A DNA stretch of 64,000 nt, taken from Nitrosococcus wardiae (GTDB lineage: Bacteria; Pseudomonadota; Gammaproteobacteria; Nitrosococcales; Nitrosococcaceae). The notes under the pieces were generated by a model. It was not told the DNA's origin, did no database searches, and was given only the letters and a program-made list of their open reading frames with translations. The stretch's first letter is position 1. Each line of letters begins with the position of its first letter. The stretch lies in the NCBI RefSeq assembly GCF_004421105.1, contig NZ_CP038033.1, positions 1,135,659-1,199,658 on the forward strand. The letters run 5' to 3'. Below are positions 1-64,000 of this stretch, piece after piece. The position numbers were made by a program, and so were the translations under genes.

Positions 1-152
1 TCCAAGGGAGGGGGGGGGGCTGGGGGTGGTGGAGGGAGAATATTCAATTGGCCTATACCCAGGATCACAGTCCCATGGAGAAGAGCCGAGAGGAGCAGCG
101 CCAAGCTCAACCGGTAATTCCTGGTGGGGTTAATGAAAGCTGTGAAGGACAT
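1..152 (-). CDS. tonB: Energy transducer TonB, N-terminal part (cut by window edge)
   Basis: The reverse complement from an ATG at 152 reads an open frame to the window edge. About 15 polar residues are followed by a hydrophobic anchor (LSLALLLSALLHGTVILG, roughly residues 16-33), then the beginning of a proline-rich stretch (PPPPPAPPPP). This is the standard start of TonB: a signal-anchor helix that binds ExbB/ExbD, then a Pro-rich periplasmic spacer. TonB passes proton-motive-force energy to outer-membrane transporters. An AAAGGAAG ribosome-binding sequence precedes the ATG. The gene follows gshB by 8 bases on the same strand, and a gshB-tonB pair is common in Gammaproteobacteria. The C-terminal TonB domain lies outside the window, so the call rests on the N-terminus and context. 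Confidence 0.8.
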   Translation of the reverse strand, partial: MSFTAFINPTRNYRLSLALLLSALLHGTVILGIGQLNILPPPPPAPPPPL

Positions 153-160
153 GGCTTCCT

Positions 161-1126
161 TTAAATCCTTGCTTGTGGTTCTAGCCGGCTGGCCAAGCAA
201 TCCATTAGTTGGGCGCTGATGTTGAGACCATAAAGGGCATCCAATTCCCGGATGCAAGTGGGGCTGGTGACATTAATCTCAGTGAGATAATCGCCAATTA
301 CATCGAGGCCTACGAAGATGAGTCCCCGTGCCTTCAGGGTGGGACCCACCTGTTCACAGATCCAATAGTCTCGTGCGCTAAGGGGAATCCCCTCACCTCG
401 ACCTCCGGCGGCAAGGTTACCGCGAGTTTCCCCTGGCGCTGGGATGCGGGCGAGGGCATAGGGGATGGGTTGGCCATCCACCATTAAAATTCGTTTGTCG
501 CCCAAACGGATTTCCGGTAGGTAGCGCTGAGCCATCACCTGGCGTTGGCCCTGGTGGGTCAGGGTCTCGATAATAACCGCTAGGTTAGGATCTTCCTGAC
601 GAACCCGGAAAATAGAGGCCCCTCCCATGGTATCTAAGGGTTTGAGGATAATATCCTGTTGCTCAGCCAGAAAGTCTCGTAGTAGCGCTGCTTTGCGGGT
701 GACCAGGGTAGGAGGGCAGCATTGGGGAAACCAGGCCGTATAGAGTTTCTCATTCGCATCACGTAGGCTACTAGGTTTGTTTACTACCAGCACCCCGGCC
801 TGCTCTGCCCGCTCAAGCAGATAGGTGGTGTAGACATATTCCATGTCAAAGGGGGGATCTTTGCGCATCAGGATAACATCTAATTCGGTCAGTGATACGG
901 AGTGGGGTTGACCGAGCTGATACCAGTCAGCAGGATCGTCTTTGACCCTCAGATCTCGGAGCAGGGCATAGGCATGACCGTCCTTGAGATAGAGTTCGCT
1001 TTGTTCCATGTAGGTTAAGGTCCAGCCCCTAGACTGGGCCTCTAATAGCATTGCAAAGGTACTGTCTTTTTTGATATTGAGGGTGGCAATAGGGTCCATT
1101 ACCACACCGAGTCGAATGGTCACCAC
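161..1126 (-). CDS. gshB: Glutathione synthetase
   Basis: ATP-grasp ligase that joins glycine to gamma-glutamylcysteine, the second step of glutathione synthesis in the cytoplasm. The 321-residue protein matches the family length and carries its hallmarks: the N-terminal MDPIATLNIKKDST segment, LMRKDPPFD near residue 88, NKPSSLRDANEKL, KPLDTMGGASIF in the ATP-grasp region, ETRGNLAAGGRGE, and the C-terminal TEINVTSPTCIRE loop. The start is GTG at 1126; a GTG one codon later is equally possible, and a GGGG sequence lies just upstream. It is followed at once by tonB on the same strand and is divergent from tamA, with about 250 bases of shared upstream region. Confidence 0.97.
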   Translation of the reverse strand: MVTIRLGVVMDPIATLNIKKDSTFAMLLEAQSRGWTLTYMEQSELYLKDGHAYALLRDLRVKDDPADWYQLGQPHSVSLTELDVILMRKDPPFDMEYVYTTYLLERAEQAGVLVVNKPSSLRDANEKLYTAWFPQCCPPTLVTRKAALLRDFLAEQQDIILKPLDTMGGASIFRVRQEDPNLAVIIETLTHQGQRQVMAQRYLPEIRLGDKRILMVDGQPIPYALARIPAPGETRGNLAAGGRGEGIPLSARDYWICEQVGPTLKARGLIFVGLDVIGDYLTEINVTSPTCIRELDALYGLNISAQLMDCLASRLEPQARI

Positions 1127-1375
1127 TCATACCCCAAGTTGTTAGTCACTTAGACACTAGCTTTACCATAAAGCCATTTTAGGTCGAGACTCCTTATAAA
1201 ATAATAAGCATGGTATACCCATTATCCGTTAATATGAGCATCCCCAGGAGCCTATTTAAACCCCCTTTTCAACTTGCTTAAGTATCCCATACCTGGCGAC
1301 GATGCCCTAGGCATTTGGAATACCGATTTGGATTCTAAATCGATCAATTTTGAGAATCTAAAAATAAAGGCGGTG

Positions 1376-3109
1376 ATGTTTCAGCGGATCTTATTCGGCT
1401 TTTTACTCCTTTTCTTGGGGATCGGATCTGCTTGGTCTCAAGCCCGTCTTGAAGTAGAGGTGCAGGGTGTGGAAGGGAAAGCCCTGGAAAATGTGATGGC
1501 TTATCTTAGTATTGTCCACCACCAAGAGGACCCCCAACTGACCGAGGAGCAAATCCACCGCCTTCATGACAAAGTGGTGGATGAGGTCCAGACTGCCCTA
1601 GAAGTTTATGGTTATTACCGGCCCCAGATCCAGGCGGATTTGCAACAATATCCCGGGCAATGGCTGGCCCGTTACTGGATTGATCCGGGTCCCCGGATGA
1701 GCGTGGAGGAGGTAAATTTAAACCTTACCGGTGAGGGGAGGGATGACCCTGCTTTTCAAGCGTTACAAGAGGATTTTCCCGTTAAAAAGAAAAACCCTCT
1801 GAATCACGCCGATTATGAACAGGGGAAGGCCGCTTTGCAGCAATTAGCTGCTGAACGCGGTTATTTTCAGGCGGAGTTTACCCAGCAGAAGTTGCAGGTG
1901 AACCTTGAAGCCTATGTGGCCACCGTGGTCTTGCATTTTAGCACCGGCCCTCGCTATCGCTTTGGTCCGGTGACTTTTTCCGAGACCGTCGTCCGGCCTC
2001 AACTCTTAGCCCGCTATGTGCCTTTTGAGGAAGGGGAGCTTTATGAAAGTTCAGACCTGATTGAACTTCATACGGCTTTAGTGGACAGCAATTATTTTGC
2101 TGAGGTGGAAGTGGAACCTCAGCCCCAGCAAGCGGTGGATAAGAAAGTCCCCATAGAAGTTCGCTTACAGGCCGTGAAACGCCATCGCTACTCGGCGGGA
2201 GTCGGTTTTGGGACAGACACGGGGCCGCGAATTAATTTGGGCTGGGAAAATCGGTATGTTAACCGCCGCGGCCATCGCTTTGGTTTCGCCCTGAGAGCTT
2301 CAGGGATTCGCCAGGCTTTTGATACCAGCTATGTGATTCCTATCCGAGACCCCCGTACGGACCAATTGGCAATTGCGTCGAGCTTTGGCCGCGAATCGAC
2401 CCGCACCAGTGATAGCCGCATCGCCCAATTGGGAGTTCGTCGGGTTACGGCGCGGGGCGATTGGCGGGAAACCCTGTCTTTGAATTATCGTTGGGAGGAT
2501 TTTGAGATTGATGGGGAGTCGGGGACAGCCAAGCTGTTAATACCAGGGGTCATTTGGTTTCGGAGCCAGGCCGACGATCCTATCTATCCCCGCCGTGGCC
2601 ACCGTATCAGTTTAGAACTGCGGGGAGCGGCGCAGGAGTTGCTTTCAAATAATACCTTTTCCCAGTTTACCCTGCGGGGGAAAATGGTCCGCAGTCCGGG
2701 GTCCCGCAGTCGGGTGCTGGTGCGGGGAGCGCTGGGAATGAGCTTGGTGTCAGACTTTTCAGAACTTCCCCCCTCGGTACGGTATTTTGCCGGTGGTGAT
2801 CAGAGCGTGCGCGGCTATGCCTTCAATACCCTAGGGGCTAAAGACGACGAGGATCGGGTGGTGGGGGGAAGAAATCTTTTTGTAGGTAGCTTAGAGTATG
2901 AATATCGTTTGCTCGATAAATGGGCGGTGGCCACCTTTTATGATGCGGGAAATGCTTTTAATGATTTCTCCCTGGATTTACAGCAGGGAGCGGGAGTGGG
3001 TATCCGCTGGATTTCCCCGGTAGGGCCCATCCGGGTGGATCTCGCCTGGGCCCTTTCCAAACCTGGTACCCCTTTTCGCTTACATGTCTACTTAGGTCCT
3101 GATTTGTGA
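1376..3109 (+). CDS. tamA: Autotransporter assembly factor TamA (Omp85/BamA family)
   Basis: Outer-membrane beta-barrel that works with TamB in inserting or transporting outer-membrane components. The frame is open from 1274, but ATG 1376 is preferred: it follows AAAGGCGG and starts directly on a signal peptide (MFQRILFGFLLLFLGIGSAWSQA). The remaining ~550 residues give POTRA-type repeats (first ~240 residues) and a C-terminal Omp85 barrel. The family's conserved VRGY loop motif is seen in GGDQSVRGYAF near residue 476, and the protein ends on barrel strands (GPIRVDLAWAL). 577 residues is the usual TamA length. Its stop codon overlaps the tamB start in a GTGA arrangement, so the two are translationally coupled. 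Confidence 0.93.
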   Translation: MFQRILFGFLLLFLGIGSAWSQARLEVEVQGVEGKALENVMAYLSIVHHQEDPQLTEEQIHRLHDKVVDEVQTALEVYGYYRPQIQADLQQYPGQWLARYWIDPGPRMSVEEVNLNLTGEGRDDPAFQALQEDFPVKKKNPLNHADYEQGKAALQQLAAERGYFQAEFTQQKLQVNLEAYVATVVLHFSTGPRYRFGPVTFSETVVRPQLLARYVPFEEGELYESSDLIELHTALVDSNYFAEVEVEPQPQQAVDKKVPIEVRLQAVKRHRYSAGVGFGTDTGPRINLGWENRYVNRRGHRFGFALRASGIRQAFDTSYVIPIRDPRTDQLAIASSFGRESTRTSDSRIAQLGVRRVTARGDWRETLSLNYRWEDFEIDGESGTAKLLIPGVIWFRSQADDPIYPRRGHRISLELRGAAQELLSNNTFSQFTLRGKMVRSPGSRSRVLVRGALGMSLVSDFSELPPSVRYFAGGDQSVRGYAFNTLGAKDDEDRVVGGRNLFVGSLEYEYRLLDKWAVATFYDAGNAFNDFSLDLQQGAGVGIRWISPVGPIRVDLAWALSKPGTPFRLHVYLGPDL

Positions 3110-6100
3110 AGTTTCTGCGGTGGGTGGGCGCCCTTATCCTCTTGGTTCTGGTCCTGCTTATAGGCAGTATCGCCTACGTGGCCCAGACCGAGACGGGAAC
3201 CCAGTGGCTATTGACCCAAGTAGGGCGTATGGTGCCAGGAGAGCTGCAGACCACCCAGGTGGAGGGGCGTTTGGGAGAGGCCCTTACCCTCACTGGGCTG
3301 CGCTACCGAACCCCGGATTTTACTCTGGACATTGAGTATCTTCACTTTGCCTGGCGACCGGCAGCCTTGCTGGAGGCGACCTTTTGGGTTGAGCAGCTGC
3401 ACCTTCGGGAAGTCAGTTGGCGTCAGGAGCGCCCATCAGCGCCTAGTGCTTCGGAAGCGCCAATGACGCTTCCTGAGATACAACTCCCCTTAAAAGTGAA
3501 GGCAGAAAGCGTTCGGCTCCAGAAGCTTTCCTTACATCCATTAGGGGCGTCTCCGGTAGTGATTGACACTATGGTCCTGAGGGGGAATTTCGATAGCCAG
3601 CTCCTAGAGGTGGCCGAGCTGGGAATCTCCGCCCCCCACGGGCAACTGGCGGTGAGTGGAAAAATCGCTTTTCAGGGGGCTTATCCCCTGGATTTTGCCA
3701 TGGGATGGAAAGTCCCGACTCCTGAACTAGGGGAAGTGGTTGGCCGTGGTAAGGTGGAGGGGGATCTGCGCCAATTGACTCTTCGCCAAGAAGTTCAAAC
3801 TCCTTTTTCCCTCCAATTCCGGGGCAGATTATTTGAATTATTGGAACAGCCACACTGGGTCGCGGTCGTTGAGATTCCCGAAACCGAGTTGGAAGAGTTA
3901 TCTTCCCAGTGGCCCCCCCTACGTTTGGGGTTAAATCTTAAAGGAGCTGGCGGCCTCAACCAGTTTAAGGTACGGGGTTCTTACCAGATCCAGGAAGCCC
4001 GATTAGGCAAGCTGAGTGGCAAGCTCTCAGGGGAACAGCGGGCGATGGGACATTGGGTCTTAAATCAACTGAGCCTGCAGCAAATTGAGGGCCCTGCCCA
4101 TTTATCCTTTCGGGGGGAGGTGATGATGGCAGAGGGCCAGCCCCAACTGAGTCTGGAGGGGCAGTGGCAGGATCTAGCTTGGCCCCTGACGGGCACGGCC
4201 CAGTTCTCCAGCGATTGGGGACAATTGGCTTTAGTGGGCTCTCCCGCAGCCTACCAATTGCAGGTGAGCAGTGCCCTTGCGGGCCAGAACATCCCCACTA
4301 GCGAGTGGCATTTGGCCGGCCGAGGGGATACCACTCAGTTTGGACTGAAAAAATTACAGGGGCAGTTGTTGCAGGGGAGCGTGCGGGGCTCGGGAAGTTT
4401 TCATTGGTCTCCCGCTCTGACCTGGCAGTTGCAATTGGAGGGGAAATCTCTCAACCCCGCGGAACAATGGCCTGCATGGCCAGGGGAACTGGCCTTTAGC
4501 ACCGATACCCGTGGTACTCTTGAGGATAGCGCCCGGGCCCTCATGATCGATCTCCAAACTCTTTCCGGATCCTTGCGGGGCTATCCGGTGGCGGCCCAAG
4601 GGCAAGTCCAACTGCAAGAGACGACTTGGCGCATTGCCGATTTGAGAGTCCGCTCGGGGGATTCCCAATTTTCAATGGCGGGAACGATCAACGAGCGGGT
4701 GGCATTGGACTGGCGGTTTGCTTCCCCAGATCTTTCCCAATTGCTGCCTACCGCCCAGGGGGATTTGAAGGCCAAGGGTCATCTTCGGGGCCCACTCCAG
4801 CAACCCGCACTGACCCTTCGCCTCCAGGGAGAAAAATTGGCCTATCAAGACCTTCAGCTGGCATCGGTCGCGGCTGATGTAAATGTGGATTTACAGGGAA
4901 AGCGGTCCTCACAGCTATGGGTCGAGGCAACCGATTTTACTTTGGGAACACAGGCGCTCCGTTCCCTGGCACTCCAAGGAAGGGGCACACCGGCGCAACA
5001 TGAGCTGCGCCTGGAGGTGGTAGCCCCGGAGCGTTCCCTGGCCCTTGAGGCCCAGGGTTCCTGGAAGGAAATGGCGTGGCAAGGGCAACTTTCCAAGGCC
5101 TTGTATACGGACTCTCAAACGGGCCACTGGGAGACAGCGGCTCCCGCCTCCCTCACCCTGAGCCCCAGCCAGGTTGACCTTGCTCCCTGGTGCTGGCAGC
5201 AACAGCGTGCTCAGCTTTGCCTAGGAGGGCATTGGCAGCAGGGAGGCGTTTGGCAAGCTAGGCTTCGTATGGCGGACTTTTCTTTAGCGGTATTGGCGCC
5301 TCTTTTGCCGGAAAAAACCACGTTAGAAGGGACCATTGCCGGTGAGGCTAGAGTGCAAGGAGAGGCCCATCAATTAGCTCAAGCCCAGCTGCAACTCAAC
5401 GCTTCCGCGGGCCAGTTGGCCCAAGTGACGCCAGAGGGACAGATCCTGCGTTTTGCCCATGAGGGGGGACAAGTTAAGCTTCGCCTGGAAGAGGAAGGCG
5501 GGGCAGGAAGTTTCCAGTTGCTTTTGGCAGAACCCAGTGCCGCGTTGGTTCAGGCTTCCCTGCGTTTGCCTCCCGCCCCTTGGGATCTAACGGCCCTAGG
5601 CCAACTGCCCTTGGCAGGTCAGATTTCAGCCGCTTTCGATGACCTCGCTTTTGTCGCGCTGTTGCTGCCGGAATTGGAGGCAGTTCAGGGACAATTGCGG
5701 GTAGATCTGGATTTGGGGGGGCGGGTGGCTGCCCCCCAGCTTCGTGGGCAAGTGGTGCTGCAAGAAGGGAGTGCCCAAGTGGTTCCTCTGGGCTTGGCAT
5801 TGACGGGAATCCGGCTGCGGGTAGAGGCCAGTGGGCAGGACAGGGTAACGTTTGCAGGGGAGGTCCATTCCGGTGAGGGGCAACTGGCTTTCAATGGCCA
5901 GGTTCGCCTGGATCCGGCAGCAGGTTGGCCCGCCAGGGTGACGGTGGCAGGGGAGCGCTTTGAAGCCATGCGAACCGCTGAAATCCGAGTATTGATTTCG
6001 CCCCAGTTGGAGATAAGGGTGGCGGCAGAGGGTATTCGGGTGGAAGGGGAAGTTGCGGTCCCTGAGGCGACCTTAGAAATTACGGATATCAAGCGAAGGG

Positions 6101-6870
6101 GAGGAGTGCCGGTCTCTAAGGATGTGGTGATGGTCTCCCAGGAAAAGGAAGCTGAAGCCAAGGCTCTCCCCATCTATGCCCGGGTTAGAATTACCTTGGG
6201 GGATAACGTCTCGGTGCAGGCCTTTGGCTTTAAAGGGCAGGTAGCAGGCAATCTATTAGTGACCGAGACTCCGGGGAAAGTTACCACGGGAAATGGTGAA
6301 TTGCGGGTGGTGGAGGGCCAGTATAAGGCCTATGGACAGCAACTGGATATTCAGCAGGGGCGGGTGATTTTTGCTGGGCCTATAAATAATCCTCGGCTAA
6401 ATGTGAAAGCGGTGCGCCAGATCGGTGACGTGATTGCTGGAGTTCGGATTCAGGGTTTGGCGAATGCCCCGGTGCTGACTTTATTTTCCGAGCCGACCAT
6501 GAATGAGGATAATATTTTGGCCTATCTACTTCTGGGACGGCCCTTGGCCACCGCTTCCGGTGATGAAGGCAGTTTATTGGCCAAAGCTGCGACTTCTCTT
6601 GGCCTGTCTGGCGGCAATCTTTTAGCCAAACGAATTGGGGAAACCTTTGGCTTGGAGGAAGTAGGGATTGAAGCCAAAGGGGAGACCCAGAGCCAGGCAT
6701 TGGTGCTAGGTAAACACCTTTCACCGCGTCTTTATATTGGTTATGGAATCGGGATATTTGAACGCTTTAGTGCTTTTCAGATGCGCTATACCTTGAGCGA
6801 GCACTGGAGCTTACAAGCCGAGACTGGCCTTGAAAGCGGTGTCGATCTGTTTTACAACTTGGAGCGCTAG
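3106..6870 (+). CDS. tamB: Translocation/assembly module protein TamB
   Basis: 1254-residue inner-membrane-anchored, AsmA-like protein that spans the periplasm and partners TamA; the TamB/YhdP group is now linked to lipid transport to the outer membrane. There is one N-terminal membrane helix (about residues 6-26, ALILLVLVLLIGSIAYVA), then a very long low-complexity beta-rich region, then the conserved C-terminal TamB (DUF490) domain over the last ~350 residues. That domain includes ILAYLLLGRPL and the terminal GIGIFERFSAFQMRY...YNLER block. The GTG start at 3106 overlaps the tamA stop by four bases. The length is typical. Confidence 0.94.
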   Translation: MKFLRWVGALILLVLVLLIGSIAYVAQTETGTQWLLTQVGRMVPGELQTTQVEGRLGEALTLTGLRYRTPDFTLDIEYLHFAWRPAALLEATFWVEQLHLREVSWRQERPSAPSASEAPMTLPEIQLPLKVKAESVRLQKLSLHPLGASPVVIDTMVLRGNFDSQLLEVAELGISAPHGQLAVSGKIAFQGAYPLDFAMGWKVPTPELGEVVGRGKVEGDLRQLTLRQEVQTPFSLQFRGRLFELLEQPHWVAVVEIPETELEELSSQWPPLRLGLNLKGAGGLNQFKVRGSYQIQEARLGKLSGKLSGEQRAMGHWVLNQLSLQQIEGPAHLSFRGEVMMAEGQPQLSLEGQWQDLAWPLTGTAQFSSDWGQLALVGSPAAYQLQVSSALAGQNIPTSEWHLAGRGDTTQFGLKKLQGQLLQGSVRGSGSFHWSPALTWQLQLEGKSLNPAEQWPAWPGELAFSTDTRGTLEDSARALMIDLQTLSGSLRGYPVAAQGQVQLQETTWRIADLRVRSGDSQFSMAGTINERVALDWRFASPDLSQLLPTAQGDLKAKGHLRGPLQQPALTLRLQGEKLAYQDLQLASVAADVNVDLQGKRSSQLWVEATDFTLGTQALRSLALQGRGTPAQHELRLEVVAPERSLALEAQGSWKEMAWQGQLSKALYTDSQTGHWETAAPASLTLSPSQVDLAPWCWQQQRAQLCLGGHWQQGGVWQARLRMADFSLAVLAPLLPEKTTLEGTIAGEARVQGEAHQLAQAQLQLNASAGQLAQVTPEGQILRFAHEGGQVKLRLEEEGGAGSFQLLLAEPSAALVQASLRLPPAPWDLTALGQLPLAGQISAAFDDLAFVALLLPELEAVQGQLRVDLDLGGRVAAPQLRGQVVLQEGSAQVVPLGLALTGIRLRVEASGQDRVTFAGEVHSGEGQLAFNGQVRLDPAAGWPARVTVAGERFEAMRTAEIRVLISPQLEIRVAAEGIRVEGEVAVPEATLEITDIKRRGGVPVSKDVVMVSQEKEAEAKALPIYARVRITLGDNVSVQAFGFKGQVAGNLLVTETPGKVTTGNGELRVVEGQYKAYGQQLDIQQGRVIFAGPINNPRLNVKAVRQIGDVIAGVRIQGLANAPVLTLFSEPTMNEDNILAYLLLGRPLATASGDEGSLLAKAATSLGLSGGNLLAKRIGETFGLEEVGIEAKGETQSQALVLGKHLSPRLYIGYGIGIFERFSAFQMRYTLSEHWSLQAETGLESGVDLFYNLER

Positions 6871-6978
6871 GAAGGGGAGAGCTATCATGCTCTTGCAAGA
6901 ATGACGGGTTATCTTCCTAAGCATTGGAATGTCCCTGCGCAGTATACTTTAGACCTTGGAAAAAGGAGAGGAAATCTT

Positions 6979-7923
6979 TTGATCAGCAAGCCCCGCCATG
7001 TTGCAGCAACCATGCCTGCAACTTTTCAGGAACTCATCTTGCGGCTGCAACAATATTGGGCTGAGCAGGGGTGTGTGCTTCTCCAGCCCTACGACATGGA
7101 GGTGGGCGCAGGGACCTTTCACCCCGGCACTTTTCTGCGCGCCATCGGCCCTGAGCCCTGGAGTGCCGCCTATGTCCAGCCTTCGCGCCGGCCCACGGAT
7201 GGGCGTTATGGGAATAATCCTAACCGGCTCCAGCATTATTACCAATACCAAGTGGTGCTCAAACCGGCGCCTCTAGAAATCCAAGAACTTTATTTAGGAT
7301 CCCTGCAGATGTTGGGGATATCCCCCCTGGTGCATGATATCCGCTTTGTGGAAGACAACTGGGAATCCCCTACCCTGGGTGCCTGGGGACTGGGTTGGGA
7401 GGTGTGGCTGAATGGTATGGAAATTACCCAATTTACCTATTTTCAGCAGGTGGGAGGATTGGAATGCCGACCCGTCACCGGCGAAATTACCTATGGCCTA
7501 GAGCGGATTGCCATGTATTTACAGGGTGTTAGTAGCGTCTTCGATTTAATTTGGACGGATGGTCCTTTAGGGCGCATTACTTATGGAGATGTCTTTCACC
7601 AGAATGAGGTGGAGATGTCCACCTACAATTTTGAGCAAGCCGACACGGAAAGTTTATTTGCTTGGTTCACCAGTTGCGAGGCTGAAAGCAAGCGCTTGAT
7701 TGCAGCCGGCTTGCCCTTGCCTGCCTATGAAATGGTCTTGAAAGCTTCCCATACCTTTAATCTTCTGGATGCCCGTCATGCCATTTCGGTCACGGAGCGC
7801 CAGCGTTATATTTTGCGAGTCCGGGCCCTGGCGCGGGCGGTAGCCGAGGCTTACCTGGCGCGGCGGGAAGCTTTGGGATTTCCCATGTTGGCGGGAGTCA
7901 GCAAGGAGGCGGCCTGTGCTTGA
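6979..7923 (+). CDS. glyQ: Glycyl-tRNA synthetase alpha subunit
   Basis: Catalytic class-II aminoacyl-tRNA synthetase subunit of the bacterial alpha2-beta2 glycine enzyme. Family blocks are present almost unchanged: [73 protein letters not shown] and the C-terminal [13 protein letters not shown]. The frame is open from 6901, but homologues begin only a few residues before PATFQEL. TTG 6979 has an AAAAGGAGAG sequence just upstream and gives a 314-residue protein; ATG 7012 is the alternative. It overlaps glyS by 8 bases. Confidence 0.95.
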
Positions 7924-9991
7924 AACCCGGGATCTGTTGATCGAAATTGGTACCGAAGAACTGCCCCCTAAAGCCCTGCGTAAATTGTCCGAGAGCTTAA
8001 CCCAAGAACTCGGCCAAAGGTTGCAGGCGGCAGGGTTAGCCTATGGGAGTCTGACAGGCTATGGCGCGCCGCGACGCTTGGCGGTGTGGGTGCAGGAGTT
8101 AACTGTTTCCCAACCCGATCGGGTGCTGGAGCGTCGCGGGCCGGCACTGACAGCGGCTTTTGATGAAGAGGGCAGAGCGACTGCTGCGGCCCAGGGTTTT
8201 GCCCGCAGTTGTGGTGTGCCGGTGGATGAGCTAGAGAGCCTAGAGAGCGAGAAGGGGGCTTGGTTGGTGTATCGGCAGCGGCAGCAGGGGGCGCCCACCC
8301 GGGAATTGCTGCCGGATATTCTGGCTCAGTCCCTCCAGGCCTTGCCCATTCCCAAGCGCATGCGCTGGAATAACCTCCCGGTAGAGTTTATCCGCCCCGT
8401 CCATTGGTTAGTGCTCCTTTTTGGGGATGAAACTATTCCTGCGGAGCTGTTGGGGGTTCAAGCTAACCGGGAGACTCGGGGTCATCGTTTTCATCATCCC
8501 GCACCCCTCTATCTGGCGGAACCTGCCGCCTACGGGCCGCTGTTGGAGACCGAAGGCAAGGTGCTTGCTGACTTTTTTGTCCGCCGTGAGGCCATCTATG
8601 CCCAGGTGGTGGAGGCGGCCAAGCAATTAGACGGGGATGCCCTGGTGGAGGAAGCTTTGCTGGATGAAGTCACCGGTTTGGTTGAATGGCCGGTGGCCCT
8701 GGCGGGCCGATTTGAGCCGGACTTTCTCCAGTTGCCGGAAGAGGTTCTCATCGCCACGATGCAAGACCATCAGAAGTATTTTCCGGTGCGGGATGGTCAA
8801 GGGCGTTTGATGCCCTATTTTATTACCGTGTGCAATATCGAAAGCGAACAGCCAGAGGCGGTGGTGGAAGGCAATGAGCGAGTGATTCGGCCCCGTCTTG
8901 CTGATGCGGCTTTTTTCTATGCCACTGATCGCAAGGAGTCCCTCGCCAGCCGCTGCGGGAAACTTAAAAAAATCACTTTCCAGGAGAAGCTAGGTAGCGT
9001 TTTTGAAAGGACTGAGCGGCTGGCACAACTTGCCCGGAGCATTGCTATCAGTATGGGTGGTAATGGGGATTGGGCGGAGCGTGCTGGGCTGTTGTCGAAG
9101 TGCGATCTGGTCACCGAGATGGTCACCGAATTCCCGGAACTACAAGGAATCATGGGCCGTTATTATGCTCTCCGGGATAATGAATCGGGGGAAGTGGCGG
9201 AGGCGCTTCGGGAGCAATATTTGCCCCGCTTTGCAGGTGATAGGCTGCCAGGGACCCCCACGGGTCAGGCGCTCAGTTTGGCGGATCGCTTGGACACCTT
9301 GGTGGGATTATTTGGTATTGGGGAACCGCCAAGTGGTGATAAGGACCCCTATGGTCTACGCCGGGCTGCTTTGGGCGTATTGCGTATTATTATCGAAGCT
9401 GAGCTTGGGCTGGATCTTCGTCTTTTACTGGAGAGGGGCTGTCAGGCCTATGGGGGTCGTCTGACGGAAAGCAATACCGCAGCTCAAGTTCATGATTACT
9501 TGCTAGAGCGCCTTCGGGGTTACTATTTGGAAGCCGGTTTCCGGCCCGATGAAATCGAAGCAGTTTTGGTTTTAAAGCCGGGACAGCCCTGGGATTTTGA
9601 TCGCCGCCTCAAGGGAGTCGCCTCTTTTCGTGAACTTCCCGAGGCGGAATCCTTATCGGCCGCTAATAAGCGGATCCGCAACATTCTCCGCAAGAGCGAG
9701 GAGAAGATTCCGCCCCAGGTGGAACCTGAACTGCTGCAAGATCCCGCAGAGCGAGCCCTGGCCACCCAAATGTACGATCTGGAACAGGAAGTGTCGCCTT
9801 TGTTGGAGAGGCAGGATTACCAGGCTGCATTAAGGGCCTTGGCAAGTTTACGGGGGGCGGTAGACCGATTTTTTGACGAAGTGATGGTCATGGTCGAAGA
9901 CCCCACCCTGCGGGCTAACCGTTTAGCCTTGTTGGATCGCTTACAAACTTTATTCCTCCGGGTGGCGGATATCTCCCGATTGCAGAACTAA
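7916..9991 (+). CDS. glyS: Glycyl-tRNA synthetase beta subunit
   Basis: 691-residue tRNA-recognition subunit that pairs with GlyQ. The N-terminus ([18 protein letters not shown]) and later blocks ([57 protein letters not shown]-like [35 protein letters not shown]) are diagnostic, and the length is standard. The start is GTG 7916, inside the end of glyQ and preceded by AAGGAGGCGG, so the two subunits are translationally coupled. gmhB follows 27 bases later. Confidence 0.97.
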
Positions 9992-10018
9992 AGCGGACTA
10001 GGAAGAAGGAGAATAGCC

Positions 10019-10558
10019 ATGCGCCTAGTTATTTTGGACCGGGATGGGGTCATTAACGAAGATTCTGATGCCTATATCAAATGCCCAGCTGAATGGATAC
10101 CGCTTCCCCGCAGTTTAGAAGCCATCGCCCGGCTCAATCAGGCAGGGTATCGAATTGTGGTCGCTACCAACCAATCGGGGGTAGGGCGAGGGCTTTTGGA
10201 TGTGCCCACGCTCAATCGGATCCATAGCAAAATGCACCACCTGTTAGCACAAATGGGGGGAGGAGTAGAAGCTATTTTGTTTTGCCCCCATACCCCCGAC
10301 GATAATTGCAACTGCCGTAAACCTCGTCCAGGTTTGTTCCAGGAACTTGCCAGGCGTCTGCGTATTCAGTTAGAAGGCGTGCCGGCAATTGGGGATTCTT
10401 TGCGGGATCTGCAAGCGGCCCAAGCCGCTGGGGCCAAACCTTTGTTAGTGCGTACCGGTAAAGGCGAGATGACGGCGAAAAGTCCTAATTTACCCCCCGG
10501 GGTGGAGGTTTATGATGATCTATCTTCAGTGGTTGATGCGTTGTTAAAACATGGATAG
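10019..10558 (+). CDS. gmhB: D-glycero-beta-D-manno-heptose 1,7-bisphosphate 7-phosphatase
   Basis: HAD-superfamily phosphatase acting in ADP-heptose synthesis for the LPS inner core. Visible motifs are the DxD nucleophile site (LDRDGVIN, residues 6-13), the second HAD motif ATNQSGVGRG, the zinc-binding Cys/His loop CPHTPDDNCNCRKPRPG and the acidic motif GDSLRDLQAA. The 179-residue length fits. ATG 10019 follows AAGGAG. The gene lies between glyS and an acyltransferase and overlaps the latter by 8 bases. A glyQ-glyS-gmhB-plsC order is common in Gammaproteobacteria. Confidence 0.95.
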   Translation: MRLVILDRDGVINEDSDAYIKCPAEWIPLPRSLEAIARLNQAGYRIVVATNQSGVGRGLLDVPTLNRIHSKMHHLLAQMGGGVEAILFCPHTPDDNCNCRKPRPGLFQELARRLRIQLEGVPAIGDSLRDLQAAQAAGAKPLLVRTGKGEMTAKSPNLPPGVEVYDDLSSVVDALLKHG

Positions 10559-11465
10559 CCAAGTTCCGAAATCCGGCCGGTCCCTGAACGAGGCCTCTGG
10601 TCAATCATTCCCAGCCCAGCAGCAGTCAAGGTCCAGTGGATTGGTCTGGCGTTCCCTTATTTTTAGCTTAGGGCAGGTACTCTCTACGCTTGTTTTTGGT
10701 TTGGTGGGGTTATGCTTGTCCTTCCTACCCTTTTCCTACCGTTACCGTTTTCTCATCCAATGGGGCCGCCTCAATTTTTGGTGGCTTAAGAAAACCTGTG
10801 GTGTTAGCTTTCGAGTCCGAGGTGTAGAGCACATTCCCTCGGGTCCGGCGGTAGTACTATGCAAGCATCAGTCGTCCTGGGAGACGATTGCCCTACAGCA
10901 GATTTTCCCGCCCCAGATTTGGGTGCTGAAACGGGAGCTGTTATGGGTTCCCTTCTTTGGCTGGGGGTTGGCCTTACTTGAGCCTATTGCCATTGACCGT
11001 AAGGCAGGGCGTAAGGCTCTGGAGCAAATTATACAACAAGGTCGCCAGCGTCTTGCCGCGGGCCGTTGGGTGGTGGTGTTTCCGGAAGGTACCCGGATGC
11101 CACCCGGAACGATGGGTCGTTTTGGCATTGGGGGGGCGGCCTTGGCCCAAGCCACAGGCTATCCGGTGGTGCCGGTGGCTCATAACGCAGGACGCTATTG
11201 GCCCCGCGGTGGGTTTATCAAATATCCTGGGGTGATCGATGTCGTTATTGGGCCTCCCATTGATACTCAAGGCAAGACGGCGACTCAAGTAAATCAAGAA
11301 GCATACGATTGGATAAAACAAGCCATGGAGGAAATCGACCCTCCTGAGGCCGATGAATGTCCTGAAGCATCCAACTTAGATGCTTTAAATTTAGTTGTGC
11401 CGATTGAAAAGTACCGGAAACTTAATGCTAACACCCAAAGATATAGTGCGGTTGCTAATCGTTGA
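10551..11465 (+). CDS. plsC: 1-acyl-sn-glycerol-3-phosphate acyltransferase (PlsC family)
   Basis: Membrane acyltransferase that makes phosphatidic acid from lysophosphatidic acid. After a ~30-residue polar N-terminus there is a hydrophobic stretch (residues 31-60). The catalytic motif is the HX4E variant HQSSWE (106-111) rather than HX4D, as in many proteobacterial members. The glycerol-phosphate motif FPEGTR is at 177-182. A ~40-residue polar tail follows the domain. ATG 10551 lies inside the end of gmhB. The next gene starts within its last ~40 bases. The exact acyl substrate cannot be told from sequence. Confidence 0.9.
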   Translation: MDSQVPKSGRSLNEASGQSFPAQQQSRSSGLVWRSLIFSLGQVLSTLVFGLVGLCLSFLPFSYRYRFLIQWGRLNFWWLKKTCGVSFRVRGVEHIPSGPAVVLCKHQSSWETIALQQIFPPQIWVLKRELLWVPFFGWGLALLEPIAIDRKAGRKALEQIIQQGRQRLAAGRWVVVFPEGTRMPPGTMGRFGIGGAALAQATGYPVVPVAHNAGRYWPRGGFIKYPGVIDVVIGPPIDTQGKTATQVNQEAYDWIKQAMEEIDPPEADECPEASNLDALNLVVPIEKYRKLNANTQRYSAVANR

Positions 11466-13515
11466 TGCCTCCTTTGAAAATGCCGAAATGGTTACCAACC
11501 TGCTGCGCAATATGGGCTTTGCAGTGCGGGCCTCGCGAGTGGAGGAAGAGGAGGAAATCCGGGAGGCATTGGAGGGGCAAGCCTGGGATTTAATCGTTTG
11601 TGCCGCTACACTCCCCCAGTTGAGGGTGGCACAGATGTTACAGATGCTGGCCCAGTCCGAAAAGGATATCCCGCTGATTGTCGTGGTCGACGAGAAAACT
11701 GATCCGGATGATATCGACGAGATGTATGCTGATGGTGTCCGGGATGTGGTACTCAAAAGCCGTCTTCTCCGCCTTCAATATGTGGTCAAACGGGAGCTGC
11801 GGGACTTGGAAAGTCGCCGGGCGCGACGTCGCAGTGAGATGGTGTTAGGAGAAAGTGAGCGTCGGGCCCGGGCGCTATTAGAAAGTTCCCGGGACGCTGT
11901 CGGTTATGTCCACGAAGGTATGCACCTCTACGCTAATCGGGCTTACCTGGAACTCTTTGGCTGCCATGATCTTGATGAAATTGAGGGGATGCCTCTGCTG
12001 GATATGGTGGCGCCCGAGGAACATAGCCGTTTTAAGACCTTTCTCAGAGAATATGGGGCTAGCGAGGGGGGAAAGGCCCAGCTTCCCTTAAAGGGGCGTA
12101 AGTTGGATGGTAGCACCTTTAGGGCCACTTTAGAGTTCACCCCTGCAAGCATTGAAGGTGAACCTTGCACCCAAATTGTTATCCGGGATGAGGCTTATAA
12201 TCCTGCTGCGGAAGAAAAGATTAAACAGGCCCAACAGCGGGATGTGTTAACCGGTCTCTTTGGCCGGTCCCATTGTTTTGAGTTGATGGAAGAAGCGGTA
12301 TCTGCGGCCAGGGTAGGAGAAAAGGAGAGCAGTTTGCTCTATATTGCTTTGGATCAGTTTAACCGGGTCAGAATACGGGTAGGTATTGGGGCTAGCGACC
12401 TGGTTATCACGGATGTGGCCCGGACTTTACAGCAGTATTGTGATGAAAAGGGGGTTCTAGCCCGTTTTGGAGATGAGATTTTTATTCTCCTAGTCGCTCA
12501 AGCGAGTGATGAGCAAGTGGACACATTGGCTGAGCAGTTGCGCCAAGCCGTAGATCAGCATTTGGTGGAGATTGGTGAGCGGAGCATCAATGTGACGTGC
12601 AGTATTGGGCTCTGTCGGATGGGGGAGAATACGCCAGGAGTACAGCAGGTACTGGAGCGGGCCCATAAGGCTTGTGTCAAAGCTCAGGAAGCGGGAGGCA
12701 ACCGGGTTGAGCGTTATAGCCCAGTGGCTGCGGATCTTACCGATCAGGAAAAAATCAAGCAGTGGGAGATCCGATTCCGGGAAGCGATGGACAAGGATGG
12801 TTTTCGCCTGCTCTATCAACCTGTAGTGAGTCTCCATGGCAAGACCGAAGAAGTCTTTGAAGCCTTGTTGCGGATGACTGATAAGGCGGGGGGATATATT
12901 TCACCGGAAGAATTTTTAGGGCCCGCAGCTCAACTTAAGCTGATGGGCGAGATCGATCGTTGGGTGATTGCCAAGGCCAGTAGCGTATTACGGGATCGAC
13001 ACCAAGCGGGCCAGCCCACCCGCTTTTTTATCAAATTGTCGGACTTTTCGATCCATGATAAAAATCTATTGCCTTGGCTTGAGAGGCATTTACAAGAGAA
13101 TCAGTTAGATGCCAGTTCGCTCATTTTTGAGATTAGCGAGAATTCTGCCCTTAACTATTTAAAACGGATGCAACAACTCATTGGGGGAATTCGGGCTTTA
13201 GGATGCCGCTTTGCCCTAGAACATTTTGGCACCGGGCTGGATATGTCCAATTGCTTAAAGCATCTCGATGTGGATTACCTCAAAATTAATGGTGCTTTCA
13301 TAGAAAATTTACTCCAAGAAGAAGAAAACCAAACAGTTGTCAAGACCATTATTGATATGGCTAAAGAAGCAGGTAAACCGACTATTGCTGAATTTGTCTC
13401 CGATGCCAATACTTTGGCGCTGCTTTGGCAGTTTGGCGTGGATTATGCCCAGGGCCATTACATTCAGGAGCCTAATGAATTGCTAAGTTATGAATTTTCT
13501 GGGGATATCCAATAG
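11425..13515 (+). CDS. FimX-like REC-PAS-GGDEF-EAL protein with degenerate catalytic motifs
   Basis: 696-residue signalling protein. Domain order is receiver-like (about 8-125), PAS (about 150-265), GGDEF (about 275-430) and EAL (about 440-690). The GGDEF signature is replaced by FGDEI (RFGDEIFILL). The EAL motif itself is intact (VFEALLRM), but metal-binding positions differ from active phosphodiesterases: FIKLSD replaces the usual Asn, LEHFGTG replaces DDFGTG, and YLKIN replaces YLKID. This pattern, the domain order and the C-terminal SYEFSGD resemble FimX, a non-catalytic c-di-GMP effector that controls type IV pili. I infer a c-di-GMP sensor rather than an enzyme. ATG 11425 (MLTPKDIVRLL) is chosen over 11395, leaving a 41-base overlap with plsC. 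Confidence 0.8.
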   Translation: MLTPKDIVRLLIVDASFENAEMVTNLLRNMGFAVRASRVEEEEEIREALEGQAWDLIVCAATLPQLRVAQMLQMLAQSEKDIPLIVVVDEKTDPDDIDEMYADGVRDVVLKSRLLRLQYVVKRELRDLESRRARRRSEMVLGESERRARALLESSRDAVGYVHEGMHLYANRAYLELFGCHDLDEIEGMPLLDMVAPEEHSRFKTFLREYGASEGGKAQLPLKGRKLDGSTFRATLEFTPASIEGEPCTQIVIRDEAYNPAAEEKIKQAQQRDVLTGLFGRSHCFELMEEAVSAARVGEKESSLLYIALDQFNRVRIRVGIGASDLVITDVARTLQQYCDEKGVLARFGDEIFILLVAQASDEQVDTLAEQLRQAVDQHLVEIGERSINVTCSIGLCRMGENTPGVQQVLERAHKACVKAQEAGGNRVERYSPVAADLTDQEKIKQWEIRFREAMDKDGFRLLYQPVVSLHGKTEEVFEALLRMTDKAGGYISPEEFLGPAAQLKLMGEIDRWVIAKASSVLRDRHQAGQPTRFFIKLSDFSIHDKNLLPWLERHLQENQLDASSLIFEISENSALNYLKRMQQLIGGIRALGCRFALEHFGTGLDMSNCLKHLDVDYLKINGAFIENLLQEEENQTVVKTIIDMAKEAGKPTIAEFVSDANTLALLWQFGVDYAQGHYIQEPNELLSYEFSGDIQ

Positions 13516-13565
13516 CGCGATTTTGCCGCCACCTCTTCACCCTCCCTCCAAGGCAACAAGTAGCG

Positions 13566-13582
13566 CGTGCGCTGTGCGCACG
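13566..13582. other. Short GC-rich hairpin after the FimX-like gene
   Basis: A perfect inverted repeat CGTGCGC / GCGCACG with a three-base loop lies ~50 bases after the FimX-like stop codon. No T-run follows directly, so it is at best a weak transcription end or a processing/stability hairpin. Confidence 0.4.
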
Positions 13583-13705
13583 AAGAGGCGGCTCATTTTT
13601 GGAGTTTCGCCATGACTGATATCAATTTTGTTCCTACAAAACTTCATCTTCGCTTTTAAGATAGTAGCCATACGAGATAGGAGTCCCACGCTTTACCTCC
13701 TTGAA

Positions 13706-15018
13706 CAATAGTTCGGACAGTTTTTATACCTTGTTGCTGTAGGCAGGGGCCTGCTGGTATCGGAAAATGGTGTCTACGACAACGCCATTTTTTGACGATA
13801 ACCAAAGGCCCCTACATTGATAATAGAAACCCTTTTAGCTCAAATGTCCAGTCTCTCCACGGCGCAACGTAAGTTTATGAAGGTGTTATTAACGACGTGG
13901 ATGTGTCTGCGTGGCAAAGCCACCTTTCGTAATTTAAGCCGTTATAGCCAACTCAATGAGAAGACGTACGCCCGGTGGTTCCGGCGACCGTTTGATTTTG
14001 TCGAGTTCAATCGTCTGTGTTTAGCCGATCTTTTGGCGCAGCGTACCCGGCTTATTGCCGTGATGGATTGCAGCTTTAGTGAAAAAAGTGGTCGGCACAC
14101 CTATGGTTTGGATAAGTTCTACAACAGCACGCACGATAGGGCCCAGAAGGGTCTGGAAATCTCTACGCTGGCCTTCGTGGATGTGGAATATGCTACCGCC
14201 TACAGCTTCTCCACCCGCCAGACGCCTCCCCCTGAGCATCCGGATGAAACACGAGTGGATGGGTACTTGCAGCATCTCAGAGAAGACCGGCACGCGTTGC
14301 CCGACACCATCGATTACCTGGTCACCGACGGCTATTACAGCAAAAAGAAGTTTACTGATGGGGTCGTGGACATCGGTCTTCATCAGATCGGCAAGCTTCG
14401 CCACGACGCCAACCTACGCTATCTCTACCAGGGTCCACAAAAACCCCGGGGCCGTCGCAGGCAGTACGACGGCAAGGTGCAATTTGACGACTTGAGCCGC
14501 CTTAAGTGGGTCCGGGAAATGGAGGGGGTCTATATTTACACCACAGTCGTCCACAGTGTCGGGCTCAAACGCACGATCCGCATCACCTATTTGCTCAAGC
14601 CAGATGGGCACAGGTTGCAGACCGCTCTGCTATTTTCGACCGATACCGAACTCTCTGCGGAGCAGATGTATCGGTACTACAAAGCCCGTTTTCAAATCGA
14701 ATTTCTATTTCGTGACGCTAAGCAATTTACCGGCTTGTCCGACTGCCAGGCGCGAAGCAAAGAAGCCCTTCATTTTCACTTCAATGCCGCCATGACCGTG
14801 TTGAATCTGCTTAAACTTGAAGACCGTCAGCAAGCTTCAAACTCACAGGGGCACGTCATTTCTATCATGAGCTGGAAAATCCGTAAATTCAACGCGCATC
14901 TGCTCCAACGATTTTCTGAAAAGTTAGGTTTAGACTTCAGTTTGATAAAATCCCATCCCGCCTATGAAACCCTGCAAAACTATGGGGCTACGGCAGCTTA
15001 AAACTGTCTGGAGTATTG
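13706..15018 (+). mobile_element. IS4-family insertion sequence with inverted ends and target duplication
   Basis: About 1.31 kb with one transposase gene. The left end (13706-13726, CAATAGTTCGGACAGTTTTT) and the reverse complement of the right end (14998-15018, CAATACTCCAGACAGTTTTA) match at 17 of 21 positions. The identical 6-mer CTTGAA flanks it directly at 13700-13705 and 15019-15024, consistent with a target-site duplication. A hairpin (AAAATGG at 13764-13770, CCATTTT at 13785-13791) between the left end and the gene could damp read-through from outside, as in many insertion sequences. No frameshift is seen, so it looks recently active. Ends were placed by eye. Confidence 0.82.
13817..15001 (+). 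CDS. IS4-family DDE transposase
   Basis: 394-residue transposase. The DDE catalytic residues are visible: D84 in AVMDCSF, D171 in VTDGYYSKKKF, and E295 within YYKARFQIEFLFRDAK. The last fits the IS4-family signature Y-2-R-3-E-6-K exactly (Y288, R291, E295, K302). The start is TTG 13817, preceded by AAAGG; ATG 13844 is an alternative. The gene fills nearly the whole element and stops 17 bases before the right end. Confidence 0.92.
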   Translation: MIIETLLAQMSSLSTAQRKFMKVLLTTWMCLRGKATFRNLSRYSQLNEKTYARWFRRPFDFVEFNRLCLADLLAQRTRLIAVMDCSFSEKSGRHTYGLDKFYNSTHDRAQKGLEISTLAFVDVEYATAYSFSTRQTPPPEHPDETRVDGYLQHLREDRHALPDTIDYLVTDGYYSKKKFTDGVVDIGLHQIGKLRHDANLRYLYQGPQKPRGRRRQYDGKVQFDDLSRLKWVREMEGVYIYTTVVHSVGLKRTIRITYLLKPDGHRLQTALLFSTDTELSAEQMYRYYKARFQIEFLFRDAKQFTGLSDCQARSKEALHFHFNAAMTVLNLLKLEDRQQASNSQGHVISIMSWKIRKFNAHLLQRFSEKLGLDFSLIKSHPAYETLQNYGATAA

Positions 15019-15097
15019 CTTGAAAGAAGTGAGAAGAAATTGGGGTGTCGCCGCGTTGTTTCTAGCAATCAAAATAATAGACCAAAAGAGTGGCCTT

Positions 15098-16678
15098 TTA
15101 GGGGGTTGGGTGCAATTGATGAAGAAGCTGCTCCGCCAGGCTCTCCATATTCAAAGGCTGGGAAGTTTCAATGGGAAGGGTGATGTTTTGCTCCGCTTCA
15201 GTTAGGGGTTCCTGAGTCGTTTGCTGGTGTTCCAGGACAGCGAGATCGGCATCGGAGGCATCCCTGTCCTGACGCTGGCGTTCCCGTATCCGCTGCTGTA
15301 GCTGCTGGGGATCGCAGCGAAAATCTAGGATGGCAAAGGGCACGCTTAGTGTTTGGGCTAAGTCCTGAAAGGCTTGGCGTTGTACTTGCTTGAGAAAGGC
15401 CGCATCCACAAGGACAGGGTACCCCGCTGTTAGCACAGTTTGGGCAAGTTGCTGGAGGTGCTGGTAAGTTTGGCGACTGGATTGTGCAGAATAAATTCCG
15501 GTAGCTACCCCTTCACCGAGACGGTCTCGGGATTTCAAACCATGGAGGCGTTTGCGTTCAATATCCGAGCGCAAGCGGATGGCGCCGAGGCGATCGAGGA
15601 GGGGCTGACTCAAGGTGGTTTTACCGCTCCCGGAGAGACCATGGGTAATGATTAAAAAGGTTTGGGCCGGTTGAATATAGCCTAAGGCCAGTTTGAGGTA
15701 ACTGCGGTAGTCTTCCTTGACGGCTTGGGCCTCGGGGGGCGAGGGGGCTTGTCCCAGGCGGATAGCGGTGACCTTGGCCCGGACGAGAGCACGATAAACT
15801 TGATAGTAATTCAGTACCGCCAGTCCAGGATAATCGCCGCTGTGTTCTAGGTAGCGGTTAAGGCAATGATGGGCCAGATCCGGGCGGCCCCGATCCTCCA
15901 GGTCCATGACCAGGAAGGCAAGCTCACTCATGATATCAATCCAACGTAGGTTCTCATTAAATTCAATACAGTCAAAAATGACGAACTGGCTATTCCTTAA
16001 GGCGATATTGCCTAGATGCAAATCGCCGTGACATTCTCGCACAGAACCTGCCTTTTTACGGTCGATAAATTCTGGTTGCAGTTGCTGCCATTTTTCCTCC
16101 GTCCATTGCCGAAGGCGAGCCAGCCATTCTTGATCCTCCTTCTCTTCTGCAAGAAAGGTATTCACCTGTTCAAAGTTTTCTAAGGCCGGTTGCAGCACCG
16201 CCTCGGGGGTACCATAAGGGCTGTCTTGGGGGGCAATGGCAATGCTTTGGTGAAAGGTCGCGACTTTATTGGCTAAGCTCCCGATGAGTTCTGGAGACAA
16301 TTCGCCCCGCTGCAAGCAGTAGTCTAGGCGGGCTTGCTGGGGAAATTGGACCATTTTGACTGCGTATTCTATGGGGGCGTCGGCACCGCCAAGACAGGGA
16401 TGGGCGGGACTGCCGCTGATAGGAACCACCTCCAGGTAGATTTCGGGGGCAAGCCGCCGGTTGAGCCGTAATTCCTCATGACAATAGTGGCGGCGCTTGT
16501 CTAGGGTGGAAAAATCGAGGAAACCTAAATTAAGGGGTTTTTTGATTTTATAGACATAGGGTCCAGTCAGCACCAGCCAGGAAATGTGGGTTTCAATCAG
16601 GGTAAGGTTTTCAACGGCATGATTGTAAACTTTAGGCTGTTGGAGGGCTTTAATCAGGGTGCCCACCGGTTCAGTCAT
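15098..16678 (-). CDS. Aminoglycoside-phosphotransferase-like / P-loop kinase fusion protein
   Basis: 526-residue two-domain protein. The first ~330 residues are an APH-type kinase fold, with the catalytic-loop-like ECHGDLHLGNIALRN and the metal-binding-like FDCIEFNENLRWID. The C-terminal ~190 residues are an AAA/zeta-type P-loop kinase (HGLSGSGKTTLSQ followed by LRSDIERKRLHGL). Such fusions are widespread in proteobacteria and usually annotated as bifunctional; the true substrates are not known and antibiotic resistance should not be assumed. It follows cca on the minus strand. The IS4 element sits 80 bases beyond its stop codon. Confidence 0.85.
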   Translation of the reverse strand: MTEPVGTLIKALQQPKVYNHAVENLTLIETHISWLVLTGPYVYKIKKPLNLGFLDFSTLDKRRHYCHEELRLNRRLAPEIYLEVVPISGSPAHPCLGGADAPIEYAVKMVQFPQQARLDYCLQRGELSPELIGSLANKVATFHQSIAIAPQDSPYGTPEAVLQPALENFEQVNTFLAEEKEDQEWLARLRQWTEEKWQQLQPEFIDRKKAGSVRECHGDLHLGNIALRNSQFVIFDCIEFNENLRWIDIMSELAFLVMDLEDRGRPDLAHHCLNRYLEHSGDYPGLAVLNYYQVYRALVRAKVTAIRLGQAPSPPEAQAVKEDYRSYLKLALGYIQPAQTFLIITHGLSGSGKTTLSQPLLDRLGAIRLRSDIERKRLHGLKSRDRLGEGVATGIYSAQSSRQTYQHLQQLAQTVLTAGYPVLVDAAFLKQVQRQAFQDLAQTLSVPFAILDFRCDPQQLQQRIRERQRQDRDASDADLAVLEHQQTTQEPLTEAEQNITLPIETSQPLNMESLAEQLLHQLHPTP

Positions 16679-16736
16679 ATTCCCCCTCCCTTAAGGTGAT
16701 TGCAGGTTTTGGTTCGTCTTATAATTCTAAATTAGC

Positions 16737-17948
16737 TCAATTCATTATGATTTGCTTAATGGCTTTAATTCGCTGCTGCTGGAGTTCTCGGGCAATCGCC
16801 TCACCTTGGAGGCCCGCTGCCACCAGAGGCCGTGCGGTTACTGCCGCCGCCGCGCGAAAGGCGGATCGGAGCCGGTCAGCCTGAGGGTAGGGCCGGCTTT
16901 CTAATCCAGCCCGTCCCCGGGCATCCGCTTCACAGGCCAGCAAGAACTGCTCGAAACGGGAAGGCCGACGGAAAACATCGACTCTATTGAGCAGTTTGAG
17001 GAGGGTCCCGGGGCGTAACTCCTGAGCCCGATGGACTTGGTCATGGTAGCGGGCCACATGGACGGCAAGCTCCTGATAAGCTTTGGGAACTCGCAAGCGT
17101 TGGCAGAGGGTCTGGACCAAAGCGGCTCCCCGCTCCCCATGGCCGCGATGGTGGGGCCATTCAGAGGGGGGGGTTTCCCCCTTGCCCAGGTCATGGGTTA
17201 AGGCGGCGAAGCGGACTTGGGTATCCTGGCTTAGGCGGGCGGCTATGTCTAGGACCTTCAAAGTATGGATGCCGGTGTCGATTTCGGGGTGGTAGCGCTT
17301 AGGTTGGGGAACACCAAATAGGCGCTCAATCTCAGGAAAGATCCGGGCCAAGGCACCGCAGGCCCTTAGGGTTTCAAAGAATCGCCGGGGATAGGACTCG
17401 GCGAGGGCTTGCTCTAATTCCTTCCACACCCGTTCGGGCACTAAGTGATCCACCTCGCCGGCGGCCACCATTGCTTGCATGAGGGCCATGGTTTCAGGAG
17501 CCACCTCAAAATCAAAGCGGGCAGCAAAGCGGGCCACCCGCAGGATACGGACGGGATCTTCAACAAAAGCGGGGGAGACGTGCCGCAAGATTCCCTGTTC
17601 CAGATCCTGCTGTCCTCCAAAGGGATCGAAAAGCACACCCTCAGGAGATTCGGCAATGGCATTGATGGTGAGATCCCGACGCTGTAAGTCTTCTTCCAAG
17701 GTAACGTCGGGGGCGGCGTAAACCTCAAAGCCTTTGTAGCCTGGCCCGGTCTTGCGTTCAGTCCGGGCCAGGGCATATTCCTCCTGAGTTTGAGGATGAA
17801 GAAACACAGGAAAATCCTTTCCGACGGGGCGGTAGCCTTGGGCGAGCAGGCTGGCCGGGGTGGCTCCCACGACCACATAGTCCCGCTCCTTAACCGGGCG
17901 TCCTAGAAGCTTGTCCCGGACAGCACCACCGACGAGATAGATTTCCAC
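16737..17948 (-). CDS. cca: Multifunctional CCA-adding tRNA nucleotidyltransferase
   Basis: Adds and repairs the 3' CCA end of tRNAs without a template. The N-terminal nucleotidyltransferase domain is clear: [21 protein letters not shown] with the catalytic acidic pair nearby, [35 protein letters not shown]. An HD phosphohydrolase domain follows (ALTHDLGKG near residue 254), giving the gammaproteobacterial class of about 410 residues; this one has 403. It begins 8 bases after the upstream NDUFA9-like gene, so the two are probably co-transcribed. Confidence 0.96.
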
Positions 17949-17956
17949 GAGTATTA

Positions 17957-18940
17957 CTAGCTCAAACCAGTTTCTTCAGGGCGATGGGCATGTTGCCGCA
18001 ATTCAAGATAATGGCTCCTTTGATTATGTTGGCCGAGATATGTAGGGACCACTGCATCAATGGTGGTAGGTTCGATCCCCAGCTCGCTCAGCCCATTTTG
18101 ATGGCAGATGCTAGGTGCCTGCAAGGAGTCATAATTGTCCTTGGAAAAAGGTTTTCCAGGCAGGTATTCAAAAATGTCCGCCTGCAGACGGCTCAGTTTA
18201 TCGGAAAGTCCGATGATTCTGCGCCTGAGGCCTAGGACCTTGGCCGTATATTCGACTACTTGCTTCAGCGTGTAGATCTTGGGGCCACACAATTCATAGC
18301 TCTGACCAAAGCTGTCCTTATCCGGGAGGGTGCGGACAAAGGCTTGGGCTACCTCCCCCACATAGACCGGAGTAAGGCGGGCATCCGGACAGGCCAAAGG
18401 GAAGACAAAAGGCGACAGCTTGAGTAAGGCACCAAAACGGTTAAAAAAATTGTCGCCGGGGCCAAAGATGATAGAGGGTCGGAAGATGGTGACCTGAAGT
18501 CCCTGTTCCGCTAAGGCCAGCACCCGGGCTTCCCCTTCCCCCTTGCTACGCAGATAATGACTGGCGCCCTGGTTGGCATCGGCGTTAAGTGCACTCATGT
18601 GGAGCAATCGCTGAATGCCGGTATCAAGACAAGCTTGGGCCACTTTCGCTGCCAGATCCGCATGAACTCGACGGAAGCCGCTGCCATCACGTCCTTTTTC
18701 ATTAAGAATGCCCACCAAATTAATCACGCTATGGCAGCCGCTCAACTGGGCTGCGAGCTGGGCCGGATCGTGAACATCGGCTTCCTTGAGTTGTAAAGCG
18801 GGCAAGACAAGTAAATCCCGGTGCCGTTGCCGGTGCCGGGTTAGCACCCGCACCCTATAGCCATGGTCCACCAAGTGGGCAGCTAGCCATCGACCAACAA
18901 AACCTGTACCTCCCAGGATGCAGACGGTCTGTTCGTTCAT
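17957..18940 (-). CDS. NDUFA9-like NAD(P)-binding protein (atypical SDR)
   Basis: 327-residue Rossmann-fold protein beginning with the glycine-rich dinucleotide motif [17 protein letters not shown], followed by the strand/Arg pattern [26 protein letters not shown] is typical of the complex I NDUFA9 / NmrA-like group. Bacterial members are usually of unknown role, possibly quinone or NAD(P)H sensing. It leads a minus-strand run with cca and the APH/kinase fusion. The upstream gap to the plus-strand dehydrogenase gene is AT-rich and probably holds both promoters. Confidence 0.82.
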
Positions 18941-19091
18941 TAGCGTCGTTATTCTCCGTTATCTCAACTTCAAAATTAAATACAGGTATCCGTTTTTAGA
19001 ATTATAAACGCATCCCCTTTTAGTCAGGTAAAAGTATGCCCTCCTATACTTAAATTTAATGGCTTATTTTGTCTTACAAGGAGACGTTATT

Positions 19092-20456
19092 ATGGCTTTT
19101 GAATCTGTCAATCCGGCCACGGGCCAATCTCTCAAAACCTTTAGCGCCTGGGACAAGGGGACCATTGAGGAGGCCCTCCAGCAGGTACAGGAAAGTCGTT
19201 TTGTTTGGGCAACCCGCCCCCTTTCGGAGCGCTGCCGCTTATTAGGGGTGGTCGCCCGGCAGCTCCGGGAGCGCAAAGAAGACTTGGCTCGGGTGATTAC
19301 CCTTGAAATGGGTAAGCTTGTCACTGAGGCCCGGGCGGAGATTGAGAAATGCGCCTGGGTCTGTGAATATTATGCCGAGCAGGCTCCCCGATTTCTCGCC
19401 GATGAGGTGGTTGAAAGCGATGCCGGCCGTAGCTATGTGGCCTTACAGCCGCTAGGTACCGTATTAGCGATTATGCCTTGGAATTTTCCTTTTTGGCAGG
19501 TATTTCGCTTTTGCGCCCCTGCCCTGGTGGCCGGGAATACGGCTTTATTAAAGCATGCCTCCAACGTTCCCCAGTGTGCCCTTGCCATTGAGCAGACTTT
19601 GCTAGAGGCCGGTTTTCCCCACGGGGTGTTTCGCACCTTGTTGGTCACTTCGGCTCAAGCGGCAGAGGTGATTGCCGATCCTCGAGTCCAGGGGGTGACC
19701 CTTACGGGGAGTGAGGCTGCTGGGCGTAAGGTGGCTGAATGCGCCGGTCAGCACTTGAAGAAAACGGTGCTAGAGCTAGGAGGCGCAGATCCTTTTATTG
19801 TGTTGGCGGATGCCGATTTGGAGCAAACGGTGCCGGTGGCCGTGCAGTCCCGTTTTGTCAATGGAGGACAAAGCTGCATTGCCGCTAAACGCTTTATTGT
19901 GATGGAAAAAGTGGCGGATGAATTTGTCGCTCGCTTTCAGACTAGTTTGGAAGCTCTGCGGCCAGGTGATCCCTTGGATGAGCAGACCACCCTGGCACCG
20001 CTGGCCCGGTTGGATTTGCGTGAGGAGCTCCACCGACAGGTGAAGGCGAGTATTGAACAGGGGGCAGTGGCGGTCACCGGATGCCACCCTTTGGCCGGAC
20101 CGGGGGCCTACTATGCTCCTTCTATTCTAGACCGAGTACAACCAGGAATGCCGGCCTTCGAGGAGGAACTTTTTGGGCCTGTGGCCGCCATTATCCGGGT
20201 TGCGGACGAGGTGGAAGCGGTCGCCCTGGCCAATGCCTCCCGTTATGGTCTTGGGGGGAGTGTTTGGAGCCGGGATGTGCCACGGGCTGAGGCGCTAGCC
20301 TTGCAACTCCAATGCGGGGCGGCCTTTGTCAATGGTTTGGTGAAAAGCGATCCCCGTTTGCCTTTTGGCGGGGTTAAGTGCTCCGGCTATGGGCGGGAAC
20401 TGTCTTGGCACGGGATGCGGGAGTTTGTTAATCAGAAGACCGTATGGATCAAGTAA
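19092..20456 (+). CDS. NAD(P)-dependent succinate-semialdehyde-type aldehyde dehydrogenase
   Basis: 454-residue aldehyde dehydrogenase. The catalytic glutamate is in VLELGGADPF (about residue 228) and the nucleophilic cysteine in NGGQSCIAAKRF (about 262). GTVLAIMPWNFPFWQVFR and FGGVKCSGYGRELS are typical of the Sad/GabD branch. It oxidises succinic semialdehyde or a similar short aldehyde to the acid. The frame is open from 19059, but ATG 19092 follows AAGGAG and starts on the family's normal N-terminus (AFESVNPATG). It stands alone between divergent core genes. Confidence 0.9.
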   Translation: MAFESVNPATGQSLKTFSAWDKGTIEEALQQVQESRFVWATRPLSERCRLLGVVARQLRERKEDLARVITLEMGKLVTEARAEIEKCAWVCEYYAEQAPRFLADEVVESDAGRSYVALQPLGTVLAIMPWNFPFWQVFRFCAPALVAGNTALLKHASNVPQCALAIEQTLLEAGFPHGVFRTLLVTSAQAAEVIADPRVQGVTLTGSEAAGRKVAECAGQHLKKTVLELGGADPFIVLADADLEQTVPVAVQSRFVNGGQSCIAAKRFIVMEKVADEFVARFQTSLEALRPGDPLDEQTTLAPLARLDLREELHRQVKASIEQGAVAVTGCHPLAGPGAYYAPSILDRVQPGMPAFEEELFGPVAAIIRVADEVEAVALANASRYGLGGSVWSRDVPRAEALALQLQCGAAFVNGLVKSDPRLPFGGVKCSGYGRELSWHGMREFVNQKTVWIK

Positions 20457-20611
20457 CGGCAAAATCTATCTTAACAAACTCTTTGCGTGGGGTTTTTAGA
20501 AAGGAATCACGCTCATCCCTCAAGTTTGCCACCATCTGTCCGATGGTAAACATTGAGATTAAAAACAATTGCCACCGTCTTTCTCTCTTACAAAGATAAG
20601 GATGCAAGTTT

Positions 20612-21658
20612 ATGGCCCCACGTACCGCCTTAGTCGTTGATGACTCCAGGGTTGCCCGGATCGCAATCTCTAAATTACTTAAGGAACGCAATTTTAATGT
20701 AGATGACGTTGCTTCCGGTGAAGAGGCTTTGGAGTATTTGGAACACCACCGGCCTGATATTGTTTTTATGGACGTCATGATGCCTGGTATGGGGGGACTG
20801 GAAGCGACCCGCGCCATTTTGTCGCAGGAAGCGACCCGCTCATTGCCTGTGGTGATGTGTACAGGGAAGGAAACCGCAGCCGATCAAAATTTCGCCCTGG
20901 AAGTCGGTGCTAGGGATGTCTTGGCCAAGCCAGCGGGAGAAGAAAATCTAGATCGTGTCCTGCAGGCGCTGGTGACCGATTCTTCAGCCGCGACGGCTAC
21001 TGGAGAGGTGGATGCTTTTGTTCATGAAAGGATGCCCACTGCGACCCAAGGGGTTGATGCCAGGGGAGGGACAGAGACCCTTGCTACCCAAGAGCTTATT
21101 GAGCAAGCAGTCGCTGAGGCCCGTCGGGCGAGCCAAGAGCTAACAGAAGGCATTGCCCGGGAGGTGGCGGAGCGCGTAAGCCGGCAACTGGTTGAAAAAC
21201 TTGTTCCTGAATTAGCCGAACGAGTCGCGAGAGAGACGGCCCAATCAGTGTCCCAGGAAGTTGCTAACAAGGCGCTGGTCGCCGTCCAGGAACAAGCGGA
21301 ACAAAAAGCACAGGCGACGGCCGAAGCGGTTGCCCTAAAAGCCGGTCAGGAAGTGATGGGTAAGGCTGAAGAAGCGGTTAAAGCCATGGCCCGTTCTGCC
21401 AGTGCCCAGGCTGTAGCGGCATTTTTGGAGCAGCAACAAGCCCAATTCCGGGAGACATTGCAAAAGGCTGCCGAGCAAACGGTAGCGGCAGCCGCAGAAA
21501 GGCATGTGGCTTCGAGCTTCTCCCGTTATGTGCAAGAACAGGGCCGGGCTTTGATCCGGCAGATCATGGAGGAGACAGCACAGGAAGAAGCCGTATCAAA
21601 GGAGGCGTCTCAGCAAAACCGCTCGGGTTTGTGGAAGTGGCGTTGGGGGAGGTCCTAA
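20612..21658 (+). CDS. Receiver-domain protein with a long Ala/Glu-rich coiled-coil tail
   Basis: 348 residues. The N-terminal ~120 form a CheY-like receiver: VVDDSRVARIA, phospho-acceptor Asp in DIVFMDVMMPGMGG, MCTGKET, and the conserved Lys in VLAKPA. From about residue 140 to 330 the chain is rich in Ala, Glu, Gln and Val with heptad-like runs (VAEAVA, EEAVKAMARSASAQAV), predicted to be a long amphipathic helix or coiled coil. It has no DNA-binding or enzymatic output domain, so the output is likely a protein- or membrane-scaffolding role. I do not recognise a characterised homologue. A strong terminator follows. Confidence 0.75.
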   Translation: MAPRTALVVDDSRVARIAISKLLKERNFNVDDVASGEEALEYLEHHRPDIVFMDVMMPGMGGLEATRAILSQEATRSLPVVMCTGKETAADQNFALEVGARDVLAKPAGEENLDRVLQALVTDSSAATATGEVDAFVHERMPTATQGVDARGGTETLATQELIEQAVAEARRASQELTEGIAREVAERVSRQLVEKLVPELAERVARETAQSVSQEVANKALVAVQEQAEQKAQATAEAVALKAGQEVMGKAEEAVKAMARSASAQAVAAFLEQQQAQFRETLQKAAEQTVAAAAERHVASSFSRYVQEQGRALIRQIMEETAQEEAVSKEASQQNRSGLWKWRWGRS

Positions 21659-21745
21659 GTTAAAGAGCTTGGCGGATGCTGTTTCTAGGATAATTGCATG
21701 GGGAGGAGGGGGGAAGCTAGCAGGCCGTAAGGGCTGCTATTTTTC

Positions 21746-21787
21746 ATGCCCGGATTGGTAAGGGGAAAACCAATTCGGGCATTTTTT
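21746..21787 (+). terminator. Rho-independent terminator of the receiver/coiled-coil gene
   Basis: 14-base arms ATGCCCGGATTGGT (21746-21759) and ACCAATTCGGGCAT (21769-21782) pair with a single G-T wobble around a 9-base loop, followed directly by a run of T. It ends the transcript of the gene stopping at 21658. Confidence 0.9.
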
Positions 21788-21807
21788 ATAGGGGATAAGG
21801 CAAAAAA

Positions 21808-21831
21808 AAAAGGCTCCTGTTGGAGCCTTTT
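21808..21831. terminator. Second, bidirectional terminator hairpin
   Basis: Perfect 10-base arms AAAAGGCTCC / GGAGCCTTTT with a TGTT loop, preceded by an A-run and ending in T, so it can work on either strand. It lies 21 bases after the first terminator and insulates prmC from upstream transcription. Confidence 0.85.
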
Positions 21832-22146
21832 AATAGGTCTTGAGCCTCTCTCTACTTATTATTTTTATAAAACAGTTATCTTCATTAGGCGCTACTAGAG
21901 TCCGGATCTTCTTTGGAGAGACAAAAGAAAGGAAACTTCAGCCGAAAAGAAAAGGCTTTAAGAATGTGACTACTCATGTCTTCCCCTGCAGGTCTTGAGG
22001 GAGCATGAGCAAACTTTTAGTTATCAGGGTAAGATATCCCATTACCGGATCGTCCTGAGCTAACCTAGCTGACACTATAATCCATTGCGTCAAGGATTGC
22101 AAACCCTGAATCACATTTGACCCATTTTTAATAGATAAGTTTAATT
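21832..22146. other. Intergenic region before prmC, no gene seen
   Basis: About 315 bases of mixed composition between the tandem terminators and prmC. No open frame with a ribosome-binding site and no convincing structured RNA was seen. It probably contains the prmC promoter. The hemA-prfA genes that commonly precede prmC are absent here. Confidence 0.4.
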
Positions 22147-22998
22147 ATGGTGCCCAATATTTCTATTGCCTCGGTGATTGAACTTGCCGCAGACCGCTTA
22201 GCTTCTACGGGCAGCGGGCGCTTAGAGGCCGAGCTGTTGTTAAGTTTTCTCCTTGAAGTAGAGCGAAGTTCCCTCCACGCCTGGCCTGAGCGGGAGTTAA
22301 CGTCGGTTCAATGGAGCCGCTTTGAGCAACTATTGCAGCGCCGAGCCAAGGGGGAACCCTTAGCTTATATCCGTGGCCGGCAAGAATTTTGGTCCTTTGA
22401 CCTGCGGGTCACTGAAGCGACTTTGATTCCCCGCCCGGAAACGGAGCAACTAGTGGAAGAGTCCCTAAAACGGATGGCTTCAGAACAACCCCTTAAAATC
22501 GCCGATTTGGGAACGGGCAGCGGAGCTATAGCGCTGGCCATTGGGAGCGAACGGCCCCGGGCCCAGGTGATTGGGACCGACATTTCAGCCGCCGCCCTTG
22601 CCGTAGCGAGGGAGAATGGGAGGTGCCTAGGGCTTGAAAATGTCACTTTTCGGCGAGGGGATTGGTTTACTCCCTTGGGGGGGGAGCGTTTCCACCTCCT
22701 GGTTAGTAATCCACCCTATATCGCGGAGGGGGATCCCCATCTGACCCAAGGGGGGCTAGAGTTTGAGCCTGACACGGCTTTGATTGCGGGAGACAAGGGT
22801 TTAGGGGCGATACGCCATATTGCCACAGGGGCTCGGGAACACCTGGTTGAGGGGGGGTGGTTATTGCTGGAACATGGCTATGATCAGGGACCGTCCCTTT
22901 TAGAATTGCTTACAACGCTAGGTTACCGGCAGGTGGTGGATTTTTGCGATTTGGCTGGGGTGCCCCGGGTGGTGGTCGGGCAATGGCGGCCTTGCTAA
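22147..22998 (+). CDS. prmC: Peptide chain release factor N5-glutamine methyltransferase
   Basis: SAM-dependent enzyme that methylates the GGQ glutamine of release factors RF1 and RF2. The N-terminal helical domain (AEARLLL-like LEAELLLSFLL, PLAYIRGRQEFW, RPETEQLVE) is followed by the methyltransferase core, with IADLGTGSGAIALAI (SAM binding) and the catalytic NPPY motif (LLVSNPPYIAEGD). 283 residues is normal. ATG 22147 follows an AT-rich leader with no strong ribosome-binding site. Confidence 0.95.
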   Translation: MVPNISIASVIELAADRLASTGSGRLEAELLLSFLLEVERSSLHAWPERELTSVQWSRFEQLLQRRAKGEPLAYIRGRQEFWSFDLRVTEATLIPRPETEQLVEESLKRMASEQPLKIADLGTGSGAIALAIGSERPRAQVIGTDISAAALAVARENGRCLGLENVTFRRGDWFTPLGGERFHLLVSNPPYIAEGDPHLTQGGLEFEPDTALIAGDKGLGAIRHIATGAREHLVEGGWLLLEHGYDQGPSLLELLTTLGYRQVVDFCDLAGVPRVVVGQWRPC

Positions 22999-23061
22999 GA
23001 TTAAGGGAAGTGCAGCCCTCTTCGGTGGTCTTGCCTCGGATAAATTGATAGGTTCCCAAAG

Positions 23062-24078
23062 ATGTCTATGACCCCCGCCCCTCTCAAGGGAGAAGCCCCG
23101 TCTCCCCAATCTCTTGGAATTCCCCGAATACGCATTGCGGTGAGCAGTTGCCTCCTGGGGGAGAAGGTCCGTTTTGACGGGGGCCATAAGCGAGATACTT
23201 ATGTGACTGAAGCCCTGACAGCCTATTTTGACTTTGTTCCCGTTTGTCCGGAAGTGGCCATCGGGATGAGCGTCCCCCGGGAGCCAATTCATATTGTGAA
23301 AACCGAGCAGGGGCTACGGGTGAGGGGTACACGGCATAGGGATCTGGATGTCACCGACAAGCTGCGCCAGTTTGGAGAAGCCATGGCCGAAGAACTGGGG
23401 GATATAGAACTGGGGGATATCGATGGCTATATCTTGAAGAAAGACTCCCCAAGCTGCGGGATGGAGCGGGTGCGGGTTCATGGCACTGGGGGCGCCCCTT
23501 CCCGGACAGGGGTGGGGATGTATGCCCAGGCTTTTATGGCGCGGCGACCCTGGCTGCCGGTAGAGGAAGAGGGGCGTTTAAATGATCCAGTATTGCGGGA
23601 GAACTTTTTTGAGCGGGTTTTTGTCCATTACCGCTGGCGGCAGATGCAGGCGGAGGGAATGACGCCTGCTACTTTGGTGGAGTTCCACAGTCGGCATAAA
23701 TTTGCGGTCATGGCCCATAGCCAAGCGGCCTACCGGCGTTTGGGACGCTTGGTGGCAAAGGCGGGCAGCGAGCCCATTGAAACATTGGCGACAGCCTATG
23801 AGGCGGAATTGATGAGCGCCCTGAAAAAATGCGCCACCCGAAGGGGACATGCCAATGTGCTGATGCACCTGCTAGGATTTTTACGCACCCAGCTAGATAA
23901 AGAAGACCGGGCGGAACTCCTAGAGTCCATTGAAAATTACCGCCTGGGTCTGGTGCCCTTAGTTGTTCCCATCACTTTGCTCAAGCATCATTTCCGGCGC
24001 CACCCCAATCCCTATGTGAACAAGCAATATTATCTTAATCCCCACCCCCCCGAATTGATGCTGCGGAATTTAATCTAA
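23062..24078 (+). CDS. DUF523 and DUF1722 domain protein (YbgA-like)
   Basis: 338-residue two-domain protein. DUF523 is seen in IAVSSCLLGEKVRFDGGHKRD, CPEVAIGMSVPREPI and ILKKDSPSCGMERVRV. DUF1722 starts near residue 200 with HSRHKFAVMAHSQAAYRRLG and ends RHPNPYVNKQYYLNPHP. The function is unknown. In Escherichia coli the DUF1722 protein YbgA is encoded directly next to photolyase, and these families are often co-regulated with photolyase genes. A broken photolyase gene lies ~10 kb downstream here, beyond the accessory region. Confidence 0.88.
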   Translation: MSMTPAPLKGEAPSPQSLGIPRIRIAVSSCLLGEKVRFDGGHKRDTYVTEALTAYFDFVPVCPEVAIGMSVPREPIHIVKTEQGLRVRGTRHRDLDVTDKLRQFGEAMAEELGDIELGDIDGYILKKDSPSCGMERVRVHGTGGAPSRTGVGMYAQAFMARRPWLPVEEEGRLNDPVLRENFFERVFVHYRWRQMQAEGMTPATLVEFHSRHKFAVMAHSQAAYRRLGRLVAKAGSEPIETLATAYEAELMSALKKCATRRGHANVLMHLLGFLRTQLDKEDRAELLESIENYRLGLVPLVVPITLLKHHFRRHPNPYVNKQYYLNPHPPELMLRNLI

Positions 24079-24580
24079 ATTCCTCAATTTCCCCAACTCG
24101 CTTAAATTATTTTCCCTTTGTGCTCTTTTTGTCTTGGTGAAAATTCGGGTAGAGCGTTTCCCTTATTAGCAGAGATACGGTTAGGTTAGATTGAGAAATT
24201 CAGGTCCTGCTACGTCGATATTCGTGTCTCAATTATTCGGGAAATGCTATAGAGATTTCCGCGCTGTTTCTAAGTAGTTACCTTGGAGGGGATGACGGGC
24301 AAACCGTTGCTATAGGTTCCCTGCGCAGGATGATTAAAGTTTGCTAGCGAGAAGACGACGTTGATGGGAGTCTGGCTGTTGTTTGGAAAATCAGTTGCTG
24401 ATCCCCAATCGATAGATAGGTATAATTGGTTGATTTTTAAATCAATATCACGTTATCAAGGCAGATTTACCTGAATGGGCCATTATCATGGCAAAAACGT
24501 CTGAATTATTGGGCAATATCAACTCCCCCAGTAGGCAATGAAAGTGGAGAGCAAAGAGAAATTCGATTAGTTATGGGTTA
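24079..24580. other. Gene-free region upstream of the retron
   Basis: About 500 bases with no supported gene. It includes an AT-rich stretch with the perfect palindrome TTGATTT-TT-AAATCAA (24430-24445) and a 17-codon frame from about 24489 without a ribosome-binding site. The promoter for the retron RNA should lie near its right end. Composition becomes more AT-rich toward the retron. Confidence 0.4.
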
Positions 24581-24725
24581 TGAGCCTTCCCCTTCTACAT
24601 TTGCCGTTGATACTGCGGTAGAGAAACCAATACCTTCCTTTACGCATCCTCGGCTCCCTGGCTACCGTGAGCTTGACTATGCGATTGCGCGTTCATCTTG
24701 CGCAAGGTGCGAGGGGGAAGGCTCA
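24581..24725 (+). ncRNA. Retron msr-msd non-coding RNA (predicted)
   Basis: Directly before the retron reverse transcriptase, TGAGCCTTCCCC (24581-24592) is perfectly complementary to GGGGAAGGCTCA (24714-24725). Allowing one G-U pair the helix extends to 15 bp (24581-24595 with 24711-24725). A pair of distant complementary arms enclosing ~115 bases just upstream of the RT gene is the a1/a2 signature of retron RNAs. Inside are local hairpins: CTAC/GTAG (24595-24598, 24618-24621), CGCAT/ATGCG (24643-24647, 24679-24683) and TTGCGC/GCGCAA (24685-24690, 24700-24705). Total size (~145 nt) fits known msr-msd RNAs. The branching guanosine and the exact msr/msd border could not be fixed. Confidence 0.72.
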
Positions 24726-24726
24726 C

Positions 24727-26226
24727 TTGTCTAAACTACAATTTCATCTAAATAAACCCCTGGAAGAAGCGGCTGCGCAAATAGTTGGTGCGCAAACAGC
24801 TGATGATATCGCAGAAGTACTAGAAGTCCCGAAAGGCCAATTGCTTCACATTCTTTACTCATATCCTGATGAAAAGAAATACATTTCGTTTGACATAAAA
24901 AAAAAGAATGGAGGATATAGAAATATAAAAGCGGCTAAAGGCGGGTTAAGAGTGCTTCAAAGTAAGCTGGCCCCGCTACTTGCTTCCCATTACAGACTAA
25001 AAAATCCTGTACATGGTTTCGTAAAAGAAAGAAATATCGTTTCTAATGCAACGCAGCACAAGCGAAAACGTTACGTGTTTAATGTTGATCTAAGTGACTT
25101 CTATGGAACTATAAATTTTGGAAGGGTTAGGGGGTTATTTAGGGCAAAGCCGTTTGAAATGGGCGAAAAAGCAGCTTCGGTTGTGGCTCAGATATGTATA
25201 TTTAAGAATAGCTTGCCGCAGGGGGCGGCAACCTCGCCAATAATATCTAATTTCATTGCATCGGAGCTTGATCGTAAACTTTCAAGATTGGCCAGGAGAT
25301 ACAAGCTAACGTACACCCGATATGCTGATGATATTACATTTTCTTCTAACAATAGAAATTTCCCAGAGGGAATTGCGTTTTACGATGGAAATAATCCAAT
25401 AACGAACGATTGTTTTGTTGGACAGGTGCTAGAAGAAACCGTTTCTGGCTGTGGGTTTTCAATTAACCATGAAAAAACACGGCTACAAATCCGCGGCGTT
25501 AGACAAGATGTAACGGGTTTGACGGTTAATGAATTTCCGAATGTACGACGTTCATATATCCGCAACATTCGAGCTTTGCTTCACGCTTGGCGGAAATTTG
25601 GTCCAGATGGTGTGGAGGTAATATACAGAAGAAAATATGCAAAAAATAAGTCGCGCCTTGTAGATACCGAAAGACATTATTTCAAGGAAGCCCTATATGG
25701 CATGTTAGCCTTTCTGAGAATGGTTCGAGGCGAAGATGAGTTGTATCTAAAATTGTGTTTGCAAACTGCCGAGCTAGACAAAGCCCCACCGGAGCTTATC
25801 AAGAGAATGAAGGAACAATATAAGATGTACGATGTGTTTATATCTCACGCGAGCGAAGATAAGATAGATATCGTGAGGCCAATATATGACGCATGTAAGT
25901 CTTTGGGAATATCGGCTTTTCTAGATGAAGAAGAAATAGATTGGGGTGACTCGCTAACAGAAGTACTTAATCATGCGTTAGGAAAAAGTAAACTGTTTCT
26001 GGCGGTGTTATCCAACAATTCAGTTGGCAAAAAATGGCCTAGAAAAGAAATAAATGCGGCCTTAGCGCGTCAAATGGATGGCAAGCAAAAGTTTCTTCCA
26101 CTCGTCGTCGGTTCGCCAGATATGGATATTTTTGGATTAACCAATGATCTTTTGTATGTAAACTGGAAAAATAATCCAGACGAGATTGCGGAGAAATTGA
26201 AATTTATACTTAGTAAATATGCCTAA
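24727..26226 (+). CDS. Retron reverse transcriptase fused to a TIR domain
   Basis: 499 residues from TTG 24727. The RT part carries motif-1-like NVDLSDFYGTINFGRVRG, LPQGAATSPIISN and the catalytic TRYADDITFS (YADD 199-202). It has both retron-specific signatures: NAxxH (NATQH, 107-111) and VTG (262-264). From residue ~368 a TIR domain begins (YDVFISHASEDK) with GDSLTEVL and the catalytic glutamate in KWPRKEINAAL (E441). TIR domains of defence systems cleave NAD+, so the fusion is probably an abortive-infection retron, as in described retron-TIR systems. GTG 24667 and ATG 24679 are in frame but lie inside the predicted RNA; TTG 24727 follows the purine-rich a2 arm (GAGGGGGAAGG). The gene is AT-rich against its core neighbours. 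Confidence 0.93.
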   Translation: MSKLQFHLNKPLEEAAAQIVGAQTADDIAEVLEVPKGQLLHILYSYPDEKKYISFDIKKKNGGYRNIKAAKGGLRVLQSKLAPLLASHYRLKNPVHGFVKERNIVSNATQHKRKRYVFNVDLSDFYGTINFGRVRGLFRAKPFEMGEKAASVVAQICIFKNSLPQGAATSPIISNFIASELDRKLSRLARRYKLTYTRYADDITFSSNNRNFPEGIAFYDGNNPITNDCFVGQVLEETVSGCGFSINHEKTRLQIRGVRQDVTGLTVNEFPNVRRSYIRNIRALLHAWRKFGPDGVEVIYRRKYAKNKSRLVDTERHYFKEALYGMLAFLRMVRGEDELYLKLCLQTAELDKAPPELIKRMKEQYKMYDVFISHASEDKIDIVRPIYDACKSLGISAFLDEEEIDWGDSLTEVLNHALGKSKLFLAVLSNNSVGKKWPRKEINAALARQMDGKQKFLPLVVGSPDMDIFGLTNDLLYVNWKNNPDEIAEKLKFILSKYA

Positions 26227-26274
26227 CGATGACGTATATTTAGCATAGTTAGGTCAGCTCTTGTGAATGAAAAT

Positions 26275-26472
26275 AGGGGGAGGCCTTTCCGAAAAACGAG
26301 CTCAGGTCTTGTATAATGCCTTTTTGTCTGGTTCATGTTAATCTTCTATTTACAGATCGGTTTTCATGATTTTTCTATTAGGCTAATTATCAAGATTTCA
26401 GGAATGCACGGCGCGAGACCTAACTCCATGGGTGGGGTGCAGAAATGCATGATACCAGGCCTGACCCCGTAA
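26275..26472. repeat. REP-like sequences between retron and RelA/SpoT gene
   Basis: The 300-base gap holds no gene but several copies of a REP-like core: AGGCCTTTCC near 26281, CTCAGGTCTTG (26301-26311) and, inverted, CCAGGCCTGACCCC near 26456-26469. The outer copies face each other across ~190 bases, as in a REP doublet. The same core flanks the RAYT transposase at 33.4 and 34.4 kb. Confidence 0.55.
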
Positions 26473-26526
26473 CTCCTGGCCAACTCCCCGATTACATTCT
26501 CTCCAGTTGTTATTGATAAAGGCTAG

Positions 26527-27657
26527 ATGAAAGAAAAATACTCGGGAAAAGAGATTATTAAAGCTGGTGAGATGTTTCTCTCCGATAACATATTCGATGA
26601 CATAGATAAGTTCAACAAAGCTATGGATGTACTTTCCTACTGGCGTTTTCAGCACGAATATCCACTAGAGAAAGCACTTTCCATATTAAAAGAAGAAGCT
26701 GGCAACCGTGACAAAGCTGCAATTTTTGCAAAGCGGTTAAAACGTTATGTCTCTATCGTCGCAAAACTGCGACGTTTTCCGAAGATGAAGTTGAAGAATA
26801 TGCAGGATATTGGCGGGTGCAGGGCCATTGTTTCTAATACAAAGAAGCTTTATCAAATAGTTCGGGAGTTGAGAAGACGTCCAGAGTTTAGAAATCAATT
26901 AGGAAAAATTCGATATAAGGACTACATAAAAAAACCCAAAGACGATGGATATAGAGGTTACCACTTAATAGGTAGCTTTGAAGATCAAAGGGGTGATCAC
27001 AAACTAATAGAGATTCAACTAAGGACGACGATACAACATGATTGGGCAACAGCCCTGGAAATAGTCGATCTGTTCACGGGGCAGGCACTAAAGTCAAGCC
27101 AGGGTGAGCAAGACTGGAAGGATTTTTTCAAGCTAGTTTCTGAGCATTTTGCATTAATGGATGAAATTCATTTATTTAACACTAAAAAATATGAAGAACA
27201 ACTAAATGCTTATAAATCAAAAATAGAAAAAAAAACAAAATTCGCAGAAACACGCTTTGAAATCCAGGCCTATGAATCATCCTTAGATGTCGTAAAAAAT
27301 CTCGAAGCTTTTGCTCATTCACTTAAAGCTGCAGACGAGCACATTTCTCAAAGAAAAGTTGAAGGATACGTGTTGCTCAAAGTAGATACCCGGAAGGCGG
27401 AAGTGTCCTCAACGTTATTTGATGATACGGAGAACGAAGAGGCGGAGAAAATGTACCTAGAGTATGAAAAGGAAACAGCAGAAAATAAGGATATAGTTGT
27501 TGCATTAGTATCTACAACTGCGGTAGGAGGTATTAAAGAGGCTTATCCGAACTATTTTGCAGATTCCACTGATTTTTTAAAATATCTCATGCTTATAATT
27601 AAATCTTCGATAAGGCCCAACTTATTTCGTCGAATTTTGAATGAATCAGGGTTATGA
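26527..27657 (+). CDS. RelA/SpoT-type (p)ppGpp synthetase-domain protein
   Basis: 376-residue stand-alone synthetase-domain protein with no hydrolase (HD) domain. Synthetase signatures are intact: KRLKRYVSIVAKL (69-81, nucleotide-binding Arg/Lys and Ser), MQDIGGCRAIV with the Mg-binding Asp94, KDYIKKPKDDGYRGYH (131-146), EIQLRT (162-167) and QHDWA. The C-terminal ~200 residues are helical and charged, ending in KEAYPNYFADSTDFL. It would transfer pyrophosphate from ATP to GDP/GTP or another acceptor. Stand-alone relatives include alarmone synthetases and toxic nucleotide or tRNA modifiers used in phage defence; which applies cannot be told. AT-rich, with AAAGG before ATG 26527, it lies downstream of the retron between REP-like sequences. 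Confidence 0.85.
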   Translation: MKEKYSGKEIIKAGEMFLSDNIFDDIDKFNKAMDVLSYWRFQHEYPLEKALSILKEEAGNRDKAAIFAKRLKRYVSIVAKLRRFPKMKLKNMQDIGGCRAIVSNTKKLYQIVRELRRRPEFRNQLGKIRYKDYIKKPKDDGYRGYHLIGSFEDQRGDHKLIEIQLRTTIQHDWATALEIVDLFTGQALKSSQGEQDWKDFFKLVSEHFALMDEIHLFNTKKYEEQLNAYKSKIEKKTKFAETRFEIQAYESSLDVVKNLEAFAHSLKAADEHISQRKVEGYVLLKVDTRKAEVSSTLFDDTENEEAEKMYLEYEKETAENKDIVVALVSTTAVGGIKEAYPNYFADSTDFLKYLMLIIKSSIRPNLFRRILNESGL

Positions 27658-27714
27658 GTGTAACAAGTTAATCAACTTCGCGCCTAATCAAAGTGGGGTC
27701 TACCATCGAAAACA

Positions 27715-27885
27715 GGGTCAGGCCTTTCTCTATGCTATTTACCAATTCGCGATAATATTTGATTTGTGGTCCGCTTTTTGTGTAAGAAAATCAACGTATA
27801 CTTTTTGCCTTCACTATTCGTCTATCCGGCTGATTACTAAAAGATCGCAGATGCGTATTAGGCAACACCTGATCCCATTGGATGC
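27715..27885 (+). repeat. ~170-bp dispersed repeat, copy A
   Basis: Starts GGGTCAGGCCTTTC and ends CACCTGATCCCATTGGATGC. It matches copy B (28730-28898) over its full length at roughly 80% by eye. The shared blocks include TTTGATTTRTGGTC, GTGTAAGAAAATCAACG, GATCGCAGATRCGTATTA and the 20-base end block. The two copies are direct repeats on either side of higBA. Its REP-like left end belongs to the same family as the RAYT-flanking sequences. The remaining gap to higB (27886-28073) shows no gene. Confidence 0.75.
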
Positions 27886-28073
27886 ATAACCATGCCTGGT
27901 GGTCACCAACACCAACTAATGGTCCTTGATGACAAGGTTTACCCGCCGGTCGGTCGGTGCATCTACGGCGGCCGAACAGATGGGCTGACCAAGTAAATTA
28001 TTCGCGCCGCAAAGCCCCGTCATCCTTAAGCGCGACTCATCGTCCACGTTATGCAGCTCAACCTACCCACTTC

Positions 28074-28102
28074 TTGACATGCGTCACGTGACAGAATACG
28101 CT
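28074..28102 (+). promoter_or_regulatory. higBA promoter with palindromic operator
   Basis: TTGACA (28074-28079) and TACGCT (28097-28102) are separated by 17 bases, a good sigma-70 pair. The spacer contains the perfect palindrome GTCACGTGAC (28083-28092), a likely binding site for the HigA antitoxin, which usually represses its own operon. The expected transcription start falls at or next to the higB ATG (28110), implying a leaderless or nearly leaderless mRNA. Confidence 0.65.
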
Positions 28103-28109
28103 TCCTTGT

Positions 28110-28391
28110 ATGATCAAGACCTTCGCAGATAAGCGCACCCAAGAGCTTTTTTGCAAAGGAGTTTCAAAGAAATTCCCTGCAGATGCTGCTCCAAGGGCAG
28201 CCCGTAAACTTGAATATGTTCATTTGGCGGAACAACTGGGCGATTTGAAAGTTCCGCCTGGTAATCGGCTTCACACGCTTTCTGGCGATCGGAAGGGGCA
28301 GCATGCCATATCAATCAATGCTCAATGGCGTATCTGCTTTCGTTTTGAAAACGGTGACGCATACGATGTTGAAGTGTGCGGCTATCATTGA
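28110..28391 (+). CDS. higB: HigB-type toxin (RelE/ParE superfamily)
   Basis: 93-residue toxin, probably a ribosome-dependent mRNA endonuclease. It begins MIKTFADKRTQELF and contains LEYVHLAEQLGDLKVPPGNRLHTLSGDRKGQ and ISINAQWRICFRFENGDAYDVEVCGYH, the conserved HigB C-terminal half. The toxin gene precedes the antitoxin, the HigBA order, with a 15-base gap to the preferred higA start. No ribosome-binding sequence is visible before ATG 28110, in line with the promoter position. Confidence 0.93.
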   Translation: MIKTFADKRTQELFCKGVSKKFPADAAPRAARKLEYVHLAEQLGDLKVPPGNRLHTLSGDRKGQHAISINAQWRICFRFENGDAYDVEVCGYH

Positions 28392-28406
28392 AATGAGGTG
28401 ACAACT

Positions 28407-28721
28407 ATGGCTATTCCCAACACTACTGGTATGCAACGCAAACCGACTCATCCGGGGGAAATGCTGCGGGAAGATTTTATTCCAGACTATGGGTTGACTG
28501 TAGCGGGTTTGGCCGAAGCGCTCGGTGTATCACGCCAGTCCGTCAATGAACTACTACGTGAACGGCGGGCTGTCAGTCCGGAAATGGCCCTACGGCTTGG
28601 TCGTCTGTTTGGTAACTCTCCAGAGTTTTGGTTGAATGCGCAGCGCGCAATCGATCTGTGGGCGGCAGCTAAGTCAGTTAAAGACGAGATTGCCCGAATC
28701 AAGCCATTGGACGCTGCATAA
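28407..28721 (+). CDS. higA: HigA-type antitoxin (HTH, XRE family)
   Basis: 104-residue antitoxin that binds HigB and represses the operon. A helix-turn-helix is clear: PTHPGEMLREDFIPDYGLTV, then LAEALGVSRQSVNELLRER and ALRLGRLFGNSPEFWLNAQ, typical of HigA/VapI. The frame is open from GTG 28398, but ATG 28407 has GAGGTG eight bases upstream and is preferred. Copy B of the flanking repeat begins nine bases after the stop codon. Confidence 0.93.
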   Translation: MAIPNTTGMQRKPTHPGEMLREDFIPDYGLTVAGLAEALGVSRQSVNELLRERRAVSPEMALRLGRLFGNSPEFWLNAQRAIDLWAAAKSVKDEIARIKPLDAA

Positions 28722-28729
28722 TGGGCAAG

Positions 28730-28917
28730 GGGCCAGGCCTTTCCTATTGCTATTTACCGATGCACAATAATATTTGATTTATGGTCTATTTTTGGTGTAA
28801 GAAAATCAACGCACATTTTGTGTTTTCTTTATTTGCATATCTGGTCTATTACTAAGATCGCAGATACGTATTAAGCAACACCTGATCCCATTGGATGCTA
28901 ATTAAGACCTGACCCTA
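28730..28917 (+). repeat. ~170-bp dispersed repeat, copy B, with inverted REP-like ends
   Basis: Copy of the 27715-27885 repeat. Its left end GGGCCAGGCCTT and a right-end AAGACCTGACCC (about 28905-28916) are inverted matches at 10 of 12 positions, so this copy has the shape of a REPIN or small MITE-like unit: two REP sequences facing each other around a unique middle. No open frame of note lies inside. Confidence 0.7.
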
Positions 28918-28948
28918 TTGGTACAGCCAGAAAAGGAGATTACTGTAA

Positions 28949-29986
28949 TCACTCTATGGTCTCTGAAGCTCTGAAAACCGGTTGGAACATGCGGCGATAC
29001 TGACTCGGGGAAAGGCCGGTTAATCGTTTGAACAGCCTCCGGAAGAAAGAGGGGTCTTCGTAACCGACTTCCACACTGATTTCGTCTACAGGCATTGATC
29101 CAGATTCGAGTAGGCGCTTTGCCTCTTCCACGCGCAAGTTCTGTAAGTATTCGATAAGCGTAGAGCCGGTAGCTGCCTTGAAGCGCCGCTTCAGGGTGCG
29201 TTCGGGGATTTTGGATAACTCGATCACCTGCCTGATGGCGTCTGTTTCTCGGAAATGGTGGCTAAGCCATTGCTCGCAGGTCCGCACCACAGAATCGGCA
29301 TGGGGATTTCTGCGCACCAGAGTGGCATAGGGTAATTGGCCTTCCCCGTGCCATTTCAGAAGATACACTTTGGCAATACGCAGTGCTTCTCCCGGACTGC
29401 AATGGCGCGAGATGATGTGGATGGCAAGATCGTGCCAAGAAGTGGTGCCGCCGGCAGTGACGATCCGGCCTGCCGGATCGGCAAAAACAAGGTTCGGTTC
29501 TGGACGGAAACGGATTTTCGGATATCGTTTACCGAAAAGATCTTGATAGCCCCAGTGGGAAGTGGCCTCGCAACCATCGAGCAAACCGGTTTCGGCCAGC
29601 ATCACTGTACCGGAGCAGGCAGAGTAAAGCAGGGTGCCTTCTTTATACTTACGGCAGATCCACTCCATGAGTTCTGGATAGCGCCCATGTAGGTCCTCGT
29701 CCGGACCTAGCCAGAGCTCAGGCAATATCAAGATTCGGGCCTTGGGATTGTCCGCGACCGAGAAATCAGGGGCAACTGGAATACCATGACCGCATTTGAA
29801 GGCTTCCCTAGTGGGGGCGACGATGCGGATTTGGAATAGCCTCTGTTCCGGTTCTGTGCGCACCAGAGTCTGCCATATATTTCCGGCTGCTAGGAGTACA
29901 TCCACCATCCCGTATAGGGCGGAGCCCGCAGTCTCTGGTACGGCGACAATCAAGGTTTCTATTGGGCCCTTATTGGAACCTGCCAT
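28949..29986 (-). CDS. GlxA-family transcriptional regulator (DJ-1/PfpI plus AraC HTH)
   Basis: 345-residue regulator. The N-terminal ~190 residues form a DJ-1/PfpI-like amidotransferase fold with the nucleophile-elbow-like ACSGTVMLAETGLLDG. The C-terminal ~100 residues are an AraC double helix-turn-helix (IPERTLKRRFKAATGSTLIEYL, then DEISVEVGYEDPSFFRRLFKRLTGLSPSQYRR). ATG 29986 is chosen because AAAGG lies eight bases upstream and the frame then starts on the domain; the frame is open from 30013. It is divergent from the osmC-like gene, a likely target. A terminator hairpin sits in its own 5' leader. Confidence 0.88.
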   Translation of the reverse strand: MAGSNKGPIETLIVAVPETAGSALYGMVDVLLAAGNIWQTLVRTEPEQRLFQIRIVAPTREAFKCGHGIPVAPDFSVADNPKARILILPELWLGPDEDLHGRYPELMEWICRKYKEGTLLYSACSGTVMLAETGLLDGCEATSHWGYQDLFGKRYPKIRFRPEPNLVFADPAGRIVTAGGTTSWHDLAIHIISRHCSPGEALRIAKVYLLKWHGEGQLPYATLVRRNPHADSVVRTCEQWLSHHFRETDAIRQVIELSKIPERTLKRRFKAATGSTLIEYLQNLRVEEAKRLLESGSMPVDEISVEVGYEDPSFFRRLFKRLTGLSPSQYRRMFQPVFRASETIE

Positions 29987-30022
29987 AACGATTGCCTTTG
30001 CTGACTGGAGCACCGGGGGCCC

Positions 30023-30066
30023 ATAAAAAAAATAGCCCGGAAGAAATGAGGGGGATCCGGGCTATT
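30023..30066 (-). terminator. Intrinsic terminator in the leader of the GlxA-type regulator gene
   Basis: On the minus strand AATAGCCCGG and CCGGGCTATT form a perfect 10-bp stem (30057-30066 with 30031-30040), followed by eight T. It lies only ~36 bases upstream of the regulator start codon, and no minus-strand gene lies upstream for it to end. A second hairpin CCACGA/TCGTGG is at 30081-30102. The arrangement suggests transcription attenuation of the regulator or a barrier against read-through. Confidence 0.75.
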
Positions 30067-30386
30067 GGGAAGGCCAAATACCACGAATTTTCCGCCTCGT
30101 GGCCAGGCGACATTAAAGAGGCTCTTAAGTGTAAGTTTATTTTTATGCTCACGGGAGTTCTATCCAGGAATACCCTTAGAGGAGAGCCCTTATCTGAAGT
30201 CGGAAGGTCTCGGACTCTTCTCTGCGGGTAGATTCTTTAATTAGTGGCACAAATGCCCCGTTATTGGCCACAATCCATCTTATGTAACCGCTTGTCAAGG
30301 TTTATTGTGTATCTCAAGTCGCTTCCAGATTGTTACACCACCTAGGCGGCCCACTGAAAATCGACCTCTTTATTAGGAGAAAGCCA

Positions 30387-30974
30387 ATGACCACTCAGAC
30401 AACGAATCAGCAGGAGCAAACCCTCACCAACAGCGTGTATGCCAATGGCATCAATATGGATATTCTGCAAGGAACTGTTCATGCTATCGAGCAGGAGCCT
30501 GCTCTAGGGCAATGCAAATTCCGCGCGCGCAATACATGGCTAGGGGGTAACCATAATTCCAGCACGATTACTGGTTTCTACGGTGCCAAGCAAGAAATAG
30601 CACACAAACAAGCGTTTGTACTGCATGCAGACGAACCCCCTCTATTGGCGGGGGGTGATGAGGGCGCCAATCCGGTGGAATATCTGCTTAACGCCCTAGC
30701 CGCTTGTGTCACCACCAGCATGGTGGCTCATGCCGCAGTGCGGGGCATCCACATTGAGGAACTGGAGTCTGAGATTGAAGGCGATATTGATCTGCGTGGT
30801 TTTTTGGGGCTTTCTAATGATGTCCCGAAGGGCTTTAGCGACATCCGGGTGAGCTTTAAGGTTAAGGCTGATGTGGATAATATGGAACGCCTTAAAAAAT
30901 TAACCGAGTACTCGCCGGTGTTTAATACCATTACCCAGGGAGCGAACGTGGATATTCAAGTGGAAGCAAAATAA
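30387..30974 (+). CDS. OsmC-family protein
   Basis: 195-residue OsmC/Ohr-fold protein. The conserved centre is PVEYLLNALAACVTTSMVAHAAVRGI, with the reactive cysteine, followed by EIEGDIDLRGFLGL and FKVKADVDN. Classic OsmC/Ohr proteins reduce organic hydroperoxides with two cysteines. The second cysteine here sits in an unusual N-terminal place (QCKFRARNTW), so peroxidase activity is uncertain. ATG 30387 follows TTAGGAG and is preferred over the upstream 30330. The gene is divergent from the GlxA-type regulator. Confidence 0.88.
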   Translation: MTTQTTNQQEQTLTNSVYANGINMDILQGTVHAIEQEPALGQCKFRARNTWLGGNHNSSTITGFYGAKQEIAHKQAFVLHADEPPLLAGGDEGANPVEYLLNALAACVTTSMVAHAAVRGIHIEELESEIEGDIDLRGFLGLSNDVPKGFSDIRVSFKVKADVDNMERLKKLTEYSPVFNTITQGANVDIQVEAK

Positions 30975-30986
30975 GAGCTTGGCTTA

Positions 30987-31035
30987 GCAGCCAACCTAGA
31001 TGACTCGCCTTAGTCGGGCATTATGGGTTGGCTGC
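30987..31035. terminator. Probable terminator between convergent osmC-like and traL genes
   Basis: Arms GCAGCCAACC (30987-30996) and GGTTGGCTGC (31026-31035) are perfectly complementary, with a small inner hairpin (ACT/AGT) in the loop. A T-rich stretch lies ~15 bases further on. It sits in the gap where two transcripts meet. Confidence 0.6.
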
Positions 31036-31068
31036 AAGAGCCTAAGGTTTCTTTTCCCTTCCTTCTAA

Positions 31069-31917
31069 TCAAGTTTTAGAGGCACTGCTCGGTTTTTTCC
31101 GTTTTTTTGCCGCTTCGGCCGTTGCCGTCGCGGCTTTTGCCGCAGGCTTTGCCGTGGCGGGTTTTGCAGCTATAGGCTTTTCCTTTTCTGGCACCCCTAA
31201 TACCCGGTCCATTTGCTCAAACAGAGACTTTTTCATTATTTTGAGGCGGTGTTTGGACATGAGTTTAAAGTGCTCGGACTCAATTGCCTGATTAAAGGTC
31301 ATCCGGTCTTCGAGCATTTGTTGCACGTCTTCCCCAAAGGTTGCCTGGTTATAGCGGTCAATCGTCACAATCCCCTTTACCCGTCCTTGGTGGTCCTGGA
31401 AAACTTTCATTTTCTCGAAAGTCTTGCCTTCTTTTTCAATAGGACCGAAATAGTGATTCAGCCATACCACCATTTCCGCTGAGGCTGGAAATTGGCTGGC
31501 GAGGGCATCAAAGCCGGAGAGGGTATCGAGCAGCGATTGACCGCCGGTGACTACCGGGTGAATGACGACCGAGTGGCCGAGAGCCTGGAGCATGTCTATT
31601 GCCTCGTTCTCCACCAGATAGGAGGACAGGGGGATAAAGCTGGACGCTCCATTATCGATGACTACTTCCGCATCCCGGTTTTCCGCGATGAGTTCCATGA
31701 GCCGATCAAATTCCCGCTCATCAATCGTGTTCTCTTTTAATAACTCTATCCGCTTGACCGAAAAAGCCGTATAACCGGAAAAAGTGGCATTTACCGGGTC
31801 GGTATCCACACAGATCAGGGGAACGTGATTTTCTTGGCGATGCTGGGCAATCAGCGCGGAGACCAGACTTTTGCCAACGCCGCCTTTTCCTTGCAGGGTA
31901 AAATGCGCTCGTGCCAT
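31069..31917 (-). CDS. traL: TraL-like conjugation ATPase (ParA/MinD-type P-loop)
   Basis: 282-residue P-loop protein starting MARAHFTLQGKGGVGKSLVSALIAQH (deviant Walker A, GKGGVGKS at 10-17) with ICVDTDPVNATF, matching plasmid TraL proteins of IncP-type transfer regions. The last ~40 residues are an Ala/Lys/Pro-rich tail, possibly nucleic-acid or membrane interacting. It follows traK by 11 bases on the same strand, the same order as in IncP plasmids. No relaxase, coupling protein or pilus gene is present, so the pair is probably a remnant or a cargo of a lost or mobilisable element. Confidence 0.8.
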   Translation of the reverse strand: MARAHFTLQGKGGVGKSLVSALIAQHRQENHVPLICVDTDPVNATFSGYTAFSVKRIELLKENTIDEREFDRLMELIAENRDAEVVIDNGASSFIPLSSYLVENEAIDMLQALGHSVVIHPVVTGGQSLLDTLSGFDALASQFPASAEMVVWLNHYFGPIEKEGKTFEKMKVFQDHQGRVKGIVTIDRYNQATFGEDVQQMLEDRMTFNQAIESEHFKLMSKHRLKIMKKSLFEQMDRVLGVPEKEKPIAAKPATAKPAAKAATATAEAAKKRKKPSSASKT

Positions 31918-31928
31918 GGGGTACTCTC

Positions 31929-32294
31929 CTAAATGAGATCTTCTTTGCTTTTGCCTCTCGCGTCAAACTTAAAGCGTTTGGTCAAGGATTTTTTAGCTGG
32001 TTTGACTGCTTTCTTGGGTTTGTTCAGGGGCGGTGAGGGCGGTTTTTCAGAAGGACGTGTCTGCTGTGGCTGCTCGCAGTCCTTGAGGTAACGGTTCACA
32101 TATTCCATAAAGGTCCGATACTGGACTGGCATGGTTCCTTTCTCGTGCAGCAGCGCCCACACGGTTTTGGCCGGGTAGCCGTCTTTCAACGCCCGGGCGA
32201 TCTCACGGCGTTGAGCTAAAAATGCTTGCCGCCCATCGCCCCGTTGGCCGCCACGGGCCTGAGTACGTTGTTTTAATTCGTCAGATAGGGCCAT
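31929..32294 (-). CDS. traK: TraK-family oriT-binding protein
   Basis: 121 residues. The N-terminal ~80 form the conserved TraK helical region (LAQRREIARALKDGYPAKTVWALLHEKGTMPVQYRTFMEYVNRYL), and the C-terminus is a Lys/Pro-rich tail ending KSKEDLI. In IncP plasmids TraK wraps the transfer origin. AGGGGG lies just before ATG 32294. Tandem short repeats directly upstream may be its binding sites. Confidence 0.8.
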   Translation of the reverse strand: MALSDELKQRTQARGGQRGDGRQAFLAQRREIARALKDGYPAKTVWALLHEKGTMPVQYRTFMEYVNRYLKDCEQPQQTRPSEKPPSPPLNKPKKAVKPAKKSLTKRFKFDARGKSKEDLI

Positions 32295-32335
32295 AGATCC
32301 CCCTTATCGCATCTATCCTCACTATCCCACACGCA

Positions 32336-32378
32336 ACGTCACTTTACCACACTTTAACCGCACTGTAAGCACATTTTG
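32336..32378 (-). promoter_or_regulatory. Short tandem repeats upstream of traK
   Basis: Read on the minus strand, TTACAGTGCGG, TTAAAGTGTGG and TAAAGTGACG follow each other at 10-11 base spacing, with a further GTG-containing unit on either side. Helically phased direct repeats directly before traK fit operator or TraK-binding sites. A canonical IncP nick sequence was not found. Confidence 0.45.
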
Positions 32379-32756
32379 ACTCTCAACGGTTTTTCCCTTA
32401 GCCAGTAGGTTTGGGAGCGATATATTGGAGCACATTCACCAGGAGGACCTGGTTTTCTTACGCCAAAGTTATGGGAGGTTTATGCATAGGAAGAGTCCCC
32501 ATCTTCCGCATTATATTATGTTGTTTCGTCTGTCTAATTTCGGTGGGGTGGGTTGGTCTTACTGGGTGTCGATTTTCAACTACCATTGACAATAGTGGGT
32601 CATGTAATCTGTTCATTGGTATCTAGAGCCTCTAAACTTAGTTGTGTTCTTCTTTTGGAGTCCCCCTTCCGCCCCCTTGCTCTGGCCTGGCAGGTTCGGC
32701 GAGCAGGTAACATGTACTGAGAGATACCTCGTTTGATCCGTTTCGATAGATTCTGG
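32379..32756. other. Gene-poor region before the FkbM remnant
   Basis: No gene is supported. A 54-codon stretch starting TTG near 32424 (LEHIHQEDLVFLRQ...) looks protein-like but has no ribosome-binding site and no recognisable family, so it may be decayed coding sequence. Confidence 0.3.
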
Positions 32757-33379
32757 CTCCCAGCCCGGCTGAAGCCCACTATATCTATCAAGAAATTTTT
32801 GAAGAGGACTGCTATCTGGGCTCTCTCGACCCTCTGCCGGAAAAGCCCGTGGTCCTGGATGTAGGAGCCAATATAGGGCTCTTTGCCTGGCGCGTGCTTC
32901 GTACTTACCCGCAAGCTCGGATCTTCTGCTTTGAGCCAGCTCCTCCTACCTTTGAGATTCTGAAGAAGAACCTGCAAGGTCAGTCGGTAGAAATGTTTCT
33001 GGAGGGAGTTGCTGACTTCGATGGGGAGGGAGAGTTGAGTTACTACCCCTTAGTGCCAGGAAACTCTACCCTTCACCCTCGTCAGTTGGATTCCGAACTA
33101 ATGGATAAGATGTTTGTAGCGTTCCGAGCAGTTGAGAGCCGTTGGTGGGCACGCCTCATCGGTCGTCCTTTATTCCGAGCGCTGGTTAGAAAAGTGTGGG
33201 ATCGGCCCCAGCATATGAATATTTCCATACGACGATTATCGACCTTTCTTGCGGAGCGTCCAGAACTTGATGTAGACCTGCTGAAAGTGGATGTTGAACG
33301 TGCTGAATGGCAGGTGCTTTGCGGTATCGAGGGGTCCCATTGGCCACGAATTCAGCAATTGGCTATTGAAGGAATTTTA
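32757..33379 (+). pseudogene. FkbM-family methyltransferase remnant, truncated at both ends
   Basis: The frame runs from a stop codon near 32748 without any usable start: APSPAEAHYIYQEIF, then the SAM-binding VVLDVGANIGLFAWRV, IFCFEPAPPTFEIL, and ISIRRLSTFLAE...VDLLKVDVERAEWQVL. These are clear FkbM methyltransferase motifs. Homology stops at IQQLAIEG, precisely where a REP sequence (33380) begins. FkbM enzymes O-methylate sugars or secondary metabolites. The missing start and lost C-terminus make a functional product unlikely; a GTG at 32849 could at most give a truncated protein running into the RAYT gene. Confidence 0.75.
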
Positions 33380-34396
33380 GGGTCAGGTCTTGTTGGCTGC
33401 TTTTTGTTAAATTTTGTGGTAATGTTTGTCTTATGGCTCGTCCTTTACGTATTGAATTTTCTGGTGCGCTCTATCATGTGACCTCCCGGGGTGACAGGAA
33501 GGAAGATATCTATCAGGATGATGCTGATCGAAAAATATATCTTGGTGTCCTGGGGGAGGTATGTGAGCGGTTCAATTGGGTCCTGCATGCCTATTGCTTG
33601 ATGGATAACCATTATCACCTCTTGGTCGAGACGCCCGATGGCAACCTGGCCAAGGGGATGCGCCACCTTAACGGTGTCTACACTCAGCGCTTTAATGCCA
33701 GGCACAAACGGGTAGGGCATGTTTTTCAGGGGCGCTATAAAGCCATTCTTGTGCAAAAAAAAGCTTATTTATTAGAACTGGCGCGCTACATCGTGCTTAA
33801 TCCCGTTCGTGCTCGGAAGGCGCGAAGCGCAAAGGACTGGCCCTGGAGCAGTTATCGGGCTACTGCAGGGCTGGGAAAAGGGCCGATGTGGCTGCACAGT
33901 AAGTGGATATTATCAGCTTTTTCCCGGCGCAAGGGAGAGGCGATAAAACGTTACCGGGCTTTTGTTTCCGAGGGGAAGAATCAACCCAGTCCCTGGGAGC
34001 AACTTAAGAATCAAATCTATTTAGGGTCGGCGTCCTTTGTGGAGAAGATGCAGCGGCAGCTGGACTCTGAACAGGATTTGAGCGAAATCCCCTCAGCCCA
34101 AAGACGGCCGGTGGCGAAACCCTTAGAGTACTTTTCCAAAAAGTATCATGATAGGGATACCGCTATTGTGCAGGCATACGCTAGTGGTGGGTACAGTATG
34201 AAGGAAATTGGTGCACACTTTGGCCTTCACTATTCGCGTATTAGTCGCATCATCAGGGCTGCCGATAAAACATAATTTTGGGTATTTGCTACTTGTGGGA
34301 AAGATAGCTTATCTTTGAACTTAAATTGCCGTCTGTGCATACCTGCGGATTTTAGGTTATCATGTGTAGTAAAGCACAAATCAAGACTTGACCCCT
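33380..34396 (+). mobile_element. RAYT transposase unit bounded by inverted REP sequences
   Basis: GGGTCAGGTCTTG (33380-33392) lies 40 bases before the RAYT start. The reverse complement of TCAAGACTTGACCCC (34381-34395) downstream gives the same sequence with one mismatch. The unit has replaced the 3' end of the FkbM gene on the left and the 3' end of the photolyase gene on the right. Related REP cores occur at 26.3, 26.46, 27.7, 28.73 and 28.9 kb. Confidence 0.75.
33433..34275 (+). CDS. REP-associated tyrosine transposase (RAYT, Y1/HUH family)
   Basis: 280-residue single-strand DNA transposase of the IS200-like group tamed by REP elements. It starts MARPLRIEFSGALYHVTSRG, the RAYT N-terminus. 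The HUH motif is HYH at 60-62 (MDNHYHLLVE) and the catalytic tyrosine is Y119 in ELARYIVLNPVRA; WPWSSYRATAG follows. The C-terminal ~60 residues add a helix-turn-helix (SMKEIGAHFGLHYSRISRII), as in the larger RAYT subgroup. The gene is full-length and apparently intact. Confidence 0.92.
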   Translation: MARPLRIEFSGALYHVTSRGDRKEDIYQDDADRKIYLGVLGEVCERFNWVLHAYCLMDNHYHLLVETPDGNLAKGMRHLNGVYTQRFNARHKRVGHVFQGRYKAILVQKKAYLLELARYIVLNPVRARKARSAKDWPWSSYRATAGLGKGPMWLHSKWILSAFSRRKGEAIKRYRAFVSEGKNQPSPWEQLKNQIYLGSASFVEKMQRQLDSEQDLSEIPSAQRRPVAKPLEYFSKKYHDRDTAIVQAYASGGYSMKEIGAHFGLHYSRISRIIRAADKT

Positions 34397-35120
34397 AACA
34401 TTTCCGGGGAGTGGATAATATCCACTGGAACTCCCGGGGGTTGAGAGGGGTTGCCTCGCCTCTTTCCAAGGTTCATGGATATGTTGTTTGGAGATTTTCC
34501 GGAGTTCAGGAACCCATTGTTGTACGTATTTCCCTTCAGGATTAAATTTTTTACCCTGGAGCACCGGGTTGAAAACACGGAAGTAGGGGGCGGCATCGGC
34601 CCCACATCCCGCCACCCATTGCCAGCCTAGGGTGTTATTGGCCAGGTCGGCATCGACTAGGGTTTCCCAGAACCAACGCTCCCCCTCTTGCCACGGGATT
34701 TGCAAATTTTTGGTCAGCAAGGAGGCGGCAATCATCCGCACCCGGTTATGCATCCAACCGGTTTGCCATAGCTCTCGCATCCCCGCGTCCACCAGGGGAA
34801 TGCCTGTTCTGCCTTGTTACCAGGCGGTTAGGGCTTCAGCATAGTCTTCGGCCCAGGGAAAATGGGTAAAACCCTCGTGTAAGGGTTTCTCTGGTGTTTT
34901 CGGGAAGTGGTAGAGCAAGTGGTAGGCAAACTCCCGCCAGCCAAGCTGCCGGAGGTAGGCTTGGCCGCCGGCAGTAAGTTCAGCTCACCTGTCCATTTGA
35001 GTCTGGATCTGGATAGACAGGGATCACTTGTCCCCCTAGCGCGCAGGCCGCAGCTAAGGCCGGATTATCGCCTAATCGCAAGTCGCGGCGGAACCAGACC
35101 AAAGCAGTAGGCTGAGCCAT
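34397..35120 (-). pseudogene. phr: Deoxyribodipyrimidine photolyase, heavily decayed
   Basis: The N-terminus is intact from ATG 35120 (MAQPTALVWFRRDLRLGDNP), but after ~45 residues the frame jumps to the C-terminal FAD domain, losing roughly 250 residues. The rest reads AYLRQLGWREFAYHLLYHFP, a nonsense codon at 34817-34819 (TGG-TAA-CAA, probably once Gln), then GMRELWQTGWMHNRVRM and ANNTLGWQWVAGCGADAAPYFRVFNP, all photolyase hallmarks. Near 34430 a frameshift moves the reading to PGVPVDIIHSPEM, and the end is cut by the REP at 34396. The intact gene would repair UV pyrimidine dimers with light. Confidence 0.88.
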
Positions 35121-35128
35121 GGGGATTG

Positions 35129-35896
35129 CTAACGGACTAAGGGTCGGGAAGCAGAAAAGCCGCCGTCCACGGGTAAAATTTGGCCGGTGATCCACTGGGC
35201 TTCATCGGAGAGCAGCCAGGCCATGGCAGCAGCGGCATCTTCGGTGCTGCCATAGCGGCCCAGAGGATATTGGGCAGCGATTTGCGCTTCCGCTTTCCCC
35301 CCCATGAATAACCGCTCCGTGGCGGGACTACGCAGAAGTCCGGGGGCGATGGCGTTGACCCGAATGCCGTGGCTGGCATAAGTGGTCGCGGCAGAGCGAG
35401 CCAATCCCTCTACTGCCGCTTTAGCTGCGGCAATGGCCTCATGGTTAACCACCCCAATGCGGGCTGCTACAGAGCTGACGAGCACCGCTGTGCCTCCCTG
35501 TTTATGGTGCAGGCAAGCTGAATCCAAGCCTTCAGGGTGTAAAAAGCGCTATCCAGATTGGCGGCAAGGCAGGCCCGATATTGCTCCTCCGGGGGTCGAT
35601 GTAGGGGGATAATCAGGGTGCTGCCTGCGCAATGGGCGAGGGCTTCAGGGGGGGTGACCCCAGCATTCGACGCATTCGGTGATGATTTGTTCAGCGCCCT
35701 GGGCAGTGGAGACATCTCCGGTGAGGTATAATGCCGTTCCACCCCTATCGAGGCTTTGGAGACGATCCGAATCACGGGAAACAAGGGCAAGTTGCCAACC
35801 TTTACCGCTCAGACGTTCTTCAAGGCTATGTCCGAGTCCGCCGGCTGCGCCTGTAATGAGCGCGGTTTTAGTCAGTGGGCACCTCCTTTTAGTCAA
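35129..35896 (-). pseudogene. Short-chain dehydrogenase/reductase with two frameshifts
   Basis: Three reading frames together give one SDR protein: TKTALITGAAGGLGHSLEERL (NAD(P)-binding glycine motif) to about 35660; EALAHCAGSTLIIPLHRPP and LAANLDSAF to about 35500; then GGTAVLVSSVAARIG, NHEAIAAAKAAVEGL, GIRVNAIAPGLLRSP and PVDGGF to 35129. The start codon also seems lost, with AGGAGG followed by CTG. SDR proteins with the NHEAIAAAK active-site variant occur next to photolyase genes. It precedes the photolyase remnant by 8 bases, so a former operon has decayed as a unit. Confidence 0.85.
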
Positions 35897-36053
35897 AGTA
35901 CCCCGGTGTAAGTGCTGGGCTTATTTAGCAAAATTATTTTCCGTCTGTAAAAAATGGAACTGTTAGGAACCTCCTGGTTTCTTGGCTTGATGCTATCGTT
36001 TAGACACCTGTGCATATCTCTTTAGAGCAAGCGGTTTAATTTGTTTGTGGGGA

Positions 36054-37016
36054 CTAATCCTGATGCACCAATTGGGTATTGAGTTTTTCCAGCAGGGGTT
36101 GAAAATCCATAGGCAGTGGAATGGCCCCTTGGGCGCTAATCTCATATTCAAAACGAGCTGCGGTTTGCCCCATAATAAATAGGGGTATTGAAAGTTTTTG
36201 TACAAGTTCGGGTAACTCTGATTCGATGATATGGGGCGTGGGAGCGACGTTCCCTTGCAGCACTACCCCCTGGAATCTTGCTTTACTGGCGGCTTGGGCA
36301 ATCTGGGTTAAGGGGATGTTCTCCCCCAGTAGAAGCGCCCGGTAGTTGTGGCTGACAATAACAAAAGTATTAATCAGCAATTCCATTTCATTATGGTCAT
36401 TGGGCAAACAGGCAAAAAGAAGCCTGGGACCAGAATTGCGTGGATTTTGCTGCTGAATTCGTGCACCTAACCGGTATTTCAGGTAATTTTTGAAGAAACC
36501 TTCTTCGGCGGCTCCGAGTTCTAGGCGTTCCCGGTCTTGGCGCAGTTTGTCCAGGGTAGGCTGAAGCAACCGCCGTAACGTGAGTTCAGTAGGGTAGAGG
36601 GAAAAAGTATTATGATAGATGGCGTCAATAGCGTTTTCATTGAAGTAGTGAATGGCCTCTAGTAATGCTTCCGCTTGCTCTTTCCAAGTAGTCGTGGCCA
36701 TTGCCTCTCCCATTTCACTGGTAGCCTCCGGTTTTTCTAGCAAAGGGCGAATTTGGCTAATCGCAAGACCCGAGCTCAGGAGGGTGATAATGCGGTGGAC
36801 GAGGTTGATGTCCGCTTCGGAATAAAGACGATGTCCTTTGGGAGTACGGCGAGGTTTGATGAGGCCATAACGGCGTTCCCAGGCGCGAAGTGTCACCGGA
36901 TTGGCCCCCGTGCGTAGGGCTACCTCGCGAATGGGGTAGAGGGCTTCTGGGGTTTCCTCCTGGAACTTGGGAGGAGGTATTGGCGGGTTTTTGGGGTCTG
37001 GACTGTGATCTGCCAT
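36054..37016 (-). CDS. MerR-family regulator of the photolyase/CarH type
   Basis: 320 residues. A MerR helix-turn-helix lies at about 28-95 (YPIREVALRTGANPVTLRAWERRYGL, PKGHRLYSEADI), followed by a four-helix and a B12-binding-like domain (LLFACLPNDHNEMELL, ALLLGENIPLTQIAQAA). Light-sensing CarH/LitR proteins bind adenosylcobalamin through an EH motif in the helical part and a DxHxxG in the B12 fold. Here the first reads EEGFF and the second NDHNEM, so cobalamin binding is doubtful. Such regulators control photolyase and SDR genes, which lie next door in decayed form. The start is taken at ATG 37016. Confidence 0.85.
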   Translation of the reverse strand: MADHSPDPKNPPIPPPKFQEETPEALYPIREVALRTGANPVTLRAWERRYGLIKPRRTPKGHRLYSEADINLVHRIITLLSSGLAISQIRPLLEKPEATSEMGEAMATTTWKEQAEALLEAIHYFNENAIDAIYHNTFSLYPTELTLRRLLQPTLDKLRQDRERLELGAAEEGFFKNYLKYRLGARIQQQNPRNSGPRLLFACLPNDHNEMELLINTFVIVSHNYRALLLGENIPLTQIAQAASKARFQGVVLQGNVAPTPHIIESELPELVQKLSIPLFIMGQTAARFEYEISAQGAIPLPMDFQPLLEKLNTQLVHQD

Positions 37017-37029
37017 GATAATAAATATT

Positions 37030-37061
37030 GTTGTATAAGTTTTGTACAATAATAGACAACA
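37030..37061 (-). promoter_or_regulatory. Operator-like TGTA/ACA repeats before the MerR gene
   Basis: TTGTATAAGTTTTGTACAAT (37031-37050) contains TGTATA and TGTACA 11 bases apart, and a further GACAACA follows. CarH-type MerR proteins bind 11-base direct repeats and PplR1/LitR types bind TGTACA half-sites, so this AT-rich block directly upstream of the start codon is a plausible autoregulatory operator. Confidence 0.5.
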
Positions 37062-37414
37062 ATTATCTGGAGCTCAACTAGGAATATAAAGGGGAACTTA
37101 TTCATTTTCATTCTCGCCTGCTCCGATGCCCACGGGAGGTAGCCTATAATCCTGGAAACGGCAGTTGAGCGCTTGGAAGCACAGGAGAGGTGCTATGAAT
37201 GGTGACTTTCTAGCCGCTGATCTGCTTTCCCATTGAGGTGACGCGGCTACGTGCCCGATTGCACGACTGGCGGCTGGTTGGGGAGGTTGCTCCTCTTTGT
37301 GGGGGGGGCACGGTGCCGTCGCGTCGTGGCCCTACTACTTGGCACGTCCCACTGCCGTTCTAGGATTATGCTAGTATCTCACCCGAAAGCTTCAGGCACA
37401 TTATCGGTGGCAAT
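37062..37414. other. Intergenic region before moeB, possible decayed coding sequence
   Basis: About 350 bases. A 13-codon frame (MNGDFLAADLLSH, ATG 37195) follows AGGAGAGG, and an overlapping GTG frame at 37239-37365 (VTRLRARLHDWRLVGEVAPL...) is GC-rich and protein-like. Joined by a frameshift they might be the remains of one gene, but no family is recognised. A G-run and complementary GC stretches near 37300-37335 could also form RNA structure. The moeB promoter should lie in the last ~60 bases. Confidence 0.3.
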
Positions 37415-38161
37415 ATGAATGATCAGCAGCTTTTACGTTATAGCCGTCAGATTTTGCTGCCTCAGATTGATCTTGCAGGCCAGCGAAAACTGCTTAATGC
37501 CCGGGTCTTAGTGATCGGGGTCGGCGGTTTAGGTTCACCGGTCGCCTTATATCTTGCTGGAGCGGGGGTAGGGCAGTTGACTCTTGTGGATCCTGACCAG
37601 GTAGAACTCTCCAATTTACAGCGACAAATTCTGCACGATAGCGAAGCTATTGGCTTACCTAAAGTAGAATCAGCCCGTCGTCGCCTCCAAGGTTTGAACC
37701 CGGAGGTGGAGGTGCGAGTAGTGGCTGATCGGCTGGAGGGTGAGGACTTAGAGGCAGCAGTTGCTCAGGCAGATGTGGTAGTGGATGGAAGTGATAATTT
37801 TGCCACCCGGTTTGCCGTAAATATCGCCTGCGTTCAGAGAGGGCGGCCATTGGTTTCGGGTGCTGCCATCCGCATGGAAGGGCAGGTGGCGGTGTTTGAT
37901 AGCCGGCGACCAGACGGAGCCTGCTACCACTGCCTCTTTCGTGAAGGAGAAGAAAGCGAAGAGACCTGTTCCCAAACGGGAGTAATCGCGCCCTTGTTGG
38001 GTATGATTGGGAGTGTTCAAGCCATGGAAACTCTCAAGCTGCTGTTGGGTATAGGCCAAAGCCTGCAGGATCGATTGTTGTTGCTCGATGCCTTGGAGAT
38101 GCGTTGGCGTGAGATCCGGATTCGCAGGGATCCCCAATGCCCTATCTGTAATGATTTCTAA
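37415..38161 (+). CDS. moeB: Molybdopterin-synthase adenylyltransferase (MoeB/ThiF/HesA family)
   Basis: 248-residue E1-like enzyme that adenylates the C-terminal Gly-Gly of a sulfur carrier such as MoaD or ThiS. The nucleotide-binding motif VLVIGVGGLGSPVALYLAGAGVG, DPDQVELSNLQRQILH, the cysteine region ETCSQTGVIAPLLG, and two zinc-binding pairs (CYHC and CPIC) are visible. The adjacent JAMM peptidase is a common partner that trims sulfur-carrier extensions. Such E1-like genes serve molybdopterin, thiamine or siderophore pathways, so the exact carrier is open. Confidence 0.9.
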   Translation: MNDQQLLRYSRQILLPQIDLAGQRKLLNARVLVIGVGGLGSPVALYLAGAGVGQLTLVDPDQVELSNLQRQILHDSEAIGLPKVESARRRLQGLNPEVEVRVVADRLEGEDLEAAVAQADVVVDGSDNFATRFAVNIACVQRGRPLVSGAAIRMEGQVAVFDSRRPDGACYHCLFREGEESEETCSQTGVIAPLLGMIGSVQAMETLKLLLGIGQSLQDRLLLLDALEMRWREIRIRRDPQCPICNDF

Positions 38162-38184
38162 GATAGATCACAGGAGTTAGCCAA

Positions 38185-38589
38185 ATGACAGAAGTAATGC
38201 TTCCGCGAACTATGGTTAACCAACTGCTGCATCAAGCACAAGCGAGTTCCCGGCGGGAAATCTGTGGATTAATTGGTGCCCGTAATGGCATTCCCTCTAA
38301 CTGCTATCCGATAAACAATATTGCTTCCGACCCGCAACGGCAGTTTTTCATGGACCCGCAAGGCCAGATCGAGGCTATGCGTCGTATGCGCGAGGGGGGG
38401 GAGGAGTTATTTGGCATCTACCACTCCCATCCCGAGACTCCCCCCTTGCCTTCAAAAAGTGATCTGGCCCAGGCAGCTTATCCGGATGCTTTGTATCTCA
38501 TTATTTCCCTGAATACGAAAGGGGTGCTGGAGATGCGGGGCTTTCGGTTACAGGGGGAAGCCTATAAGGAAATTGAACTCCAGTTGTAA
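38185..38589 (+). CDS. M67-family JAMM/MPN+ metallopeptidase
   Basis: 134-residue zinc isopeptidase. The JAMM motif is complete: an upstream glutamate in REICGLIGA and HSHPETPPLPSKSD (HxH then PSxxD). Bacterial members process the C-termini of ubiquitin-like sulfur carriers. It lies 23 bases after moeB with its own GGAG-type ribosome-binding site, so the two are probably co-transcribed and act in one sulfur-transfer pathway. Confidence 0.9.
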   Translation: MTEVMLPRTMVNQLLHQAQASSRREICGLIGARNGIPSNCYPINNIASDPQRQFFMDPQGQIEAMRRMREGGEELFGIYHSHPETPPLPSKSDLAQAAYPDALYLIISLNTKGVLEMRGFRLQGEAYKEIELQL

Positions 38590-38656
38590 TTTACCTTAGC
38601 GTGGACATGCCAATGGCGATACTTCCCCTGCCGAGAATTTGGCACCAGGAGAGTTC

Positions 38657-39994
38657 ATGAGTTTGCCCGAGAATAGAGAGCCGGCTACTTTGAAGCAAAT
38701 GGCGGAAGAGGTGCTGGATGAAGCCCAGACACTTGGGGCGACAGCGGCCGAGGTGGAGATTGGTGCGCAAATTGGTCTTTCGGTAAGCGTTCGCCTAGGC
38801 GAGGTAGAAACAGTAGCGCACCACAATGATAAGCGGCTTAGCGTGACGCTCTACTTCGGCCACCGAAAAGGCTCGGCAAGCACTTCTGACTTGCGCGCTG
38901 TAGCTCTGAAAGAGACGGTTCGTGAGGCAGCCTGTATTGCCCGCTATACTGCTCCTGATGCTTGCGCGGGATTAGCCGAACCCGAGCTGATGGCTCGGGA
39001 AATCCCGGATCTGGATCTCTGCCATCCTTGGGCATTGAGTGTGGAAGAGGCCATTGCCGTGGCTCGTCGCTGCGAGGAGGCGGGCCGTGGCTTTGACAAT
39101 CGGATCGTCACCTCGGAGGGAGCGGATCTCTCTACTCGGGAGGGCTATCGGGTGTATGCCAATAGCCATGGCTTTTTGGGGGGGTATGCCAGCACTCGAC
39201 ATAGTTTGAGTTGCGCCCTGGTGGCCCGGACTGAAGCAGGAATGCAGCGGGATTACTGGTACACCACGGCCCGGGACTGGAGAGAACTGGAGTCTGCCGA
39301 AGCGGTGGGTACCAAAGCGGCTCAACGTACGGTAGCCCGCCTTAACCCGCGGCGCTTGCCGACGGGCATTGTGCCGGTGCTGTTTGCCGCGGAAGTGGCG
39401 TCCCGTTTGTTTGCCCATTTCGTTGCCGCAATTCGGGGTGGGGCTCTGTATCGCCGGTCCTCTTTTCTCCTTGACCATCTGGGCAAGCAAGTTTTTCCTT
39501 CTTTTCTCCACATTCACGAACAGCCTCACTTGCATAAGGCGCTGGGTAGTGCCGCCTTTGACAATGAGGGAGTGGCTACCCAAGCCCGGGATATCGTGAT
39601 TGGCGGTGTGCTTCAAGGCTATGTTCTAGGCAGCTATGAGGCACGGAAACTGGGAATGAAAACGACTGGGAATGCCGGTGGGGTTCATAACCTTATCATC
39701 GATTCTGGCCAGCGGGATCAGCCTGCTCTCCTCAAGCAAATGAACCGTGGCTTCCTGGTGACCGAGTTAATGGGCATGGGGGTTAATTTAGTGACTGGTG
39801 ATTATTCCCATGGGGCGGCCGGCTTTTGGGTAGAAAATGGTGAGATTCAGTTCCCGGTGAGCGAAATTACTCTCGCGAGCAATTTGCGGGATATGTTCTT
39901 GGGGATAGAGGACGTGGGTACGGATGTGGAAAAGCGGGGCAATATTCGCACCGGTTCCGTTTTAATCCAAGGGATGATGGTAGCCGGTAAATAG
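38657..39994 (+). CDS. pmbA: Metalloprotease PmbA (TldE)
   Basis: 445-residue subunit of the TldD/PmbA (TldE) protease, which degrades unfolded peptides and matures microcin B17 and CcdA-type substrates. Family motifs are ATAAEVEIGAQIGLSVSVR near the N-terminus, RHNDKRLSVTLYFG-like HHNDKRLSVTLYFGHRKGSASTSD, and a C-terminal block (NAGGVHNLIIDSG, LLVTELMGMGVNLVTGDYSHGAAGFWVE-type). PmbA is the subunit without the catalytic HExxxH. ATG 38657 follows CAGGAG and is preferred over an in-frame TTG at 38639. Confidence 0.95.
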   Translation: MSLPENREPATLKQMAEEVLDEAQTLGATAAEVEIGAQIGLSVSVRLGEVETVAHHNDKRLSVTLYFGHRKGSASTSDLRAVALKETVREAACIARYTAPDACAGLAEPELMAREIPDLDLCHPWALSVEEAIAVARRCEEAGRGFDNRIVTSEGADLSTREGYRVYANSHGFLGGYASTRHSLSCALVARTEAGMQRDYWYTTARDWRELESAEAVGTKAAQRTVARLNPRRLPTGIVPVLFAAEVASRLFAHFVAAIRGGALYRRSSFLLDHLGKQVFPSFLHIHEQPHLHKALGSAAFDNEGVATQARDIVIGGVLQGYVLGSYEARKLGMKTTGNAGGVHNLIIDSGQRDQPALLKQMNRGFLVTELMGMGVNLVTGDYSHGAAGFWVENGEIQFPVSEITLASNLRDMFLGIEDVGTDVEKRGNIRTGSVLIQGMMVAGK

Positions 39995-40239
39995 AGAAGC
40001 ATTCTATCTCGGGCACCTGATAGCGCTTGCTTTTGCCGTTACTCTTCAGAGTCATTCAGCCAAAACTGCTCCAGTGTAGGATTGATTTCTTGGATTTTTG
40101 GCAGCTTCTTCGCTAGCCTTATAAGGGTTAGTTTTCTAGCAGCTTTTTCGCTCGGTATGCGACATTGATTGGATAGCTCACCCCCCTGGGAAGCAGTAGA
40201 TTGCGGCAGCTCATTGGCTTTAGCAAGAGGGACAGCATT

Positions 40240-40557
40240 ATGGCACGTTCAAAGACATCAGGCTCGCAGAAGAGTATGGTCCTGACAGACCATGAGAAGA
40301 TTAAGAAGTGGGCTGAAGAGCGAGGGGGTACCCCCGCTCGGGTCAAAGGTACGGGAGACACCGATGACGTGGGGATGATTCGCATTGATTTTCCCGGCTA
40401 CAGCGGCGAGCAGTCGCTTGAGGGCATCTCTTGGGAGCAGTGGTTTGATAAGTTCGAGGAAAGAGAGCTTGCGTTAGTGATCGAGAAGCAATCACCAGAG
40501 GGAGATAAGAGCCGGTTCAATAAACTTATCAGTCGCCATAACCCTGCGGTAAGTTGA
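40240..40557 (+). CDS. Small conserved protein, role unknown
   Basis: 105 residues, highly charged, with LTDHEKIKKWAEERGGTPARVKGTGDTDDVGMIRIDFPGYSG followed by LEGISWEQWFDKFEERELALVIE. This compact pattern recurs in many bacteria and is sometimes misannotated as a 1,4-alpha-glucan branching enzyme, with which it shares nothing catalytic. ATG 40240 is preferred over the upstream 40201 because the conserved part starts soon after. The gene is isolated between pmbA and a convergent channel gene. Confidence 0.7.
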   Translation: MARSKTSGSQKSMVLTDHEKIKKWAEERGGTPARVKGTGDTDDVGMIRIDFPGYSGEQSLEGISWEQWFDKFEERELALVIEKQSPEGDKSRFNKLISRHNPAVS

Positions 40558-40671
40558 TTTTCAGGTTTGATTTTATTGGCCCCCTAGGGGCTCCCTAATA
40601 TAAACACCACAACGCGCTGTTTTATAAAGGAAGCAGTATAGGATACTGTATTACAAACAGATGTGCTGCTT

Positions 40672-41679
40672 TCAAATGTGAGTATGGGGTTGCTGTTTGA
40701 GCCAGGACCAACCTGTTTCTTGTATCAGCGCCAGCCAAAGGGCGCGACGCTTTTCTAACTGGGCTAAATTGCATTGAAACTGCTTTTGAGTGATTACGGG
40801 CATGCCGTGATCGGCTAGGATAGAAAGATTCGGTGAAGGTGGAATTTTCTGGGGGTGCTTGAGCGCGTAAGCGCGTGCCATAACCTGTAGGCAACTCGAC
40901 AGCAATTGACGAGTAGGATGAAGCAAGCCGTGTGGGAAGCATTGTTCCCCTTCTTTGAGGCCATAGGCAAGAATAGTAAGCACTTCGTCCAATGCCGCTA
41001 GGCGCAGGCTGATAACCTCGGAGGAGTTAGAAGCATTAAAATAGTTCAGCACCGGGTAAGTGACATAGTGTTGCTTCAAGGTGGCCAATTCGGGCATCAA
41101 CGTAGTCAGATGCTGCTCCAAGGTGGACCAGTCTCGTCCATTCCAAGTATTGGCTAGGATGGCTTGTGGCGTGCTACCGAGGCTGAAAAGTGTCAGTGCC
41201 ACCATCCTTTTGTGCGCAGCCGCTTGCACCACCGGGACTAGATAGGTAATGGTAAAAGTTATCAGGAATAGTCCGCTGAGGGAAGCGATAGCGGTCAGCA
41301 CTTGCCAGAAGCTACCTTGGGGGACATAGTCGCCTGTTCCGAGGGTAAAAATAGTGAAGCCGGTAAAGTAAACGCGGGCCCCGAAATCGGCGGGCAGGCG
41401 AGTCTGGCTGTTGATAACAGCTTCAGTACTCCCCCAAAAGACGAGTAGCCAGCCAAGCCACAGAAGACAAATCCAGATAGCAATAACGGCTAATACAATT
41501 TGAATTCCAAAAAATGAGAGTAAACGATGGGGTATAGGGTGACTGCGCAGAAGGTGCCAGAGCAGTTGTGTGATGCGGTTCGTTAAGGGCCCGCCTCCTT
41601 CGCCCAGAGTGGTCCAAAAAATTTCGAAAACCAAGCATAAAAGTATCAGCAGACCTGAGATAAAACTGATCCAGTGCAT
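40672..41679 (-). CDS. Two-helix potassium channel-like membrane protein
   Basis: 335 residues. There are N-terminal hydrophobic helices (about 2-22 and 60-90), then a pore region with the K+-filter-like FTIFTLGTGDYVP (TLGTGDY) and a following helix (LSGLFLITFTITYLVP). The C-terminal ~180 residues are soluble and helical without a recognised RCK domain. ATG 41679 has AGAGG upstream; an upstream in-frame start at 41739 overlaps a decayed gene and is unlikely. It probably conducts K+ across the inner membrane; gating is unknown. Confidence 0.75.
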   Translation of the reverse strand: MHWISFISGLLILLCLVFEIFWTTLGEGGGPLTNRITQLLWHLLRSHPIPHRLLSFFGIQIVLAVIAIWICLLWLGWLLVFWGSTEAVINSQTRLPADFGARVYFTGFTIFTLGTGDYVPQGSFWQVLTAIASLSGLFLITFTITYLVPVVQAAAHKRMVALTLFSLGSTPQAILANTWNGRDWSTLEQHLTTLMPELATLKQHYVTYPVLNYFNASNSSEVISLRLAALDEVLTILAYGLKEGEQCFPHGLLHPTRQLLSSCLQVMARAYALKHPQKIPPSPNLSILADHGMPVITQKQFQCNLAQLEKRRALWLALIQETGWSWLKQQPHTHI

Positions 41680-41694
41680 AATAGCCTCTCGTGT

Positions 41695-41910
41695 CCAGAA
41701 TGGAAGGGCGATCTGTTTGTGGCCAATCTTCGCGGCCAATCACTGCTTCGCTTGAAATTGGGCGACGAGGGGGAAGTCACTGAAGAGGAATTTCTGTTGA
41801 AGAATAAATTTGGCCGCCTCCGGGATGTGGCTGCTGCTCCTGATGGCTCTTTCTTGGTGCTTTCTGATAGTGGCCAGCTTATCCAGTTAAAAGGTGGTCT
41901 AAGGCCGTAA
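41695..41910 (+). pseudogene. C-terminal remnant of a PQQ-dependent sugar dehydrogenase
   Basis: A 71-codon open stretch reads PEWKGDLFVANLRGQSLLRLKL, LLKNKFGRLRDVAAAPDGSFLVLSD and GQLIQL, the last beta-propeller blades of soluble PQQ-type glucose/sorbosone dehydrogenases. Nothing upstream continues it, because the potassium-channel gene occupies that DNA on the other strand. It is therefore the tail of a deleted gene, ending inside the 3' end of the alcohol dehydrogenase gene. Confidence 0.75.
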
Positions 41911-43068
41911 TACCACCTTAATACATTCCTGCTGTTTGTTTCTAAAGATCTCATAGGCGTCAGGAGCCTCATCCAAGTTTAGCTGATGAGTAATCACAAA
42001 GGAGGGATCGAGGTCTCCTTGCTCGATATGCTCAAGCAATTTAGGCAGGTACCGTTGTACATGGGTTTGGCCCATCTTCAGGGTTAGTGCTTTATTAAAA
42101 GCTGCACCCATAGGCAGCTTGTCTATGACGCCACCATAGACGCCAGGGATGGAAACTGTTCCGCCTTTGCGGCAGGCCTGGATGGTTTCGCGCAGGGCAG
42201 TGGGTCGATCCGTTTGCAGACGTACAGCCTGTTTGGCCTTATCATACCAGCCAACAATGCCGAAGCCGTGAGATTCTAAACCTACCGCATCAATACAGGC
42301 ATCAGGTCCGAGTCCACCCGTCATGTCTTTAAGCGCCGTTAGGACATCGTTTTCTTCATAATTAAGCACCTCCGCCTTGCCCTGGGTTCTGGCCATTTCC
42401 AGGCGCTCCGGAAAACGATCGATAGCGATGACACGGCTGGCACCGAGCAGATAGGCGCTCACAATTGCAAATTGGCCTACTGGGCCGCAGCCCCAGACTG
42501 CTATGGTATCGCCAGGACGAATGGTACAGTTTTCAGCGGCTTGATAACCGGTAGGAAAAATATCCGAAAGGAACAGAACCTGCTCATCGGTTAGGCCTTC
42601 AGGAATCTTGATGGGACCGATATCCGCAAAGGGGACGCGCACATATTCGGCCTGACCACCGGCATAGCCACCAAGCATATGGGAATAGCCAAATAGCCCG
42701 GCCGGTGAATAACCAAATAGCTTTTCAGCCATATAGGCATTAGGATTGGAGTTGTCGCACAGAGAGTATTCACTGTGGGTGCAGAAGTAGCAATTCCCGC
42801 AGGAGATGGTAAAAGGGACAACTACCCGATCCCCAGGTTTAAGATTATTAACCTTAGCTCCCACCTCGACCACCTCGCCCATACACTCATGGCCGAGAAT
42901 ATCACCTTTTTCCATAGTGGGAATGTAGCCGTCATACAAGTGCAGATCCGAACCGCAGATAGCCGTTAAAGTGATTTTAAGGATGGCATCTCGGGGATTT
43001 AGAATTTTTGGATCAGGCACCGTCTCAATTCGTACATCATGGGAACTGTACCAGCAAAGTGCTCTCAT
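41899..43068 (-). CDS. Zinc-dependent alcohol dehydrogenase (medium-chain, FDH-like)
   Basis: 389 residues. Catalytic zinc ligands lie in [13 protein letters not shown] and GHECMGEV. A structural zinc lobe with cysteines is in [16 protein letters not shown]. The Rossmann motif is [21 protein letters not shown], followed by [14 protein letters not shown] (acidic residue typical of NAD use). The long insertions match the glutathione-independent formaldehyde-dehydrogenase-like group. The substrate is uncertain. An SRPBCC gene lies 20 bases upstream on the same strand, so they are probably co-transcribed. Confidence 0.9.
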
Positions 43069-43088
43069 TAGGGTGCTCCTTAATGGCT

Positions 43089-43841
43089 TTAGAGGTTACC
43101 GCCCTGGGGCTGTCCTTCGGTGGTGGGTATCTCGCCGGTTTCCATCAGGCTTTTGAAACGGCGTATATCTTCTTTGATTACTTGTGAGGTGATGGGGTTG
43201 AGCAGTCGTGCCAGGGCAGTACCAATTACACTTGCAGGAGGGCGATATATAATATTTATATGCACTTCAGTACCGCGTCCACCCGGTGCATCCTGGAAGC
43301 GGATAATGCCCGCATTGTTTACATCGGCGTCCGGCAGCGATTGCCAGGCTATAAGTTCATTTTCCCGTACCTCGATAATCTCTGCATCCCATTCGAGGGT
43401 GGTGAGGCCCTTAGGCGCACGGGCTACCCAATGGGAGTATTTATCTGTGGTGGTGGTTACAGATTGAAGGTGGTGCATCACCTGGGGTAGATTTTCCAGA
43501 TGATTCCAGAATTCGTAGACTTCGGCGCGTGGTTTATTAATAGTAAGTGTTTCGTGAATTTCAATGGGAGAAATCTTTTCTTCCGGTTCAGAGGTGTCGA
43601 TATTTAACGACTGGTAAGCGGGGCAATGGCCGGTGATCCCTCGATAAATCAGTGCGCCGCCCATCAGTGTCAACAAAATTCCGCCTTTACTCCGGGCTTG
43701 CAAGCCTTTGTATGCCAGAAATCCTCCGCCAAACGTAGAGAGTAGGCGCTCCGTTTGGCCCACATTCACAGCACTCGATTCTTCAACCGGTACTCTTATC
43801 GCGTGGGAGGAAGCTGGAGTGTAGGTTGAACTGATTGTCAT
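43089..43841 (-). CDS. DUF2892-SRPBCC (polyketide cyclase-like) fusion protein
   Basis: 250 residues. The N-terminal ~85 resemble the small two-helix DUF2892/YgaP membrane domain ([44 protein letters not shown]). The C-terminal ~150 are a START/SRPBCC lipid-binding fold ([46 protein letters not shown]). Likely a membrane-tethered binder of a hydrophobic ligand. It heads the unit with the alcohol dehydrogenase. A second DUF2892 protein is encoded at 53.9 kb. Confidence 0.82.
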
Positions 43842-44144
43842 GATGGATCTCCCAATAGGATAAGTATCTCAGTGAAGGTTTTGACGTACTCCTAAAACAC
43901 TTCATATTTTATTCATAGGTACTGACATGACAGGGACTTTGGAAGAGCGTCTATGGCAGATCTTTAGAACAGGGTCCCCTTCTTTAATTTAGAATTAAGA
44001 GTTCTTTTACAGCTATTACAATAAGGGTTATCCCTAAGTTATCCTTAAAAAGCAAATAAAACCTAGAAAAACGCCTAAAATTGCTTGGAAACACGAAATG
44101 AAAGAGATCAAATGCAAAGTGGGTAGTAAGAGGAATGGGGTAGC
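43842..44144. other. AT-rich divergent promoter region, no gene seen
   Basis: About 300 AT-rich bases between the divergent SRPBCC gene and a small membrane-protein gene. No open frame with a ribosome-binding site and no structured RNA were recognised; it should hold both promoters. Confidence 0.4.
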
Positions 44145-44447
44145 ATGGAAATGATAGGAACCTTTATTTGGACTTTGATCATGCTAGGCGCAGCAGTCTA
44201 TGCCCAATATCGTATACCCTTTCATACCGCCAATGCTGCTCAGAGTTGGGTAACGCGTCTAATCCTAGGAGTGATTGGCGTGGGGATAGGAATTATTTCG
44301 GTAGACCGTTACCAAGAAGCGGAAGGGATTTTTCCTCTTTTAGCTTTTCTTAACGGTTTTGGCGCAGTCCATGTGCCGGCCGCCTTTATTTTGTTCATCA
44401 AGCGCCAACGTGGGGAAGGGCTTAGGAAAAAAGACAGCCAACCTTAA
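44145..44447 (+). CDS. Small integral membrane protein, unknown role
   Basis: 100 residues with three hydrophobic segments (about 3-22, 36-52, 65-86: TFIWTLIMLGAAVYA, LILGVIGVGIGIISV, LLAFLNGFGAVHVPAAFILF) and a basic C-terminus. No family is recognised. Its stop codon overlaps the stop codon of the convergent membrane-protein gene (TTAA), leaving no room for a terminator between them. Confidence 0.6.
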   Translation: MEMIGTFIWTLIMLGAAVYAQYRIPFHTANAAQSWVTRLILGVIGVGIGIISVDRYQEAEGIFPLLAFLNGFGAVHVPAAFILFIKRQRGEGLRKKDSQP

Positions 44448-45655
44448 ATTTCCTCATCTACGTAGGTCACATGACGAAAATAACGCTGGCCTTCAAAGGA
44501 TGCGCCCAGTGAACCCATCAGTATCCCTAATGAGGCGATAAATCCGGCAAGTACTAAATAATGCTGGAGGTAAATATGGCCCTCCAGGGAAGCGACCCAT
44601 CCTTGGAGGAGAGTTGGGTTATAGAAAACCATGCCTAAAAATAGCGCTAATGAAAATAACATGAGGTAAGTGGTCATCATACCCAATACCACAACGATGG
44701 TAATCGCAACATTTGTAATCACCGCCTGCTCAGTTAACCTTCGCTTGCTACGGCGCAACAATAACCGTTGTCGTTTTAGAATAAAAAGGCTTGTGCCAAT
44801 CAAGGCCACAAAGGAGAGTCCAGCGACCAGAGGCGGCGGTTGACTCATTCCTAGTTCCCATACTTCGGCGGTAATTATCAGGATCAGTAAAGTGGAAAGG
44901 GCTGCCGCCGTTAAGCGGCTTAAGCGAAAAGGAAATTCCCAAGGTTTGGCTTGAATAACAGCGTTGGCAATATCGCCGCTACTATTCCAGAGGACTTTAA
45001 GATAGAACAGTGAGGGCCGAGTTTTGCTTGCCTGAGATTGTTCCTCCAAGCGAATGTCGGCCACCTCCGAGAAGGCCTCCGCAAGCTGATCTTGTTCTTT
45101 TTGCGAGTAGCTATTCATCTGGTCCAGATCGTCAATGGCTTGAGGGGGATACATAAATCCTTGGGGATCATTTTCATGGGGAAGATCATTTAAATCACCT
45201 AATAGGTGCATCCCCAGGGCGAAGATCTGCTGAGCCATTAAGGCGTTATCTTTATCCGCAGTCGACTGAAAGGAGAGCCGCGCAGTAGAAAGTACGGCGA
45301 CACTGACTGCCCGGGAGGAGATGGCCAGAGCATAGGGTTTGTAATAGCTTTTTAAATCAGCGCGGGTGACCACAAAGGCATAGTCCCAGTGCCGGATTTC
45401 CCGTTCATGTATGCCTTTTTGTAATAAGTCTGCCGGTGCCTCCAGCGTGTCTTGAGGGGGTTCTGCTCGCTTGATAACGGGCATCCGCCACTCAAATTGA
45501 GGAAATTGATACTGCAGATATTGCAGCATTCGAGTCCGCCCTTGAGAAATGGAGTCCTCTTCCACGGGCTCTAGCGGATTGATAATAAGCCATCCCAATT
45601 CAATGAGGTGAGCCTTATGTTCACCGTCAGCGCTATGCTGGAAGTCGTGGGTCAT
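44444..45655 (-). CDS. Membrane protein with degenerate metzincin-like N-terminal domain
   Basis: 403 residues. The N-terminal ~200 are soluble (LGWLIINPLEPVEED, WDYAFVVTRADLKSYY) and include ALGMHLLGDLN, which looks like a metzincin HExxHxxGxxH zinc site with only the second His and the Gly kept. Four C-terminal hydrophobic helices follow (LTAAALSTLLILIITAEVW, PLVAGLSFVALIGTSLFIL, ITIVVVLGMMTTYLMLFSLALFL, YLVLAGFIASLGILMG). The protease likeness is weak and activity is not expected. ATG 45655 overlaps the stop of the upstream hydrolase frame (ATGA). Confidence 0.6.
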   Translation of the reverse strand: MTHDFQHSADGEHKAHLIELGWLIINPLEPVEEDSISQGRTRMLQYLQYQFPQFEWRMPVIKRAEPPQDTLEAPADLLQKGIHEREIRHWDYAFVVTRADLKSYYKPYALAISSRAVSVAVLSTARLSFQSTADKDNALMAQQIFALGMHLLGDLNDLPHENDPQGFMYPPQAIDDLDQMNSYSQKEQDQLAEAFSEVADIRLEEQSQASKTRPSLFYLKVLWNSSGDIANAVIQAKPWEFPFRLSRLTAAALSTLLILIITAEVWELGMSQPPPLVAGLSFVALIGTSLFILKRQRLLLRRSKRRLTEQAVITNVAITIVVVLGMMTTYLMLFSLALFLGMVFYNPTLLQGWVASLEGHIYLQHYLVLAGFIASLGILMGSLGASFEGQRYFRHVTYVDEEI

Positions 45656-46221
45656 CTAAAAAATCCTGCTGCAAGAATTCGTTGCCACAAGTGCTTCCAG
45701 GTAGGCCAATTGTGCCCACCTGAAGCGATGAAAACCTGTTCTCTAGGAAGAATTTCCGCTAATAAGCGATTGCTTGGTGCGAATTTATCGTTTTCCCCAA
45801 AGCCTAGGTAAAGGCGCGGTAGTGCAGTGTGTGGGTTTAGATAACCCTGCAACCATTGCCATAAGTGCCGCTGATAATCACCGGGCTGAACGGCTGTTGG
45901 CTTCCAATTTGCAACACCGCCTGCCTTGCGGATCTCGCGTACCAGTGATGAATTACCGAGAAAAGGCGCGAGCACAACCATACCGCTTATCGCCTCAGGG
46001 TGCTCACGGGCATAGAGAAGAGAGCCGAGTCCGCCGAGAGAAATACCTATGAGCCAAATTCGGGTATAACCGGTATTTCGAGCATTTTCCACCACATCCG
46101 TATGGAGTTGGTTTACCAGCAGACGGCGGGTATAGTATCCAAGGTGTGCATCGACCTCCCAGGCATCCACCGGGAGGCCGGTTTTCCAAGCAGTTTTAAA
46201 GAGGAGTTGCCAGGATCCCAT
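45652..46221 (-). CDS. Alpha/beta hydrolase, N-terminally shortened
   Basis: 189 residues with DAHLGYYTRRLLVNQLHTDVV, the nucleophile elbow GISLGG (GxSxG), GMVVLAPFLG, the acid-containing LYLGFGENDKFAP and the final histidine in SGGHNWPTW. Relatives carry ~20 further residues before DAHLGYY, including an oxyanion-loop strand (LPGA-type) that is missing here: the upstream frame is closed by a stop just before ATG 46221. It may be a truncated, partly decayed enzyme. It is coupled by ATGA overlap to the next gene. Confidence 0.65.
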   Translation of the reverse strand: MGSWQLLFKTAWKTGLPVDAWEVDAHLGYYTRRLLVNQLHTDVVENARNTGYTRIWLIGISLGGLGSLLYAREHPEAISGMVVLAPFLGNSSLVREIRKAGGVANWKPTAVQPGDYQRHLWQWLQGYLNPHTALPRLYLGFGENDKFAPSNRLLAEILPREQVFIASGGHNWPTWKHLWQRILAAGFFR

Positions 46222-46360
46222 TCAGTCGCCTCTCTTAACATAACGGCGATTTAGGAAAAGCGAGATAATCCTGAGTGCATTTCTCACCTGGGTGAAGCGG
46301 CTACCCACCCCTGACGAAAGTCCAATCCAGAAGAAGTATGCCAAGATAAACTGGAGAGTT

Positions 46361-47068
46361 TTATACTTCAACCAGCCGGTAGGGTTGATCGGGAAAGTGC
46401 TTAGCCATGAGAGGATAGGCGACATTGTATACGGGAACACCTGCTGCTGTTTTAGCAGCAGGTGTTCCATGGTGAGCGTGGCCGTGGAAGACAGCATCGA
46501 CCTGGAAATTATCAATCGGATGGGACAGGCGTGAGCAACCGAGAAAAGGAAAGATTTCCGGCGGCTCGCCTATCACTGTGTCTGGAATTGGCGCATAATG
46601 GAGCACGACGATTTTCCGATCGGTTTCCAAATTGGAGAGCATGCCTTCCAAGTGGAGGGCGTCATCCACGGTTACTTGAACAAAGCGTTTAATGTCGAGC
46701 TCCCCGAAAGGGGTCAAAATATAGCGGCCGAATCCGCCCATAAACCCTTTAAGGCCTACAAAACCGATGTTTCCATGGATGAAGGATTCCTCGTCGAGGA
46801 GGCTAATATGGGCAGATTTGAGAATGTCTCGGAGTTCATCTGCTGCATTACTTTCGTAATCATGGTTTCCAAGGACGGCAACTACGGGAATCTGGCAGCC
46901 AGCTAGCTCCTCTACCACCACTTTAGCCTCAGCAGGCGTCCCGTGGTTAGTCAGATCTCCAGCAAGCACCAGGACATCGGCCTGTTCCGAAATCTGGGAA
47001 AAAAGTAGCTGCATTGTTCCTCGGCGATGCTCGTCTAGGTGAATATCCCCTATGGCAGCAACTCGCAA
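46361..47068 (-). CDS. Calcineurin-like metallophosphoesterase
   Basis: 235 residues with the full metal-site series: AIGDIHLD, VLAGDLTNHG, AVLGNHDYES, VVLHYAPI and FHGHAHHGT. It hydrolyses phosphomonoesters or diesters; the substrate is unknown. It lies between a broken nucleotidyltransferase gene and the hydrolase gene on the same strand. Pairing of this phosphoesterase with a nucleotidyltransferase suggests they once worked together. Confidence 0.88.
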   Translation of the reverse strand: MRVAAIGDIHLDEHRRGTMQLLFSQISEQADVLVLAGDLTNHGTPAEAKVVVEELAGCQIPVVAVLGNHDYESNAADELRDILKSAHISLLDEESFIHGNIGFVGLKGFMGGFGRYILTPFGELDIKRFVQVTVDDALHLEGMLSNLETDRKIVVLHYAPIPDTVIGEPPEIFPFLGCSRLSHPIDNFQVDAVFHGHAHHGTPAAKTAAGVPVYNVAYPLMAKHFPDQPYRLVEV

Positions 47069-47089
47069 TGGTTTTCTCCTCTTTAATTT

Positions 47090-47598
47090 TTAGGCAAGAT
47101 AGCCCCATTCACGTTGGTCAATCTCATATTGAGAGTGGCTCAAAAGCGGCCCTCGGCAGACTTTACGATAGGGCAATGGCATTTTCATCAGCTGCTTATA
47201 GCGATCAAGCAATTCCGTGATTAGCCAGCCGGGGACAATATCCCGGTCTGTTGGATAAACGAACTGAAAATTGACTAATGCAGACAAAAGAAGCTGCCAA
47301 TGTTGTTCCATATGTTGCGATAGACGTTTCCAGTCCTTGCCTTAACAGCAAATGATTAACCTCCGCTCCGTCAAAGCGGTATCGGTCCTGTACATAAAGT
47401 TTAGACCAAATCAGTTCCTCGACTCGGATACAGCTCACTTCAATACCATAGAGTTTTGTTCGGGGCGTACGCTCAAACCAGTTATCATTGACTGGCGTCA
47501 GTCCACTAGCTGCACTGTGAATAATTATGCTCTTGCAGTTTAACCAACGTATCGCGATAAAAGCGCTCAGATGGCGCAAGTTGCGATTGCTCGGTCAT
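47090..47598 (-). pseudogene. Nucleotidyltransferase-like gene, deleted and frameshifted
   Basis: Three frame segments make one recognisable protein. ATG 47598 starts TEQSQLAPSERFYRDTLVKLQEH, the usual N-terminus of a small nucleotidyltransferase; it stops within 31 codons. A second segment resumes with KLYGIEVSCIRVEELIWSKLYVQDRYRFDGAEVNHLLLRQG. A frameshift near 47320 then leads to KDWKRLSQHMEQHWQLLLSAL and DIVPGWLITELLDRY, ending at 47090. The catalytic GGxAxx/DxD centre is missing, so a deletion of about 90 residues is inferred. Confidence 0.7.
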
Positions 47599-47808
47599 GG
47601 GTTTTAGCTTCCTAATCATTCGTGGAACTCATTTTATCTTAGCAAGTGGCAGAGTTAAGGCAATAAGGGGGCTCAAAGTCGGCGAGTCATTAAACCCCTG
47701 CCGTACAGCAAAATCTAGCCTACTTCGGCAGTGGTAATCGGCGAAGCATGCTTGTTTCATAGTAGCAAGCTGCTAGTCTTACTTGAAATAAAGCATTAGG
47801 ACCAATCC

Positions 47809-49050
47809 GTGCCGCGACGCCTAAGGAAGCGACTAGCTAAACCAATGAAAAGCCGGATTCGGTTAAGGCCGCCGGCACGACGAAAAGCTGCGCATTCGCC
47901 ACGCAGAAAGGTAAATGCCCGCGCTTATGAGCGCGGCGCGCGGTCTCGACTGAAAAAATTTCGGCAAGGAACGGCTTTAGCCGTTGCGCTGACCGCAGTG
48001 CTGCTGTTGCTGTTCGGCGGTGTGGAGGAAACGGCTGGCCAAGAGCCGAATAGCACTAAGACAGCCCCCGCGCCCAATGAGTCGGCGGTTAAACAACCTA
48101 TTAAGGCGGATCCGGAGGCCTCGCTGGAGGAGGCGACCACCACTATCCGTGATTTTCTAAGCGTTTTTTACGGGTTGTTGCCGAAAATTCTGATCGCCTT
48201 GTTGTTCCTCGTGGCAGCTTGGCTGTTAGGCAAGGCCTTTCGCGCCGTTACCCATAGGTTTCTTCGGGGGTGGGAACGTAGTGAAGCGATTGCAGCACTG
48301 GTGCGCATCGCTTTTTTCTTAATCGCCATTGGCGCAGGTCTCAGTGTTGTTGCGGGTGATCCGAGAGCCTTGGTGGGATCGGTGGGGTTGGCTGGGCTGG
48401 CGCTTTCGTGGGCGCTGCAAACGCCGATTGAAAGTTTTACCGGCTGGGTGCTTAATGCATTGCGAGACTATTATCGGCCGGGGGACCGCATTGCCGTTGG
48501 CGAGGTCTTTGGTGATGTATACCGCATTGACATTTTAACGACCACCGTCTGGGAGGCAGGTGGGCCTGATAAGCACGTAGCTGGTGCACAACCGACGGGA
48601 GCTTTTATTACTTTTCCGAATTGGGAAATTCTCCGCTCGAATATCATCAACTACAGCCGCGATTTTCCCTATGTGTGGGATGAAGTGGCGTTCGCCATCG
48701 CCAATGAGAGTGATCTCGCCTACACCGTCGAGATCTTCCGGCGCGTCGCCCGGGAAGTTGTTGGCCCGGTGATGCGTAAACCTGCCGCCGAGTATCGGCG
48801 CTTGTTAGAGCGCGAGCGGTTGGCATTCGATGTGGAAGACGAACCGCAAGTGTATTTCTCGTTGGCAGAGGCGTGGACCAACTGCACCATCCGCTATTTG
48901 GTGCCGGTCAGACAGCGGCGGCGATGGGCGAGTGAGCTGATTCTAGCCCTCTCTATTGAAACAGCACGCCCTGAACATCAGGATCGCATCATTGGTGGGT
49001 ATCCCCGCAGGGAAGTTGATCTACTCGAAGACTCGAGGCTAAGGAGCTAA
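47809..49050 (+). CDS. MscS-family mechanosensitive channel
   Basis: 413 residues. A very basic N-terminal extension (~45 residues, many Arg/Lys) is followed by a hydrophobic segment and a periplasmic linker. Membrane helices follow (LLPKILIALLFLVAAWLLG, LVRIAFFLIAIGAGLSVV), then the glycine/alanine-rich pore helix (ALVGSVGLAGLALSWALQTPIESF) and the MscS beta domain (YYRPGDRIAVGEVFGDVYRIDILTTTV, FPNWEILRSNIINYSRD). It releases solutes on hypo-osmotic shock. GTG 47809 gives the long N-terminus; an ATG at residue 13 is possible. The FAD oxidoreductase gene starts three bases after the stop codon. Confidence 0.88.
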   Translation: MPRRLRKRLAKPMKSRIRLRPPARRKAAHSPRRKVNARAYERGARSRLKKFRQGTALAVALTAVLLLLFGGVEETAGQEPNSTKTAPAPNESAVKQPIKADPEASLEEATTTIRDFLSVFYGLLPKILIALLFLVAAWLLGKAFRAVTHRFLRGWERSEAIAALVRIAFFLIAIGAGLSVVAGDPRALVGSVGLAGLALSWALQTPIESFTGWVLNALRDYYRPGDRIAVGEVFGDVYRIDILTTTVWEAGGPDKHVAGAQPTGAFITFPNWEILRSNIINYSRDFPYVWDEVAFAIANESDLAYTVEIFRRVAREVVGPVMRKPAAEYRRLLERERLAFDVEDEPQVYFSLAEAWTNCTIRYLVPVRQRRRWASELILALSIETARPEHQDRIIGGYPRREVDLLEDSRLRS

Positions 49051-49053
49051 GTT

Positions 49054-50484
49054 GTGCCTGTACTCAGCCGTCCTTTATTGCTACCAAAAATAGAAATCCC
49101 CGCTCGAACTGCGAGAATAGCTGCAGAAACAGATGTGCTTGTGGTTGGTGGCGGACCAGCCGGTATTGGCGCTGCCATGGGCGCCGCTCAAGCGGGAGCT
49201 GAAGTGATCCTGGTTGAGCGTTATGGCTTTTTGGGAGGCAATGCAACGGCGGCCTTAGTCATGCCGCTGATGTCCTTTCATACCCAACATCCCGCCAAGG
49301 AAAAGGCAGGCGTAGCCACCCTATTGCCTACTGATCATGGGCCGGGTGATCCGGTGATTGCCGGTACCGTAGCGGATTTTCTTCAGCGGTTGATAGCAGC
49401 GGGAGGAGCCATTTCCCCCTCTTTAGAAACAGGCTACGTGGTGCCCTTTGATCCTGAAATATTTAAATTTATCGCCTTAGAGATGTTGGATCAGGCGGGG
49501 GTGCAGTTTTTATTCCATGCTTTAGCCACTGACGTGATAGGCGACAGCAATTTGGACGGTGTGGTATTTGAAACCAAATCAGGTCCGCTAGTGATTAAAG
49601 CGCGCATCTTCATCGATTGCACCGGCGATGGGGATATTGCCGCTCATGCTGGGGCGCCTTTTACTATTGGTCGCGAGGATGACAATCTGGTGCAGCCGAT
49701 GACTTTAATGTGTCGTATGGTGGACTTTGAGCGTAGCGCGTTTGAAAATTATGTGCGGGAGCATCCCGATCAGTGGCGTGGGGTGCATGGCCTTTGGGAT
49801 TTGGTGAAGAAGGCCACGGAATCGGGCGAACTTGATCTGCCGCGTGAAGAGGCTTTGTTTTTTGCCACGCCCCATGAGCGAGAGATTGCCGTCAACATGA
49901 CCCGCATCACCCGCGTTTGGGGTACTGACGTTTGGGATTTGGCCTATGCGGAATGGGAAGGGCGGCGGCAACTGCGCCAGATCATGGCTTTTTTCCGCCA
50001 CTATGTGCCCGGCTTTGAAAAAGCCTATGCGGTACAAACAGGAACGACGGTGGGAGTCCGCGAGACGCGGCGGATACAAGGCGAATACGAACTTACCGTT
50101 GATGATGTTTTGCAGGCGCGAAAATTTGATGATGCTATTGCCCGTAGCACTTACCCAGTGGATATTCATAATCCGACGGGTCCGGGTACGGTACTTAAAA
50201 GGCTCCCTCCGGGCGAATTTTATGATATTCCCCTACGCTGTCTTATTCCCCAGCAAGTGGAGGGGATATTAGTGGCCGGCCGTTGTATTTCGGGAACCCA
50301 CGAAGCGCTATCCTCCTACCGCGTTATGCCTATTGCCATGGCCACAGGCCAAGGGGCTGGGGTTTGTGCGGCCTTGGCCGCGCATAAGCGGTTAGTGCCT
50401 AGGGATGTGCCTGCTAAGGAAGTGCAAAATGAATTGATACGGCAGAGAGCAAGCCTAGGAAAGCCCCCAGGTAAGGCAAGATAA
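49054..50484 (+). CDS. FAD-dependent oxidoreductase (FAD_oxidored family)
   Basis: 476 residues starting with the dinucleotide motif DVLVVGGGPAGIGAAMGAAQAGAEVILVERYGFLGGNAT, followed by FIDCTGDGDIAAHAGAP. Near the C-terminus it has IPLRCLIPQQVEGILVAGRCISGTHEALSSYRVMPIAMATGQGAGVCAALA. This is the PF12831-type pattern; substrates are mostly unknown. GTG 49054 lies three bases after the mechanosensitive-channel gene, so the two form an operon. The functional link between them is unclear. Confidence 0.85.
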   Translation: MPVLSRPLLLPKIEIPARTARIAAETDVLVVGGGPAGIGAAMGAAQAGAEVILVERYGFLGGNATAALVMPLMSFHTQHPAKEKAGVATLLPTDHGPGDPVIAGTVADFLQRLIAAGGAISPSLETGYVVPFDPEIFKFIALEMLDQAGVQFLFHALATDVIGDSNLDGVVFETKSGPLVIKARIFIDCTGDGDIAAHAGAPFTIGREDDNLVQPMTLMCRMVDFERSAFENYVREHPDQWRGVHGLWDLVKKATESGELDLPREEALFFATPHEREIAVNMTRITRVWGTDVWDLAYAEWEGRRQLRQIMAFFRHYVPGFEKAYAVQTGTTVGVRETRRIQGEYELTVDDVLQARKFDDAIARSTYPVDIHNPTGPGTVLKRLPPGEFYDIPLRCLIPQQVEGILVAGRCISGTHEALSSYRVMPIAMATGQGAGVCAALAAHKRLVPRDVPAKEVQNELIRQRASLGKPPGKAR

Positions 50485-50701
50485 GCAGTAACCCCCAACC
50501 CCACTAAAGCTTTTGGCCATCTGATCCTTCTTCTCTCTCATAGGTCTAACAGGTTAAATATTCAGGCAGGCATGTTTAGCCTGTACTACTATTCAAGATA
50601 AGTCTTTAATTAAAGATAGGAGTACTGTGGCGGGAGCAAGGGAGAGATTACCACAATACTTGTTTCCAGGATGTAGGAAAATCAAGCGAATGGGAGACAC
50701 T

Positions 50702-50998
50702 ATGGATTACAAGAATCTGAGTTTCAATGCATTTTTCTTGGCACTTGCGCTCTTACTTGTTGGTTGCGAGGTTGAAGAAACGCAAGAGGGTAAAATGCCA
50801 GAAGTTGATATGGATGTTAAAACAGAGCCTGGTCAAATGCCAGAATACGATGTTGATACAGCGGATGTTGACGTGGGTACAGAGGAAAAGCAGATAGAAG
50901 TGCCTGAGGTAGAGGTGGAGAAAGAAGAGAAAACCGTCACCGTGCCCGATGTGGAGGTCACTATGCCAGATGAAAAGAAAAATGAGGCAGAGCAATAA
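50702..50998 (+). CDS. Acidic lipoprotein with repeated VEV/VDV motifs
   Basis: 98 residues. A signal peptide ends in a lipobox (FFLALALLLVGC, Cys22), so it should be lipid-anchored. The mature part is extremely acidic and repetitive: MPEVDMDVKTEPGQMPEYDVD, then EVPEVEVEKEEKTVTVPDVEVTMPDEKK. The unit (M/V)P-(D/E)-V-(E/D)-V recurs about five times. ATG 50702 follows GGGAGA. No known family; metal or cation binding is a guess. A metallothionein gene follows 83 bases later. Confidence 0.7.
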   Translation: MDYKNLSFNAFFLALALLLVGCEVEETQEGKMPEVDMDVKTEPGQMPEYDVDTADVDVGTEEKQIEVPEVEVEKEEKTVTVPDVEVTMPDEKKNEAEQ

Positions 50999-51081
50999 AG
51001 TTATTAACAATCGTCTAATTTGACTATTTTTTGCCCTGTGCTTCTTACTTCTATAAAGAGGAGACTAGGTAGAGAAAGGAA

Positions 51082-51261
51082 ATGAATACTGAAACCCAGA
51101 GTCCGACGATGAAATGTGCCTATGATTCGTGCTTATGTGTTGTTACTGCTGAGCAAGCTGTGAAGAAAAACGAACGGCTATACTGCAGCGAGGCTTGTGC
51201 TAGGGGCCAAGGTTGCGAACATGAACAATGTTCTTGCAGCAGCAGCCAGCGTGATACATAG
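51082..51261 (+). CDS. Bacterial metallothionein (SmtA/BmtA-like)
   Basis: 59-residue protein with eight cysteines. MKCAYDSCLCVV, the central YCSEACA and the C-terminal GCEHEQCSCSS follow the order of bacterial metallothioneins of the SmtA fold, which sequester zinc or cadmium. Cysteines are at 12, 17, 19, 35, 39, 45, 50 and 52, with a potential His ligand at 47. ATG 51082 follows AAAGGAA; an in-frame ATG ten codons on gives the classic-length protein. It is too short for usual ORF filters. Confidence 0.88.
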   Translation: MNTETQSPTMKCAYDSCLCVVTAEQAVKKNERLYCSEACARGQGCEHEQCSCSSSQRDT

Positions 51262-51338
51262 GGTAACGGCTTCTTAAAAGTGCAAACAGCGCTGTAGTCA
51301 CTACACCTGCTCGCTACTCTCTTTCAACCCGAATCATT

Positions 51339-51408
51339 GCGGAGGCGAACGGTGGGTAGAGGAAACAGGGTTATGGAAGTTTTTAAATCCCGCCTCTATC
51401 GCCTCCGC
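51339..51408. terminator. Large hairpin between convergent genes
   Basis: Perfect 10-bp outer arms GCGGAGGCGA (51339-51348) and TCGCCTCCGC (51399-51408), with a second complementary pair TAGAGG/CCTCTA (51357-51362 and 51393-51398) just inside. There is no long T-run. It most likely ends transcription from the metallothionein gene and from the opposing oxidoreductase gene, or is a remnant of an inserted element. Confidence 0.5.
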
Positions 51409-51433
51409 GCTTTAATCTGAACGGGCATCTTGA

Positions 51434-52972
51434 TTATTCTTTCTCTGGCAAGGAGATTGATTTGGGCTCAAGAGCTCTAACCGCCGGTCCGTGGAGGACA
51501 GTGCCATCGTAGCGAAAGCGCGAGCCATGGCAAGAACAGTCCCAGCTTTTTTCCATATTATTCCAGGCCACGTGACATCCCATATGGGTACACACCGGAG
51601 AGAGCAAGTGTAGTTTGCCTTGGGGATCTTTATAAGCCGCTATCTTTTCACCTTGGACTTTCATGAGTGAACCTTCTCCTGGTGCTAAGTCGGAGGGGGA
51701 CTTGTCCGGATAGGAGGTCAGACGATCTTGAATGAAATCTTTGGCGGTATGGATGTTTTGCTCAATAAAATTTTTTGCCGAGACGGCCAGCTTGAGCCGG
51801 GTGGCGTCATAGAATTCAGCCCAGAGATTTGATTTACCCAGAACGGCGTCCGATAGAATCAGAGCGGCGACGGTGCCATTGGTAATGCCCCAGGCATTAA
51901 ACCCGGTGGCCACGTAGATGTGTTTGGTGGTTGGCAGGAGCTTACCAATATAAGGTACACCATCCATGGAATGGTAATCCATATTCATCCACCGGTATTC
52001 TACCGATCGGATAGTAAAGTGAGAACGGACAAACGCTTCAAGATTCTTATATCCTTGTGCGGTATCGGTCTCGTGGCCGGGTCTAAAGCTAGGCCCAACT
52101 ACAATGAGGATAGTGCCCTGTTCATCATTGGCAGTACGGATGGAGTGGGTCGGTTCATCAGTGCTAATGAACATGCCCTCCAGTACTCTGTCGTTCTCAA
52201 GGCGTGCCGCGAGCGCCAAGTGAGCCTGAGGATAAACCTTGCTGAAAAATCCTCCCCGGTCCAGGATCGGCATGTGGGTAGCGACAATCACTTCCTTAGC
52301 CTTTACTTTTCCACTGGCCGTAATGATTTCGCAAGGAGTGCCCTCCTTTACATCTAAAACCCGTGTTTCTTCAAAAACATAGCAACTCTCATCGGCAATG
52401 GCTTGAGCGATGGATTTTAGGTATTTGCAGGGGTTAAACTGGGCTTGATGATCAAAGCAAATGGCACCTTCAATGGGAAATGGCAGTGATGTCTCCCGTA
52501 CCAAAGAGGCTGGTAGCCCAAGTTCAGCGGCCACTTCCACTTCCTTTTCGATAGCCGCGACTTTATCTCTGGATTGGGTATAGGTATAGGCGGCCTGACG
52601 TTCGAAATCGCATTCAATTTGGTACTCTGCGATAAATTGGGCAATTTTCTCTATCGCCTCTTGATTGGATTGGGCGTAGATGCGGGCATTTTCTTTGCCA
52701 AAATTTTTGATTAAATTCGTGTAAATTAATCGATGTTGAGAAGTGATCTTGGCCGTGGAGCCCCCCGTCACTTGAGTGCCGACGCGCTGTGCTTCTAGCA
52801 CGGCCACCGTTCGCCCAGTGCGCTTTACGAGGGCGGCTGCGCTAATTCCCACAATGCCGCCCCCGATGACGGCAACATCGACGGAGAGTTCCTCTTTAAG
52901 GGGTTGAAAGGAAGAACTTGGCGCCGTGGCTACCCAGTAGGGCTCCGATTTAGCAGATATCACATCGGCCAT
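51434..52972 (-). CDS. FAD-dependent oxidoreductase with C-terminal Rieske [2Fe-2S] domain
   Basis: 512 residues. A DAO-type FAD domain begins DVAVIGGGIVGISAAALVKRTGRTVAVLEAQ and includes GGSTAKITSQH and MDGVPYIGKLLPTTKHIYVATGFNAWGITNG. The last ~100 residues are a Rieske domain with CTHMGCHV and CSCHGSRF (two Cys-x-His pairs). Such fusions are widespread; the Rieske cluster probably relays electrons to or from the flavin. The substrate is unknown. It lies downstream of the DUF1264 gene with a 24-base gap. Confidence 0.9.
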   Translation of the reverse strand: MADVISAKSEPYWVATAPSSSFQPLKEELSVDVAVIGGGIVGISAAALVKRTGRTVAVLEAQRVGTQVTGGSTAKITSQHRLIYTNLIKNFGKENARIYAQSNQEAIEKIAQFIAEYQIECDFERQAAYTYTQSRDKVAAIEKEVEVAAELGLPASLVRETSLPFPIEGAICFDHQAQFNPCKYLKSIAQAIADESCYVFEETRVLDVKEGTPCEIITASGKVKAKEVIVATHMPILDRGGFFSKVYPQAHLALAARLENDRVLEGMFISTDEPTHSIRTANDEQGTILIVVGPSFRPGHETDTAQGYKNLEAFVRSHFTIRSVEYRWMNMDYHSMDGVPYIGKLLPTTKHIYVATGFNAWGITNGTVAALILSDAVLGKSNLWAEFYDATRLKLAVSAKNFIEQNIHTAKDFIQDRLTSYPDKSPSDLAPGEGSLMKVQGEKIAAYKDPQGKLHLLSPVCTHMGCHVAWNNMEKSWDCSCHGSRFRYDGTVLHGPAVRALEPKSISLPEKE

Positions 52973-52996
52973 AAAAGTTTCCTCCAGGAGGGCAAG

Positions 52997-53809
52997 TTAG
53001 GGGTTGGGTCTTTTCTTTAGATCAGAGGCGGCAGATGTGGATTTGTCTACTACGTCCGGAATGGGTTTGGTCGGTCTTTCGAAAGCGCCCTTGAGCGCAT
53101 CGACCCCTGCCTGGGGGTGGGCAAGTGGGATGAGATCCTGACGCTGGCGCCGCCGCTCCTCGGTGCTGATACCCATTCGTCGATCGCGGTTTTCCAGTAG
53201 CCCTGGCTGAGCCTCACCGAAACGGTTGAAAGACCAGCCAAGTGCCGGCTCGCCAAGCGGCAGTCGATCGTTGGACTCGTTGCCGTAGGTGACATTCCAC
53301 GTGTGCCAAGTTTTACCATAGCTGTTCATTTTGCTTTGCATCAACTCTTTATCTGCTACTTCGGGCAGATTGGGAGCAACAAGTTGACCTGAGAGGATTT
53401 CCCCGTTATGGGGATGCCAATACTGCTGCTCCTCCTCAGGCAGGCTGTCGAACAAACGCTCGGAGATAATGTATTCGATACCATTAAGATTAGCATCGGA
53501 TGTGTTGCCATCGTAAAGGACGCATTGCATGAAATCTTCGTTAACCTGCTGGCAGAAATGGTGCGCCTCGAATTGGTGTTGGGGATCATTTTTCAGCGGA
53601 TGAAAGCCAACAAGATAAATATTGAGCTTGTCCGTAGGCGCATCACGTTGCAGAACTCCGGCTCCCGCTTCTAGCACCTTTGTTTTGGTACTTTCAGGTT
53701 GTCCTTCCGCCTCTACGGCCGGTCCCACCGTATCGCTGTCTGTACATCCTGTTTCAAGAGTGATAAAAACGCTACCGGCAAAAAACATTCGTGCTCCCTT
53801 TTTAACCAT
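52997..53809 (-). CDS. DUF1264 (oil-body-associated-protein-like) putative lipoprotein
   Basis: 270 residues. The N-terminus MFFAGSVFITLETGC looks like a short signal with a lipobox-type cysteine. The DUF1264 core has LNIYLVGFHPLKNDPQHQFEAHHFCQQVNEDFMQCVLYDG, IEYIISERLFDSLPEEEQQYWHPHNGEILSG and GKTWHTWNV. Plant homologues coat oil bodies; the bacterial role is unknown. ATG 53809 follows AGGAG. It is upstream of the FAD-Rieske gene on the same strand, probably in one operon. Confidence 0.85.
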   Translation of the reverse strand: MVKKGARMFFAGSVFITLETGCTDSDTVGPAVEAEGQPESTKTKVLEAGAGVLQRDAPTDKLNIYLVGFHPLKNDPQHQFEAHHFCQQVNEDFMQCVLYDGNTSDANLNGIEYIISERLFDSLPEEEQQYWHPHNGEILSGQLVAPNLPEVADKELMQSKMNSYGKTWHTWNVTYGNESNDRLPLGEPALGWSFNRFGEAQPGLLENRDRRMGISTEERRRQRQDLIPLAHPQAGVDALKGAFERPTKPIPDVVDKSTSAASDLKKRPNP

Positions 53810-53918
53810 TATTCATTCTCCTGAGGCATTGCACATGATGTGGTGTTCCGGTGAATTGCCCCCGTTTCCCCTAAATTTCCAAGGGAGACAATATCCCACT
53901 TTCAGGCCCCTGTTACCT

Positions 53919-54365
53919 TTACCTTTGCACGGTATTTACCGCCGTAGCGGGGTGGTCTTCATGACTGATTTCATCAAAATCACCGCGTAGGATCTTCAAT
54001 GCAGTGCGCTCGGTTTCTATCTCGTGCTGGGTGCGTACGCCTAGGCGGCGGAACAGCGGTAGCGGTGGACACCAGCCCTGAATAGCGTGCTGCAAAAGAA
54101 AAGCCGATACCGCCAGCGGTAATAGCAGAAATTTGCGGTTCACTGCTAACCCCAGCGTCAACCCCGCCAGGGAGAAGCTAGCAGCATTGGCCTCCAAAGT
54201 ACGCTCAATATCCCACTCTTCATCCAATTCCTGCAGCCGTTGGTTGATACCCTCGGGATAGAGGGCATAGTGATTTAACCGCTCCCGCATTTCCTCCTCA
54301 ATGCGCCAATTAATTTTCTCGGCTGTATGTTCAGTAACTCGGTAGGGTGTTTCTGCCCATGCCAT
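53919..54365 (-). CDS. DUF2892-type membrane protein
   Basis: 148 residues. An N-terminal soluble helical part (INWRIEEEMRERLNHYALYPEGINQRLQELDEEWDIERTLEANA) is followed by a two-helix DUF2892 domain (LAGLTLGLAVNRKFLLLPLAVSAFLLQHAIQGWCPPLPLFRRLG) and a polar tail. ATG 54365 is preceded by AGGAGGTG. The N-terminal part resembles small proteins found with stress-cluster DUF2892 genes. Function unknown; the YgaP relative is a membrane sulfurtransferase, but no rhodanese domain is present. Confidence 0.8.
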   Translation of the reverse strand: MAWAETPYRVTEHTAEKINWRIEEEMRERLNHYALYPEGINQRLQELDEEWDIERTLEANAASFSLAGLTLGLAVNRKFLLLPLAVSAFLLQHAIQGWCPPLPLFRRLGVRTQHEIETERTALKILRGDFDEISHEDHPATAVNTVQR

Positions 54366-54471
54366 GAGAGCACCTCCTGTGGGTCTATAAGGCATTTCAT
54401 AGAAATACGGCTATACCGCAAGCTTTACTGTTATTCTAGAAAAAAATTTAGTAGCTGCACGCTAAAAAAGG

Positions 54472-54495
54472 AAAAGGGGCGTAAAAGCCCCTTTT
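54472..54495. terminator. Bidirectional terminator
   Basis: AAAAGGGGC / GCCCCTTTT stem around a six-base loop, A-rich on one side and T-rich on the other, so it can act on both strands. It most likely ends the transcript of the 68-residue protein gene. Confidence 0.8.
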
Positions 54496-54538
54496 TGGAT
54501 GGTAATAAGAAGTAGCCTGCGGTATTTAAGCAGCGATG

Positions 54539-54745
54539 TTATATCCGTTTCTTAAGCAGGTCTTTACCCTTTTGCACTAGCCTCATATTTTGCTCTTGAA
54601 CTTCTTTAAAGAACTGGGCTGCTTCGCTGTCGCCTTCTTTGTCTGCATCGGTAGCATACTGATTGCAGATTGAGGCTCCTTGGGAAGCATGGTAAATAGT
54701 ACTGACGAGATCATAGTCTTTATCTTTAAAAGGAACGTTTGCCAT
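54539..54745 (-). CDS. Small helical conserved protein
   Basis: 68 residues: MANVPFKDKDYDLVSTIYHASQ, then ADKEGDSEAAQFFKEVQEQN and a basic end. The helical, charged pattern with spaced Glu/His recalls a shortened ferritin-like or DUF892-type helical pair, and similar small proteins occur in stress gene clusters of proteobacteria, but no named family is assigned. It has a strong AAAGGAGG before ATG 54745 and its own terminator, so it is probably well expressed as a single gene. Confidence 0.7.
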   Translation of the reverse strand: MANVPFKDKDYDLVSTIYHASQGASICNQYATDADKEGDSEAAQFFKEVQEQNMRLVQKGKDLLKKRI

Positions 54746-54875
54746 CGTTTCCTCCTTTCGTCCATATTTCCTACCCTGTACCTTCTTTTAAAGTCTGGTA
54801 GTGTACTAATTAACTATAGTAGACGAGCGATAATTGCCTAGGTGGTATTTATAAACCTTGAGATGTAAAAAACGC

Positions 54876-56342
54876 TTAGGCGTTACCCGAATACTGAGGA
54901 TTCAAGCGCCGGCCATTGTTTGTCAGGGCGGGATCACCCATAGACTCCACTAAGCCGGTCTCCACGATTCCAGCCAATTCCTCTTTAGCGGCTAATCGGC
55001 TGGAGGCCATGTTGATGGCTGTGGGATCGGGATTTCCTAAGCGTGACCAGGAGGGATTGAGCCGTGCCTGCTCAAGTGAGTCGGGCAGTTTCTGAGCCAT
55101 CCAGACCTTTTTGCCGACTTCACTTTTAGCGCTTAAGTGGATCTTTTCCTGACTGGCGTGGCCCCGTCGCAGTAAGGCCTGGACCAGGTCGATCTGGCGG
55201 ACGGCTAGCAAACGTAGCGTTGCCTCGTTGACACGCAGTTCAGTGAACCCCCGCAGCCGGTCAGCCAGGCGCTTACCATGGGTCCGGGACCCGCTCCATA
55301 AAGCCCCCAAGGCAGCGCCTAAAGCGGCGGCGGCACCTAGACTAAGTCCTCCTGTCATAGCATCAACGGCTAAACCTGCCATTCCACCCGCGGCTGCACC
55401 ACTGCCGGCCCTGATACCGAATTGCTTTAAAGAGGCCGGGCTAAACAGATCGAGTCCCCATTGTCCTTCTTCAATAGGCAAGATATCAGATTCGTAATCA
55501 TCGGTTCGAAACCGAAATAGCTCCAGCAAATCATCGACACATTGTTGTTCCCGCTTACGCACAGCCTGTTTGAGAGACTCCATAGCAGTTACGGATCTCT
55601 GGGTATCGGCGGGAATCGTGATCATATAGGCAGCGACATCAATTAGTAGATCGGCTACCAGGTCTGCCGAAGCACGGATCAAATTCGCCCGTTGGCGGAC
55701 CCGGTCCTGAATCACAGCTTCCAAGGTTGGGTAGAACTGATCCGATAAGGTCTGCATTTTTTCGAATAGCCGCCGTTCTCCCAGTTCATTGAAGACGACC
55801 GTATCGAACTCCACCACCGCATGCATGTTGACCCGGCTTAAATGCTCCCGCCACTCTTGCGTCCTAGCTTCGGGGCTGACCACAAAGTTGAGCACCGGTA
55901 CGACGGGCTTGGCAGTACGCCCCAGAATTTCCAATTCATCTCGGTGTTTGCCTCGCACCCGGTCTCGGGCATCGATCACATATAATGCGATATCGCTGGC
56001 TAACACCTGGTGGAGGGCTTTGGCTTCTTGCTCGAACTCGCCGTGTGCTGCCGGGCTATCGAGGAATTGGTGCAACACTTCGATCCAAGCAGTGTAGCGG
56101 TCTGTTTTTAGAGACTCTAGGTGTTCTAGTAGACCGATGGAATCTTCTAAACCGGGTGTATCGTAAAGTTCGATAAGGGGAACTCCCTCCACAAGCAGAG
56201 AGGCGCCTTCCACATGGCGGGTGGTGGCGTGCCGGTTAGATACCTCGCCGAAGTTAGCATCTCGGGTCAGTGTGCGTAGCAGCGAAGTTTTACCGGTGTT
56301 GGTATGGCCCACTACCGCGGTCTTGAGCACCGGCAGCGTCAC
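54876..56342 (-). CDS. DUF3482 GTPase
   Basis: 488 residues from GTG 56342. G1 is GHTNTGKTS (12-20), switch region HATTRHVEG, G3 DTPG in LIELYDTPGLEDSIG. The usual NKxD G4 is replaced by a weaker VLNFVVSPEA. A C-terminal DUF3482 region follows, with a glycine-rich hydrophobic hairpin (GAAAGGMAGLAVDAMTGGLSLGAAAALGAALGALW) that may insert into membrane. GTG 56342 overlaps the stop of the upstream DUF2868 gene (GTGA), with GAGAGGGG before it; an earlier in-frame ATG at 56399 is less likely. The pair probably forms one membrane-associated GTPase complex of unknown role. Confidence 0.87.
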   Translation of the reverse strand: MTLPVLKTAVVGHTNTGKTSLLRTLTRDANFGEVSNRHATTRHVEGASLLVEGVPLIELYDTPGLEDSIGLLEHLESLKTDRYTAWIEVLHQFLDSPAAHGEFEQEAKALHQVLASDIALYVIDARDRVRGKHRDELEILGRTAKPVVPVLNFVVSPEARTQEWREHLSRVNMHAVVEFDTVVFNELGERRLFEKMQTLSDQFYPTLEAVIQDRVRQRANLIRASADLVADLLIDVAAYMITIPADTQRSVTAMESLKQAVRKREQQCVDDLLELFRFRTDDYESDILPIEEGQWGLDLFSPASLKQFGIRAGSGAAAGGMAGLAVDAMTGGLSLGAAAALGAALGALWSGSRTHGKRLADRLRGFTELRVNEATLRLLAVRQIDLVQALLRRGHASQEKIHLSAKSEVGKKVWMAQKLPDSLEQARLNPSWSRLGNPDPTAINMASSRLAAKEELAGIVETGLVESMGDPALTNNGRRLNPQYSGNA

Positions 56343-58534
56343 GCCCCTCTCTCCCTGGCTAAGGCTAGATCCAGTCGCTGGCGCAGCGTATCCAGCCAAG
56401 TGCGCGCAGCGGCTGGATTAGCAATCGGGGGTGGCTCGTTTTCGATAGCCACCTGATCGATAATTCGCGTGATAGTCGCCTCATCGCGCCCCTGCAGCTC
56501 CAACACAATCGCAAACAGGGCCGCACTATTCACCGCCTCGGTGAGATCAATCCGCTCCGGTGCGATGACGTTTTCCCGTTTCGGCATAAGGGGCTGCAGA
56601 GCCGCTGAGATAGCAGCTCCCAGTCCAACCCAAGCGGGTAAGGCCGCAATAGCTGCGGGAGTAACTAAGGTAGAGGCTGCCACGCAGCCCATCGCACCCG
56701 TGAGGGCACCCGCAGCCAACCACTTGGAACTCCGGCGCAGCCGGTCGGGCAGCAGATCCATCATGCGGGACGCGCTGGTTTGGAGCTGAGCCACTTGATT
56801 GCCGCCCTCCTGGGCCTTGGTTTGTAATAGCGCTTGCCAGGACTGGCGTTCGCCGCGATAAAGTTGTGCGATTTGGCGGTGCAGTTCGGCCTGCTCGCTA
56901 GCATTGGGCTCCTGAGTCCAGTGATTTAGATGTTCAAGAATAACTGCAAAAGCCTTTTCAACACGACGCTGGGTTACCAAAGTGCTCGGTTTGATTCCCA
57001 ATCGCTTAGCCAACTTAGTGCGACTGACATCGGTTAGGTGATCGAGATCTACTTCCATAACTCGTTCATTTTTTACCTTAGCCTCGGCAGCGATTTGGCG
57101 CCAATCGGCAAGGCGTTGGGCCACTTGCTTACCATCGCCCCTATTGCGTAAATGTTGACCTTCTGTCAGGACAATAATGACGGGAAGATGGCTGGTATGC
57201 TGCAGCTCATGGACAAAGGCCCGGGTTCCCCGGTCCGGCGTTGCCGTGAGGGAGCACACGACCACAATGAGGCGGGGCTTTTGGAGTGCCGATAGGATTC
57301 TCTCGAGGGCGTGGTGCCGCTGACTACGATCGTCCACAAAGCCCAGATCCAGCCAGTCAATGCCTTCCAGGGGAGGAGGCCAATCCGATTGGGGGGGGTC
57401 GATTTCAAGTCCGAGAATAGCGATGGGGCCAGTGGTTTGAGCTAATAGGGCTTCATCTTTGAGTGTCTCCTCCCCATAGGCGGTCTCGGGAGTTTCTTCA
57501 GTATCAATGATGCCGATAGTTCGGGAGACGGGCATCAACCGGTTCCGCAGGCGGGAATAGCCTGGCCGACTGGTATCTAGCCTAAAGTGTCGTCCTGCCT
57601 GCCAACGCAGCAGCAAGCTTAATAACAGCAGTAAGGCCCGCGGCAAGATACCGTAAGCAATGATAGATCCTGCCAGCAATCCTGACCAGGCCTCTCGGGC
57701 CTCGGGAGAAAAATCCCCTGTTCCTGTCCAATGGCTGGCCACAATCTGGTCGGTATCGGGGGTGGTAAATCCTAAGGCCTCGGGCACACTGGCCAGGGTC
57801 CGTGTTAACGCGACGTAGGTGCGGTCAGATAAGATCGTTGTTTCCCAAGCAAAGCTGTATTCTTTAATGCTTAGAAGAAAAATAGCTAACACCAGGCTGC
57901 TGACGAGAAAGGCGAGCCATATGGCATGGCTGACAGCGCTCAGGGTCCAACGGCCAATAGGGCTACGGGCGTATACTGAACCAACCGCTTGAGCTGCAGC
58001 CACATGGGGTGGCCCTTTGTGCAGCCAATAATTAAGCCGCCGTCCTAGGGCAAAAGCAGCGGCGCCCAATGACCCGGTAGTGGTGATACCCGGCTGAATA
58101 AATATCAAGGTTATCCAGGCGATGAGAGCGATAGTATTTACGCCGAGGATACTACCGAGTACCCAGAAGAAATTGACGGGCCCTTCGGTCTCCGATCCCA
58201 GGGCCATCCTCGCCGTCGTTGCTCCGGCGAAGATGGCGAGCACCAAGCCGATGACAGTGGCTAAGGCGAAGGCGCTATGCAGTTGATGCAAAGCCTCTTG
58301 CAAGGATGGGGCGATGGACAGGGATTGGGCGCGAGCAATAATTCGCTGTTCCAGATTCCCTCCTGTTTTTCGACCTACAGTATCGGCTTGGTCCTCATTG
58401 AGGGAAGGTCCTTGGGCTTCCTCATGGAACCGAACCGCTTCGGCCAAAAGTCGCCGGTCTAGATTAGGCCGCACCAGTGAAGTGCCCTCCTCGGCTGAAT
58501 GGGGTGGATTGGGTCTATTTGCGTTGGTAATCAT
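56339..58534 (-). CDS. DUF2868 membrane protein, partner of the DUF3482 GTPase
   Basis: 731 residues. Four or more N-terminal hydrophobic helices (ALATVIGLVLAIFAGAT, FFWVLGSILGVNTIALIAWITLIF, IWLAFLVSSLVLAIFLL, LLAGSIIAYGILPRALLLLLSLLL) precede a cytoplasmic region (IAILGLEIDPPQSDWPPP, LIVVVCSLTATPDRGTRAFV). A Gly/Ala-rich hydrophobic segment lies near the C-terminus (LAAGALTGAMGCVAASTLVTPAAIAALPAW). DUF2868 is consistently paired with DUF3482 GTPases. The function is unknown; a stress or membrane remodelling role is possible. Confidence 0.87.
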   Translation of the reverse strand: MITNANRPNPPHSAEEGTSLVRPNLDRRLLAEAVRFHEEAQGPSLNEDQADTVGRKTGGNLEQRIIARAQSLSIAPSLQEALHQLHSAFALATVIGLVLAIFAGATTARMALGSETEGPVNFFWVLGSILGVNTIALIAWITLIFIQPGITTTGSLGAAAFALGRRLNYWLHKGPPHVAAAQAVGSVYARSPIGRWTLSAVSHAIWLAFLVSSLVLAIFLLSIKEYSFAWETTILSDRTYVALTRTLASVPEALGFTTPDTDQIVASHWTGTGDFSPEAREAWSGLLAGSIIAYGILPRALLLLLSLLLRWQAGRHFRLDTSRPGYSRLRNRLMPVSRTIGIIDTEETPETAYGEETLKDEALLAQTTGPIAILGLEIDPPQSDWPPPLEGIDWLDLGFVDDRSQRHHALERILSALQKPRLIVVVCSLTATPDRGTRAFVHELQHTSHLPVIIVLTEGQHLRNRGDGKQVAQRLADWRQIAAEAKVKNERVMEVDLDHLTDVSRTKLAKRLGIKPSTLVTQRRVEKAFAVILEHLNHWTQEPNASEQAELHRQIAQLYRGERQSWQALLQTKAQEGGNQVAQLQTSASRMMDLLPDRLRRSSKWLAAGALTGAMGCVAASTLVTPAAIAALPAWVGLGAAISAALQPLMPKRENVIAPERIDLTEAVNSAALFAIVLELQGRDEATITRIIDQVAIENEPPPIANPAAARTWLDTLRQRLDLALARERGA

Positions 58535-58788
58535 AGCGATAAGTAAAGAGCTTCCTTTGACAGCATAGCTGCCATTTCCGCTTTCGCTTTCAGTATTACG
58601 AGGTATTCTAATCGATTTCTCGCCATTATTCTGGGGAAAGGTTCTATGGGTAATTTCTTCCCTGGGGTTTTTTGCATTCCATAGGAAGAGACTTTGCGCA
58701 GTAATTATCAGTCCCAGGAAATATAGCTATATTAACCATGAACTAGTCCGCTATTTCACGCAAGCTGCGGTTAAAACGGTTTAAGGTA

Positions 58789-59943
58789 ATGTTTAAAGTA
58801 GGCATATCCGGCTCTTATGGTGGTTTGAACCTTGGGGATGAAGCCATACTACAGGTTATGGTGAGTGAGTTGCGCCGCACTGTGCCCGTAGAGATTACCG
58901 TTTTCTCTAGAGATCCCGAAGATACCCTAAAGCGCCAGAAAGTGGAGCGGGCAATTCCCGTGCGCAAATTATCGCGGGACGAAGTATTGCCAGAAATTCA
59001 GCGCCTTGATTTGTTCCTACTTGGCGGTGGGGGGATTTTGTTCGATGCGGAGGCTAAGATCTATTTGAGGGAAGTGGCACTGGCCCATGAATTGGGAGTG
59101 CCTGTGATGGTGTATGCAGTAAGTGCTGGACCATTGCATGATCCGAGTGCACAAAAACTGGTACGAGACAATTTAAATCAGGCGGCCATTGTCACCGTGC
59201 GGGAAAAAAAGGCGAGGTATTTATTAGAAGAAGTAGGCGTTTATCGCGAGATTATCGTCACCGCCGATCCCGCCCTGCTGGCGGTGCCCGAGCCTCTTGC
59301 GGGGGGTGCATTAAAAAATGAAGGCTTAGCCGGAAGACATCGTATCGTCGGTATGTCCGTGCGTGAACCCGGAGTAGCAGCACCGGATATTGACCAGAAG
59401 GTCTATCATGCCCTGTTAGCAAATGCGGCTGATTTCATGGTTGATCGCTTTGATGCAGATGTGGTGTTTATTCCTATGGAGCGGCAGGTCTTGGATGTGC
59501 AACATGCCCATGCGGTCATTGCTCAGATGCTGCGTGCCCCGAGGGCAACAGTATTAAAAGGCGAATACACTCCCGGGCAAATGCTGTCCTTGATGAGCTA
59601 TTTCTCATTTGCGGTCGGTATGCGGCTGCATTTCCTCATCTTTGCTGCATTACAGGGGATACCTTTCGTTGCTTTGCCTTATTCCTCCAAAGTGGGCGGA
59701 TTTTTGGAAGATTTGGATATTGAAACGCCCCCATTTAAGCTGGTCAATGCAGGTCGTTTGATCGCTCATCTCGATCAATCATGGGATCGGCGCCGCTCCT
59801 TGCAAGCTAGAATACGGCGCGCACTGCCCTCTTTGAAAAGCAGAGCGGAGGAGAACAATACATTGGCTACTCAATTATTGGTTGAGAAAGCCAGATCTAA
59901 AACCAGCCAGAGTGCATTAGCTCCACCCAACGAAGATAATTGA
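58789..59943 (+). CDS. Polysaccharide pyruvyl transferase family protein
   Basis: 384 residues with the CsaB/WcaK-type start VGISGSYGGLNLGDEAILQVMV, FLLGGGGILFD, GVPVMVYAVSAGPL, AIVTVREKKARYLLEEVGV and the C-terminal YFSFAVGMRLHFLIFAALQGIPFVALPYSSKVGGFLEDL. These enzymes transfer pyruvate from PEP onto surface sugars. Gene isolated on the plus strand upstream of the GH13 enzyme; the acceptor glycan cannot be told. Confidence 0.87.
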   Translation: MFKVGISGSYGGLNLGDEAILQVMVSELRRTVPVEITVFSRDPEDTLKRQKVERAIPVRKLSRDEVLPEIQRLDLFLLGGGGILFDAEAKIYLREVALAHELGVPVMVYAVSAGPLHDPSAQKLVRDNLNQAAIVTVREKKARYLLEEVGVYREIIVTADPALLAVPEPLAGGALKNEGLAGRHRIVGMSVREPGVAAPDIDQKVYHALLANAADFMVDRFDADVVFIPMERQVLDVQHAHAVIAQMLRAPRATVLKGEYTPGQMLSLMSYFSFAVGMRLHFLIFAALQGIPFVALPYSSKVGGFLEDLDIETPPFKLVNAGRLIAHLDQSWDRRRSLQARIRRALPSLKSRAEENNTLATQLLVEKARSKTSQSALAPPNEDN

Positions 59944-60169
59944 TTTAAAGGGGCAATACTCATTGCAGGCCCCTAGGTGAGGCTGATTTCAGGGGCTGAC
60001 CTTCTCAGAATCCTTCACTCTCTGCATTTAACCCCATTCCTTGTGACTTTCCTGATAATGGGCTATATCCAATACCAAGGGTAGTTTTTGCAGGAGCAAG
60101 CCACGGTACCAGGAAACTGAAAACCCCAGCTGACCCAAACGCCGTGAGATAAAGGGAGGAAAAATATAG

Positions 60170-61795
60170 GTGGTTCGTTCGCAGGATGATTATTTATGGT
60201 GGCAGAGGGGAATTGTCTACCAGATTTATCCACGATCTTTCTTCGATGCTGATGGCGACGGGGTAGGTGATTTAGAGGGTATTCGCCAGCGTCTCGACTA
60301 TTTGGAATGGCTAGGCGTCAATGGGATTTGGATTTCACCCATTTATCCTTCGCCGATGAAAGACTTCGGTTATGATATCAGCGATTACACCGCCATCCAT
60401 CCCCTGTTTGGCACCCTCAGGGATTTCGAGCGTCTTCTCGCGGAAGTCCACCAGCGAGGTATCAAACTTATTTTGGATTTCGTGCCCAATCACACCTCGG
60501 ATCAGCACCCGTGGTTCAAAGAGGCTTGTCAGTCACGCACGAGCGCCAAGCGGGATTGGTATTTATGGGCTGATCCTGCGCCAGGGGGTGGCCCTCCCAA
60601 CAACTGGCTCAGTGAATTCGGTGGGAGTGCCTGGACCTGGCATGCGCCAAGCGGCCAATATTATTACCATGCTTTTCTCCCCGGGCAACCGGACCTCAAC
60701 TGGCGTCATCCCGAGGTGCGCCAGGCGATGACGGAGGTGATGCGGTTTTGGCTCGATAAAGGAGTCGACGGTTTCCGGGTGGATGTGGTTTGGCATATGA
60801 TCAAAGATGAGCATCTCCGGGACAACCCGCCCAATCCCGATTATGATGCAGCTACCCATTCCCCCTATAATGCCCTTATCCCTGCTTATTCGGCCGATCA
60901 ACCGGAGGTCCATGAGGTGGTGGCGGAAATGCGGAAGGTGATCAATGCGTATGATGAGCGGCTGCTCATCGCTGAAGTTTATGCGCCGATTGCTAATCTG
61001 GTGAAGTATTATGGCCTTGAGCAATCTGGGGCACAGCTGCCTTTTAATTTCCACTTGCTCTCCACGCCTTGGGATGCCGCGCACCTGCGTGAAGTGATTG
61101 ATGAATACGAAGCCTCCGTGCCCGAAGATGAGTGGCCGAACTGGGTGCTGGGCAATCATGACCAGCCCCGGGTGGCGAGCCGCATTGGCCGCCAGCAGGC
61201 GCGTTCTGCGGCTGTTTTACTCCTCACACTGCGGGGGACGCCGACCCTGTATTATGGGGATGAGCTTGGCATGGAGAATGTCTCTATGGCACCGGAGGAG
61301 GTGATGGACCCCCGTGGACTCAACTGCCCCGGCAAAGGACTTGGCCGCGACGCCTACCGCACGCCGATGCCGTGGACTCCCGGGCGCAATGCGGGCTTTA
61401 GTGAGGGCATGCCTTGGTTGCCGCTCACCAAGGACTTTCAAGAAATCAATGTCGAGCGGGAGCGCGCAGACCCCCAGTCCATGCTTTCGCTTTACCGGCG
61501 CCTTATCGCTCTGCGGCAAAGTGCCCCGGCACTGTGTGTCGGGGAGTACGACCCTATTCCCGTTACCCCTCCGCTGCTGGCCTATCGTCGTTACCACGGC
61601 GAAAGTGACACCTTTGTGGTGGCACTCAATGTGAGCCAGGAATACCACCGTTTTCAAGTGCCCAAGGAGACGGGTGTGGCACGGTTGGTGCTATCCACAG
61701 AGGAAATTTCACCGGGAAAAAACAGGTTGGCAGAAGCAATGACACTGCGGCCGAATGAAGCGGTGATCATCCAGTTCTGCAAAGAGGCAGAGTAG
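60170..61795 (+). CDS. GH13 alpha-glucosidase
   Basis: 541-residue alpha-amylase-family enzyme of the oligo-1,6-glucosidase/alpha-glucosidase branch. WWQRGIVYQIYPRSF, GVNGIWISPIYPSPMKDFGYDI, LDFVPNHTS and the catalytic triad are visible: nucleophile in GFRVDVV, acid/base in LLIAEVY and the third Asp in LGNHDQPR. A C-terminal beta domain (LLAYRRYHGESDTFVVALN) completes it. It has no signal peptide, so it should act on intracellular alpha-glucosides, perhaps trehalose, sucrose or glycogen breakdown products. The start is GTG 60170 with GGAGG upstream. Confidence 0.92.
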   Translation: MVRSQDDYLWWQRGIVYQIYPRSFFDADGDGVGDLEGIRQRLDYLEWLGVNGIWISPIYPSPMKDFGYDISDYTAIHPLFGTLRDFERLLAEVHQRGIKLILDFVPNHTSDQHPWFKEACQSRTSAKRDWYLWADPAPGGGPPNNWLSEFGGSAWTWHAPSGQYYYHAFLPGQPDLNWRHPEVRQAMTEVMRFWLDKGVDGFRVDVVWHMIKDEHLRDNPPNPDYDAATHSPYNALIPAYSADQPEVHEVVAEMRKVINAYDERLLIAEVYAPIANLVKYYGLEQSGAQLPFNFHLLSTPWDAAHLREVIDEYEASVPEDEWPNWVLGNHDQPRVASRIGRQQARSAAVLLLTLRGTPTLYYGDELGMENVSMAPEEVMDPRGLNCPGKGLGRDAYRTPMPWTPGRNAGFSEGMPWLPLTKDFQEINVERERADPQSMLSLYRRLIALRQSAPALCVGEYDPIPVTPPLLAYRRYHGESDTFVVALNVSQEYHRFQVPKETGVARLVLSTEEISPGKNRLAEAMTLRPNEAVIIQFCKEAE

Positions 61796-61909
61796 GAAAT
61801 GTCAGCGCGTTCATAAACTTCCCGGGTGCTGGATGATGGGCGTGAATTCTCCTGCACTCACGGGCAGTTTGCAGGAGTACGTAGTAAGCTTTTTTATCGA
61901 GAGGATCCC

Positions 61910-62797
61910 ATGAAACGCGTGATGCTATTTCTGCTCACTAACTTAGCCATTCTAGTAGTGCTTGGCATTGTTGTTAATGTACTCGGTGCCAATCGCTTCC
62001 TCAGTCAGGCGGGTATCGATATGACTGGCTTGCTTATCTTTGCAGCCATTTTTGGGATGGGCGGCTCGTTTATTTCACTTGCCCTGTCCAAGTGGATTGC
62101 CAAGCGTGTTACGGGCGCTCAGATTATCGAACAGCCCAAAAACTCGGCTGAGCAATGGTTAGTAGAAACAGTTCGGGCCCAGGCTAGACGGGCAGGAATT
62201 GGTATGCCAGAGGTAGCGATTTACACTTCGCCAGCTCCTAATGCCTTTGCCACTGGTGGCAACCGTAATAATGCCTTGGTCGCAGTGAGTACAGGTCTGT
62301 TAGAGCAGATGACGCAGGATGAGATAGAAGCCGTATTAGCTCATGAGATAAGCCACGTGGCGAACGGCGATATGGTCACTTTGGCTCTGATTCAAGGGGT
62401 GCTCAACACCTTTGTCATCGCTCTGGCCCGGATCGTGGGCTATATGGTAGATCGCGCCCTGCGTCCCAGCGAAGAGGCCTATGCAGGACCGGGTATGGGT
62501 TTCTGGATAACTACGATTATTGCCGAGATCCTATTTGGTATTCTGGCTTCCATGATTGTATTTTGGTTTAGCCGCTACCGCGAGTTCCGCGCTGATGCGG
62601 GGGGAGCGAATTTAGCGGGTCGGCAGAAGATGATCGCTGCTCTAGAGCGTCTAGGGCGTGTTGCAGAGCCCTCACATTTGCCTTCCGAGATGAGGGCCTT
62701 TGGTATCAATGGGGGAATGAGAAAGCACCTGACCAAACTGTTTCGTACCCACCCTCCTTTGGAAGAGCGCATCGCGGCTTTAAAGGCTTTGCGTTAA
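61910..62797 (+). CDS. htpX: Membrane zinc protease HtpX
   Basis: 295-residue M48 peptidase that degrades damaged inner-membrane proteins. Two N-terminal helices ([43 protein letters not shown]), the HExxH site in [15 protein letters not shown] (His145), [14 protein letters not shown] before it, two further helices and the third zinc ligand region [17 protein letters not shown] are all present. It ends [14 protein letters not shown], as expected. ATG 61910 follows AGAGG; the frame is open from 61826 but homologues start here. Confidence 0.95.
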
Positions 62798-62953
62798 GCA
62801 CTCGCTTTATTCTCTCCCTTATTCCCTAAGTGAAGGAAGCGCCGAGAGGGACGTGGAACCAGTGGGGACACGACGAGCCCCTATTAAAGGGGTTGAAACC
62901 CTGCTCGCTGAGCACTATCTTTAAAATTAACAAATTTATCTATCGGTGCTGGG

Positions 62954-63400
62954 ATGTACACATTACTTTTTTTAATCACTGTTTTTTTGCTGGGAGCCTA
63001 TTTTCTCCGCAATCAGGTCCCGATAAAATTCCTTCAGCAGCATGAAAAGCAAGTTGCGGGCGTGACGGCTGGGGTTACTTTTCTCAGTGGAATTCTCCTT
63101 ACCGCTGAAGCCGGTGGCTTCGAGCCTAAATTGGGAATCTTTCTAAGCATGTTGGGTCTGCTTACGCTAATCGCCAAGCAACATCCCGATACCGTGCTTC
63201 GTGCGCTTGAGGGGCTAGGAAGTTATTGGAATCCTTTCACTCACCGTTTTTTCTCCCCCATTCTCGGTTGGCCTCTTTTCCTCATGGGCCTTGTAATTGC
63301 TACTCCCCCTGCCTTATGGATTGATTTAATTGGTGTTGCGATAATTTACGGGATCGCCGTAGTTTATGCGCAGCAGAAGAAATCCAAAATAGAACCCTAG
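62954..63400 (+). CDS. Small membrane protein, unknown role
   Basis: 148 residues with hydrophobic segments at about 2-20 (LLFLITVFLLGAYFL), 36-52, 60-76 (LGIFLSMLGLLTLIA), 100-118 (ILGWPLFLMGLVIAT) and 120-138. No conserved motif is recognised. It follows htpX by 156 bases on the same strand and is convergent with the ClC/CBS gene. Confidence 0.6.
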   Translation: MYTLLFLITVFLLGAYFLRNQVPIKFLQQHEKQVAGVTAGVTFLSGILLTAEAGGFEPKLGIFLSMLGLLTLIAKQHPDTVLRALEGLGSYWNPFTHRFFSPILGWPLFLMGLVIATPPALWIDLIGVAIIYGIAVVYAQQKKSKIEP

Positions 63401-63433
63401 GTTAATAAAATCCATGCTGTTTTCCGCTGACAT

Positions 63434-64000
63434 TTAGCCGTAATAAGACTCGATATCTTGCCGGCTTAATACCCCATAAATTCGCGTGCTGGTAGGCCCT
63501 ATGCGCCGTTCGACATACAGCATGTTGGCATGGCTGGTATCGAGGATTTCCAGGGCTTCCTGGAGTGTTGCGTGGAAGGGGATAGGTCGGATATCTTCTC
63601 GGGCTGCGGGGATTTCCATGAGATCAAGAAGATCCAGGCTTTCTTCACTTAAGGCCCGGGCCACATCAGCGGCTTGTATCACGGAGATGGGTCGGAAATC
63701 TTGCTTCACCACTACCCAGCGGGGATTTTTTGCTAGGGCTTGGGCCATGGTTTTTCGGTCTATGGTAACGGGGAGTTCCACAAAGCGACGATCCATCACG
63801 CTTGCAACTCCAGTTTGTCGGAGTTTGAGGGCCGTAGGCGCATAATGATAATCCAGACCGCGGGTTCGCAACAGCATCAGAAAGAGGGCTTCCTGATGAA
63901 ACAGTTCTTTCGCTCCCAGATTGGCCACGACCACCGCCAACATTCCTGGAAAGAGAATATGGGGATCGGCCGTCAGTTCCACTAAGGCCATGAGAGCTGC
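63434..64000 (-). CDS. ClC-type chloride channel/antiporter with CBS domains, C-terminal part
   Basis: Partial gene, entering from the right window edge. The visible start MALVELTADPHILFPGMLAVVVANL matches the last membrane helices of ClC proteins and is not a true N-terminus, because the frame continues to the window edge. Two CBS domains follow (ASVMDRRFVELPVTIDRKTMAQALAKNPRWVVVKQDFRPISVI; IRPIPFHATLQEALEILDTSHANMLYVERR), then GVLSRQDIESYYG. CBS pairs sense adenine nucleotides. The protein would exchange or conduct chloride. Confidence 0.82.
   Translation of the reverse strand, partial: AALMALVELTADPHILFPGMLAVVVANLGAKELFHQEALFLMLLRTRGLDYHYAPTALKLRQTGVASVMDRRFVELPVTIDRKTMAQALAKNPRWVVVKQDFRPISVIQAADVARALSEESLDLLDLMEIPAAREDIRPIPFHATLQEALEILDTSHANMLYVERRIGPTSTRIYGVLSRQDIESYYG

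Follow-up and report, generated by a model that had tools for sequence, protein, structure and literature searches.

A type XII (RT-TIR) retron in Nitrosococcus wardiae and the conserved, covarying RNA upstream of its gene

Introduction

Does the Nitrosococcus wardiae chromosome carry a retron in which the reverse transcriptase (RT) is fused to a TIR domain and, if so, which RNA accompanies the enzyme? The question is raised by positions 24581-26226 of the window, by which we mean the whole 64,000-nucleotide stretch of DNA that was analysed. An earlier note, made from the letters of the window, had proposed that this locus is an anti-phage RT-TIR retron with a recognisable RNA directly upstream of the gene. 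According to a commentary that attributes the finding to Gao et al. 2020, Retron-TIR is counted among the defence retrons, and defence requires both the synthesis and the structure of msDNA (PMC7699616).

Results

The window encodes an RT-TIR fusion of a named family

An uninterrupted open reading frame on the + strand runs to 26226 from either GTG 24667 or TTG 24727; upstream of the latter, the in-frame start codons are that GTG, ATG 24679 and two further TTG codons. We chose TTG 24727 as the likely start because a Shine-Dalgarno match accompanies it and the family models begin there. The protein features are as follows.

24727-26226, + strand: RT-TIR fusion protein, 499 aa from the likely TTG (start inferred; PADLOC, NCBIfam, pLDDT 89.7)
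24895-25491, + strand: reverse transcriptase domain, RVT_1 (Pfam, converted from residues 77-275)
25834-26184, + strand: TIR domain, TIR_2 (Pfam, residues 390-506), holding the WxxxE glutamate E441 at 26047-26049

The motifs on which the RT had been recognised in the earlier note are all located in this frame: numbered from the TTG, NAxxH is found at residues 107-111 (25045-25059), YADD at residues 199-202 (25321-25332) and VTG at residues 262-264 (25510-25518). PADLOC and NCBIfam agree. The former matches the protein to RT-TIR_XII (E 3.6e-166) and classes such a fusion as a single-gene system, and the latter matches it to NF042941 (Retron_TIR_antiphage) at 664.2 bits, above the curated cut-off of 600. 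This family assignment supports the proposed RT-TIR retron identity, and we regard 24581-26226 as a confirmed type XII (RT-TIR) retron. The claim that the copy is undescribed was overstated, in that PADLOC and NCBIfam already name the family.

The proposed C-terminal TIR domain with a catalytic glutamate was also recovered. Across 40 aligned RT-TIR proteins, a set that includes one locus without a TIR label in the RT tree (L125), E441 is invariant, W437 is nearly so, and the RT motifs are conserved; E441 aligns with the glutamate of the WTNYE motif of AbTIR, a NAD+ hydrolase of solved structure. An AlphaFold2 model generated from the 40-protein alignment (mean pLDDT 89.7, pTM 0.74) has retron Eco2/Ec67 as its best match among solved structures (E 2.6e-31), and Ec67 is again best when solved structures are searched by sequence (E 3.9e-52). 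For the TIR part, two solved chains match near 1e-18, and NAD(+) hydrolase AbTIR is one of the two. The TIR domain of the fusion is thus closely similar to TIRs known to cleave NAD+.

A quick RT tree places 41 of the 42 TIR-labelled rows in a single clade (support 88) nested in the retron RTs. The sole TIR-labelled row outside it, L124 from a member of the Phycisphaerales, also has an a2 arm (see below) without GAGGG and perhaps represents a separate gain of the TIR domain. Taken as a whole, the window locus is a real and apparently intact member of a known retron type, and the copy and its host appear to be new.

A conserved, covarying RNA lies in front of the gene

The RNA features of the window, all upstream of the TTG, are as follows.

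24581-24595, + strand: a1 arm of the retron RNA (inverted repeat; covariation in alignments A6 and A7)
24600-24622, + strand: msr stem-loop with core motif GCCGTTGATACTGCGGT at 24603-24619, stem 24600-24607 with 24615-24622 (fold and covariation)
24643-24705, + strand: putative msd region with predicted hairpins 24643-24683 and 24685-24705 (MFE structure)
24711-24725, + strand: a2 arm, including the Shine-Dalgarno-like GAGGGGGAAGG of the RT gene (inverted repeat; covariation)

The arms agree with the 15-bp a1/a2 helix of the earlier note, which had counted one G-U pair and about 115 enclosed bases: they are 15 nt long and 93% complementary, with 14 Watson-Crick pairs and one G-U, and enclose 115 nt. 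The RNA from 24570 to 24735 folds at -63.5 kcal/mol, compared with a shuffled mean of -46.7 (z -3.86; 0 of 200 dinucleotide shuffles as good), and the top stem of the 340-nt upstream stretch scores 37.5, compared with a maximum of 28.5 over 20 shuffles. A pattern describing the msr motif of the family matches the window once and none of 100 shuffles. In a scan upstream of the RNA for promoter-like sites, none was seen on the + strand and there was no excess over shuffles.

To gather relatives, a nine-row RT-TIR alignment (A4) was used as query against species genomes and IMG/VR; the homologues were drawn from the best 80 of 584 relatives in the genome scan and the best 80 of 83 in the viral scan. 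A scan of viral contigs with a single protein found no relative. The upstream stem search covered 42 loci, including the window and an E. coli plasmid copy; three RT-TIR loci lay outside it (L056, a near copy of L055; L130, cut at a contig end; and L186). An a1/a2 pair was assigned to 39 of the 42, L055 being dropped because its RNA runs past the contig end and L108 and L121 because the wrong stem had been picked. Between the arms of these 39 pairs lie 80-130 nt. The a2 arm starts with GAGG in 25 of the 39 and in most others starts with or soon reaches GGG, with L124 and L125 as misfits. In 26 of 41 loci the stem score exceeded that of every one of 20 shuffles. Several enteric-type loci had been searched over too short a stretch, since their N-terminal extension places the RNA at a greater distance from the matched part of the protein.

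With the arms set in register, 365 of 372 cells pair across 31 distinct arm pairs, compared with 61.2% for mismatched partners, and 0 of 2000 column shuffles did as well; the figure is biased upward because the arms had been selected for complementarity. We therefore place more weight on a MAFFT alignment of 36 RNAs (A6), which leaves out L124 and L125, whose a2 is of neither the GAGGG nor the GGG type, as well as L061 (a near copy of L059), and on the msr stem, which played no part in any selection of rows or arms. When the structure is read from the window alone, 81.7% of cells in A6 pair, compared with 63.8% after shuffling and at most 55.7% when the structure is slid along the alignment, and the covariation score is 0.502, compared with 0.223 after shuffling and 0.222 for the best slid version. 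Two-sided changes occur in 13 of the 15 a1/a2 pairs and 7 of the 8 msr pairs. Two of the five measures beat the shuffles weakly, namely the number of two-sided pairs (20 vs 17.3; 16 of 500 shuffles as high) and of further pair types (56 vs 52.1; 57 of 500 as high). Among 11 closer RNAs (A7), 97.6% of cells pair and the score is 0.371, compared with 0.205. RNAalifold, run by itself on the 36 rows of A6, found four msr pairs and missed a1/a2, which it recovered on 13 closer rows. The putative msd part differs in length and sequence between homologues.

These data show that the RNA in front of the RT-TIR gene is conserved and covarying, in the order a1, msr stem-loop, variable part, a2. The retron-like shape seen in the earlier note is borne out, a1 and a2 being the ends of this conserved RNA, and the compensatory changes in the arms of homologues on which that note had staked its claim are present in both A6 and A7, so that the claim survived. 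Three features went unmentioned in that note: the msr stem-loop with its covariation, the probable ribosome-binding site in a2, and the missing guanosine after a1.

A covariance model (R1) built from A7 was run over 100 sources, of which 44 are RT-TIR (counting L125) and 11 of these are in the model. Among the 33 held-out RT-TIR sources, strong matches were obtained in L108 (E 1.9e-24) and L121 (4.4e-22) and weak ones in L185, L060, L126, L128 and L118 (E 0.0007 to 0.75), while the remaining 26, more distant members, were missed. Weak matches were also found in eleven non-TIR relatives, together with one on the reverse strand of L134. The single match in the window's own genome is the window locus itself.

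Two relatives show unusual arrangements. In L108, GC-rich repeats at 500-780 follow the retron RNA (388-499) and precede the RT-TIR gene, and have apparently driven the two apart. In the E. coli plasmid copy L051 (2794-4423), the RT and TIR parts occupy two overlapping frames and the RNA arms are intact.

Is the RNA already catalogued?

The earlier note had proposed a covariance-model search against retron RNA families. Run with Rfam release 15, this gave no retron match: there was no match in the window, nor at the retron RNA of 15 homologous loci, the single sub-threshold match (14.5 bits) being to an unrelated family. PADLOC is described as including msr-msd covariance models (PMC9252829). 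An open-licence literature search, covering titles and the starts of abstracts, returned no paper on this RNA, which does not show it to be undescribed; it may well be covered already by Mestre 2020 or by PADLOC's RNA models. What we add is an RNA model for RT-TIR retrons that is backed by covariation and has no counterpart in Rfam release 15, and one compact copy for study. With such a model, the msDNA of the RT-TIR type can be sought directly.

No guanosine directly after a1 in the aligned RT-TIR RNAs

A conserved branching guanosine is described as adjacent to the inverted repeats of retrons (PMC8989520), and the Eco2 cDNA is reported to start at rG15, after a1 and before four bases and the stem-loop (PMC12405507). 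In A6, columns 16-19 and 21 have G in none of the 36 RT-TIR RNAs; elsewhere in the linker, G occurs at column 20 in 9 rows and at column 22 in 11. Some G is present within the seven-nucleotide linker in 30 of the 36 RNAs, and the window linker, UACAUUU, has none. The window RNA may branch at another nucleotide such as G24603.

For comparison we took the base after a1 at 34 non-TIR loci. Seventeen of these score best as RT-Toprim I-C (models PDLC02963/02966), and in 16 of the 17 the base is G, the exception being L070, where the stem finder ran past the G. Just three of the other 17 (L063, L158 and L181) have G there, so its lack is not special to RT-TIR retrons. The explanation is either priming of the cDNA by another nucleotide, a shift of the site between clades, or an alignment out of register. 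The question raised is which nucleotide primes the cDNA when a1 is followed by no guanosine.

The a2 arm overlaps the likely translation start in part of the family

In nine relatives the first in-frame start codon of the RT gene is an ATG inside a2, at +10 from its start.

L106, L107, L109, L111, L113, L114, L116, L134 and L145: ATG at +10 inside a2, its Shine-Dalgarno site being the GAGGG with which a2 opens

In the window, the last base of a2 is 24725 and the TTG follows at 24727 (+16 from the a2 start). Altogether, a start codon at +10 to +17 that is accompanied by a Shine-Dalgarno-like match occurs in 16 of 40 loci. The overlap is not shared by the enteric-type, Pseudomonas and Neiella members, and so belongs to part of the RT-TIR family.

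With the likely ribosome-binding site inside a2, a1/a2 pairing should hide it. In fold predictions, the mean unpaired probability from a2 to the start codon of the window is 0.11 with a1, compared with 0.45 without it, and the same stretch is predicted to be more paired with a1 than without in all 13 RNAs tested. This raises the question of whether folding of the retron RNA regulates synthesis of its own fused toxin and, if a2 forms part of the ribosome-binding site, engineered changes to a1/a2 would also alter RT expression. Specialists may be surprised by two of these findings, the overlap and the missing guanosine.

The retron occupies a small variable site

The genome is a single contig of 4.02 Mb and carries an ammonia/methane monooxygenase (AMO) family gene. 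The family cut-off is passed in this genome only, both among 59 genomes (its own and its nearest relatives) and among 369 genomes of the class. In a sister genome (G001) both flanks are kept (92% and 95% identical) and other genes replace 24262-28928; one of these resembles a transposase gene. Directly downstream of the retron, 26527-27657 (+) encodes a RelA/SpoT-domain protein that matches the PADLOC candidate defence gene PDC-S33 (348 bits) and has no match in three sister genomes. At 28110-28721 (+), a HigB-like toxin gene is followed by an HTH gene, the two being a probable toxin-antitoxin pair. A variable site with candidate defence neighbours leads us to read the surroundings as a defence islet, which is what the small site looks like. 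Further downstream, the open reading frame at 33433-34275 (+) resembles a REP-associated (Y1-type) transposase gene.

The same genome encodes a second retron RT (G000:C1:3368395-3369387; L002/L017), which PADLOC labels RT-Protease type XI (596 bits). It adjoins an open reading frame that has letters in common with another, found in G001 at the variable site.

Discussion

Our preferred reading, to which we give a probability of roughly three in four, is that the locus is an intact chromosomal type XII (RT-TIR) retron in which an msDNA-RT complex restrains the TIR domain until phage infection releases it to cleave NAD+. The RT would bind the folded RNA and copy its msd part into msDNA, and the resulting particle would keep the TIR domain of the fusion in an inactive state. 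Once a phage function degraded, modified or stripped the msDNA, the TIR domains would be free to assemble and would cleave NAD+, so that the infected cell stops; nucleases and single-strand binding proteins, as reported for Eco2 and Eco8, are the first candidates for the trigger. Restraint by msDNA-RT and release by phage damage are taken for the window copy by analogy with Eco2, whose RT-fused effector is described as autoinhibited while it is part of the msDNA complex, a phage nuclease being its probable means of release (PMC12405507). Since a2 contains the likely ribosome-binding site, RNA folded as a retron would also be poorly translated, and each transcript would thus serve as either template or message.

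A bolder proposal has two parts: that RT-TIR retrons, at least those like the window's and the enteric ones, no longer possess a branching guanosine after a1 and start their cDNA from another nucleotide, and that in part of the family a1/a2 has also become a translational switch, so that the folded RNA shuts off the toxin gene next to it in cis. We put this forward tentatively and think it rather doubtful that both parts hold.

Could the conserved RNA instead be mainly a translational leader of the RT-TIR enzyme, with no classical branched msDNA and with the RT making some other DNA? Some defence RTs do make DNA other than classical branched msDNA, and such a leader would fit the Shine-Dalgarno-like match in a2 at 16 of 40 loci, the predicted occlusion by a1 in 13 of 13 RNAs and the lack of a G directly after a1 in all 36. 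However, the RT is nested within retron RTs, and RT-Toprim (I-C) and RT-protease (XI) retrons likewise have the layout of a1, msr stem-loop and a2 in front of their genes. Moreover, a plain leader needs no covarying msr stem, and the enteric-type RNA is conserved although its start codon lies beyond a2. We therefore consider a pure leader unlikely.

A different objection concerns the effector of the retron. The TIR domain could make a signal nucleotide for a separate effector, as in Thoeris, rather than kill by depleting NAD+; AbTIR, which makes a cyclic ADP-ribose variant, is among the nearest solved TIRs. Against this, the few neighbours scanned (three with PADLOC, five with Pfam) included no recognisable Thoeris-type effector, and PADLOC classes the fusion as a single-gene system. 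Signalling of this kind appears quite improbable. That the locus is a decaying remnant, as a family match above the cut-off in only one of 59 genomes and the frame-split plasmid copy L051 might hint, is highly improbable and was rejected, given the uninterrupted frame, the intact catalytic motifs and a helix with 14 Watson-Crick pairs and one G-U.

Comparison with known retrons

The preferred reading, a type XII retron with an msDNA-restrained TIR effector, can be set against several known systems. The enteric-type copies of Retron-TIR type XII (L053, L054, L055, L057 and L062) have the fusion, the motifs and the RNA layout (a1, msr stem-loop, variable part, a2) in common with the window. Unlike the window, they carry an N-terminal extension and have start codons beyond a2; they are 40-45% identical to the window protein and fall in a different part of the RT tree. 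With L055 as query, at least 80% of its length was covered in 82 of 5,426 E. coli genomes, and the 12 matches listed are annotated as TIR domain-containing anti-phage reverse transcriptase.

Eco2/Ec67 (type I-C, RT-Toprim) resembles the window in being an RT-effector fusion, in having one msr stem-loop after a short linker and in giving the best fold match, but its effector is a Toprim RNase rather than a TIR domain and its branch guanosine directly follows a1. The type XI (RT-protease) copy in the window's own genome has an RT that is 44% identical to that of the window over the matched part, whereas true type XI proteins carry a C-terminal protease domain. Finally, four cyanobacterial loci (L132, L133, L135 and L137), whose RTs score best as type XI and which lack the protease part, share the msr loop GUUGAUCCUGC with the window; unlike the window linker, their RNAs retain a G before AUUU.
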